Positions 1 through 27,257 of a stretch of DNA of 27,257 nucleotides are shown piece by piece. The notes below the pieces were generated by a model, which did not search any database, was not told where the DNA came from, and saw only the letters and a list, made by a program, of their open reading frames with translations. A program made the position numbers and the translations under genes. Position 1 is the stretch's first letter; every line of letters begins with the position of its first letter. The stretch is from a virus: IMG/VR virus record IMGVR_UViG_3300027782_002542, positions 1-27,257 of that record; one strand, 5' to 3'.

Positions 1-250
1 TTGTTGTAATTTTTGCACCGTTATTTCTTGCAATAGCAGGAAGACCTCCTTTTATATACTCTATATTTAATTTTGCAAATTGATTAAAAAACTTTATTGA
101 ATTTAAAGTGTTATCTGTTGAACAATCTGCAATTATAATTCTAGTATCGCCTATAAACAATTGCTGGCGCAGATGCATTAATAAATGCGCAATGTAGTTT
201 TCTTCGTTCTTGCATGGAACAACTATTGTTATTTTATTACTGAGTGACAT
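1..250 (-). CDS. Family 2 glycosyltransferase (GT-A fold), 3' part cut off by the window edge
   Basis: Only the first 83 codons are present; the frame runs off the left edge. The start is the ATG at 250, which overlaps the end of the upstream phosphoesterase gene by 14 bp. The N-terminus reads as a classic GT2 nucleotide-sugar binding region: a hydrophobic strand ending in VVPCKNEENYI (about residues 10-20), then IIADCSTDNTL (about 39-49) with the acidic and SxDxT pattern, then a GGLPAIARNNGA stretch (about 71-82), matching the family's G-x-ARN-G segment. GT2 enzymes transfer a sugar from a nucleotide donor. In a phage such an enzyme could modify DNA, virions or host surface glycans; nothing here decides which. 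The catalytic C-terminal half is not visible. Confidence 0.8.
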   Translation of the reverse strand, partial: MSLSNKITIVVPCKNEENYIAHLLMHLRQQLFIGDTRIIIADCSTDNTLNSIKFFNQFAKLNIEYIKGGLPAIARNNGAKITT

Positions 251-1010
251 GTGTTAAACTTTCATCATCTTTTTCTTTAGTCCATGTTATGATTTCCCAT
301 CGACCATCATGATGTTCTACTAGTGCTGTACAAGACTCAACCCAATCACCATCATTCATATACATGACACCATCTATTTCTTTTATTTCAGCATGGTGTA
401 TGTGTCCACATATTACCCCATCAAACTCACGCTTCTTACAATAGGCAGCTAGATTTTTTTCAAACTGAAAGATAAAGTCTATTGCTTTTTTGACTTTGTA
501 TTTAAGGAACATGCTAAGACTAAAGTACCCAAAACCCATACGATGACGTATCCAATTGAATTTACTATTGAGTGACAGAATGAAGTCATATGCTTTATCT
601 CCTAAAAATGCAAGCCATGGCGCTAGTCGTGTTATACCATCAAACATGTCACCATGCGTAACTAAGTAATGTTTACCATCTGCGCCTATATGTTCTGTTT
701 GATTTTTAATTTCAATTAAACCGAAACTAAAACCATATGGTATCATTGGTCTTAAAAACTCGTCATGATTGCCTGCTACATAAACAACCCTTGTACCACG
801 TTTAGCATGGCCAAGGATTCTGCGAACTACATTAGTATGAGATTGTTTCCAATGCCACCGATTCTGCTGGATTTTCCAAACATCAATAATGTCTCCAACC
901 AAATAGAGAGTATCGCAACTATTATGTTTAAGGAAATTATTTAACTTGCCTGCTTGACAATCACGAGTACCTAAGTGAACATCACTTATGAATATCGTTC
1001 GGTATCTCAT
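237..1010 (-). CDS. LpxH-like metallophosphoesterase (UDP-2,3-diacylglucosamine pyrophosphatase family)
   Basis: This 257-aa protein has the full calcineurin-like metal site: D10-x-H12, GD at 39-40, GNHD at 80-83, H119 in THGD and GHIHH at 202-206. The order, spacing and the helical insert between THGD and GHIHH resemble the LpxH/YbbF group, which cleaves UDP-2,3-diacylglucosamine in lipid A synthesis at the inner membrane. The substrate in a phage is unknown, so lipid A chemistry is an inference from the family. It overlaps erpA upstream by 4 bp and the glycosyltransferase downstream by 14 bp. That grouping hints at a role in envelope or glycan modification. Similar proteins are also annotated simply as phage metallophosphoesterases. 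Confidence 0.85.
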
Positions 1011-1330
1011 ACACTAAATGAACTCCCGCAACCACATGTTGATTGAGCATTTGGATTAGTTATTACAAACTGTGAGCCTTGTATATCTTCTTTGTAATCC
1101 ACAGTTGCGCCTGTTAGATATTGCATGCTCATAGCATCTATTAATATTTTAGTTTTCTCAAGAGGTATTTCAAAATCGTCTTCGTTCATTACCTCATCGA
1201 ATGTAAACCCATAACTCATTCCACTGCACCCACCACCTTGCACGAATGTTCTTAAACACAAGTTGGGATTACCTTCTTCTGCAAAAAGGTCTAGAATTTT
1301 TGTCTTTGCTGATTCTGTGATTGTTATCAT
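1007..1330 (-). CDS. erpA: ErpA-type A-type iron-sulfur carrier protein
   Basis: A 107-aa A-type carrier that accepts Fe-S clusters from a scaffold such as IscU and passes them to apo-enzymes. The three ligand cysteines are C35 in [13 protein letters not shown] and C99/C101 in [11 protein letters not shown]. The GGGCSG...YGFTFDE block and the ITNPNA...TCGCGSSFS end match ErpA better than IscA. I chose the ATG at 1330 rather than a start 27 bp upstream, because it forms an ATGA overlap with the stop of iscA. Full length for the family, with no missing ligand. It is the last Fe-S gene of an iscU / secreted protein / iscA / erpA series. Confidence 0.92.
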
Positions 1331-1653
1331 ACTCTGAAACTTTCTCCGCATCCACATCGGTCTTTTTCGTTTGGATTTTGAAAGTCGAATCCTTCATTGA
1401 GTCCAGTACGAACCCAATCCATAGTCAATCCATTTAGATAAACGTCACTTTTTACATCTACAAGAACTACAAAATCTTTCTGTGCATAGTTAATCACACC
1501 AACTTCTGCTTCATACTTATCTACATATTCCATAGTATATGCAAGTCCACTACAACCAGTAGTTCTTACACCAAGTCGAATGCCAATACCCTTACTACGT
1601 TTCTGAAGTTGAGATTTAACTTTCTCATATGCTTTTGCAGTCAGTGATATCAT
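1327..1653 (-). CDS. iscA: IscA-type iron-sulfur carrier protein
   Basis: This 108-aa protein is IscA-like. Its ligand cysteines are C34 in TTGCSGLAY and C100/C102 in DRCGCGESF, and it has the [11 protein letters not shown] segment typical of IscA rather than ErpA. IscA delivers clusters or iron within the ISC pathway in the cytoplasm. It is coupled to erpA downstream by an ATGA overlap, and its start overlaps the end of the secreted-protein gene by 4 bp. Two divergent A-type carriers next to each other reproduce the bacterial division between IscA and ErpA, which argues for a working set rather than a stray acquired gene. Confidence 0.92.
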
Positions 1654-1952
1654 ATCTTAGGTCCATAAAATATTTGAGTGCTGCCTTCACCTGTGCCTAA
1701 TACACAGGCTATTTTATCATCAAACTGAATTAATGTCCATGTCTTGGTTTGTTCGTTTACAAACAAACTATATTTTGGCAGGTTGGCACCAGATTCAATA
1801 CCCATCCAGATGGACTTTTCTTTGTAGTCACTACCAATCAATCCTTGAAACAATGTTTCTGCGTCAACACATTCTACTGTCTTTTTCAGAGATACTGAAT
1901 GTGCGAATATAGAACTTGTCAGTATGACAACAAAAAATATCCACTTAATCAT
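1650..1952 (-). CDS. Small secreted or periplasmic protein of unknown function within the Fe-S operon
   Basis: A 100-aa protein starting with MIKWIFFVVILTSSIFAHS, which has the charged, hydrophobic and small-residue layout of a Sec signal peptide; cleavage near residue 17-19 looks likely. The mature part has two cysteines (about 28 and 83) that could pair after export, and is otherwise unremarkable. I do not recognise the family. It lies between iscU and iscA with 4-8 bp overlaps on both sides, so it is co-translated with the Fe-S genes although it should leave the cytoplasm. A lipoprotein is unlikely because no lipobox cysteine is seen. Confidence 0.75.
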   Translation of the reverse strand: MIKWIFFVVILTSSIFAHSVSLKKTVECVDAETLFQGLIGSDYKEKSIWMGIESGANLPKYSLFVNEQTKTWTLIQFDDKIACVLGTGEGSTQIFYGPKI

Positions 1953-2328
1953 ATTTTTTCTTATAGTCTTCTACTGCTGCTTTGATAGCATCTTCTGCTA
2001 GTATTGAACAATGTATCTTAACTGGAGGCAGTGCTAGTTCTTCGGCAATGTCGGAGTTTTTAATTGATCCTGCTTGGTCGATGTGCATGCCTTTGACCCA
2101 CTCCGTAATGAGGCTTGAACTCGCAATAGCCGATCCGCAGCCATACGTTTTAAATTTCGCATCTGTAATAATACCTGTATCAGTGTCAACCTTTATTTGT
2201 AGTTTCATTACATCTCCGCAAGCAGGTGCACCAACCATACCAGTACCAACACTAGGATCAGTCTTCTCAAAAGATCCGACATTCCTAGGATTTTCATAGT
2301 GGTCAATAACCTTATCTGAGTATGCCAT
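1945..2328 (-). CDS. iscU: IscU iron-sulfur cluster scaffold
   Basis: A 127-aa IscU, the scaffold on which IscS-derived sulfur and iron form a [2Fe-2S] cluster before transfer. The three cluster cysteines are present: C37 in GAPACGDVMKLQI, C64 in YGCGSAIASSS and C107 in KIHCSILAEDAI. The modulating D39 is also present. LPPVK at residues 100-104 is the recognition site for the HscA chaperone, so this protein appears able to use host HscA/HscB. No iscS, hscA or ferredoxin gene is in the window, so sulfur and chaperones would have to come from the host. The start overlaps the endolysin stop by one base (TAATG). Confidence 0.95.
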   Translation of the reverse strand: MAYSDKVIDHYENPRNVGSFEKTDPSVGTGMVGAPACGDVMKLQIKVDTDTGIITDAKFKTYGCGSAIASSSLITEWVKGMHIDQAGSIKNSDIAEELALPPVKIHCSILAEDAIKAAVEDYKKKYD

Positions 2329-2948
2329 TATGTTAACAAATGAATTGCTTCATTATAATGTTTAATGCGATCCTCTAATCCAATGTAACCACCATTAATC
2401 TTACGTGTCATGGTTTTAATATCACCAGAGTCTGCTTCTTTGTTTAATCCGTTTTTATTCCAAAACCAGATAGCTGACATTAAAGCAAAGTCACGATCCG
2501 CAGTAACCCAATCTGGATTCTCAAATATGTTTTGCCAGTCATCAAACATTTCTTTGGCAAATGCCATGTAGTTTGCTTTACCAGTTAATTGAATTGGACC
2601 ACGCCCACGATATTTCCATCCTTCACCAGACGACTCTGGTCCATTACCCATACGCCCACCATAAACTTTATTGGCAATCATTTCTGGCTTGCGTGCATAA
2701 GGTTGTGCTGATTCAAGTGTAGGGAAATACTTTTTAAAGATACCATTTAATCCCTGCGCAGAGTAATTAAGGTTTTCTTCAAATGTTGTCCAACCACCAG
2801 ACTCATGTCCACACTGAGCAAGGAATGCTGCAATACGTTGTGGCGTATCAATGTTATATGTTGGAAATACATTATTCATGGCATCTACCCAACCATGTGG
2901 GTCTTGTGCTCTTGGGAATAGATGGGCAAACTGTTCTGGAGTGATCAT
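2328..2948 (-). CDS. GH19 chitinase-like endolysin
   Basis: A 206-aa single-domain glycoside hydrolase family 19 protein. In phages this fold hydrolyses peptidoglycan glycan strands at lysis. The visible signature is AFLAQCGHESGGW (about 41-53), with E49 as the probable catalytic acid. It is followed by FEENLNYSA with E57/E58, then YRGRGPIQLTGKANY and WVTADRDFALMSAIWFW typical of the family. No signal peptide or cell-wall-binding domain is present, so release would need a holin; none is recognisable next to it. It sits between phoH and iscU, so a lysis gene and Fe-S genes share one transcript. Confidence 0.92.
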   Translation of the reverse strand: MITPEQFAHLFPRAQDPHGWVDAMNNVFPTYNIDTPQRIAAFLAQCGHESGGWTTFEENLNYSAQGLNGIFKKYFPTLESAQPYARKPEMIANKVYGGRMGNGPESSGEGWKYRGRGPIQLTGKANYMAFAKEMFDDWQNIFENPDWVTADRDFALMSAIWFWNKNGLNKEADSGDIKTMTRKINGGYIGLEDRIKHYNEAIHLLT

Positions 2949-3725
2949 TTAATTTCCTGTAGTGTCTTCGTATCTTAGTTTTGCTAGGATGTAATCCTTA
3001 ACAAGTGAACTTCGCACGATATCGTCAGGAGTAAATTCAACTCGAGTAAAAGCACCCATGTGATGGGCAATATCAAAAAATTTCAAAATTCCAGACATAT
3101 CGTTCTTCTTCTTATTTAGATCTGTCTGACGATAATCGCCACACCATATGATCTTAGAACGATAACCGACACGTGTCATAACTGTGTCGATCTCTTCAAA
3201 TGTTAAATTCTGCATTTCGTCAACAATAATGATAGCATCATCAAATGACATACCACGAATGAATGAAGTTGAAATAAATTCAATATGTCCTTGCTCTTCT
3301 AATCTATCCCATGCATCTTTGCGACCAAATAAAGTGTCACAGATTTGACGATATGGTTGTTGATAAATTTCCATCTTCTCATTAACGTCTCCTGGAAGAT
3401 GACCCATCTCACGTGATTGTACGGCAGATCGTACAACAATAATTTTATCGAATGGATTTGTTTTATCCATCACTTCTTCAATTGCTTTGTATAAAGCGCA
3501 GAAGGTTTTTCCTGTCCCCGCAACTCCATGTAATGCTACGAAATAATCACCACGTTTGTATGCATCAAAGAAAATCTTTTGATTGTTCGTTAATGGTTCA
3601 AATGTTTTTAAGTCATCAAGTCTTAATTTTAAGTGATTGTTTATTGCTTTAATTGATGATGATCTAGCAGGTGGCTCACATTGTACATTATCAGGTGCTA
3701 TTTTCTTTGCTGATGCTCGAGCCAT
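2949..3725 (-). CDS. phoH: PhoH-like P-loop ATPase
   Basis: A 258-aa PhoH family protein. Walker A is GVAGTGKT at 67-74, Walker B is IIIVDE at 165-170 followed by MQN, and the helicase-like motif WCGDYRQTDL lies near 194-203. PhoH proteins are RNA/DNA-associated ATPases that are very common in marine T4-like phages; their physiological role in infection is unsettled. The first 30 residues are a basic, low-complexity tail outside the ATPase core. The gene ends one base before the endolysin start, and the FmdB-like gene lies 8 bp upstream. Confidence 0.93.
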   Translation of the reverse strand: MARASAKKIAPDNVQCEPPARSSSIKAINNHLKLRLDDLKTFEPLTNNQKIFFDAYKRGDYFVALHGVAGTGKTFCALYKAIEEVMDKTNPFDKIIVVRSAVQSREMGHLPGDVNEKMEIYQQPYRQICDTLFGRKDAWDRLEEQGHIEFISTSFIRGMSFDDAIIIVDEMQNLTFEEIDTVMTRVGYRSKIIWCGDYRQTDLNKKKNDMSGILKFFDIAHHMGAFTRVEFTPDDIVRSSLVKDYILAKLRYEDTTGN

Positions 3726-3733
3726 AGTTACCC

Positions 3734-3976
3734 TTATATTTGAGATGAGAAATTATTTAAATTACTTCCTGGAGTTTTTTCGTGAATCTTTTGTAATACC
3801 TCCTTAAATCCCGTGTCTCTTTTAATGACGATATGATCACCAGTGAATGCAGGTGCACTCAGCAATGCTTGTTCGATATTGGGGTTTTCAATAAGGTATT
3901 GCTCCTTCTCAGCAATCTTCATAATTCGTTCGAACACTTCACCAGTGTCTTTGTTTCTAAAATCATACGTTGGCAT
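3734..3976 (-). CDS. FmdB-like small protein without zinc cysteines
   Basis: An 80-aa protein beginning MPTYDFRNKDTGEVFE, which matches the start of FmdB-type zinc-ribbon proteins and of the FmdB-like proteins common in T4-like marine phages. The cysteine pairs that bind zinc in bacterial FmdB are absent; there are no cysteines at all. The middle (YLIENPNIEQALLSAPAF) fits the phage version, so this is probably a structural derivative rather than a metal-binding regulator. Function unknown. It lies 8 bp upstream of phoH and about 30 bp downstream of a conserved phage gene. Confidence 0.75.
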   Translation of the reverse strand: MPTYDFRNKDTGEVFERIMKIAEKEQYLIENPNIEQALLSAPAFTGDHIVIKRDTGFKEVLQKIHEKTPGSNLNNFSSQI

Positions 3977-4007
3977 AATATCTCCTCACTTGTATTTATC
4001 AAAATAA

Positions 4008-4625
4008 CTATGCTGGAACTGGAATCATTTTGAACTTTACTTTATTTTCAGCAATTAAAGCAATAGCCTTGTGGTTTTTATTACGCCAAGCAGATACGAA
4101 CCAGCTTGGAATTGGTCTATTTGTCCAAATAGCAAATGGCTGTTTATCATTAATGTAATAATTATGATATGCTTGGATAGAATCCCCAACTACTTTATAT
4201 TGCTCTGGCATACACTGTGGCATTGGAGTTGCAAAACCGACTGGAATATTAGTCGGTGGAAAAGACAAAAATGGAATCAATCTTTCTGCAACATGATGTT
4301 TTCCATAACGGAATGTATATTCTTTCATAAGATCTCGCCACAGATTATACAACCACCAGTAATTATCTAGTGATTCACGACACCAAATACCTGATGGGTG
4401 TTTCATGTGCGATGCCATATACAAATTATCTTCACGAGCATCATCTAATTTCCATCTCATGGCTTTGCGACCAGAAATAGACTTACCTTCATACTCATAA
4501 CCATCAAGAAGACGATGAGCAGTAGAAAGAAGTTGTGCGTATTCCAAAATCATCTTAACGACATGTTTGTCGAGATGTTGTTTCGCACATTCTTTAGTAT
4601 CTTCGTGGAGATAAAATATATTCAT
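4008..4625 (-). CDS. Conserved T4-like phage protein of unknown function
   Basis: A 205-aa soluble protein starting MNIFYLHEDTKECAKQHLDKHVVKMILE. This opening, with the strongly conserved DKHVVKMI..AQLLSTAHR segment, is familiar from many marine T4-like phages, usually annotated as hypothetical. His, Lys and Trp are frequent (H19, H37, HMKHP near 73-77, YWWLYNLW near 89-96). A nuclease or glycosylase role has crossed annotation lines for such proteins but I see no diagnostic catalytic motif. It overlaps the next gene upstream by 4 bp. Confidence 0.8.
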   Translation of the reverse strand: MNIFYLHEDTKECAKQHLDKHVVKMILEYAQLLSTAHRLLDGYEYEGKSISGRKAMRWKLDDAREDNLYMASHMKHPSGIWCRESLDNYWWLYNLWRDLMKEYTFRYGKHHVAERLIPFLSFPPTNIPVGFATPMPQCMPEQYKVVGDSIQAYHNYYINDKQPFAIWTNRPIPSWFVSAWRNKNHKAIALIAENKVKFKMIPVPA

Positions 4626-4885
4626 GGTATAATCAATGCTCCGTTTTTATCAAATTTTTGACGGGGAACGTCAGTCCAATATTGTTTGACATTACCACTA
4701 CCAAATTCATCATGTTCCCAAATTTGCATTTGAAGTTTTACAGTTTCAACCTTACCATTATCACCAACAATTTCAGCAACACGAAATTCATATGATAATG
4801 GCTTCACAAAGTGTACCTGTAAAGCAGGTTGCGTTACAGGAACAGGTTGATTAATATAAAGTTGTTTTGTACTTAACGAAATCAT
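4622..4885 (-). CDS. Small hypothetical protein
   Basis: An 87-aa protein of unknown family, beta-rich by pattern, with short alternating segments such as VHFVKPLSYEFRVAEIV and ETVKLQMQIWEHD. I set the start at the ATG at 4885 rather than the TTG 15 bp upstream, because the ATG overlaps the stop of the oxygenase gene as ATGA. It sits between the oxygenase and the conserved 205-aa protein with 4-bp overlaps on both sides. No signal peptide or transmembrane segment. Confidence 0.75.
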   Translation of the reverse strand: MISLSTKQLYINQPVPVTQPALQVHFVKPLSYEFRVAEIVGDNGKVETVKLQMQIWEHDEFGSGNVKQYWTDVPRQKFDKNGALIIP

Positions 4886-5355
4886 TTCAACATTTTCCAA
4901 AAATTAAAAGCCATTGAGACTCTCTCACCATTACCATCGTTCGGTAAAACACGATGCATTAAATCATCAGGAAATAATAGCAACAACCCTGCATAGGGTT
5001 TAATCTGGAAGATTTCTTTTTTAATTTCATACTCAAAGCTACCAGCATTTTCTGGAACTTGAAGATAAAGGACTCCACACATTTCATCAGTAGCACCTTT
5101 ATCATGATCATGCCATTCATTGTAATCATTGCCAGTATTGATATTATACCAGTAAGTTATATCTCCAGCAATGCCAGCTGCAGCTTGAACTTGATCTATA
5201 ATTTCTGCTGCCCATGGATATGTTTTTCGATTACAACGATCACTCTGCCATCCACCTTTATTACTTCGTTTAACACATTCAGCTACGCCACGTAATGCTA
5301 AAACATTATTAACAAAAGTTTCTGGTAAAGTAAGTTCAACTAATTTTAGACCCAT
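4882..5355 (-). CDS. 2-oxoglutarate/Fe(II)-dependent oxygenase
   Basis: A 157-aa protein with a double-stranded beta-helix dioxygenase pattern. It has NEWHDHD at 79-85 (the WHxH form seen in phage 2OG-Fe(II) oxygenases), GVLYLQVPENAGSFEY (94-109), the distal metal histidine H134 in DLMHRVLP, and the 2-oxoglutarate-anchoring R145 followed by VSMAFNF. These enzymes couple 2-oxoglutarate decarboxylation to hydroxylation of a protein, nucleic acid or small molecule; the substrate is unknown. They are typical of T4-like marine phages. The start overlaps the membrane-protein gene by 10 bp. Confidence 0.88.
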   Translation of the reverse strand: MGLKLVELTLPETFVNNVLALRGVAECVKRSNKGGWQSDRCNRKTYPWAAEIIDQVQAAAGIAGDITYWYNINTGNDYNEWHDHDKGATDEMCGVLYLQVPENAGSFEYEIKKEIFQIKPYAGLLLLFPDDLMHRVLPNDGNGERVSMAFNFWKMLK

Positions 5356-5636
5356 AACATTCGAATTAAACCGACAGTATCAATCGTTGTTAACAGTATG
5401 TAGTTAGCCAACATGCCAAAAGATTTCCTAGTCCAACTAGCCCAAGCATACAAAGCACAGCCAGTGATCCAAACGGGATAAAGAGCAAGTAGCGGAGGGT
5501 TGGGGACTGTAATTGCCATAGTAATCGAACACCCAATACTAATAGCCCAAGCAAACAACTCAACAGCAAAGCGAATTCGATTAGACTTAAAGTCATCTTT
5601 AATCCATTGTAAAGTTGGTTGAAATATATCAAGCAT
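5346..5636 (-). CDS. Conserved small integral membrane protein
   Basis: A 96-aa protein with three hydrophobic segments: about residues 23-45, 48-66 and 73-95. An amphipathic N-terminus (MLDIFQPTLQWIKDDFKSN) precedes them. The TVPNPPLLALYP and KSFGMLANYILL stretches are familiar from T4-like marine phages, where the protein is conserved but unassigned. Holin activity is possible on size and topology but there is no direct evidence. The start overlaps the HAD gene end by 8 bp. An alternative 80-aa reading in another frame of the same strand is a shadow. Confidence 0.82.
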   Translation of the reverse strand: MLDIFQPTLQWIKDDFKSNRIRFAVELFAWAISIGCSITMAITVPNPPLLALYPVWITGCALYAWASWTRKSFGMLANYILLTTIDTVGLIRMLWV

Positions 5637-6126
5637 GAGTCATTGCACTAATTTGTAAGATTTTTGTATCTAGTACACGAATAGTTTCTGATGCTTTATG
5701 ATGTAAAATTCCATGCCCACCAGCAGCATTGAATGGATCAATACAACCAACAGAGTCATCAATCAATATTGATGTAGGTGTCGCATACTTAGCTTTTTCT
5801 TGTTTGCTATTAACAAAGTTAGCCTTGTAAGGAATGTTGTGGCTGTCCAGCCAGTGATGTTTCTGGTACTTGGCTTCGTTAGCCTGAAATGGATCATGCG
5901 TGCCAGTAGAGGTTAGAATCTCAATTTTAACATTTAACTTAGAAACATGGTTCAACAGTTCTGTGGTGTCTGGCATCATTTCTAGATCTTTGAAGATGTG
6001 GAAATCCATTACTGCTGCCCTAAATCTTTTAGGGTTATCTTCAGCACCAGTCCTAAGTGCTTTGTATGCTTTATCAAAGTTACAAAGCACACCATCCATA
6101 TCAAGGTAAAGTGTAATAGTATTCAT
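5629..6126 (-). CDS. HAD-superfamily phosphatase, 5'(3')-deoxyribonucleotidase-like; probable leaderless mRNA
   Basis: A 165-aa HAD enzyme. Motif I is LYLDMDGVLCNF with nucleophile D9 and acid D11, motif II is EILTST near residue 90, and motif IV is ILIDDS near residue 130. The size and pattern fit the small deoxyribonucleotidase group that dephosphorylates dNMPs, which makes sense beside dCMP deaminase and MazG-like nucleotide enzymes. An open frame extends 183 bp farther upstream, but I reject that start. A perfect promoter (TTGACT, 17 bp, TATAAT) ends six bases before this ATG, so transcription should begin at the A of the start codon. There is therefore no Shine-Dalgarno sequence and translation would be leaderless. 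Confidence 0.85.
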   Translation of the reverse strand: MNTITLYLDMDGVLCNFDKAYKALRTGAEDNPKRFRAAVMDFHIFKDLEMMPDTTELLNHVSKLNVKIEILTSTGTHDPFQANEAKYQKHHWLDSHNIPYKANFVNSKQEKAKYATPTSILIDDSVGCIDPFNAAGGHGILHHKASETIRVLDTKILQISAMTHA

Positions 6127-6132
6127 AGTATA

Positions 6133-6161
6133 ATTATACCTCAAAAAATCTTGCAAGTCAA
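6133..6161 (-). promoter_or_regulatory. Sigma70 promoter for the HAD gene
   Basis: On the minus strand the -35 box TTGACT (6161-6156) and the -10 box TATAAT (6138-6133) are separated by exactly 17 bp. Six bases separate the -10 box from the ATG at 6126, placing +1 on the start codon. The -35 box overlaps the end of the MazG-like gene. Confidence 0.85.
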
Positions 6162-6529
6162 ACGAATTTTGAGAAATCTGGTGGAGTCCAGCCTTCTGGT
6201 TTAAGAATCTTCCCATCTGCACGACGAATAACAAATCCAGTTTTCTTATCGATTTTAGCGAGATTACTTTTTGCACCTTCATCCCATGCTGCTTCACAAT
6301 CCCAACCACGTGATTTCATATAACCAATAATAACCCAAATCATATCAAAACATGCATCAAGTTGTTCAGCATTATCTAAATCTTCATAAGCATCTAGAAA
6401 CTCTTGATATTCTTCATCAATAAGTTTTTTATACAAAGCTGATAGTTCATTCCGTGCAACAGGAGTTGATGCATGACGTTGACCACAAGCTGCAAGAAAT
6501 ACTTCAACATCGGTAAAAGTTTTACACAT
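6158..6529 (-). CDS. MazG-like / phosphoribosyl-ATP pyrophosphohydrolase-like NTP hydrolase
   Basis: A 123-aa all-alpha NTP pyrophosphatase-like protein. The metal-binding helix pair is seen as KKLIDEEYQEFLDAYED (E-E-x-x-E) and LDACFDMIWVIIGYM (D-x-x-x-D). The end, TGFVIRRADGKILKPEGW, is the tail typical of phage phosphoribosyl-ATP pyrophosphohydrolase-like proteins. Such enzymes hydrolyse (d)NTPs or alarmone-related nucleotides to monophosphates; the precise substrate cannot be told. Its ATG overlaps the stop of the preceding 46-aa gene (TAATG), and the next promoter begins inside its last codons. Confidence 0.85.
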   Translation of the reverse strand: MCKTFTDVEVFLAACGQRHASTPVARNELSALYKKLIDEEYQEFLDAYEDLDNAEQLDACFDMIWVIIGYMKSRGWDCEAAWDEGAKSNLAKIDKKTGFVIRRADGKILKPEGWTPPDFSKFV

Positions 6530-6669
6530 TATTCTATCATCCTTAATAGTTGTTTAATTTGCGCTTTTAATTCCTTATTTTCTTCTTCAAGGTTAAAGCA
6601 CTTTTTCATATAATGCTCAAGTGCAGTTTCTGCATATTCGCACACGTTTGTTTCAACTGGTTCGGTCAT
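6529..6669 (-). CDS. 46-aa coiled-coil small protein
   Basis: A short gene (MTEPVETNVCEYAET... ending ELKAQIKQLLRMIE) that fits exactly between two neighbours. Its ATG overlaps the AbrB-like gene stop as ATGA and its TAA overlaps the MazG-like start as TAATG. The second half (FNLEEENKELKAQIKQLL) shows heptad spacing of Leu/Asn residues and should form a coiled coil. Unknown family; translational coupling on both sides is the main evidence that it is real. Confidence 0.72.
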   Translation of the reverse strand: MTEPVETNVCEYAETALEHYMKKCFNLEEENKELKAQIKQLLRMIE

Positions 6670-6869
6670 CGGTTTCTATCCGTATCATAGTAATACTTAC
6701 TATGCTCTTCTTTCTTTGAAAGACTCCATGAACCATCTTTATTGTCAGTCCAATCAAGTACATCGCCTTCTTTCCAACCAGCACTCTCAAGTAATTCTGG
6801 TGGTAGTGGCATAATTAAATCACCACTACCATCATCTGCTTCTTCTAGTGTAATAGTCCAACGTGTCAT
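6666..6869 (-). CDS. AbrB/MazE-like swapped-hairpin DNA-binding protein
   Basis: A 67-aa protein. Its segment LIMPLPPELLESAGWKEGDVLDWTDNKDGSWSL follows the SpoVT/AbrB pattern (short beta strand, P-x-x-L-L, G-W-x-x-G-D, then a strand), a fold used by DNA-binding regulators and antitoxins. No toxin gene is adjacent, so a transition-state regulator or a purely structural small phage protein are both possible. It overlaps the phosphoesterase upstream by 4 bp. Confidence 0.75.
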   Translation of the reverse strand: MTRWTITLEEADDGSGDLIMPLPPELLESAGWKEGDVLDWTDNKDGSWSLSKKEEHSKYYYDTDRNR

Positions 6870-7741
6870 AATTCAACAACCTTTAGTTTAAAATCATCAG
6901 CAAGTTGTTCATATCCAATATAACCACGTGGATTACAAACAACACGAGTAGTACCAATCATGTAATCAAACAACTCATGAGTATGACCATGAGTCCAAAG
7001 TTTGATTCCTGGACGATCTAAAATAAATTCAGATAGATCGCTATGATATCCACCATTCATCAAATCATCTTTCTTATAACGAGGATGACATGATTGATGA
7101 GAAGGTGTATGATGACCAACAACTACCATTTGTTTCCATGGTGGCATGTCGGTATAGATGTGCTTGATATATCCAAGCATTTTCTTATGTTCTTCAACAG
7201 CATCTTCAGGGCAGAAAATAGCTGGACGAGTTCTAAAGGTTGGTTTATCTGGATTCTCAACATCATCGTAAGTTTTGTAATTAACTACACGATTACTATT
7301 ATCAACACAGCGGAAGTCATTCATCATTGTACGAATAGCATGAAGAGTCAGAGGATCTTCTTTGTTCATGTCAGTCCAAAGAGTGCCACCTACAAACACA
7401 GTATCGTTTAACTCAAAGATTTCTCTATCAAGAATATGCAAGTTATCGATGTACGCAAGACGAGATTTTAAATCAGAAATGGTATCTTTGAAATCACCAT
7501 GATAGTGCTCATGATTACCAGCTACGTACAGTACATGCGGAAATTCTTTACCACAATTTTGAAAGAATGTATGATATCTAGAAGACTTACCAAAGTCTAC
7601 AATACCCATTGGGTCATGTTCCATTAAATCACGTGCAACGCAGATGTCTCCACTAAGGATAAGAACATCTACGTCTCCTGGATTTTCTAGAGTGATTGGT
7701 CCAAACTCCAGATGCAGGTCACTGCAAATTGCTATCTTCAT
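6866..7741 (-). CDS. Calcineurin-like metallophosphoesterase
   Basis: A 291-aa protein with the complete dimetal site: SDLH (D8, H10), SGDIC with D32, GNHEHYH with N76/H77, VVGHHTP and THGHTHE near the C-terminus. Related phage proteins are annotated as phosphatases or phosphodiesterases; the substrate is not evident. It is the second of three unrelated-looking metallophosphoesterases in this window. Its ATG lies inside the 3' end of a 52-aa upstream gene (23-bp overlap). Confidence 0.9.
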   Translation of the reverse strand: MKIAICSDLHLEFGPITLENPGDVDVLILSGDICVARDLMEHDPMGIVDFGKSSRYHTFFQNCGKEFPHVLYVAGNHEHYHGDFKDTISDLKSRLAYIDNLHILDREIFELNDTVFVGGTLWTDMNKEDPLTLHAIRTMMNDFRCVDNSNRVVNYKTYDDVENPDKPTFRTRPAIFCPEDAVEEHKKMLGYIKHIYTDMPPWKQMVVVGHHTPSHQSCHPRYKKDDLMNGGYHSDLSEFILDRPGIKLWTHGHTHELFDYMIGTTRVVCNPRGYIGYEQLADDFKLKVVEL

Positions 7742-7877
7742 TTTGATTACTCTTATAATAACGAAACAGCTTCACACACTGGAGAAACTGTTTTGGATAA
7801 TGTTCAAAGTTAGGAAGTTTATCACCATAGTGTTCTTCTAACTCTTCGTAGAATTTCAATGCCTCTTCATCAGTCAT
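7719..7877 (-). CDS. 52-aa small conserved-looking protein
   Basis: Reads MTDEEALKFYEELEEHYGDK then LPNFEHYPKQFLQCVKLF with a polar tail. The acidic helix, LPNxxHxPxQF and YYK pattern resembles small hypothetical proteins of marine T4-like phages. It overlaps the upstream gene stop by 8 bp and extends 23 bp into the phosphoesterase gene in another frame. It fills an otherwise empty 128-bp interval in a cluster where genes are contiguous. Confidence 0.75.
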   Translation of the reverse strand: MTDEEALKFYEELEEHYGDKLPNFEHYPKQFLQCVKLFRYYKSNQNEDSNLQ

Positions 7878-8181
7878 TGTTTTCTTTTTTCACATGTTCA
7901 GCCAAGTACATTAATGCAACACGTGCCATAGCCTGAGCATGTTCAATTGATACTGGAATAACCACTTCTTCACCAGAACGAATTTTATCGCCTCTAAAGA
8001 GAACATCTCCCACATCACGTGGAAATGATGAACCATAAGATGCAATAAAATCCGAGTCTTTGTCTTCGGAGGTAGGACTGAATGCAGAGATATAATATCG
8101 AACACCATCAAATGGATCATCGACCATTACAATGCCTACATTCGTTCTTCCACAGAACCACTTTGAATCAACAATGCTCAT
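7870..8181 (-). CDS. Hypothetical protein, 103 aa
   Basis: A soluble protein of unknown family. The N-terminal half is beta-like (KWFCGRTNVGIVMVDDPFDGVRYYISAFSP) and the C-terminus is a helix (SIEHAQAMARVALMYLAEHV). I chose the ATG at 8181, which forms ATGA with the stop of the upstream gene, over a TTG 12 bp earlier. A similar domain order occurs in unassigned T4-like phage proteins. Confidence 0.75.
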   Translation of the reverse strand: MSIVDSKWFCGRTNVGIVMVDDPFDGVRYYISAFSPTSEDKDSDFIASYGSSFPRDVGDVLFRGDKIRSGEEVVIPVSIEHAQAMARVALMYLAEHVKKENND

Positions 8182-8402
8182 TTCTTTTTCCAATGTGAAT
8201 GATGCCCTTTATTGAGAATCACACCATTCCATATCATAGTTAGTGCCACACCAATCTGCTTTGTTGCAGCGTTAAGGTAGTATGACCGATAAGAATTATT
8301 ATACTCTACTTTCTTTTGCAAAGCAAATCTTTCCAACCTAGTCTTGTACCCTAGCTTTTGTATCGGCTTTTTGAGCCTTACGTTCTGTTTTCCAAAAAAC
8401 AC
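8178..8402 (-). CDS. Small basic protein with one hydrophobic helix; start uncertain
   Basis: The open frame from a GTG at 8402 encodes 74 aa. It has a basic N-terminus and a hydrophobic stretch ATKQIGVALTMIWNGVIL before the polar end NKGHHSHWKKK. The GTG has an AAAGGA sequence about eight bases upstream, but it lies inside the preceding 44-aa gene. A TTG at 8336, two bases after that gene's stop, would give a 53-aa protein by re-initiation. The ATGA overlap with the next gene supports the 3' end. Possibly a small membrane protein. Confidence 0.55.
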   Translation of the reverse strand: MFFGKQNVRLKKPIQKLGYKTRLERFALQKKVEYNNSYRSYYLNAATKQIGVALTMIWNGVILNKGHHSHWKKK

Positions 8403-8472
8403 GTTTCCAGTCCTTTAAATGTTTCCACCATTGAGGGGATTTAGTCAGATTGCCCTGTTTCACGTTCGCCAT
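8338..8472 (-). CDS. 44-aa conserved phage protein (MANVKQGN family)
   Basis: Translates to MANVKQGNLTKSPQWWKHLK followed by a basic region with KRVFWKTERKAQKK-type composition. The opening NLT.S..WWKHL..KR.FWK.ER is a pattern I recognise from many T4-like and other large phages, so it is a real gene although short. Very basic and Trp-rich; nucleic-acid binding is plausible but unproven. It overlaps the upstream gene by 32 bp. Confidence 0.8.
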   Translation of the reverse strand: MANVKQGNLTKSPQWWKHLKDWKRVFWKTERKAQKADTKARVQD

Positions 8473-8686
8473 ATAATTCTCCACCATAGTAGTTCAAGAT
8501 TGCATCGATGTGCATAATCAATACTTGATTATTCACCACATCGTCTGGATGCATCCATGTGGGATTCTCAGTTTCCATTGTATCAAAGTATTGTTTTAGT
8601 TCTTTCTTCATATAATCTCGTGCATCGGTTAGATTCAATCGTGTGATCATATCTGCAGTTTCGTAGTCAATTCCTAATTGTTTCAT
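8441..8686 (-). CDS. Conserved phage hypothetical protein, 81 aa
   Basis: Begins MKQLGIDYETADMITRLNLTDAR, with WMHPDDVVNNQVLIMHIDAILNYYGGE in the second half. The IDYETADxIT and HPxDVV...ILxYYGG patterns recur in T4-like phages. It is an acidic, all-alpha-looking soluble protein with no catalytic motif. Its 3' end overlaps the MANVKQGN gene by 32 bp in a different frame. Function unknown. Confidence 0.8.
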   Translation of the reverse strand: MKQLGIDYETADMITRLNLTDARDYMKKELKQYFDTMETENPTWMHPDDVVNNQVLIMHIDAILNYYGGELYGERETGQSD

Positions 8687-8708
8687 AATAACTCCAAAGT
8701 TTAAAAGT

Positions 8709-8837
8709 TTACCACTGTTTCCATATTATACTCCCAATCATAAATGCAACAAAACTTATTTCAAGCACACCTGCAATCAACATCACAACGATGTCTGCCA
8801 GTCTGCTATCCTCCCAGAGGAAAAGGATCTTATCCAT
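8709..8837 (-). CDS. 42-aa single-pass membrane protein
   Basis: Reads MDKILFLWEDSRLADIV, then a hydrophobic stretch of about 22 residues (VMLIAGVLEISFVAFMIGSIIW) and KQW. The layout is a short acidic N-terminus, one transmembrane helix and a short basic tail. It starts two bases before the stop of the adjacent gene and fills the 153-bp gap. The ribosome binding site is weak, so confidence is moderate. Confidence 0.5.
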   Translation of the reverse strand: MDKILFLWEDSRLADIVVMLIAGVLEISFVAFMIGSIIWKQW

Positions 8838-8839
8838 AC

Positions 8840-9034
8840 TTAGCATTCAATATCTATATTACGACCTTTATCCAAACCAAGTCTAACATTACGTGAGACT
8901 CGCTCTGCAATAATTTGATCAAAGTTACGTCGCTCAACTAATTTATGATAATCATCTTCTCGTTTATCCTGTAGCTGAGTACGTTGTATACGATCCAACT
9001 CTAAATTGTGGGCAGTAATCTTAGAGACGTTCAT
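8840..9034 (-). CDS. Conserved phage hypothetical protein, 64 aa
   Basis: A charged helical protein starting MNVSKITAHNLELDRIQRTQ and ending AERVSRNVRLGLDKGRNIDIEC. The NVR.GLDKGRNID.EC tail is familiar from marine T4-like phages. No enzyme motif. The ATG overlaps the stop of the upstream gene as ATGA. Confidence 0.78.
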   Translation of the reverse strand: MNVSKITAHNLELDRIQRTQLQDKREDDYHKLVERRNFDQIIAERVSRNVRLGLDKGRNIDIEC

Positions 9035-9201
9035 TTAAACGACTCCATCCATTTCAATAAAATATCTCTTGCTTCATGACGTGATAGGTCAAAGGCAGCT
9101 GCAAGAGGGGAAGCTGCACCAAACATATTAATCGCTCCTGATTCACGAAGTTCGTTTAGATAATCAAAGGCAGTCTGAAGATCTTTTTCATCATGGTTCA
9201 T
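9031..9201 (-). CDS. Conserved phage hypothetical protein, 56 aa
   Basis: Starts MNHDEKDLQTAFDYLNELRE and continues SGAINMFGAASPLAAAFDLSRHEARDILLKWM. The C-terminal part (LSRHEARDILLKW) looks like a small helix-turn-helix-like helical pair. The ATG at 9201 overlaps the upstream stop as ATGA, so I prefer it over a start 24 bp earlier. DNA binding is possible but unproven. Confidence 0.78.
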   Translation of the reverse strand: MNHDEKDLQTAFDYLNELRESGAINMFGAASPLAAAFDLSRHEARDILLKWMESFK

Positions 9202-9419
9202 AGTTTCTCTCCGCAATGTGGACATAGTTTAGTATTGGCATTACGCATTTCCTTAAGCGTTTTGTTTAGCTTACGAGCATCAGTTACAGTGCGACGTATG
9301 GCTTTCTTATCTCGTTCATGTTTAGCTTTACTCAATTCTTCCTTAAGACGTACCTTCATCTTATCTAGCCGACCTTCGAAGATCTCAATAAAACCTGTTA
9401 TACTATTTGAAGAACTCAT
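9198..9419 (-). CDS. Coiled-coil protein with C-terminal zinc-ribbon half
   Basis: A 73-aa protein rich in Lys, Arg and Glu with a long predicted helix (about residues 15-60), ending in LCPHCGEKL. The single CxxC could bind zinc only as a dimer or with other ligands, consistent with coiled-coil dimerisation. It overlaps both neighbours by 4 bp (ATGA). Confidence 0.75.
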   Translation of the reverse strand: MSSSNSITGFIEIFEGRLDKMKVRLKEELSKAKHERDKKAIRRTVTDARKLNKTLKEMRNANTKLCPHCGEKL

Positions 9420-9547
9420 GTTTCTTCCTCTAGGATAATCAATAGTTCATGTGCAAATTTTTGACAAAATATGTTGAACCACAACTCATTTATAACTTCT
9501 TCTGGCGCACCAGCTTTGATTGCTATTTCTTTTAGAAATTCGTTCAT
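9416..9547 (-). CDS. 43-aa reduced member of the MNERI small-protein family
   Basis: Reads MNEFLKEIAIKAGAPEEVIN followed by ELWFNIFCQKFAHELLIILEEET. The start MNE..KE.A..AG and the motif KFAxxL match three longer neighbours (MNERI family), but the central insert and the HFG end are missing. ATGA overlaps at both ends support it as a real gene. Confidence 0.7.
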   Translation of the reverse strand: MNEFLKEIAIKAGAPEEVINELWFNIFCQKFAHELLIILEEET

Positions 9548-9639
9548 TCTGTATCCGTTCTTTTATCTACATTCGATCGATCTGCCATATAGAAAACACC
9601 TATGACAAACCCTAATATCATTCCCCAAAAGAAACTCAT
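9544..9639 (-). CDS. 31-aa membrane peptide
   Basis: A short frame, MSFFWGMILGFVIGVFYMAD then RSNVDKRTDTE. It has one hydrophobic helix with glycine spacing and a charged tail. It overlaps both flanking MNERI-family genes as ATGA, which is the only reason to regard so short a frame as a gene. Confidence 0.55.
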   Translation of the reverse strand: MSFFWGMILGFVIGVFYMADRSNVDKRTDTE

Positions 9640-9863
9640 GCTTCTATTCCAAAGTGTGTTTTAATAAACTTCCCAGCAGTGCTAGGTGCATCATATGCTT
9701 CATTCAGTGTGTCAACTAAATCGGCACATTCCCGAACAATCAACTGGGCGAACTTTGCCATAACAGTAGAGTCCAGAGTATCTTTTGGATCGTACATATA
9801 CACAGCATCACCCCACATAGCAATGCCAGCCTGTTCAGCAAGTTCATTAATTCGTTCGTTCAT
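9636..9863 (-). CDS. MNERI-family small protein, copy A
   Basis: A 75-aa protein of the tandem family in this cluster. It starts MNERINELAEQAG, has AKFAQLIVRECADLVDTL in the centre and ends THFGIEA. The three shared blocks (MNERI..L..QA, KFA.LIVREC and HFG.E) define the family, while the spacer between blocks 1 and 2 varies. Such proteins are frequent in T4-like phages; function unknown. ATGA overlap with copy B upstream. Confidence 0.8.
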   Translation of the reverse strand: MNERINELAEQAGIAMWGDAVYMYDPKDTLDSTVMAKFAQLIVRECADLVDTLNEAYDAPSTAGKFIKTHFGIEA

Positions 9864-10165
9864 TCTTCAACCCCGAAATGATGTTTAATCTTTCTAACCG
9901 TATCCTTATCGTGTTCTTTCAACGCACGGACTCTTTCATTAGCAAAAGGCTCATGTGGATTTAGTATCATGTACTTTTGATCCACAAACAATTCAGCACA
10001 TTCTCGAACAATCAACTCGGCGAACTTTTCGTTAAACTGTGTATGCCAATCTATGTGTCCATCTTCCCAAATCTTGCCAGGTGTTTTACTTCTAACAGGT
10101 GGAGTATATACTTCATTCACATAGTCACCAGCCTGCATAATAAGTTCTTTAATTCGTTCGTTCAT
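9860..10165 (-). CDS. MNERI-family small protein, copy B
   Basis: The longest member at 101 aa. It has MNERIKELIMQAG at the start, EKFAELIVRECAELF near residues 46-60 and HHFGVEE at the end. Compared with its neighbours it carries an extra acidic/proline-containing insert between the first two blocks and a longer helix before HFG. It overlaps copies A and C by 4 bp each, so the array probably arose by tandem duplication. Confidence 0.8.
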   Translation of the reverse strand: MNERIKELIMQAGDYVNEVYTPPVRSKTPGKIWEDGHIDWHTQFNEKFAELIVRECAELFVDQKYMILNPHEPFANERVRALKEHDKDTVRKIKHHFGVEE

Positions 10166-10350
10166 TCTTCAACTCCAAAGTGTTCTTCCAACTGTTCTGC
10201 CGCAAAATGATCGTCCAATGTGTCTTTCAAGAAGTTACAACATTCCTGCACAATCAACTCGGCAAACTTTTCTACTTCCCACTCATTATCAAAAAACTCT
10301 GTATGCAACACATTAGCCTGTTCGGCAAGTAGTTTAATTCGTTCGTTCAT
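10162..10350 (-). CDS. MNERI-family small protein, copy C
   Basis: A 62-aa protein: MNERIKLLAEQAN, VEKFAELIVQECCNFLKDTL and EEHFGVEE. I set the start at the MNERI methionine because all family members begin there; an ATG 9 bp upstream would add three residues. The shared helical core and conserved Cys in the QECC block suggest one common small fold. It lies one base after the stop of the 38-aa gene. Confidence 0.78.
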   Translation of the reverse strand: MNERIKLLAEQANVLHTEFFDNEWEVEKFAELIVQECCNFLKDTLDDHFAAEQLEEHFGVEE

Positions 10351-10351
10351 A

Positions 10352-10468
10352 TTAGTCATTCAATTGTTTATATACCATGCAAGAGGAAAAAGTACCCTGA
10401 TGCCAGCATGTGGTTTCTGTAGAGTTCCATACCTGATAGGTATCGTTAATAAGATGTCGTATAACCAT
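10352..10468 (-). CDS. 38-aa small protein
   Basis: Reads MVIRHLINDTYQVWNSTETT then CWHQGTFSSCMVYKQLND. It is a compact beta-like pattern with two Cys and a Trp-His pair. The ATG at 10468 has an AAAGG ribosome binding site seven bases upstream. The same frame is open a further 190 bp upstream without a canonical ATG, so a longer product is possible. Confidence 0.6.
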   Translation of the reverse strand: MVIRHLINDTYQVWNSTETTCWHQGTFSSCMVYKQLND

Positions 10469-10666
10469 GATGAACCTTTTCAGTGAAAATTTTTCTCGGC
10501 GATATTTTTTAGCGAATGTGAAATCAAAGTCATGAGGTGTAGCTAACAATGGTCTTAGTGAAACATCCTTCTTTATACAGATAAGTTCTCGCCTCTCTGC
10601 ATGGCTGTCTATGGAGAGGAGTCCCGAAACTTCTGCTAAGTCACTCAGAATACCCCTACCCCCTCT
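10469..10666 (-). other. 198-bp interval without an ATG gene but with an in-phase open frame
   Basis: No ATG-started gene fits here. The frame of the 38-aa gene stays open for about 63 codons up to the TAA of the 36-aa membrane peptide, with protein-like content such as LSDLAEVSGLLSIDSHAERR and PHDFDFTFAKKYRREKF. A purine-rich AGAGGGGG lies just after that TAA and is followed seven bases later by ATT CTG. An imperfect hairpin (CCTCTC paired with GAGAGG, 10596-10620) also lies here. It may be an unusual start, stop readthrough or a decayed gene. Confidence 0.35.
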
Positions 10667-10777
10667 TTATACAGTAGCGTTAGCAATGCTCCAGATAAAC
10701 CATATCCAGAACACCACTGTTATCACCTTGACAAACCAACTGTCAAGGAATGCTTTAATCCTCTCCGTAATGCCCAT
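10667..10777 (-). CDS. 36-aa membrane peptide
   Basis: MGITERIKAFLDSWFVKVIT followed by VVFWIWFIWSIANATV. It has an amphipathic start and then one very hydrophobic, Trp-rich helix. It begins inside the 3' end of the acidic 77-aa gene (23-bp overlap), like several other genes here. A perfect 8-bp inverted repeat (10726-10733 with 10741-10748) lies within it. Longer in-frame starts would only add sequence that is antiparallel to real coding and are not used. Confidence 0.55.
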   Translation of the reverse strand: MGITERIKAFLDSWFVKVITVVFWIWFIWSIANATV

Positions 10778-10988
10778 AGTCTTCATCCGTACCAAATCCA
10801 GCAGATGCCATGGCAGAGTCATGATCACCATCCATAGAGTCATTATACTCATCTGGGTCTGGGTAGCTTTCCAACACATCGTACACCATACCCAGTGGCA
10901 CTTCTAGTATCTTTGCGATGGTTGGGGGCGCAACACCATCATCCAACATCTCACGTATTTGCATATCCAGTTCAGCCATTTTACTCAT
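10755..10988 (-). CDS. Acidic small protein, 77 aa
   Basis: MSKMAELDMQIREMLDDGVA opens a helical region, followed by PPTIAKILEVPLGMVYDVLE, which looks like a short helix-turn-helix (P-x-x-I-A-x-x-L-x-V-P). A strongly acidic Asp/Gly/Tyr-rich tail follows (DPDEYNDSMDGDHDSA...). It could be a DNA mimic or a small regulator; unassigned. It ends upstream of the membrane peptide and begins 9 bp after the AAA ATPase gene. The second Met (10979) is an alternative start. Confidence 0.75.
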   Translation of the reverse strand: MSKMAELDMQIREMLDDGVAPPTIAKILEVPLGMVYDVLESYPDPDEYNDSMDGDHDSAMASAGFGTDEDYGHYGED

Positions 10989-10997
10989 TTTATTTCC

Positions 10998-11903
10998 TTA
11001 AGCAGTTAACATGTAAGTAGCAAGGTCTTTCCAATCGGTGTTTGCAGCACGGATCTTGGACACAGAGATCAGGGTACGCAGGGAGATCTCAGACACGTCA
11101 TCCTTGATCTCACGAATAAGACCAAGAGCATCAGACTTGATCTTTTTGTCGTACTCAGGCAAGAACTCAGGCAGATTTGCAATGTATTCCATACGATCGA
11201 TTTTCTGCTCAGTAGTCATGCTCAGGTCGATCATCATCGAACGTGAACGGATAGCCTGATCGATCTTGTCCTGACCCAGATTCGAGATAAAGATTACACG
11301 ACCTTCGAAGTTAAAGCTACGTGGCAGGTCTTCATCCTTCATGTCAGCATTCCAAGAGATGATACGCTTACCGTAAGAGTCAAGAGCACCTTTAAGCAGG
11401 TTTAGTGCAACAGGGTCTTTCAACACAGCGTCACAGTCATCAAACACGATGACAGAACCATTGTTCTCAAACAGGGTACGATACAAACCCTTGGCAGTAG
11501 AGTACCCCTTAACAGTAGTAAAGGACTTGCTCTTACGGATCTTGGTACCAACTTCGAATGCAGCCAGATCAGACACATCGGTGTAACCAGCAGCTTCCAA
11601 GGTTTTGATCACTGTATAAGTCTTACCCAGACCACCAGAACCAGTCACCACTGCTGAAGGCTGAACACCTGACGCAACCATTGACACCAGCTTTTCTACG
11701 AAACCGAAGCGAGCATTGATACCAAACTTTTCAGTCTTGGCAGCAGCTTTCTCAGCTGACTCTTCGAAGTTGATCTTTTCGCCAGCCATCTCTTCCAGAC
11801 GACGCTCAACGTAACCTTTGCCCACAGAGCGGACAACGACTTTACCGTCGATAGCACCAACAAATTTACCAGAGATAGAGTCGAATTTTACAGAGACATT
11901 CAT
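10998..11903 (-). CDS. AAA-family ATPase
   Basis: A 301-aa protein with Walker A GSGGLGKT (88-95), Walker B VIVFDDCD (151-158), a sensor-1-like VIFISNLG near 210 and an RSRSMMIDL motif that fits the arginine-finger/sensor region. Similar single-domain AAA proteins occur in T4-like phages without a defined role; DNA translocation, remodelling or processing are possible. Base composition looks more GC-rich than neighbouring genes. The mRNA should start near 11929 from the promoter at 11936-11964, and an AAGGTGAA ribosome binding site precedes the ATG. Confidence 0.88.
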   Translation of the reverse strand: MNVSVKFDSISGKFVGAIDGKVVVRSVGKGYVERRLEEMAGEKINFEESAEKAAAKTEKFGINARFGFVEKLVSMVASGVQPSAVVTGSGGLGKTYTVIKTLEAAGYTDVSDLAAFEVGTKIRKSKSFTTVKGYSTAKGLYRTLFENNGSVIVFDDCDAVLKDPVALNLLKGALDSYGKRIISWNADMKDEDLPRSFNFEGRVIFISNLGQDKIDQAIRSRSMMIDLSMTTEQKIDRMEYIANLPEFLPEYDKKIKSDALGLIREIKDDVSEISLRTLISVSKIRAANTDWKDLATYMLTA

Positions 11904-11935
11904 TTTTAGTTCACCTTTTTCATCACAATAGACTT

Positions 11936-11964
11936 ATTATACAGCAGGTACGAATTAAAGTAAA
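11936..11964 (-). promoter_or_regulatory. Sigma70 promoter for the AAA ATPase
   Basis: TTTACT (11964-11959), 17 bp, perfect TATAAT (11941-11936). The -35 box overlaps the stop codon of the upstream 63-aa gene. A leader of about 26 nt separates it from the ATG and contains a normal ribosome binding site. Confidence 0.8.
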
Positions 11965-12146
11965 GCCCCTACAGAGAGTAGGGTTACTTCTTTGTTCCAC
12001 AGGTCGCAGTAGTACTTGGCATCACGCTTTAGGTCGCATGCATCGACCACAAAGTCTCCGTCCATGATGTACCACACAGTTTTCTCGACTCCAGTGCGAG
12101 ACTCAGTGCAAGCACGTTTAATAGTATAGTTCGTTTTCGTAGTCAT
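11955..12146 (-). CDS. 63-aa hypothetical protein; probable leaderless mRNA
   Basis: A basic protein beginning MTTKTNYTIKRACTESRTGV, with VWYIMDGDFVVDACDLKRDA in the middle, reminiscent of small beta-sheet proteins. It has a single possible ATG, at 12146. A promoter (TTTACT, 17 bp, TAAAAT) ends six bases upstream of the ATG, so the transcript should begin at the start codon and no Shine-Dalgarno sequence is possible. Its last codons encode a CCCTAC/GTAGGG hairpin, and its stop codon overlaps the next promoter, making a compact stop-hairpin-promoter junction. Confidence 0.75.
   Translation of the reverse strand: MTTKTNYTIKRACTESRTGVEKTVWYIMDGDFVVDACDLKRDAKYYCDLWNKEVTLLSVGALL
11966..11983 (-). 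terminator. CCCTAC/GTAGGG hairpin before the AAA promoter
   Basis: The arms CCCTAC and GTAGGG flank a 5-nt loop within the final codons of the 63-aa gene; GCTTT follows. It is a weak terminator by itself but belongs to a repeated hairpin family in this window. Confidence 0.5.
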
Positions 12147-12152
12147 ACAGTG

Positions 12153-12181
12153 ATTTTACATCTAGACCGAATAAAAGTAAA
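12153..12181 (-). promoter_or_regulatory. Sigma70 promoter for the 63-aa gene
   Basis: TTTACT (12181-12176), 17 bp including TTTATTCGG and GATG, then TAAAAT (12158-12153). Six bases later comes the ATG at 12146, so +1 should coincide with the start codon. Confidence 0.75.
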
Positions 12182-12197
12182 CATCTTTCTGGAATAA

Positions 12198-12215
12198 CCC
12201 TCAGATTTGGTAGGG
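12198..12215 (-). terminator. Degenerate CCCT/AGGG hairpin
   Basis: On the minus strand AATCCCT pairs imperfectly with AGGGTT around a 10-nt loop. It sits between the promoter at 12246-12274 and the next promoter, so a transcript from the former could be as short as about 45 nt. Confidence 0.4.
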
Positions 12216-12245
12216 ATTAGCTATCTCATCAACCCTAACACAGTT

Positions 12246-12274
12246 ATTCTACTCTCGAGTCAAGTAAAAATCAA
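12246..12274 (-). promoter_or_regulatory. Sigma70-like promoter in the intergenic region
   Basis: TTGATT (12274-12269), 17 bp, TAGAAT (12251-12246), facing the 63-aa gene. No gene starts in the 100 bp before the second promoter. It is either a tandem promoter for the 63-aa gene or the source of a very short RNA. Confidence 0.6.
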
Positions 12275-12307
12275 ATATATCTGTGTTTTGCGACCAAAAA
12301 ACAACGA

Positions 12308-12652
12308 TTACCAGTCTGCATCTGTCCATAAATCACCATCTTGCACGAATTTCCCGTCTGGTAAGGTCTTTACCACTGGTGGCACCAACAAATCCTCATA
12401 GTTTAGCTCTTGTAGGTCAGTGTCAGTGGGGTTAAGTGCCTTCTTTCGGGCATGTTTCAGTACAGCGATGAAGTTTTCAGTGTGTTCTTGGTGTATGCCA
12501 AGGGCATGATTGGCTTTCGCCTTTTGTGACAGCACCTCGATGTGTGCTCGGGTATGTTGGCGTGAGTTTCCACAGCTGCGTGTGCAGTATGGACCACGTT
12601 TTTTATGCGCAGTGCCACATGTTGGGCATATTTTTTCTTTATATCGAGACAT
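12308..12652 (-). CDS. Zinc-finger protein, 114 aa
   Basis: The N-terminus carries a treble-clef-like zinc motif, CPTCGTAHKKRGPYCTRSCG (residues 9-28), with four Cys as metal ligands. A helical, basic middle (HTRAHIEVLSQKAKANHALG) and an acidic end follow. The finger resembles those found at the front of HNH or GIY-YIG proteins, but no nuclease domain follows, so a DNA- or RNA-binding role is the most that can be said. The promoter at 12246-12274 lies just downstream. Confidence 0.75.
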   Translation of the reverse strand: MSRYKEKICPTCGTAHKKRGPYCTRSCGNSRQHTRAHIEVLSQKAKANHALGIHQEHTENFIAVLKHARKKALNPTDTDLQELNYEDLLVPPVVKTLPDGKFVQDGDLWTDADW

Positions 12653-12716
12653 TTTGGGCAGTATAAATGCAATCCTTTATTTAGTGCCCACTGCGATAAC
12701 TACCATAGAGGTACGA

Positions 12717-12905
12717 CTAAATAGCATCATTGCGTTTTATCCACATAGCAATTGCTTTATCCAGTTGTCCAATCTGCTCTAGACGAATATCATCCATAAT
12801 ATTCATCATGTCCATATTCATATTGGATTGAGTCATCTTCCATAGTATGGCTCTCTTAATGGATAGCGTATCTAGTACTACGTCATAATCCTTTTCGTCA
12901 TTCAT
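12717..12905 (-). CDS. Methionine-rich small protein, 62 aa
   Basis: MNDEKDYDVVLDTLSIKRAI opens a helical protein with an unusual Met/Asn/Asp cluster (SNMNMDMMNIMDDIR) near residues 28-42. I choose the ATG at 12905: a GGAAGG ribosome binding site is nine bases upstream of it, but touches the alternative ATG at 12914. The gene overlaps the upstream gene by 8 bp. Unknown function. Confidence 0.7.
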   Translation of the reverse strand: MNDEKDYDVVLDTLSIKRAILWKMTQSNMNMDMMNIMDDIRLEQIGQLDKAIAMWIKRNDAI

Positions 12906-13209
12906 TGTGCTCATCCTTCCACTTAGTCAACATCGTTGTTAATTCTTTATTGTATTCTATTCCATCTAGAGGATCGTAATCTTCTATGAAACTCTTAATG
13001 TATGTAATTGCCTCTACAGCTTCTGCCTCAGTACACTTATAAATTTCCATAATGAATGTGGGAATCTTTTCGGTCTCATGTTGCATTAGTTCTATTAGAT
13101 CTTCGTACTCCCAATCAATGATATGATCCATGTCGTACCATAGTGATAGTTTACCATTGCAGTTATAGAATGCGTACCATGAGGAATTAGACCAGCGAGC
13201 GTAACTCAT
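12898..13209 (-). CDS. Conserved phage hypothetical protein, 103 aa
   Basis: Begins MSYARWSNSSWYAFYNCNGK, a Trp/Tyr-rich opening found in many phage hypothetical proteins. The second half is helical and acidic (EAEAVEAITYIKSFIEDYDP). No motif of known enzymes. It overlaps the glutaminase-fold gene upstream by 4 bp. Confidence 0.78.
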   Translation of the reverse strand: MSYARWSNSSWYAFYNCNGKLSLWYDMDHIIDWEYEDLIELMQHETEKIPTFIMEIYKCTEAEAVEAITYIKSFIEDYDPLDGIEYNKELTTMLTKWKDEHNE

Positions 13210-13967
13210 TTTGTTTTCTCCGTTAGTTCGTTTACAAAGTTTAATAGTAACTTATGATGTCTACCATTATGCCAGTGTTTCTCTATGTATTGCCATGGCT
13301 TTTCGTACCAATACTTTGGTGCTTCTAGATGACAACCAATTAAACCTATTCTGCCCTGTATGATTGCCATTGGATCATTGTTGGCGTAACGAGCAATGAC
13401 TTTAAAATCGTCTTCCTCTCCGAGAATACAGCAACCATCATAGAAGTACATTTTTTCTGGTGTGTCATTCCATACGACATCGGCAACTGTACCATAACTA
13501 CGTCTAACATCAGCATCGGGTCTTTTTATATACTGGGTTACGTCTGCATTAATGAGCAAATCAAAGTACCTACTTCCAGCCCAATACGCACCCATACATA
13601 TACCAAGGTAGTGACCACCACCATGTATAAAATCGGCGATTCGATTGGCTCTGGTTCTGGTAAAGAAATTAGGATAAGAGTCGCTATCGCCGATGCCACC
13701 AGGAAAAACAATAACATCAAGATTGATAAAAAAGTTAGGATCATCTAATTCGCTTTCTTCAAATATTCGTATCTGATACTCTTCGGATAGTGCATGTACT
13801 AGGGCATATACGCAGTCCTCGGAACACTCAGGATGATGCAGGAATATAGCCATGCGCTTTAATGGATAGTTACGCTTTCTTGCAAACTCTGCTTGTTTCT
13901 CTAGTGTGGACTCACTGTATCCTTTATCGGACATGTGAGACTCAGCAACTTGGATATTATCGTCCAT
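13206..13967 (-). CDS. Class-I-glutaminase-fold protein resembling the BPL-N domain
   Basis: A 253-aa protein of the glutamine-amidotransferase/DJ-1 superfamily. Its features are VIVFPGGIGDSDSY (about 86-99), an oxyanion-type GGGHYLGICMGAYWAG with nucleophile C124, and a C-terminal GLIGCHLEAPKYWY supplying the histidine. The closest match I recall is the N-terminal glutaminase-like domain of eukaryotic biotin-protein ligases and its bacterial relatives. The first 36 residues are an extra polar segment. The reaction and substrate are unknown; no ligase domain is present. It lies among small genes and overlaps the 103-aa gene by 4 bp. Confidence 0.8.
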   Translation of the reverse strand: MDDNIQVAESHMSDKGYSESTLEKQAEFARKRNYPLKRMAIFLHHPECSEDCVYALVHALSEEYQIRIFEESELDDPNFFINLDVIVFPGGIGDSDSYPNFFTRTRANRIADFIHGGGHYLGICMGAYWAGSRYFDLLINADVTQYIKRPDADVRRSYGTVADVVWNDTPEKMYFYDGCCILGEEDDFKVIARYANNDPMAIIQGRIGLIGCHLEAPKYWYEKPWQYIEKHWHNGRHHKLLLNFVNELTEKTK

Positions 13968-13977
13968 GGTCTGATCC

Positions 13978-14226
13978 TTAGTAAGAATAGTATGTATCAG
14001 GACCAGTGGCGAGTGGGTGTTTATCGTTGATTACTCGTATTGCCCATACGATGTCATTTATATCTGGTCTCTCTCGCCATGAGCCAACGAATACACCATG
14101 CACTTCTCTCAACCCACGTATTTGTGATACGTCATGCAGGTATACATGTGTGTTCGTTGATTTATTAATACGCTTTAGATAGTCAAAGTATTCTCTAGAA
14201 TCTCCGCAGATGATATAGTGTTTCAT
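13978..14226 (-). CDS. Hypothetical protein, 82 aa
   Basis: MKHYIICGDSREYFDYLKRI opens a small alpha/beta-looking protein, with GVFVGSWRERPDINDIVWAI in the second half. The pattern of a hydrophobic strand, a loop and a strand ending VGSWRERPDI resembles unassigned T4-like phage proteins. ATGA overlap with the 51-aa gene downstream in the listing (higher coordinates). Confidence 0.75.
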   Translation of the reverse strand: MKHYIICGDSREYFDYLKRINKSTNTHVYLHDVSQIRGLREVHGVFVGSWRERPDINDIVWAIRVINDKHPLATGPDTYYSY

Positions 14227-14378
14227 TCATGCTCCATCCTGGCACATGCCCATGCAGCTTTAAGCCACTCAATGGCACGTTCATTGGTCATATGTTGTAC
14301 CTCATCATAGAATCGATCTCCACGAGTGGAATAGTTTTCTCTCTCATTGAACCACTCATCAAAGTCTTTATACTTCAT
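14223..14378 (-). CDS. 51-aa small acidic helical protein
   Basis: MKYKDFDEWFNERENYSTRG then DRFYDEVQHMTNERAIEWLK and AAWACARMEHE. Helical with aromatic residues. Its stop overlaps the 82-aa gene start as ATGA, and its ATG overlaps the upstream 57-aa gene stop as ATGA; this is the main support. Confidence 0.75.
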   Translation of the reverse strand: MKYKDFDEWFNERENYSTRGDRFYDEVQHMTNERAIEWLKAAWACARMEHE

Positions 14379-14548
14379 ACAATATCCTTGGAGGCTTTCC
14401 AGTTGTCAAATTTATCAGCCTGTTCTATTAGCCAGTCGTCAGCTTCTTTCTTAGAATTAAAGAATGGTGAAATGCTTATATATTTTTCGTTTACATAGAA
14501 GTATGTATACGTATGCATACCAGCGTCTCTATATTCAACCAGCTTCAT
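14375..14548 (-). CDS. 57-aa small protein
   Basis: MKLVEYRDAGMHTYTYFYVN followed by EKYISISPFFNSKKEADDWL and IEQADKFDNWKASKDIV. A beta-hairpin followed by a helix with an ADDWL pattern. ATGA-coupled to its downstream neighbour and overlapped by 14 bp by the upstream one. No family recognised. Confidence 0.75.
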   Translation of the reverse strand: MKLVEYRDAGMHTYTYFYVNEKYISISPFFNSKKEADDWLIEQADKFDNWKASKDIV

Positions 14549-14684
14549 TTTGTTTCTCGCTTGGTGGTGTCTGTGGTGTTTTACGCATGGCGTTCATCAG
14601 GTCTTCGATGGTATACTTCCCAGTGGCAATACCAGCAACGATTTCAGCAATTTCTCTAGTTGTATCGCAGCATTTACACTTCAT
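14535..14684 (-). CDS. 49-aa protein with an N-terminal CxCC motif
   Basis: MKCKCCDTTREIAEIVAGIA then TGKYTIEDLMNAMRKTPQTP and a polar tail. Three clustered cysteines at the start could bind metal with a partner. The ATG at 14684 has a GGAG ribosome binding site six bases upstream, so I use it rather than an earlier in-frame ATG. It overlaps both neighbours by about a dozen bases. Confidence 0.7.
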   Translation of the reverse strand: MKCKCCDTTREIAEIVAGIATGKYTIEDLMNAMRKTPQTPPSEKQNEAG

Positions 14685-14895
14685 TTTTGTCTCCAAATTC
14701 GGTAGTTTTACATGCCCAATGAACGACAACCCAGTCGTCAATGCATGCCTCTCTACTTATATCATCTCCCTTACCAGCTTCGATCATTTTAATAGACCAG
14801 TACTTGTAGTAGGATGAAAGAATTTGGTCTTCACTCCATGTTTCTTGGACATGTTGACCAAATTCTCCTGGAAATGCAATTGTCCAATAGTTCAT
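14674..14895 (-). CDS. Conserved phage hypothetical protein, 73 aa
   Basis: MNYWTIAFPGEFGQHVQETW, then SEDQILSSYYKYWSIKMIEA and IDDWVVVHWACKTTEF. The opening and the DWVVVHWA segment are highly typical of a T4-like phage family of unknown function. The ATG at 14895 overlaps the RNA ligase stop as ATGA. Trp-rich and soluble. Confidence 0.82.
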   Translation of the reverse strand: MNYWTIAFPGEFGQHVQETWSEDQILSSYYKYWSIKMIEAGKGDDISREACIDDWVVVHWACKTTEFGDKNEV

Positions 14896-15935
14896 TTTTC
14901 GTTCAGCAAGTACTTGTTGGAGATTGCTTTGAACGTCATGCCACCATTGACTTCCTTGAACACGATACCTTCTCGTTCGCAACCAATCATGCCCATAACT
15001 GATTTACCTTCTGCGAACTTCAGCAACTGAGGAATGTCAGTGATACCAAGAGTATCATACAGTTCAGCAGCAGATGCCAGCACTGGCACATGTTGTAGTC
15101 CGATGTTTGTAATTAAAGCATGACGATCAGCAGGATTCAAATAGCAACCATTAGAGATATCATAAACATCGAACACATGGAACATTGGTTGTGATAACTT
15201 GTAGATATTACCTTGGATTCCTGGACCAATCAACTCACCTTGGATGGCAAAATTCCAGTTTTCGTCAGTTTCATTGAGCATCTTTGCTTCGATATTATCT
15301 CGACGTGCAACCTGCCAGAATGTATTTCCTTCAGTTTCCTTTAGGTCAAGGTTACGTGAGCAAACACCAAACTCGCCATCGATTAGGTAGCATGTCATCG
15401 ATGAGCCTTCAAGTTTCTCGGTAATCTCAAACTTCATTCCAGCTTCAATGGCACCGACAATTTCCTGTACCAAATTCTGAGCACGTTCTTGGTCAGTTTT
15501 GGGAATCACTGACGGAAAGTTACCCTTAGCCATACCAGCCAACTGAGCATTCATGGGCATTTCCCATTTGATAATACCAAGTGGCTCGGACACATCGTCA
15601 CCCAAAATATCACATTCGGTAGTTGATGGCAGGCAGTAGACTGTAGACAGTGGCAACAGCAAACCCTGTGACAATTGACCACGCAGTTTAATAGTACGCA
15701 GACGTTCGCCTTTGATGCCTTCAAACTCTCTAGGCTCTTTACCTTTAGACAGGAATGCCGCCAGTTCAGTAGGAATCCAAGAGTCAATCTCACAGTAGAC
15801 TGCCAGATCACCGACAGTGTACTCACCTTTCTTTACAACAACTTTCCAACCACCAACAGTGGCGCATTCGATGGCATCTGCTCCATCAATAGGAGTCAGT
15901 GCATCAATCCTACGAATTGTAGCAAGTTTACGCAT
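14892..15935 (-). CDS. RNA ligase, Rnl5/DRB0094-like
   Basis: A 347-aa nucleotidyltransferase. The N-terminal ~120 residues are an OB-like domain found in DRB0094-type ligases (GGWKVVVKKGEYTVGDLAVY, KGERLRTIKLRGQLSQGLLL). The catalytic domain has motif I EKLEGSS with lysine K174, motif III QGELIGPG (232-239), motif IV EGIVFK (322-327) and motif V-like FKAISNKYLL at the end. Such ligases seal nicked RNA, often tRNA cleaved by host defence nucleases. The presence of about 31 phage tRNAs makes tRNA repair a reasonable inference; no polynucleotide kinase gene is in the window. Start ATG at 15935 follows a TTAAGGAATTAAA leader. Confidence 0.92.
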   Translation of the reverse strand: MRKLATIRRIDALTPIDGADAIECATVGGWKVVVKKGEYTVGDLAVYCEIDSWIPTELAAFLSKGKEPREFEGIKGERLRTIKLRGQLSQGLLLPLSTVYCLPSTTECDILGDDVSEPLGIIKWEMPMNAQLAGMAKGNFPSVIPKTDQERAQNLVQEIVGAIEAGMKFEITEKLEGSSMTCYLIDGEFGVCSRNLDLKETEGNTFWQVARRDNIEAKMLNETDENWNFAIQGELIGPGIQGNIYKLSQPMFHVFDVYDISNGCYLNPADRHALITNIGLQHVPVLASAAELYDTLGITDIPQLLKFAEGKSVMGMIGCEREGIVFKEVNGGMTFKAISNKYLLNEK

Positions 15936-15948
15936 TTTAATTCCTTAA

Positions 15949-16326
15949 TCACCACCATGAATTATAATAAACCACCTTGCCTTCTTTAATAGCAATGCGG
16001 CACTTTTGAACAAACATCAAGTCTTCACGCATTGTCTCGAGATCAGGTGGATTATCACCAAAGAAAAATCCCGATGTGCGTGGTAGATTGTCTTCTAGTA
16101 ATGCTTGTTGCAGATTATCTAAATCATCCAAAGTCAACTCAACGGGAATGCAGTTGAAACTATCAGCATCACCACCTTTGTCACGATACAGGTTCTCCAT
16201 CCAACCATGCAGGTCATGATGCTTACGCCAGTAATGCAACTCTTCACGTTCAGCACCTTCGGCAATTTCTAACTCACTGATTGCGTCTCGCTTTGAGACA
16301 GCATATGCGTACATATCTAAACCCAT
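15949..16326 (-). CDS. Conserved MGLDMY-family phage protein, 125 aa
   Basis: Begins MGLDMYAYAVSKRDA, an opening shared by a widespread phage family of unknown function. It is rich in His/Trp/Tyr pairs (HYWRKHHDLHGWMENLYRD) and has a SGFFFGDNPPD loop. A C-terminal VQKCRIAIKEGKVVYYNSWW follows. Similar proteins are sometimes mislabelled as metabolic enzymes. An AGGAGAATATT sequence upstream is a good ribosome binding site. Confidence 0.8.
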   Translation of the reverse strand: MGLDMYAYAVSKRDAISELEIAEGAEREELHYWRKHHDLHGWMENLYRDKGGDADSFNCIPVELTLDDLDNLQQALLEDNLPRTSGFFFGDNPPDLETMREDLMFVQKCRIAIKEGKVVYYNSWW

Positions 16327-16336
16327 AATATTCTCC

Positions 16337-16492
16337 TTACCAAGCTATAGGGTGGATGTATTCGGCTTTGCCGATATAAAAGGTGCGACCATTACTCAGC
16401 ATACGTGCTGTGCGAGTCGACTGTTTGACGTAGTCGCAACCATTGAGGTGGAACATGCGTCCAATGCGTAGTTCTGAAAATTCTCTACCCAT
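16337..16492 (-). CDS. 51-aa small protein
   Basis: MGREFSELRIGRMFHLNGCD then YVKQSTRTARMLSNGRTFYI and GKAEYIHPIAW. A beta-rich basic pattern. A strong AGGAGAATATT ribosome binding site, identical to that of the neighbouring MGLDMY gene, precedes the ATG. It fills the interval between two genes. Unknown function. Confidence 0.75.
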   Translation of the reverse strand: MGREFSELRIGRMFHLNGCDYVKQSTRTARMLSNGRTFYIGKAEYIHPIAW

Positions 16493-16502
16493 AATATTCT
16501 CC

Positions 16503-16715
16503 TTAAAGACTAGTCAATTGAATTTCAAACGTATGCTGTTTCATATTGTGGTCATAGTAACGCACAGTGGTACCAATGCCAGCATGCTTACCCATCAGGT
16601 CAAGCGCATAGTACAACGCATCATTCTGAAGAATGAAGTCACCAACACGACGTTGTTTGATAGCAGTGGATGTAGTGTAAAAAGAAACACCATTGACGAC
16701 AGCACGTAATTTCAT
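16503..16715 (-). CDS. Hypothetical protein, 70 aa
   Basis: MKLRAVVNGVSFYTTSTAIK, QRRVGDFILQNDALYYALDL and a C-terminal strand GTTVRYYDHNMKQHTFEIQL. A beta-rich soluble protein, possibly an SH3-like barrel. The ATG at 16715 overlaps the upstream membrane-protein stop as ATGA, so the longer frame is not used. Confidence 0.75.
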   Translation of the reverse strand: MKLRAVVNGVSFYTTSTAIKQRRVGDFILQNDALYYALDLMGKHAGIGTTVRYYDHNMKQHTFEIQLTSL

Positions 16716-16888
16716 TCTATTTCCTTCATGTAAGAAACACCAACAATCATGCAACCAAATCCAACTAAAGTAACAACCAAGAGTTGTATACCTTGGAACA
16801 GGGAGATATCAACTGTTTGTTCGATACCACCAACTACGCCCATTATAGCGAGCAAACCCAAAAAGAAAAACAAGAAACCTTTAGTCAT
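16712..16888 (-). CDS. 58-aa two-helix membrane protein
   Basis: MTKGFLFFFLGLLAIMGVVG and LFQGIQLLVVTLVGFGCMIV are two transmembrane helices linked by a short polar loop, with a charged tail YMKEIE. The ATG at 16888 has a GGAG site seven bases upstream. Size and topology suit an accessory membrane peptide; a holin-like role is speculative. Confidence 0.75.
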   Translation of the reverse strand: MTKGFLFFFLGLLAIMGVVGGIEQTVDISLFQGIQLLVVTLVGFGCMIVGVSYMKEIE

Positions 16889-16903
16889 TTTAATCTCCAA
16901 AAA

Positions 16904-17140
16904 TTAAGCAGGGATTCTAGAATCCATCATTTCAGACAAGATGAACTTTGCGATGTTGATGTTTTTGCGAGCCTGATCAGTTGCCTGAGCATTACCGAAA
17001 GTCATCAATTCTTGAGCATCAGACAAAACACCCATTGCAACCATCTCGAGACCAGAGCAGCGAGCAGTGATAGAATTCATATATTCTTCACGGATGTCAG
17101 CTTCAGTCATACCGTAGCACTTCGTTTCAAATTCAGTCAT
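16904..17140 (-). CDS. Small helical protein, 78 aa, with a second possible leaderless start
   Basis: MTEFETKCYGMTEADIREEY and MNSITARCSGLEMVAMGVLS, then helical DAQELMTFGNAQATDQARKN. The ATG at 17140 has an AAAAGGAACTGAA leader with a proper ribosome binding site. However, the promoter at 17171-17199 ends six bases before in-frame ATGs at 17164 and 17161, which would add 7-8 residues (MMKRKGTE) by leaderless initiation. Both starts may be used. Function unknown. Confidence 0.75.
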   Translation of the reverse strand: MTEFETKCYGMTEADIREEYMNSITARCSGLEMVAMGVLSDAQELMTFGNAQATDQARKNINIAKFILSEMMDSRIPA

Positions 17141-17170
17141 TTCAGTTCCTTTTCGTTTCATCATATAATG

Positions 17171-17199
17171 ATTATACATCGGAACCGAATAAAAGTAAA
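17171..17199 (-). promoter_or_regulatory. Sigma70 promoter for the 78-aa gene
   Basis: TTTACT (17199-17194), 17 bp containing TTTATTCGG and GATG, then perfect TATAAT (17176-17171). An in-frame ATG follows after six bases. Confidence 0.85.
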
Positions 17200-17246
17200 C
17201 ATCTTTCTGAACACTGGTAAGTTGTTGATCTAGAAGGGAAAATAGA

Positions 17247-17263
17247 CCCTACACTCAGTAGGG
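17247..17263 (-). terminator. CCCTAC/GTAGGG terminator hairpin
   Basis: Perfect 6-bp stem CCCTAC/GTAGGG with a 5-nt loop, followed on the minus strand by GTCTATTTTCCC. It lies just after the two overlapping genes ending at 17271 and 17281, about 50 bp before the next promoter. Confidence 0.65.
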
Positions 17264-17270
17264 TTATTCA

Positions 17271-17552
17271 TTAAATTTGATCAACTAGCATGCCGTTGCT
17301 TCGTTTGTCCCTTAGGCTTTCCAGTTCCTGCAGGTGACGCTTTTCTTGGATTGTTAGTTCCTTGAACGTCTTTCTTGGGTTTGCGCACATCACGCACTTT
17401 GGATTCCCGCAACTTACTGGGCTGTGATCTAGCAGTTCGTGTGGATTCTTTACTTCTATCCCGTGTGCTTTCGCTATCTTTGTCTTTCGTGCTACGACGA
17501 TTTCTTTTTGGTGGATTCTCTTGCTGTGTTTCAGCTTGCTCTGCTCGTCCAT
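17271..17552 (-). CDS. Cys-containing small protein overlapping another gene out of frame
   Basis: A 93-aa frame, MDEQSKLKHSKRIHQKEIVV then basic helices, then SCGNPKCVMCANPRKTFKEL and TIQEKRHLQELESL. The CxNPxCxMCxNPRK cluster followed by TIQEKR is typical of a small bacterial/phage protein family, so I regard this as a real coding frame. A GAGGAG ribosome binding site lies seven bases upstream of the ATG at 17552, which is why I use it rather than the ATG at 17558. It shares 272 bp with the 153-aa frame that ends at 17281. Zinc binding is likely. Confidence 0.7.
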   Translation of the reverse strand: MDEQSKLKHSKRIHQKEIVVARKTKIAKAHGIEVKNPHELLDHSPVSCGNPKCVMCANPRKTFKELTIQEKRHLQELESLRDKRSNGMLVDQI

Positions 17553-17742
17553 AAACATGCTCCTCGTATTTTTCTTTAGTTACTTCGTACCAATCGGTTG
17601 ATTCAATCCAGAAAATACTTTCACTGAATCTAAGTTGGGACTTGAGGTTGTACCCACGACAGGGTACAATGTGACTGAACCCACCTTTCCATTTTGTGTC
17701 AATGAAAAAGTAAGAATCAGATGGCACTTTGTTAGTATACAT
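17281..17742 (-). CDS. 153-aa protein: conserved N-terminal part, low-complexity basic C-terminal part
   Basis: The first ~65 residues (MYTNKVPSDSYFFIDTKWKG, IVPCRGYNLKSQLRFSESIF, TDWYEVTKEKYEEHVYG) look like a conserved compact beta domain of phage origin. The remaining ~85 residues are Arg/Lys/Ser/Glu/Pro-rich low complexity, coinciding with the overlapping 93-aa gene in another frame, so this tail may be a by-product of overprinting. No Shine-Dalgarno sequence is obvious before the ATG. The product may bind nucleic acid through its tail. Confidence 0.7.
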   Translation of the reverse strand: MYTNKVPSDSYFFIDTKWKGGFSHIVPCRGYNLKSQLRFSESIFWIESTDWYEVTKEKYEEHVYGRAEQAETQQENPPKRNRRSTKDKDSESTRDRSKESTRTARSQPSKLRESKVRDVRKPKKDVQGTNNPRKASPAGTGKPKGQTKQRHAS

Positions 17743-17756
17743 TATATAAAAGGCTA

Positions 17757-17784
17757 AGACAAAAAATCCTGCCGAAGCAGGATT
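17757..17784 (-). terminator. Strong intrinsic terminator
   Basis: On the minus strand AATCCTGC, a TTCG tetraloop, GCAGGATT, then TTTTGTC. An 8-bp stem with a stable tetraloop and a T-tract right after the 64-aa gene; it ends the tRNA-Gly and 64-aa-protein transcript. Confidence 0.9.
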
Positions 17785-17789
17785 ACTTT

Positions 17790-17984
17790 TTAACCACCAC
17801 GCCCAACATTGCGTTGAACGGGACGACCAGCAATTTTATTCACAGTTTGCTTAACTAGCTTTGTAGCTTCTGTATGAGAGAATCCTTTTGTTTGTAGCTG
17901 CTTCCTTGCTTTCTTTTTTGCTCGCTTCAACAACTTCTCAGCATGCCATTTTTCGCTGAACTTTTGCTCTACAATCTCAGTCAT
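17790..17984 (-). CDS. Basic small protein, 64 aa
   Basis: MTEIVEQKFSEKWHAEKLLK then RAKKKARKQLQTKGFSHTEA and TKLVKQTVNKIAGRPVQRNV. A strongly basic helical protein with an ending GRPVQRNVGRGG. A CAGGAGAAAAT ribosome binding site precedes the ATG. A nucleic-acid-binding role is suggested by charge only. It lies between the tRNA-Gly(TCC) gene and the strong terminator, so it shares that tRNA's transcript. Confidence 0.75.
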   Translation of the reverse strand: MTEIVEQKFSEKWHAEKLLKRAKKKARKQLQTKGFSHTEATKLVKQTVNKIAGRPVQRNVGRGG

Positions 17985-18001
17985 ATTTTCTCCTGTAAAT
18001 T

Positions 18002-18075
18002 TGGAGCGGGATAGGAGAATCGAACTCCTGACTTTAGCTTGGAAGGCTAAGGTAATACCATTTTACGAATCCCGC
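18002..18075 (-). tRNA. tRNA-Gly (anticodon TCC)
   Basis: Complete cloverleaf: acceptor GCGGGAT/ATCCCGC, anticodon loop CTTCCAA, T-loop TTCGATT, discriminator T, CCA encoded. A dedicated promoter (18088-18116) places +1 only about six bases before the mature 5' end. Confidence 0.93.
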
Positions 18076-18087
18076 ATAACACTACTT

Positions 18088-18116
18088 ATTATACATCAAA
18101 AGCCTTTGTAAATCAA
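18088..18116 (-). promoter_or_regulatory. Sigma70 promoter for tRNA-Gly(TCC)
   Basis: TTGATT (18116-18111), 17 bp, TATAAT (18093-18088), with GATG before the -10 box. The -35 box overlaps the end of the YkuK-like gene. Confidence 0.85.
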
Positions 18117-18595
18117 GCAGCCTTTTGATGCGACATAATGTGTTTTAATCTATCAGCGCAGTAACTTGCAGCGAATGCATTTGGCTTAACCAAAGGAATC
18201 ACGTTACACATACCACGAATGTAACCAGTCGCTTCATTGATTACACAAGAACTACCATGCATTTCGTTGGGGTTGATATCCAAGTGAACTTCAACGATTC
18301 TATCTTCCAACACGTCATGTAACTTGTTGTACAACTCTGCAATTTTATATACTTCATTCATCAACCGCATACGTGGTCTGTTTTTCTTTTGATCCCAGTC
18401 ACGTTCACGTTGAACTTCACCGAAAATCTTACAACCATGTTTGCCATCAATGTGAACAACAATAACAAGTGTGTAATCTGCGTACCAATCATTTCCAATA
18501 TTAAATCTCTCAGAGTCTCCACCAATATAGATCTTTGTCTCTGGACTTTGACTTTCGATGAATGTTTTAACTTCATCAATATCGATACGCTTCAT
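18113..18595 (-). CDS. YkuK/DUF458 RNase H-like protein
   Basis: A 160-aa protein of the ribonuclease H-like YkuK family. KIYIGGDSER with D27 is the first acidic strand, followed by YTLVIVVHIDGKHGCKIFGE, a helix with LMNEVYKIAEL, VEVHLDINPNEMHGS and the characteristic end VKPNAFAASYCADR. The family fold implies a nucleic acid or nucleotide substrate but the activity is uncharacterised. It begins 8 bp after the D,D-peptidase-like gene, with an AGGAGC ribosome binding site, and its end carries the -35 box of the tRNA-Gly promoter. Confidence 0.85.
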   Translation of the reverse strand: MKRIDIDEVKTFIESQSPETKIYIGGDSERFNIGNDWYADYTLVIVVHIDGKHGCKIFGEVQRERDWDQKKNRPRMRLMNEVYKIAELYNKLHDVLEDRIVEVHLDINPNEMHGSSCVINEATGYIRGMCNVIPLVKPNAFAASYCADRLKHIMSHQKAA

Positions 18596-18603
18596 GATTG
18601 CTC

Positions 18604-19281
18604 CTAATTTATCATGTTTATTAATTCTTTAGCGATTTTTTGTCGTTTCTCTGCAGTTGGCTCGCCAAGAATAACAATAATGTATTTTCTTGCTCCTCTT
18701 TCAACAAATAGTGCTAAACATCTACCAGCTTTATTGGTAAATCCTGTTTTACTCAATGCAATATCATGATACTCTTTTAATAGTGTCATATTGGTATTGT
18801 GTAATGTATAATATGACTTTTTATTTTTATAAAATGTTTTCTCAGTAGTTGAGGATATTTTTCGTATCAATGGATACTTCTCTGATTCAATTACAATATC
18901 AACGTACTCTCTTGCTGTGCTGCGATTGAAGACACTTAGACCACTTGCATCATGATAAAATGTTTCATATAAACCAATTTTTTCTGCTTTACGATTCATT
19001 GCTTTAACAAATGCATAACTACCACCATCATACTCTTTAGCAATTTTCTCAGCTACTAAATTATCAGATCGTATTAATAATCGTTCAAGTAATTCTTGTT
19101 TGTAGTTACCACTGTCTATGTATACCATAGCAGTCATTAGTTTAGTGAGACTAGCGATTGAACTTACATCATGATAGTTGAAACCAGTGACAATAACATG
19201 TTCATCGGCATCATATAAAATATGAGACTTACCAAACGCATTGATACTGGCCAAGAGTAATATTGCTACTATAAATTTCAT
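18604..19281 (-). CDS. Secreted D-alanyl-D-alanine peptidase-like protein (peptidase family S11)
   Basis: A 225-aa protein with a signal peptide (MKFIVAILLLASINAFGKS) and the three penicillin-binding-protein motifs: SLTK at 44-47 (nucleophile S44), SDN at 72-74 and KTG at 178-180. This order and the short length fit D,D-carboxypeptidases/endopeptidases such as PBP7, which trim or cut peptidoglycan cross-links in the periplasm. The start at 19281 follows an AGGAATATGT site and lies 10 bp after the tRNA-Gly(GCC) gene; upstream in-frame codons lie inside that tRNA and are ignored. Such a gene is unusual in a phage that already has a GH19 endolysin. Confidence 0.87.
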   Translation of the reverse strand: MKFIVAILLLASINAFGKSHILYDADEHVIVTGFNYHDVSSIASLTKLMTAMVYIDSGNYKQELLERLLIRSDNLVAEKIAKEYDGGSYAFVKAMNRKAEKIGLYETFYHDASGLSVFNRSTAREYVDIVIESEKYPLIRKISSTTEKTFYKNKKSYYTLHNTNMTLLKEYHDIALSKTGFTNKAGRCLALFVERGARKYIIVILGEPTAEKRQKIAKELINMIN

Positions 19282-19290
19282 ACATATTCC

Positions 19291-19366
19291 TGGAGCGGGC
19301 AAAGAGACTCGAACTCTCGACATCTTCCTTGGCAAGGAAGTGCTCTACCAACTGAGCTATACCCGC
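19291..19366 (-). tRNA. tRNA-Gly (anticodon GCC)
   Basis: Acceptor GCGGGTA/TGCCCGC, D-arm AGCTCAGTTGGTAGAGC, anticodon loop TTGCCAA, T-loop TTCGAGT, discriminator T, CCA encoded. Confidence 0.95.
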
Positions 19367-19372
19367 ATTACT

Positions 19373-19446
19373 TGGCACCCCTCGAGGGACTCGAACCCCC
19401 ACTTACGGTTTTGGAGACCGCAGTGCTGCCATTACACTAGAGAGAT
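19373..19446 (-). tRNA. tRNA-Trp (anticodon CCA)
   Basis: Acceptor ATCTCTC/GAGGGGT with two G-U pairs, D-stem GTGT/GCAC, anticodon loop CTCCAAA, discriminator G, CCA encoded. Confidence 0.92.
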
Positions 19447-19459
19447 ATTATCTTTAAAC

Positions 19460-19535
19460 TGGTGCCCACAGTCGGATTCGAACTGACCACCTACGCATTA
19501 CTAGTGCGTTGCTCTACCAAATGAGCTATGTGGGC
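19460..19535 (-). tRNA. tRNA-Thr (anticodon AGT)
   Basis: Acceptor GCCCACA/TGTGGGC, anticodon stem ACGCA/TGCGT around loop CTAGTAA, so the anticodon is AGT with A at position 34. CCA is encoded and the T-loop is TTCGAAT. A34 is rare in bacterial tRNAs outside arginine. Confidence 0.9.
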
Positions 19536-19540
19536 TTAAT

Positions 19541-19617
<77 letters not shown>

Positions 19618-19625
19618 ATAAAACT

Positions 19626-19699
19626 TGGTGCCCCATGACAGAATCGAACTGCCGTAACCTGATTACAAAACAGGTGTAATACCATTATACTAATAGGGC
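19626..19699 (-). tRNA. tRNA-Thr (anticodon TGT)
   Basis: Acceptor GCCCTAT/ATGGGGC, anticodon loop TTTGTAA with a T-T mismatch closing the stem, T-loop TTCGATT, CCA encoded. The first 15 bases of the tRNA overlap the 3' end of the GNAT-like gene. Confidence 0.9.
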
Positions 19700-20134
19700 A
19701 TTAACATATTCATAGTTTACCGTCTCTGAATTCTCTCGGTAAACAATTGCTCCATTCTTCAAATGGAATCTTTTTGCCATCTCAGTCTTAGGACTAAGTG
19801 TTACAAATCGTTTAATGTCTTTGTTATGTTCTTTAATGTAATCAACAACGTCAAAGATTAAAGTTCTACCAGCACCTGGAGCATAACTCCATATGGTATA
19901 GAAAATAGCAACATTTGGAGTATCGGTAAATTCAAACAAACCAGATTCAGAATCTGGAATAGTTGATTGATAACTGACACATGTGATTGCTTTTACCTTA
20001 TTTTCTTCATCTCTTAAAACGAAAATGTCTTTGTTACTACCAACCCTATCAACATGTGGTATATTTGGTCTAACTGGATCTTCACTTATAAGATTAAAAA
20101 AACTATCGCTTATCGATTTAATTAAATGTAACAT
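19685..20134 (-). CDS. GNAT-like acetyltransferase-fold protein
   Basis: A 149-aa protein with a GNAT-type order: beta strands in the first half (DIFVLRDEENKVKAITCVSY), a central acetyl-CoA-like segment FYTIWSYAPGAGRTLIFDVV (R/G-x-G-x-A/G region), then KRFVTLSPKTEMAKRFHLKN and a final strand. Related proteins occur in marine T4-like phages. The protein would acetylate an unknown amine, and the acetyl-CoA loop is degenerate, so activity is uncertain. The last 15 bp, including the stop, overlap tRNA-Thr(TGT). Confidence 0.7.
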   Translation of the reverse strand: MLHLIKSISDSFFNLISEDPVRPNIPHVDRVGSNKDIFVLRDEENKVKAITCVSYQSTIPDSESGLFEFTDTPNVAIFYTIWSYAPGAGRTLIFDVVDYIKEHNKDIKRFVTLSPKTEMAKRFHLKNGAIVYRENSETVNYEYVNALLV

Positions 20135-20162
20135 TGCAATCTAATAATTTATACATTAAAAC

Positions 20163-20241
20163 TGGCTCCGAGTGTGAGGATCGAACTCACCTAGTCATTG
20201 ATTAACAGTCAAGTCCTTGCACCATGCTTGGATTTCTCGGA
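20163..20241 (-). tRNA. tRNA-Asn (anticodon GTT)
   Basis: Acceptor TCCGAGA/ACTCGGA with an A-A mismatch at the seventh pair, anticodon loop CTGTTAA, T-loop TTCGATC, discriminator G, CCA encoded. The D-arm is longer than usual. Confidence 0.9.
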
Positions 20242-20260
20242 ATAATACTTACTACTTATA

Positions 20261-20335
20261 TGGTGGTGATAGTTGGATTCGAGCCAACGACCTACTGCGT
20301 ATGAAGCAGTTGCACTACCGCTGTGCTATATCACC
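20261..20335 (-). tRNA. tRNA-Met (anticodon CAT), elongator type
   Basis: Acceptor GGTGATA/TATCACC with a G1-C72 pair, anticodon stem ACTGC/GCAGT around TTCATAC, CCA encoded. G1-C72 excludes an initiator. A CAT tRNA could also be a lysidine-modified Ile tRNA. Confidence 0.88.
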
Positions 20336-20401
20336 ATGTTAAAACATACTAGCATGAGCCTGTTGTCATTTATCCCTGCGGGGAACTAATATGTTTTAAT
20401 A
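20336..20401 (-). ncRNA. Fold-back spacer element E5 between tRNA-Leu(TAG) and tRNA-Met
   Basis: The spacer ends 20339-20352 and 20386-20399 are complementary over 14 bp, with one pair being G-U in minus-strand RNA. The 33-nt interior holds a UCCC/GGGA hairpin with CGCA loop and an AUGA/UCAU hairpin. The stem begins 2 nt after the CCA of tRNA-Leu(TAG) and ends 3 nt before tRNA-Met. Confidence 0.6.
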
Positions 20402-20478
20402 TGGTGCCCCAAGCGAGACTCGAACTCGCAAAATTTGGCTTCTAAGACCAACACGTATACCAATTCCGTCATCGGGGC
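20402..20478 (-). tRNA. tRNA-Leu (anticodon TAG) with short variable loop
   Basis: Acceptor GCCCCGA/TTGGGGC, a Leu-type D-arm (ACGGAATTGGTATACGT), anticodon loop CTTAGAA, discriminator A, CCA encoded. Only five bases (ATTTT) lie between the anticodon stem and the T-stem, so the long class II variable arm is missing. Confidence 0.9.
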
Positions 20479-20678
20479 ATTGCTTCCTCTCTGCGGTGGT
20501 AATTATAGTACATCAAGATACGACGCTATCGTACCCATCACACGTACCTTCCACCCACTTCACGCACCAGAGAGAACTCTCGTATTGCCAACGCTAGTTA
20601 GGTTTAACTAGAACCACCCGTAGATGTCACTCTACTTCTATCATGCGGGTCACACTAGCCGACGACACTCGGCATGTT
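20479..20678 (-). other. 200-nt structured spacer without a gene
   Basis: No credible reading frame. Minus-strand RNA can form several perfect hairpins: GCCGA/TCGGC just after tRNA-fMet, nested ACCCG/CGGGT and GTAGA/TCTAC, CTAGTTA/TAACTAG with an AACC loop, and TACGA/TCGTA. A TATAAT sequence follows the last of these, but without a matching -35 box. Confidence 0.4.
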
Positions 20679-20757
20679 TGGTTGCAGGGGAAGGATTCGC
20701 ACCTCCGATCTCCAGCTTATGAGACTGGCGGGGACGGCTAGACTCCCCTACCCTGCG
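20679..20757 (-). tRNA. tRNA-Met initiator-like (tRNA-fMet, anticodon CAT)
   Basis: Position 1 is C and position 72 is A, an unpaired C1-A72 that marks bacterial initiator tRNAs, with ends CGCAGGG and CCTGCAACCA. Anticodon loop CTCATAA on stem CCAGT/GCTGG. The three G-C pairs usual in the initiator anticodon stem are absent and the T-loop reads TGCGAAT, so the identity is probable rather than certain. Confidence 0.85.
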
Positions 20758-20760
20758 ATA

Positions 20761-21117
20761 TTATATTAACTCATGTTCCAGGTCCACAGACTCGCTGTAA
20801 TAACCATTGGATTCACCCAGCCATCTCACATCCACATAACCCTTGCGAGTAGCGAACTTGTAGAATGTCCAAGTTACTGATTCGTGATAGTCTTTATCAA
20901 AGTAAGCTGGAGTTTCTCCAGACACTTCTTCAGCTATCAACAGTGGTTCACCTACCAAGTCAGACAAGTCACCAACGATATCTTCTATCGAAACAGACTC
21001 GCAACAATCTTGATAGTGGAAGAATCTGAATCTTTCAGTTTCGTTCGCAAACACCATCTCATAACCATCTTGTGTCACCGAAGTAAACACTTTTCCAACC
21101 ATATTTAACATATTCAT
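20761..21117 (-). CDS. DUF7448-like conserved phage protein, 118 aa
   Basis: MNMLNMVGKVFTSVTQDGYE opens the protein. HYQDCCESVSIEDIVGDLSD, GEPLLIAEEVS and ESVTWTFYKFATRKGYVDVR WLGESNGYYSE follow in order. The QDCCE...GDL.DL.G.P and SNGYYSE blocks define a family widespread in phages and plasmids; I recall it as DUF7448. It is an all-beta protein of unknown function. An AAGGAAATAAAA ribosome binding site precedes the ATG; a second in-frame ATG lies six bases on. It lies between tRNA-Asp and tRNA-fMet. Confidence 0.82.
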   Translation of the reverse strand: MNMLNMVGKVFTSVTQDGYEMVFANETERFRFFHYQDCCESVSIEDIVGDLSDLVGEPLLIAEEVSGETPAYFDKDYHESVTWTFYKFATRKGYVDVRWLGESNGYYSESVDLEHELI

Positions 21118-21141
21118 TTTTATTTCCTTACAACAATAACT

Positions 21142-21216
21142 TGGCGATGCGTGGGAGAATCGAACTCCCGTCTTCGGATAGACAATCCGAGATAATGACC
21201 ATTATATGAACGCACC
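21142..21216 (-). tRNA. tRNA-Asp (anticodon GTC)
   Basis: Acceptor GGTGCGT/ACGCATC, anticodon stem TCGGA/TCCGA around TTGTCTA, T-loop TTCGATT, discriminator G, CCA encoded. Confidence 0.94.
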
Positions 21217-21408
21217 TAAAATAGGATAAGCTACTTGTTTCCACACAAGCCCTTAATTGAGCAGTTACTCTGTCCATCCCTTTTATTCTAACGTCTGTGT
21301 GCAGAGGGAACTGCCTATCAGATTCTGGATTTCTCCGCTTACGGTCTTCTGCCACCGAACCTCTATCGCTAGTTAAACGCTACTTTAACGAAAGTAGTAA
21401 CGGGATTC
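21217..21408 (-). other. 192-nt structured spacer without a gene
   Basis: No supported gene. Minus-strand RNA contains CTACTTT/AAAGTAG (loop CGTT) soon after tRNA-Tyr, a longer stem GCAGTT with AACTGC extended by CTCTG/CAGAG, and CTTGT/ACAAG. No promoter-quality boxes were seen. Confidence 0.4.
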
Positions 21409-21494
21409 TGGTGGAGAATCTTGGAATCGAACCAAGTGTGCCGTAAGGCGACGGATTTACAGTCCGCTGCAGTCACCAATGCTGCTCATTCTCC
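21409..21494 (-). tRNA. tRNA-Tyr (anticodon GTA), copy 1
   Basis: Acceptor GGAGAAT/ATTCTCC, anticodon stem GCGGA/TCCGT around CTGTAAA, a long variable arm (CGCCTTACGGCACA) as expected for class II, T-loop TTCGATT, discriminator A, CCA encoded. Confidence 0.95.
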
Positions 21495-21620
21495 ATATAC
21501 CATTAGTTTTGTTGTCGCACTATTTGCTAGATCGCAACGGAATTGGTGGCCACACTACCGTTTATTGATAAAGTTACTTAGGGTTGACGTTTACCCAATG
21601 GCTTACGACAACAAAACTAA
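21495..21620 (-). ncRNA. Fold-back spacer element E4 between tRNA-Glu and tRNA-Tyr
   Basis: A perfect 19-bp inverted repeat (21499-21517 with 21606-21624) closes the spacer. The upstream arm includes the discriminator and CCA of tRNA-Glu, so the tRNA 3' end is itself part of the stem. The 88-nt interior holds further short hairpins, for example GGGT/ACCC and ACGG/CCGT. Confidence 0.65.
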
Positions 21621-21695
21621 TGGTACTCGATAGGGGAATCGAACCCCTCTTACCTACGTGAAAGGCAGGTGTCCTAACCGATAGACGAACCGAGT
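21621..21695 (-). tRNA. tRNA-Glu (anticodon TTC)
   Basis: Acceptor ACTCGGT/ATCGAGT, anticodon loop CTTTCAC, T-loop TTCGATT, discriminator A, CCA encoded. It is preceded by a GGTGGTT/AACCACC hairpin. Confidence 0.94.
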
Positions 21696-21698
21696 AAA

Positions 21699-21724
21699 GG
21701 TGGTGGTTTTTAGAGAACCACCAA
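21699..21724 (-). promoter_or_regulatory. GGTGGTT/AACCACC hairpin at the 5' side of tRNA-Glu
   Basis: A 7-bp stem ending a few bases before the mature 5' end of tRNA-Glu. There is no clear T-tract, so a processing or attenuation role is more likely than termination. Confidence 0.45.
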
Positions 21725-21730
21725 ACTCTT

Positions 21731-21837
21731 GGCTGACCTTTGGTCATTTAATGTTTCCTGCTCAGCGTTTTGACATGCATCCCTTGCGGGCTGACCATCA
21801 AGGTCCATTTAATGCGTCCTGCGTTGCGTTTTGAAAC
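21731..21837 (-). repeat. Two imperfect tandem copies of a ~45-nt RNA motif
   Basis: Copies at about 21731-21777 and 21788-21837. In minus-strand order each has CAAAACGC, GCAGGA, CATTAAATG, a GACC/GGTC hairpin and CAGCC. The conserved blocks are separated by diverged loops. The pair lies in the leader between the promoter at 21900-21928 and tRNA-Glu. Confidence 0.65.
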
Positions 21838-21899
21838 AACCTTCTCTTTGCCTCATGCTACGTATTTACCGTAGACTCAGAGAGGACTTCAGAACTTTT

Positions 21900-21928
21900 A
21901 TTATACATCAACTTTGATTAAAAGTCAA
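21900..21928 (-). promoter_or_regulatory. Sigma70 promoter for tRNA-Glu and downstream tRNAs
   Basis: TTGACT (21928-21923), 17 bp, perfect TATAAT (21905-21900), GATG before the -10 box. The -35 box overlaps the stop of the 69-aa gene. The leader before tRNA-Glu is about 200 nt and contains the tandem repeat. Confidence 0.85.
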
Positions 21929-22134
21929 GCAATTTCTTCAACCAAAGAGTAGCGAACCACTGATAATTTGAAGCAGTCGATACGACGTTCTGCATTTTGC
22001 ATAGCATCATGCACAACCACATCACCACAATCAGCGTACTTCTCTACATCAACAACAGTCAGAGTGTTTTTGCTACCATCAGCAGGAACATACTTCTGAC
22101 CAACTTCAATTTTGTATTTTTGATAATCAAACAT
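21925..22134 (-). CDS. Conserved phage protein, 69 aa
   Basis: MFDYQKYKIEVGQKYVPADG, SKNTLTVVDVEKYADCGDVV and RRIDCFKLSVVRYSLVEE. A compact beta protein whose VGQKYVPADGSKNTLTVVDV and ADCGDVVV blocks are familiar in T4-like phages, probably an SH3-like or DUF1653-type fold. I choose the second of two adjacent ATGs because it sits six bases after AGGAG. The promoter at 22165-22193 drives it. Confidence 0.82.
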   Translation of the reverse strand: MFDYQKYKIEVGQKYVPADGSKNTLTVVDVEKYADCGDVVVHDAMQNAERRIDCFKLSVVRYSLVEEIA

Positions 22135-22143
22135 CATATACTC

Positions 22144-22158
22144 CTAATCAATCATCAT
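22144..22158 (-). other. Leaderless mini-ORF ahead of the 69-aa gene
   Basis: The promoter's -10 box is followed after six bases by ATG ATG ATT GAT TAG, so the predicted mRNA begins with a four-codon reading frame that stops at the AGGAG of the real gene. It may couple or regulate initiation, or may be fortuitous. Confidence 0.4.
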
Positions 22159-22164
22159 AAGACT

Positions 22165-22193
22165 ATTATACATCAGATCTGAATTAAAGTAAA
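22165..22193 (-). promoter_or_regulatory. Sigma70 promoter for the 69-aa gene
   Basis: TTTACT (22193-22188), 17 bp containing TTTAATTC and GATG, then perfect TATAAT (22170-22165). It lies between tRNA-Cys and the gene. Confidence 0.85.
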
Positions 22194-22203
22194 CACATTT
22201 CTG

Positions 22204-22226
22204 AAAGACCTTCAGATCCGTAGGGT
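22204..22226 (-). terminator. Weak GACC/GGTC hairpin after tRNA-Cys
   Basis: GACCCTAC ... AAGGTC followed by TTTCAGAAA. A diverged member of the CCCTAC-type hairpin family, placed between the end of the tRNA-Cys group and the next promoter. Confidence 0.4.
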
Positions 22227-22234
22227 CATTCAAC

Positions 22235-22310
22235 TGGAGTGCATGACAGGAGTCGAACCTGCATGATACGGATTTGCAATCCGCTCCCTAGCCTTTCGGG
22301 TCACATGCAC
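22235..22310 (-). tRNA. tRNA-Cys (anticodon GCA)
   Basis: Acceptor GTGCATG/CATGCAC, anticodon stem GCGGA/TCCGT around TTGCAAA, T-loop TTCGACT, discriminator T, CCA encoded. Confidence 0.93.
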
Positions 22311-22315
22311 ATATC

Positions 22316-22393
22316 TGGTACCCTTGCTCGGATTCGAACCGAGAGAACTTCTCCTTTTGAGAGAGATGACTTTACCAATTTGTCCACAAGGGC
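22316..22393 (-). tRNA. tRNA-Leu (anticodon CAA) with short variable loop
   Basis: Acceptor GCCCTTG/CAAGGGT, Leu-like D-arm (GACAAATTGGTAAAGTC), anticodon loop CTCAAAA, T-loop TTCGAAT, discriminator A, CCA encoded. Only about six bases separate the anticodon and T stems, in contrast to the normal long arm of tRNA-Leu(TAA) nearby. Confidence 0.88.
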
Positions 22394-22395
22394 AT

Positions 22396-22470
22396 TGGTG
22401 GGCTGACTGAGAATTGAACTCAGACTCGACCGATTATGAGTCGGTTGCTTTACCATTAAGCTATCAGCCC
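22396..22470 (-). tRNA. tRNA with anticodon CAT (Ile2 by lysidine, or elongator Met)
   Basis: Acceptor GGGCTGA/TCAGCCC, anticodon stem ACCGA/TCGGT around CTCATAA, T-loop TTCAATT, CCA encoded. The arm CGACTCATAATCG matches the bacterial Ile2 tRNA, so decoding of AUA after lysidine modification is likely, but not proven. Confidence 0.88.
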
Positions 22471-22474
22471 GAAC

Positions 22475-22549
22475 TGGTGCGGCATAGTGGAATCGAACCA
22501 CTATTCTGGCTTTAGAAGAACCATGTCCTATCCGTTGAACGAATGCCGC
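22475..22549 (-). tRNA. tRNA-Arg (anticodon TCT)
   Basis: Acceptor GCGGCAT/ATGCCGC, anticodon loop CTTCTAA, T-loop TTCGATT, discriminator A, CCA encoded. Reads AGA/AGG. Confidence 0.94.
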
Positions 22550-22554
22550 AAAAA

Positions 22555-22642
22555 TGGTACGAGTAGCCAGAATCGAACTGGCATGCCCATTACAGGCGAG
22601 GGATTTTAAGTCCCTTGTGTCTACCTATTCCACCATACTCGC
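22555..22642 (-). tRNA. tRNA-Leu (anticodon TAA)
   Basis: Acceptor GCGAGTA/TACTCGT, anticodon stem AGGGA/TCCCT around CTTAAAA, a normal long variable arm (CGCCTGTAATGGGCAT), T-loop TTCGATT, CCA encoded. Confidence 0.95.
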
Positions 22643-22647
22643 AATTT

Positions 22648-22734
22648 TGGCGGAGAGTGTGGGAGTCGAACCCACTCGCCCATTTCTGAGCGTCGGATTA
22701 GCAATCCGATGCCTTACCATCCAGCCCACTCTCC
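22648..22734 (-). tRNA. tRNA-Ser (anticodon GCT)
   Basis: Acceptor GGAGAGT/ACTCTCC, anticodon stem TCGGA/TCCGA around TTGCTAA, long variable arm, T-loop TTCGACT, discriminator G, CCA encoded. Five bases separate it from the phosphoesterase stop. Confidence 0.95.
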
Positions 22735-22739
22735 TTGTC

Positions 22740-23315
22740 TTACATCGTTGGTCCATTACCATTCTTGAAACCTACTATGCCACCTTCTTCTTCGATGCGT
22801 TTGATAACATCTTCAAACAAGATTGGTCTAAAGTCTGTTTGCTCAACACACACGCAATGATATCTTGTATCAATGATTTCACCACCCATCTTCTTAAACA
22901 TAACTCTATTGCTATGCGTATGACCATGGATGTTTACACCAAAACGACCAAGACTTTCTGGGTGCAAAGGTATGTGGCTCAAAATCATTCCATTCATTAC
23001 ATGATAAGCACGCAACTCACGAAAATGTTCACGGTATTCGGCATCTCGAAAGATGTCATGATTACCACGAATCAAAACTTTATCACCATTCAACCTACGC
23101 ATGATTCCCATTGCTTTGCGGTTGATCACTACGTCACCAAGATGATAAACTTTATCAGTTGGCTTTACAGTTTCGTTCCAACGCTTAACCATTTCCTCAT
23201 CCATTTCTTCGGCTGAGTCCCATGGTCGCAATTTAGTCACACCATCATTACGCATAAACTTGCATATGCCCATGTGACCAAAGTGCGTATCGCTAACTAA
23301 AAATACACTTGGCAT
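22740..23315 (-). CDS. Calcineurin-like metallophosphoesterase embedded in the tRNA array
   Basis: A 191-aa protein with DTHFGH (D9, H11), YHLGDVV, IRGNHD, ILSHIPLH and IHGHTHSN, the complete dimetal phosphoesterase set, in the short form common in phages. The reaction is hydrolysis of a phosphoester of unknown identity. It lies between tRNA-Tyr and tRNA-Ser with only five bases on the 3' side, so it is co-transcribed with tRNAs. An AGGAGAACGAT ribosome binding site precedes the ATG. Nucleotide or RNA phosphate processing would fit the location but is inference. Confidence 0.9.
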   Translation of the reverse strand: MPSVFLVSDTHFGHMGICKFMRNDGVTKLRPWDSAEEMDEEMVKRWNETVKPTDKVYHLGDVVINRKAMGIMRRLNGDKVLIRGNHDIFRDAEYREHFRELRAYHVMNGMILSHIPLHPESLGRFGVNIHGHTHSNRVMFKKMGGEIIDTRYHCVCVEQTDFRPILFEDVIKRIEEEGGIVGFKNGNGPTM

Positions 23316-23333
23316 ATCGTTCTCCTATAAAAT

Positions 23334-23419
23334 TGGTGGAGCGAGTAGGGATCGAACCTACCTGTACCGAAGTACCACTGGGTTACAGCCAGCTAGAACA
23401 CCATTGTTCCATTCACTCC
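23334..23419 (-). tRNA. tRNA-Tyr (anticodon GTA), copy 2
   Basis: Acceptor GGAGTGA/TCGCTCC, anticodon stem GCTGG/CCAGT around CTGTAAC, long variable arm (GGTACTTCGGTACAG), T-loop TTCGATC, discriminator A, CCA encoded. The sequence differs widely from copy 1, so it is not a recent duplicate. Confidence 0.94.
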
Positions 23420-23425
23420 ATAATT

Positions 23426-23517
23426 TGGCGGAAAGCAGAGGAGTCGAACCCCATCCCATTTCTGAGAACCTAGTTTTCAAGGCTAGTCGCAGGACCATCC
23501 CCGCTGCATTACTTTCC
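23426..23517 (-). tRNA. tRNA-Ser (anticodon TGA)
   Basis: Acceptor GGAAAGT/GCTTTCC, anticodon loop CTTGAAA with a C-A mismatch closing the stem, long variable arm, T-loop TTCGACT, discriminator G, CCA encoded. 92 nt. Confidence 0.93.
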
Positions 23518-23523
23518 ATATCT

Positions 23524-23600
23524 TGGTGCGTCCTGAGAGATTCGAACTCCCAACCTCAGGTTTCGAAGACCTGCTTTCTATCCAGTTGAATTAAGGACGC
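23524..23600 (-). tRNA. tRNA-Arg (anticodon TCG)
   Basis: Acceptor GCGTCCT/AGGACGC, anticodon stem CAGGT/ACCTG around CTTCGAA, T-loop TTCGAAT, CCA encoded. Confidence 0.94.
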
Positions 23601-23601
23601 A

Positions 23602-23676
23602 TGGTACCTTGTGACGGGATCGAACCGCCGACCTTCTCCTTGTAAGGGAGACACTCTACCGCTGAGTTAACAAGGC
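23602..23676 (-). tRNA. tRNA-Val (anticodon TAC)
   Basis: Acceptor GCCTTGT/ACAAGGT with a terminal G-U pair, anticodon stem TCTCC/GGAGA around CTTACAA, T-loop TTCGATC, CCA encoded. One base separates it from tRNA-Arg(TCG). Confidence 0.94.
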
Positions 23677-23686
23677 ATAAAAATTT

Positions 23687-23760
23687 GGTGGAGGATGGGA
23701 GGATCGAACTCCCACTTCATGCTTGCAAAGCACATGTGCTCCCATTATCACTAATCCCCC
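23687..23760 (-). tRNA. tRNA-Ala (anticodon TGC)
   Basis: Acceptor GGGGGAT/ATCCTCC, anticodon loop TTTGCAA on a stem with two G-U pairs, T-loop TTCGATC, CCA encoded. The usual alanine G3-U70 pair is present (G3 opposite T). Confidence 0.92.
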
Positions 23761-23768
23761 AAAAATAC

Positions 23769-23842
23769 TGGTTCTCTGTAGTGGAATTGAACCACTGTCG
23801 CTCGATTATCAGTCAAGTGCTCTACCATTGAGCTAACGGAGA
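23769..23842 (-). tRNA. tRNA-Ile (anticodon GAT)
   Basis: Acceptor TCTCCGT/ACAGAGA with one C-A mismatch, anticodon stem CTTGA/TCGAG around CTGATAA, T-loop TTCAATT, discriminator A, CCA encoded. Confidence 0.92.
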
Positions 23843-24003
23843 ATAATTTCGATTTTCATCTTCCACTACTTACAACTGCTTCCCAATTTATCGTCCATCG
23901 GCACCCGTGGTAGGGCTCACGATGCTCATCGGTCTGACATTCTAGTGTCAGTGATCCTTGGGATAGGACTGCTACGCCTTAACCTGCGTAGCATCAGGTA
24001 AAC
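23843..24003 (-). other. 161-nt structured spacer without a gene
   Basis: No credible ORF. Minus-strand RNA has a perfect 8-bp hairpin TGCTACGC/GCGTAGCA ten nt after tRNA-Phe, CTGACA/TGTCAG, CGATG/CATCG, and CCC/GGG around ACCACG. It has no long-range closing stem like E1-E5. Confidence 0.4.
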
Positions 24004-24079
24004 TGGTACCGAGAGACGGGATCGAACCGCCCACACCTTGTGCTTCAAACAAGTGCTCTACCAACTGAGCTATCTCGGC
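24004..24079 (-). tRNA. tRNA-Phe (anticodon GAA)
   Basis: Acceptor GCCGAGA/TCTCGGT with a terminal G-U pair, anticodon stem CTTGT/ACAAG around TTGAAGC, T-loop TTCGATC, CCA encoded. Confidence 0.94.
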
Positions 24080-24088
24080 AATTTTCTT

Positions 24089-24162
24089 TGGGGTGACTAA
24101 TGGGAGTTGAACCCATACGATCAGAATCACAATCTGAGATGCTACCGCTACATCATAGTCAC
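24089..24162 (-). tRNA. tRNA-His (anticodon GTG)
   Basis: Acceptor GTGACTA/TAGTCAC, anticodon stem TCAGA/TCTGA around TTGTGAT, discriminator C73 as expected for His, CCA encoded. The base before G1 is U in RNA, not the G-1 that bacterial tRNA-His normally encodes. Confidence 0.92.
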
Positions 24163-24180
24163 ACCAAAGAAAACTACTAC

Positions 24181-24267
24181 CATATTGAAACACACTCAAA
24201 CGGATCCTTTTCGCCTATCCCTCATCAGCCGTTTCAGACAGGGTAGGGTAGAGTATGTTTCAATATG
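24181..24267 (-). ncRNA. Fold-back spacer element E3 after the degenerate tRNA
   Basis: A 17-bp stem (24181-24197 with 24251-24267, one G-U pair) begins directly at the 3' end of the degenerate tRNA-like element. Inside are AAACGG/CCGTTT and other short helices. Its arms are related in sequence to those of E2. Confidence 0.6.
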
Positions 24268-24268
24268 C

Positions 24269-24346
24269 GAACTCATGTAGGCAGGAATCGAACCTGCGTT
24301 TGCCTCTTGAATCGAGGCTTTCTTACCACTAGAAGACTACGAGTTC
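24269..24346 (-). tRNA. Degenerate tRNA-like element (anticodon position TTC), possibly a pseudogene
   Basis: It has an acceptor CTCGTAG that pairs with CTACATGAG once a two-base AT insertion is ignored, and a D-arm TTCT/AGAA with U8 and A14-GTGG-A21. The anticodon stem GCCTC/GAGGC surrounds loop GATTCAA, and the T-arm GCAGG/CCTGC has loop TTCGATT. Position 33 is A instead of U and no CCA follows (GTT or GCA instead). It may have been a Glu tRNA that decayed. Confidence 0.5.
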
Positions 24347-24410
24347 ATCGGGGTCATGACTCCCGATTATGGTTGGGGTTAATTACTCCCCTCTGCTGCT
24401 CCCGAAGGCT
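24347..24410 (-). other. Spacer with two stable hairpins after element E2
   Basis: Minus-strand RNA can form GGGG/CCCC (24371-24392 region) and TCGGG/CCCGA around AGTCATGAC immediately ahead of the degenerate tRNA. No gene. Confidence 0.35.
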
Positions 24411-24418
24411 ATACATTT

Positions 24419-24504
24419 ACCATATAGAAACACACTCAACGACATAGGCAATTGGATCTCCCTGTCTTACTGAACCAACTTCAGTGAATGTGTTTGTATA
24501 TGGT
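24419..24504 (-). ncRNA. Fold-back spacer element E2 after tRNA-Lys(TTT)
   Basis: 20-nt arms (24419-24438 and 24485-24504) pair with one mismatch and one G-U. The upstream arm includes the discriminator and CCA of tRNA-Lys(TTT). The interior has CTGAA/TTCAG and GACAGG/CCTATGTC hairpins, so a three-way junction is predicted. Confidence 0.62.
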
Positions 24505-24576
24505 AGGGGCACAGGGACTCGAACCCTGAATTGGCAGATTAAAAGTCTGCTGTGATAACCATTTCACTATACCCCC
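24501..24576 (-). tRNA. tRNA-Lys (anticodon TTT)
   Basis: Acceptor GGGGGTA/TGCCCCT, anticodon stem GCAGA/TCTGC around CTTTTAA, T-loop TTCGAGT, discriminator A, CCA encoded. Confidence 0.93.
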
Positions 24577-24579
24577 ATA

Positions 24580-24654
24580 TGGTCCACTCGCTGAGACTTG
24601 AACTCAGAACTCGATGATTAAGAGTCATGTACGTTACCATTACGCCACGAGTGG
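24580..24654 (-). tRNA. tRNA-Lys (anticodon CTT)
   Basis: Acceptor CCACTCG/CGAGTGG, anticodon loop CTCTTAA on a stem with one C-C mismatch, T-loop TTCAAGT, discriminator A, CCA encoded. The acceptor stem is unlike tRNA-Lys(TTT). Confidence 0.88.
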
Positions 24655-24757
24655 TTGTACGTATTTTTTTGATTTTACGTGCCAACTAAGACCATACGGG
24701 GGATCTTAGCGACACTAGCTTTTACCAGATTTTCGCTTCATACAATTTCCTTTTTAA
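24655..24757 (-). other. Leader between the promoter in E1 and tRNA-Lys(CTT)
   Basis: No gene. Minus-strand RNA can form CTAAGATC/GGTCTTAG (8 bp with one G-U, loop CCCCGTAT) and ACGTA/TACGT just before the tRNA. Both may be processing signals. Confidence 0.4.
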
Positions 24758-24786
24758 ATTATCTAACCAAATAAAAGTACACTCAA
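24758..24786 (-). promoter_or_regulatory. Sigma70-like promoter overlapping element E1
   Basis: TTGAGT (24786-24781), 17 bp, GATAAT (24763-24758). It would start transcripts at about 24751 toward tRNA-Lys(CTT). Most of it overlaps the downstream arm of the E1 inverted repeat. Confidence 0.6.
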
Positions 24787-24849
24787 GTCCGTGGCTCGGA
24801 AGGAACTATACCCACGATGGCTTGCGCCAGTCCTAGTGTACTTTTATTT
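24769..24849 (-). ncRNA. Fold-back spacer element E1 after tRNA-Gln
   Basis: A perfect 15-bp inverted repeat (24769-24783 with 24835-24849) begins on the last base of the CCA of tRNA-Gln. The 51-nt interior contains TGGC/GCCA capped by a GCAA tetraloop, and CGTGG/CCACG, predicting a three-way junction in minus-strand RNA. Confidence 0.65.
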
Positions 24850-24922
24850 GGCACCCGAAGTAAGAATCGAACTTACAATAACAGATTCAAAGTCTGCTGT
24901 GTTACCACTACACCATTCGGGA
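24849..24922 (-). tRNA. tRNA-Gln (anticodon TTG)
   Basis: Acceptor TCCCGAA/TTCGGGT with an unpaired first position, anticodon loop CTTTGAA, T-loop TTCGATT, discriminator G, CCA encoded. First tRNA of the array; its promoter is at 24990-25018. Confidence 0.92.
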
Positions 24923-24989
24923 ACATTTGGTACGCAAATTTTTAAAGATCTAAAAGCTAAGTAGACGATGCCACTCAACCAGAACACTT

Positions 24990-25018
24990 ATTCTACATCA
25001 AGTAAGAATAAAAATCAA
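24990..25018 (-). promoter_or_regulatory. Sigma70 promoter at the head of the tRNA array
   Basis: TTGATT (25018-25013), 17 bp including TTTATTC and GATG, TAGAAT (24995-24990). A leader of about 60 nt runs into tRNA-Gln. Confidence 0.78.
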
Positions 25019-25033
25019 CAACTTTCTGAAAGA

Positions 25034-25050
25034 CCCTACATCATGTAGGG
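25034..25050 (-). terminator. CCCTAC/GTAGGG hairpin
   Basis: Perfect 6-bp arms with a 5-nt loop, followed by GTCTTTC. It is the second of two tandem terminators between the 43-aa gene and the tRNA promoter. Confidence 0.6.
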
Positions 25051-25053
25051 TAA

Positions 25054-25092
25054 AACAAAAAACCCTCTGGATTTTCATCTCAGAGGGTTTTG
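25054..25092 (-). terminator. Strong intrinsic terminator after the 43-aa gene
   Basis: On the minus strand AAACCCTCTG pairs with CAGAGGGTTT around an 11-nt loop, followed by TTTTG. It insulates the tRNA array from the upstream genes. Confidence 0.92.
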
Positions 25093-25110
25093 GTAAAGAG
25101 ACTTGTAGTC

Positions 25111-25242
25111 TTACATCTTTTTACCAAAACCCTTCGCATCAATCTCATATGATAGCGCAAATGCTGGGCGTGTGCTATTCCAGCCAGCTACGAGTGGTAA
25201 CTGTTTATGCATTCTGGATTGTAAACACTGTATCGATTTCAT
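25111..25242 (-). CDS. 43-aa small protein; probable leaderless mRNA
   Basis: MKSIQCLQSRMHKQLPLVAG followed by WNSTRPAFALSYEIDAKGFG and KKM. A basic protein of unknown function. The frame is bounded by its own promoter and a strong terminator, which supports it despite its size. The -10 box (25250-25255) ends seven bases before the ATG, so the mRNA would begin at or one base before the start codon and no Shine-Dalgarno sequence is possible. Confidence 0.72.
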   Translation of the reverse strand: MKSIQCLQSRMHKQLPLVAGWNSTRPAFALSYEIDAKGFGKKM

Positions 25243-25249
25243 AGTAGAA

Positions 25250-25278
25250 ATTATACTTCCCTTTTGATTTAAAGTCAA
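25250..25278 (-). promoter_or_regulatory. Sigma70 promoter for the 43-aa gene
   Basis: TTGACT (25278-25273), 17 bp, TATAAT (25255-25250). Seven bases separate it from the ATG at 25242. Confidence 0.87.
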
Positions 25279-25294
25279 CAACAATTTTGTAAGA

Positions 25295-25311
25295 CCCTAC
25301 ACACAGTAGGG
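25295..25311 (-). terminator. CCCTAC/GTAGGG hairpin after dCMP deaminase
   Basis: Perfect 6-bp stem with loop TGTGT, followed by GTCTTAC. It lies between two promoters, about 20-45 nt downstream of the predicted +1 of the first. Confidence 0.6.
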
Positions 25312-25323
25312 TTTACTTATATT

Positions 25324-25830
25324 CTATTTAGGTATATTATACGCCCAAACCACTTGCAAGTCAACACTTTTTGAAATATATTTTTCAACTTCAATGTTAC
25401 ACTTGGTCAAAAAGTCAGTGCCAAGTGTATCACGATATGACTCTCTGTAATAAACTTTCTTCACACCTGCGCCATAAATGAGTTTAGCGCAATTGATGCA
25501 AGGAGCATGAGTGCAGAATAAATCGGCACCATTGCCTGATTCGCCATCACGTGCAAGTTTAAGAATAGCATTAGCTTCTGCATGAATAACCTCATCTTTC
25601 GTTTTTATCTCTTTAGTAAAATTATTGTAGTCATAGCGAGGATCTGTCTTCGCAACATCAACTACATGTTCGCATTCATTAGTCCATCCAGCTGGCATAC
25701 CATTGTAGCCAATTGAGATGATACGATTGTCTTTTACAACAACAGCACCAACCTTCAATCTAGTTGCACTAGACAACTCTGCGAATCTCTCCGCAGTGTC
25801 CATGAATGCATCAATCCACTTCTTTTTCAT
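25324..25830 (-). CDS. cd: dCMP deaminase
   Basis: A 168-aa zinc deaminase converting dCMP to dUMP for thymidylate synthesis. The metal site is HAEANAI (about 84-90) with the catalytic Glu, and PCINCAK with the Cys ligands. The N-terminus FAELSSATRLKVGAVVVKDN and the GYNGMPAGWTNECEH segment match T4 gene cd and relatives. T4-like phages use it in dNTP synthesis. A promoter begins inside its final codons. It follows the DUF6433-type gene by about 46 bp. Confidence 0.95.
   Translation of the reverse strand: MKKKWIDAFMDTAERFAELSSATRLKVGAVVVKDNRIISIGYNGMPAGWTNECEHVVDVAKTDPRYDYNNFTKEIKTKDEVIHAEANAILKLARDGESGNGADLFCTHAPCINCAKLIYGAGVKKVYYRESYRDTLGTDFLTKCNIEVEKYISKSVDLQVVWAYNIPK
25336..25364 (-). 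promoter_or_regulatory. Sigma70 promoter inside the 3' end of the dCMP deaminase gene
   Basis: TTGACT (25364-25359), 17 bp, perfect TATAAT (25341-25336). With +1 near 25329 and the CCCTAC hairpin about 20 nt on, it could give a very short RNA or, on readthrough, a leadered mRNA for the 43-aa gene. Confidence 0.7.
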
Positions 25831-25876
25831 CTAATAATCAATCGTTTAATAAGTTTACTACACTTTTCTTTGAAGG

Positions 25877-26344
25877 TCAAGTTTCGCTGGTAGATTCGGC
25901 TCCAGTCGGAGCCTTCAAGTTTTTTGCTTTCTTTTCCTTTGCAACAGGTGCAGGAATAAATCCAGCTTCAGCAACTAACTTATGTGTAATCTTTGGATAC
26001 AGTTTAGTTAGCTTCTGATCTTTAATTGCTAGTACCAATTCAGCTTCTGTTGGATGTATACTCTCCAGCAACTGCACGAACAAAGTTTCTTTACGCAGTG
26101 GTTTCAAATCAGTACGACAGAAGATATAAAGTTTACGTGTTTCTTGATATAGATTCGCAGGTGTCATACCAATTGGTGCGGCATCTTTCTTGAATGGTGG
26201 ATCGCCTTCAGGTAATGCAAACTTCTTTTCTTCCAAGAATGCATGTTCAAAGATTAAACGTAAAGCACCATTGCCTTTATACTGCTCAATCTTTTTAGGA
26301 TCCGTATTGATTTCCTGTAGAATTTCAGTGATATATTTCGCCAT
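25877..26344 (-). CDS. Conserved T4-like phage protein (DUF6433-type)
   Basis: A 155-aa protein beginning MAKYITEILQEINTDPKKIE, with ALRLIFEHAFLEEKKFALPE, GDPPFKKDAAPIGMTPANLY and LLESIHPTEAELVLAIKDQK. This series is strongly conserved in T4-like marine phages; I recall it as DUF6433. The C-terminal 30 residues are low-complexity Lys/Ala/Pro. Function unknown; its position between RNase H and dCMP deaminase suggests DNA replication or nucleotide metabolism. It ends 9 bp before the RNase H gene start. Confidence 0.87.
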   Translation of the reverse strand: MAKYITEILQEINTDPKKIEQYKGNGALRLIFEHAFLEEKKFALPEGDPPFKKDAAPIGMTPANLYQETRKLYIFCRTDLKPLRKETLFVQLLESIHPTEAELVLAIKDQKLTKLYPKITHKLVAEAGFIPAPVAKEKKAKNLKAPTGAESTSET

Positions 26345-26353
26345 GTTTTGTCC

Positions 26354-27247
26354 TTAAAAGTCATCAAGTTCATCCAACAGCAAACGACAACGATTCTCGA
26401 TCAGATAATTCATGACCGACATCTTGTCGCCAGTTGGCTTGTTATTTAGATACGCATCAACAATAGACTGTGCTACATCTTCTGGAATAAATTCAAAGTC
26501 AATCAGTTGTAGATTACGATGCCAGTTGCGACGTTCATCATCATTACGACATGCATCAAAACCTTTCTCAAGGAAGTCATCGAGTCGCTGAGAACTAATG
26601 CGTTTTTGGCGCACACCTTCTTGTAAGAAGATATCGTCTGGTGACAATATGTTTGGAATACCATCATCACCTGCTTTTACTACATGGGTGATAAACTTCT
26701 CATGCAACTCTCGCTTGGTGGCTGTGATCTGTTTCTTTTGCATTGGCGAGTACTGCGAAACATTACCCCACTTTTGCAACTGAATAAAGTCACCATCAGA
26801 TGAAAGAATCAAAATCTTTTGTGGATCTTCCATCAATCCCTGTTGAACGAATCCATTCGTTTGAGACCACTTAGCCATAACAGCAATAACGTCATCTGCT
26901 TCAGCACGATCGATGTGGATAACTTTCCATGGAAAATGCTTGGAGATATCATTACGCATCTCGGATAACGTATCAAAGATTAGAGTCCAATCCAATTCAG
27001 AAGCATCACGTGCTTTCTTACGACCAGCTTTGTAGTATTGGAATACATCTCTGCGCCAGTACTTACGACCATCGCAACAGATGACTAACTCGCCATATTC
27101 TTTACCATACTTTTTCTTGTATGACTTGATTGTTGATAGGGTTACATGGCGAATAAGGTTTTTAACCTCAGACTCAGTACCTTTCAACTCTCTCTGGAAT
27201 GTCAAGATGGCAGATAGTGCCACCTGACTATAATCAACTAAAATCAT
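26354..27247 (-). CDS. rnh: T4-type RNase H (FEN1-like 5'-3' exonuclease)
   Basis: A 297-aa flap endonuclease/exonuclease family protein that removes RNA primers from lagging-strand fragments. Seen are MILVDYSQVALSA with the first metal Asp, the ICCDGRKYWRRDVFQYYKAG arch region, IHIDRAEADDVIAVMAKW with the metal-binding AEADD, and LSSDGDFIQL; a helix-hairpin-helix region follows (DGIPNILSPDDIF). Full length for T4 RNase H. The ATG is 10 bases from the right edge, so no promoter can be seen. Confidence 0.94.
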   Translation of the reverse strand: MILVDYSQVALSAILTFQRELKGTESEVKNLIRHVTLSTIKSYKKKYGKEYGELVICCDGRKYWRRDVFQYYKAGRKKARDASELDWTLIFDTLSEMRNDISKHFPWKVIHIDRAEADDVIAVMAKWSQTNGFVQQGLMEDPQKILILSSDGDFIQLQKWGNVSQYSPMQKKQITATKRELHEKFITHVVKAGDDGIPNILSPDDIFLQEGVRQKRISSQRLDDFLEKGFDACRNDDERRNWHRNLQLIDFEFIPEDVAQSIVDAYLNNKPTGDKMSVMNYLIENRCRLLLDELDDF

Positions 27248-27257
27248 TAAAATGCTC

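Follow-up and report, generated by a model that had tools for sequence, protein, structure and literature searches.

We found that five fold-back elements, E1 to E5, lying between tRNA genes in a viral window of 27,257 nucleotides (the whole stretch of DNA that was analysed), are probably exchangeable non-coding RNAs that would be cut out of a longer transcript by means of a common stem, with RNase III the probable enzyme. Each would comprise a structured non-coding cargo within a terminal stem of 17-21 bp, the frame, which would permit the cargo to be cut out of the long transcript of the tRNA array. The frame sits flush against the RNA before it, as a rule starting at the CCA of a tRNA, and terminates in UGG, often in the opening bases of the following tRNA. 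Cleavage inside the stem, most likely by a double-strand-specific enzyme of the RNase III type, would release a stable cargo RNA that keeps a short stem with a 3' overhang, and would leave the upstream tRNA with a few extra bases, to be trimmed to the CCA; where the downstream tRNA is flush with the frame, RNase P would set the other boundary. The elements would be transcribed and stable in this phage and confer some benefit through their cargo, perhaps in anti-defence. Phages retain the frame while exchanging what it holds.

Five framed elements between tRNA genes

An earlier note on this DNA had described five fold-backs in inter-tRNA spacers. All five are present, in tRNA sense (minus strand), with small corrections to their coordinates and with stems that are longer than first given. 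The elements and the neighbouring features are as follows.

24767..24851, minus strand: E1, framed RNA after tRNA-Gln(TTG); 17/17 bp stem, 5' arm 24851-24835 opening with CCA, 3' arm 24783-24767 closing in UGG
24418..24505, minus strand: E2, framed RNA after tRNA-Lys(TTT); stem 24505-24485/24438-24418, 19/21 positions Watson-Crick, one C-C mismatch and one U-G
24178..24268, minus strand: E3, framed RNA after tRNA-Glu(TTC); stem 24267-24251/24197-24181, 17 bp with one U-G
21498..21625, minus strand: E4, framed RNA after tRNA-Glu(TTC); stem 21498-21517/21606-21625, 20/20 bp, CCA/UGG within the stem
20332..20406, minus strand: E5, framed RNA from tRNA-Leu(TAG) to tRNA-Met; stem 20332-20352/20386-20406, 19/21 Watson-Crick
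24849..24922, minus strand: tRNA-Gln(TTG), host of E1
24501..24576, minus strand: tRNA-Lys(TTT), host of E2
24273..24343, minus strand: tRNA-Glu(TTC), host of E3, encoded 3' end G-CA
21621..21695, minus strand: tRNA-Glu(TTC), host of E4
20402..20478, minus strand: tRNA-Leu(TAG), host of E5
20261..20335, minus strand: tRNA-Met(CAT), its first bases forming the end of the E5 3' arm
24990..25018, minus strand: putative sigma-70-like promoter TTGATT-17-TAGAAT (consensus match only), upstream of tRNA-Gln and E1-E3
21900..21928, minus strand: putative sigma-70-like promoter TTGACT-17-TATAAT (consensus match only), upstream of tRNA-Glu and E4

It can be seen that in E1, E2, E4 and E5 the 5' arm opens at the first C of the tRNA CCA and the 3' arm closes in UGG; inclusion of the CCA in the stem, reported before for E2 and E4, is correct for both and extends to E1 and E5. 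E3 is the exception, in that its tRNA-Glu is one C short of an encoded CCA and the stem opens at the remaining CA. In E5 the CACCA of tRNA-Leu pairs with the GGUG that opens tRNA-Met, and the 3' end UGG(UG) overlaps the start of that tRNA (20335). The G-U pairs described in E2, E3 and E5 were found in all three, and the two-hairpin interiors ascribed to three elements were seen in folds of E1, E2 and E5. The leader UGG of a tRNA-His in the window likewise pairs with its own CCA.

The five fold-backs are far beyond chance. Each folds 4.7-5.9 standard deviations better than its dinucleotide shuffles (0/200 each), and the stem scores of E1 (39), E2 (39), E4 (45.5) and E5 (36) exceed that of every shuffled spacer (n = 1901, none reached 36).

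A class of stems with exchangeable interiors

The fold-backs belong to a large class found in many related phages. A stem was present in 319 of 1901 unique inter-tRNA spacers (350 loci), against 10 after shuffling, and the stem scores of these 1901 spacers are distributed bimodally. The proposed link to the tRNA 3' end stands in part: 291 of the 316 stems behind CCA-ended tRNAs open exactly at the first C, but frames also occur without any tRNA in front, and in CW742 the frame stands apart from the tRNA. Among protein-sampled arrays the stem was found at Gln(TTG) (39/53), Glu(TTC) (34/67) and Lys(TTT) (20/51) and at almost none of the other isoacceptors. The strong preference for tRNAs of the types Gln(TTG), Glu(TTC), Lys(TTT) and Leu(TAG) counts against the excision reading, since a mere excision handle does not account for it.

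Pairing at positions 4-17 reaches 96% in 166 unique pairs of arms, compared with 62% (maximum 65%) when partners are shuffled, and double substitutions were seen at every one of these positions. Position 8 is a conserved A-C mismatch. Pooled over all stems, the balance of G-U over A-C failed to tell array stems from distant inverted repeats, a distinction that became clear once this position was treated apart; outside it, G-U to A-C stands at 305:30 in array stems (about 10:1), against 553:198 in the distant repeats. The excess in the tRNA-sense strand points to pairing of RNA in that sense. The arm motif AGTGTGTTTCWATATGG gave 153 matches, 145 of them within 1 kb of a tRNA and 142 of those on the tRNA's strand, and in 257 Gb of cell genomes it gave 14 matches, only two of which lay within tRNA arrays.

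The interiors form 158 families, of which 110 are singletons, although these counts are approximate because single-linkage clustering merged several cargos into one cluster (cluster 0), in which tandem elements had been captured as one. The E4 cargo, which carries the invariant motifs GUAAC, AUA and GCAWAUAGUG, is, by comparison of sequences, a covarying structured RNA: in a family of 13 members 27 of 35 pairs have compensatory changes, with a covariation score of 0.572 against 0.185 (0/500 shuffles). In a second cargo family compensatory changes were found at 32 of 51 pairs.

The earlier note had named spacers lacking complementary ends in homologous arrays as evidence against its reading; the comparison went against such a refutation, most of the orthologous sites that we compared retaining a stem with a different interior. 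When sites with the same tRNA and with flanks (80 nt on each side) of 80% identity or more were compared, 35 pairs differed in cargo family and 17 were alike, and 28 of the 45 multi-member cargo families occur behind more than one type of host tRNA. Near-identical phages have differing interiors at one site, replaced from CCA through UGG. The E1 unit is found also in relatives L003 and L004, with another unit at that site in L005, and the E2 cargo recurs in L189 and L220, with an unrelated cargo at its site in the near-identical L003. In the close relative L004, E2, tRNA-Glu and E3 are all missing. Cargos related to that of E3 were found elsewhere behind tRNA-Ala, tRNA-Val and tRNA-Lys, and a near-identical E5 cargo lies behind tRNA-Lys in L307 and tRNA-Gln in L276, its arms altered in step. 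A handle kept while the inner RNA is replaced makes these elements look like tradable RNA parts.

The content of the cargo is not in general a tRNA or tRNA-like gene, since a T-arm-like string occurs in only a few cargos (for example L131 and L104) and is absent from E1-E5. A hammerhead ribozyme was considered for E3 from the string CUGAUGAG...CGAAA and was rejected: there was no Rfam match up to E=2 and no stem II complementarity by eye, and the string is lost in E3 relatives. Rfam covariance models gave no match to E1-E5, whether to GOLLD, ROOL or another family. GOLLD and ROOL are large structured phage RNAs near tRNA islands (PMC12286853), far larger than E1-E5, and GOLLD co-occurs with frames in arrays L197, L219, L115 and L138.

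Stable RNAs of cultured phages

In phages T4 and T5 the tRNA region includes annotated stable RNAs of unknown function. Three from T5 (RNAIII, RNA2H and RNAIV; AY543070, tRNA region) are, like the proposed RNAs E1-E5, non-coding and in tRNA sense among tRNA genes, and in each a long stem joins both ends, with the annotated ends falling inside it. RNAIII opens at the CCA of RNAI, which lies upstream and is itself a CCA-ended stable RNA rather than a tRNA; the stem of RNAIII closes within the opening bases of tRNA-His. Among the three it alone shares the CCA-anchored 5' arm of E1, E2, E4 and E5 (E3 opening at CA); the stems of RNA2H and RNAIV have no CCA anchor, unlike most frames. At the RNAIII site nine T5-like phages retain the outer stem around five or more unrelated cargos and, in one case, a stub; the inner half of the stem varies with the cargo yet stays paired.

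Within stems of 27 (RNAIII) and 26 (RNA2H) pairs, the ends annotated in GenBank leave 3' overhangs of 2 nt, whereas those of RNAIV give an overhang of about 1 nt. The overhang at RNAIII is such as RNase III would leave, and the annotated T5 ends lend indirect support to the idea that this enzyme may act on the frames. By analogy with RNAIII, the cut in the 5' arm would fall between stem positions 7 and 8. Counting against an RNase III step are the shorter overhang at RNAIV and the stems themselves, which at 17-21 bp alone are short for the bacterial enzyme. In rRNA precursors, complementary flanks join both ends for RNase III. A precedent among sRNAs is CJnc190, which RNase III processes by way of an intramolecular duplex (PMC8687705). 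Unlike the frames, such precursor stems and RNase III-matured sRNAs lie outside phage tRNA arrays and have no exchangeable cargo.

Searched by blastn against a set of 50,697 phage records that includes T5-like phages, E2 and E4 returned no homologue, the single E2 match being weak and attributable to chance (E=0.09); a further cargo family likewise gave nothing usable among cultured phages. As these searches showed no homology of cargo or arms with T5, the likeness is one of shared architecture and not of demonstrated descent; the link to cultured phages comes from the comparison of architecture only. The T4 species 1 and 2 (rnaC, rnaD) are similarly placed, as non-coding RNAs directly 3' of tRNA-Arg in the array, and were rejected as homologues: they have no CCA-anchored stem (best score 13-13.5), lack long frame-like pairing of their ends, and showed no blastn match to E2 or E4. 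The lack of such a stem in rnaC and rnaD counts against reading the frame as an excision device. In the Straboviridae CHI14, JD18, Merlin and PM2, a CCA-to-UGG frame CCAAATTAATATT...GAATATTGATGTGG, with an arm sequence other than that of the window elements, lies in the tRNA-Gln(TTG)/tRNA-His spacer; four genera keep it there with differing cargos, and the records examined carry no RNA annotation for this spacer.

A description of this stem-framed architecture was not found in the open-access literature, where GOLLD, ROOL and general sRNA papers were met, and the words tRNA, phage T4 and phage T5 are absent from a 2025 review of phage small RNAs (PMC12197685). Stable RNAs of the T5 type are now tied to a wide pattern of constant terminal stem, tradable cargo in many families and tRNA preference. 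The pattern predicts a route by which such RNAs would be released and shows a quick turnover of their content, and T5 in E. coli K-12, with an rnc mutant, offers a test system for the excision step and the purpose of the cargo.

Alternative explanations and a possible function

The earlier note had proposed either devices for tRNA 3' maturation or protection, or stable RNAs released from the array. The latter fits best, because the interiors have structure, are kept within families and change hands as whole units, and because T5 RNAIII, annotated as a stable RNA, has the same anatomy. That the stem instead serves the tRNA, burying its CCA to block or time 3' maturation or to guard against exonucleases around an interior that is a mere loop, would explain why most stems are flush with the CCA, the strong bias to few isoacceptors and the pairing of leader UGG with CCA in the tRNA-His of the window. 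We nevertheless regard it as unlikely: the interiors are conserved covarying structures that move between tRNAs, and L004, a close relative, has a frameless copy of the same tRNA. Frames that have no tRNA before them, or that are offset from it as in CW742, also argue that this is not primarily a tRNA-maturation device. An assembly or chance origin, tRNA-rich sequence pairing readily and metagenome assemblies mis-joining at repeats, gains something from the recurrence of arms within arrays, which could confuse assembly, but shuffles fail to reproduce the stems; frames and exchanges occur also in cultured, separately sequenced T5-like and T4-like phages, which refutes this origin for the pattern as a whole and leaves it next to no probability.

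Near-constant arms around unrelated interiors, the recurrence of one interior after several kinds of tRNA and clean exchanges among near-identical genomes might be expected if the arms were the terminal inverted repeats of a non-autonomous DNA element aiming at tRNA 3' ends. We think this improbable, since a transposon would insert in both orientations, whereas nearly all motif copies in arrays lie on the tRNA strand, where G-U pairs outnumber A-C tenfold; moreover, the frames covary rather than being copied intact, and a target-site duplication was not evident at the few sites compared by eye. Still less probable, in our judgement, is a frame that is chiefly a recombination site for the shuffling of cargo by homologous exchange, with pairing secondary. 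Exchange borders do fall at the arms or just beyond them, but in T5-like phages the inner half-stem alters with the cargo and pairing is retained, and the arms of exchanged units differ and covary, which argues that pairing itself is selected.

Under the excision reading that we favour, a broader proposal can be put forward tentatively, and we hold it to be possible rather than likely: that large phages possess a modular RNA-effector system, T5's stable RNAs included, in which one excision frame on tRNA 3' ends serves a rapidly changing set of traded structured RNAs directed against host defences (for example tRNA-cutting nucleases) or used for host takeover. The tRNAs that would stand foremost in such a system are Gln-UUG, Glu-UUC, Lys-UUU and Leu-UAG.

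Fold-back elements in the tRNA array

The window is a piece of viral DNA of 27,257 bases. Its tRNA array lies on the minus strand, where ARAGORN called 29 tRNAs, and two likely tRNAs lie outside its calls:

near 20160-20240, minus strand: likely tRNA-Asn, anticodon GTT, recognised by eye and not called by ARAGORN
near 23424-23517, minus strand: likely serine-like tRNA with a long variable arm, missed by ARAGORN and giving a weak tRNA-Sec match in Rfam

Five inter-tRNA spacers, E1 after tRNA-Gln(TTG), E2 after tRNA-Lys(TTT), E3 after tRNA-Glu, E4 after tRNA-Glu(TTC) and E5 after tRNA-Leu(TAG), fold back as the earlier note had said. The stems it described exist, but the lengths it gave were too short, the actual stems being longer; the CCA that it had placed inside the stem of E2 and E4 is indeed there, and is also found in E1 and E5, making four elements. 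In these four the CCA of the upstream tRNA pairs with a UGG that closes the 3' arm. The UGG of E5 belongs to the downstream tRNA-Met, whose opening bases, GGUG, pair with the CACC of tRNA-Leu. The tRNA-Glu preceding E3 encodes the 3' end G-CA, a C fewer than CCA. All five elements folded better than their shuffles, by 4.7-5.9 standard deviations, and an Rfam search with E1-E5 matched none of them to a family.

The following promoter-like sites were found:

24990-25018, minus strand: sigma-70-like promoter upstream of tRNA-Gln-E1, a consensus match only
21900-21928, minus strand: sigma-70-like promoter upstream of tRNA-Glu-E4, a consensus match only
25336-25364, 25250-25278, 21900-21928 and 22165-22193, minus strand: recurring strong sigma-70-like promoters, TTGACT/TTTACT-17-TATAAT

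Three of the last four sites match 11/12 consensus positions, and all four precede array segments and neighbouring genes. We also noted that 24923-25320, on the minus strand upstream of tRNA-Gln, folds far above shuffles (z about -4.8) and contains repeated CCCTAC...GTAGGG hairpins, which are probably terminators of the preceding genes. At 24082-24173 (minus strand) the acceptor stem of tRNA-His is lengthened by leader and trailer (UUUUCUUUGG...CCAAAGAAAA), its CCA being buried against a leader UGG; the related loci L004 and L010 have this leader too.

Distribution and pairing of the frame

We refer to the terminal stem as the frame and to the RNA interior that it encloses as the cargo. For comparison we assembled 350 loci, mostly uncultured relatives on viral contigs, using two arm-motif scans and two protein scans with these queries:

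26354-27247: RNase H gene
18113-18595: RNaseH-like gene

The nearest cultured relatives of the window RNase H are from a Synechococcus phage (45%) and Methylophilales phages (40%). Stems were sought that start at most 3 bases from a tRNA 3' end, and were called at a score of at least 28. This score was reached in 319/1901 unique spacers against 10/1901 when the spacer was shuffled, and the score distribution over the unique spacers was clearly two-peaked. Behind CCA-ended tRNAs, the first C was the exact start in 291 of 316 stems. The motif AGTGTGTTTCWATATGG had 153 matches in the fetched viral loci; 145 had a tRNA no more than 1 kb away, and 142 shared its strand. Bacterial and archaeal genomes (257 Gb) gave 14 matches, and just 2 fell in tRNA arrays, each on a short contig from a metagenome bin. 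We conclude from this sequence distribution that the frame is a phage feature.

Frames in the protein-sampled arrays followed Gln(TTG) in 39/53 cases, Glu(TTC) in 34/67, Lys(TTT) in 20/51, Leu(TAG) in 12/58 and Thr(TGT) in 8/59, with almost none behind the remaining tRNA types; the motif-sampled arrays agreed on the preference for Lys, Glu, Gln and Leu. The P values reach 1e-35 and are nominal, as kinship among the loci is ignored. The Gln(TTG), Glu(TTC) and Lys(TTT) tRNAs share the xm5s2U34 anticodon class, a target of several anticodon nucleases, and this could at most hint at anti-defence.

Over the 166 unique arm pairs, pairing held in 96% of cells at positions 4-17, compared with 62% (maximum 65%, 200 trials) when arm partners were swapped between elements, and double substitutions were found at all stem positions. 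Outside position 8, with symmetric scoring, the G-U:A-C ratio was 305:30, against 553:198 for distant inverted repeats of these loci. The proposal that pairing is selected in RNA is thus backed by arm covariation and by the excess of G-U over A-C, which together indicate that the stem is under selection as RNA. Position 8 has a recurrent A-C mismatch (50/211) and position 16 is U-G in 110/211; the stem therefore holds conserved irregularities.

Cargo families and cargo exchange

The 320 elements that were clustered fell into 158 clusters, 110 with a single member; these counts are approximate, since some tandem elements were taken for a single one. In the E4 family (13 aligned members), 27 of 35 pairs have compensatory changes, pairing holds in 95% of cells (74% in shuffles), and covariation scores 0.572 as against 0.185; its invariant stretches include GUAAC and GCAWAUAGUG. 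Compensatory changes also mark 32 of the 51 pairs in another family, whose members are about 220-250 nt long. Among the 45 families that comprise two or more distinct members, 28 follow tRNAs of differing types; the E5 cargo was found behind Leu, Lys and Gln, with the arms altered in step. Loci L131, L104, L094 and others have a T-arm-like tRNA segment beside the 3' arm, inside the cargo, as if a tRNA-like domain had been built on the frame.

L003 encodes an RNase H with 98% identity to that of the window and agrees with the window on either side of the Lys site, yet an unrelated unit replaces E2 from CCA to UGG. E1 is likewise replaced from CCA to UGG in L005 (RNase H 96% identical), and L004 (98% identical) is without E2, tRNA-Glu and E3. 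When all sites that share the tRNA and have at least 80% identity in each 80-nt flank were compared, the cargo family differed in 35 pairs and agreed in 17, indicating that cargo is swapped while the frame persists. Repeated arms may mis-assemble in metagenomes and mimic exchange, and cultured phages therefore matter.

Cultured phages and the role of the stem

The T5 tRNA region has annotated stable RNAs of unassigned function, and stems enclose RNAIII (27 pairs), RNA2H (26) and RNAIV (23). Like E1-E5, the RNAIII stem opens at the CCA ending another T5 RNA, RNAI, and closes in the first bases of tRNA-His. Nine T5-like phages retain the outer stem GCCACAATT...AATTGTGGC (the last base is T in S147) around at least five unrelated cargo sequences, with a stub of just six bases in S124; the inner stem half varies with the cargo and is still paired. 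In the T4-like Straboviridae, the tRNA-Gln(TTG)/tRNA-His spacers of CHI14, JD18, Merlin and PM2 have a common CCA-to-UGG frame and differing interiors. CW742 retains the long stem a few bases off CCA, and its arm sequences recur in the Melville spacer behind an additional insertion, so a flush start is usual, not obligatory. The T4 stable RNAs rnaC and rnaD were examined and are without a CCA-to-UGG frame.

We consider the stem most likely to be an excision handle. The whole tRNA array would give a single transcript, and a double-strand-specific RNase, RNase III being the obvious candidate, would cut both stem arms and free the cargo RNA with a short stem and an overhang; the tRNA left would be trimmed back to CCA, and RNase P would set the border where the next tRNA adjoins directly. 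The sequences themselves establish the position, pairing, strand and covariation of the frame, the cargo structure of two families, and exchange. RNase III as the cutting enzyme is supported indirectly by the annotated T5 ends, which leave a 2-nt 3' overhang, a mark of RNase III, in RNAIII and RNA2H and one of about 1 nt in RNAIV. For the phage of the window, we infer transcription and stability, the cut sites and the purpose.

The stem might instead serve the tRNA, which is less likely because frames are also found without tRNAs and the cargo is itself conserved. That the elements are a DNA transposon is unlikely, since they keep one orientation and tolerate G-U pairs.

Other RNA genes were seen in related arrays. 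GOLLD RNAs occur in the frame-bearing arrays of L197 (8336-8801), L219 (8247-8702), L115 (1317-1780) and L138 (1448-1910), each with a tRNA within the model span; directly after GOLLD, L197 and L219 have a frame-like stem that lacks CCA. L220 has a tmRNA-like gene (1508-1881, tag ANESSFLMAA) on a phage contig, and ARAGORN called five tmRNA genes across the first 234 loci. CTA-anticodon tRNAs, labelled Pyl by ARAGORN, recur (L228 5463-5538 and others; 13 in the protein-sampled loci) and are possible amber suppressors.
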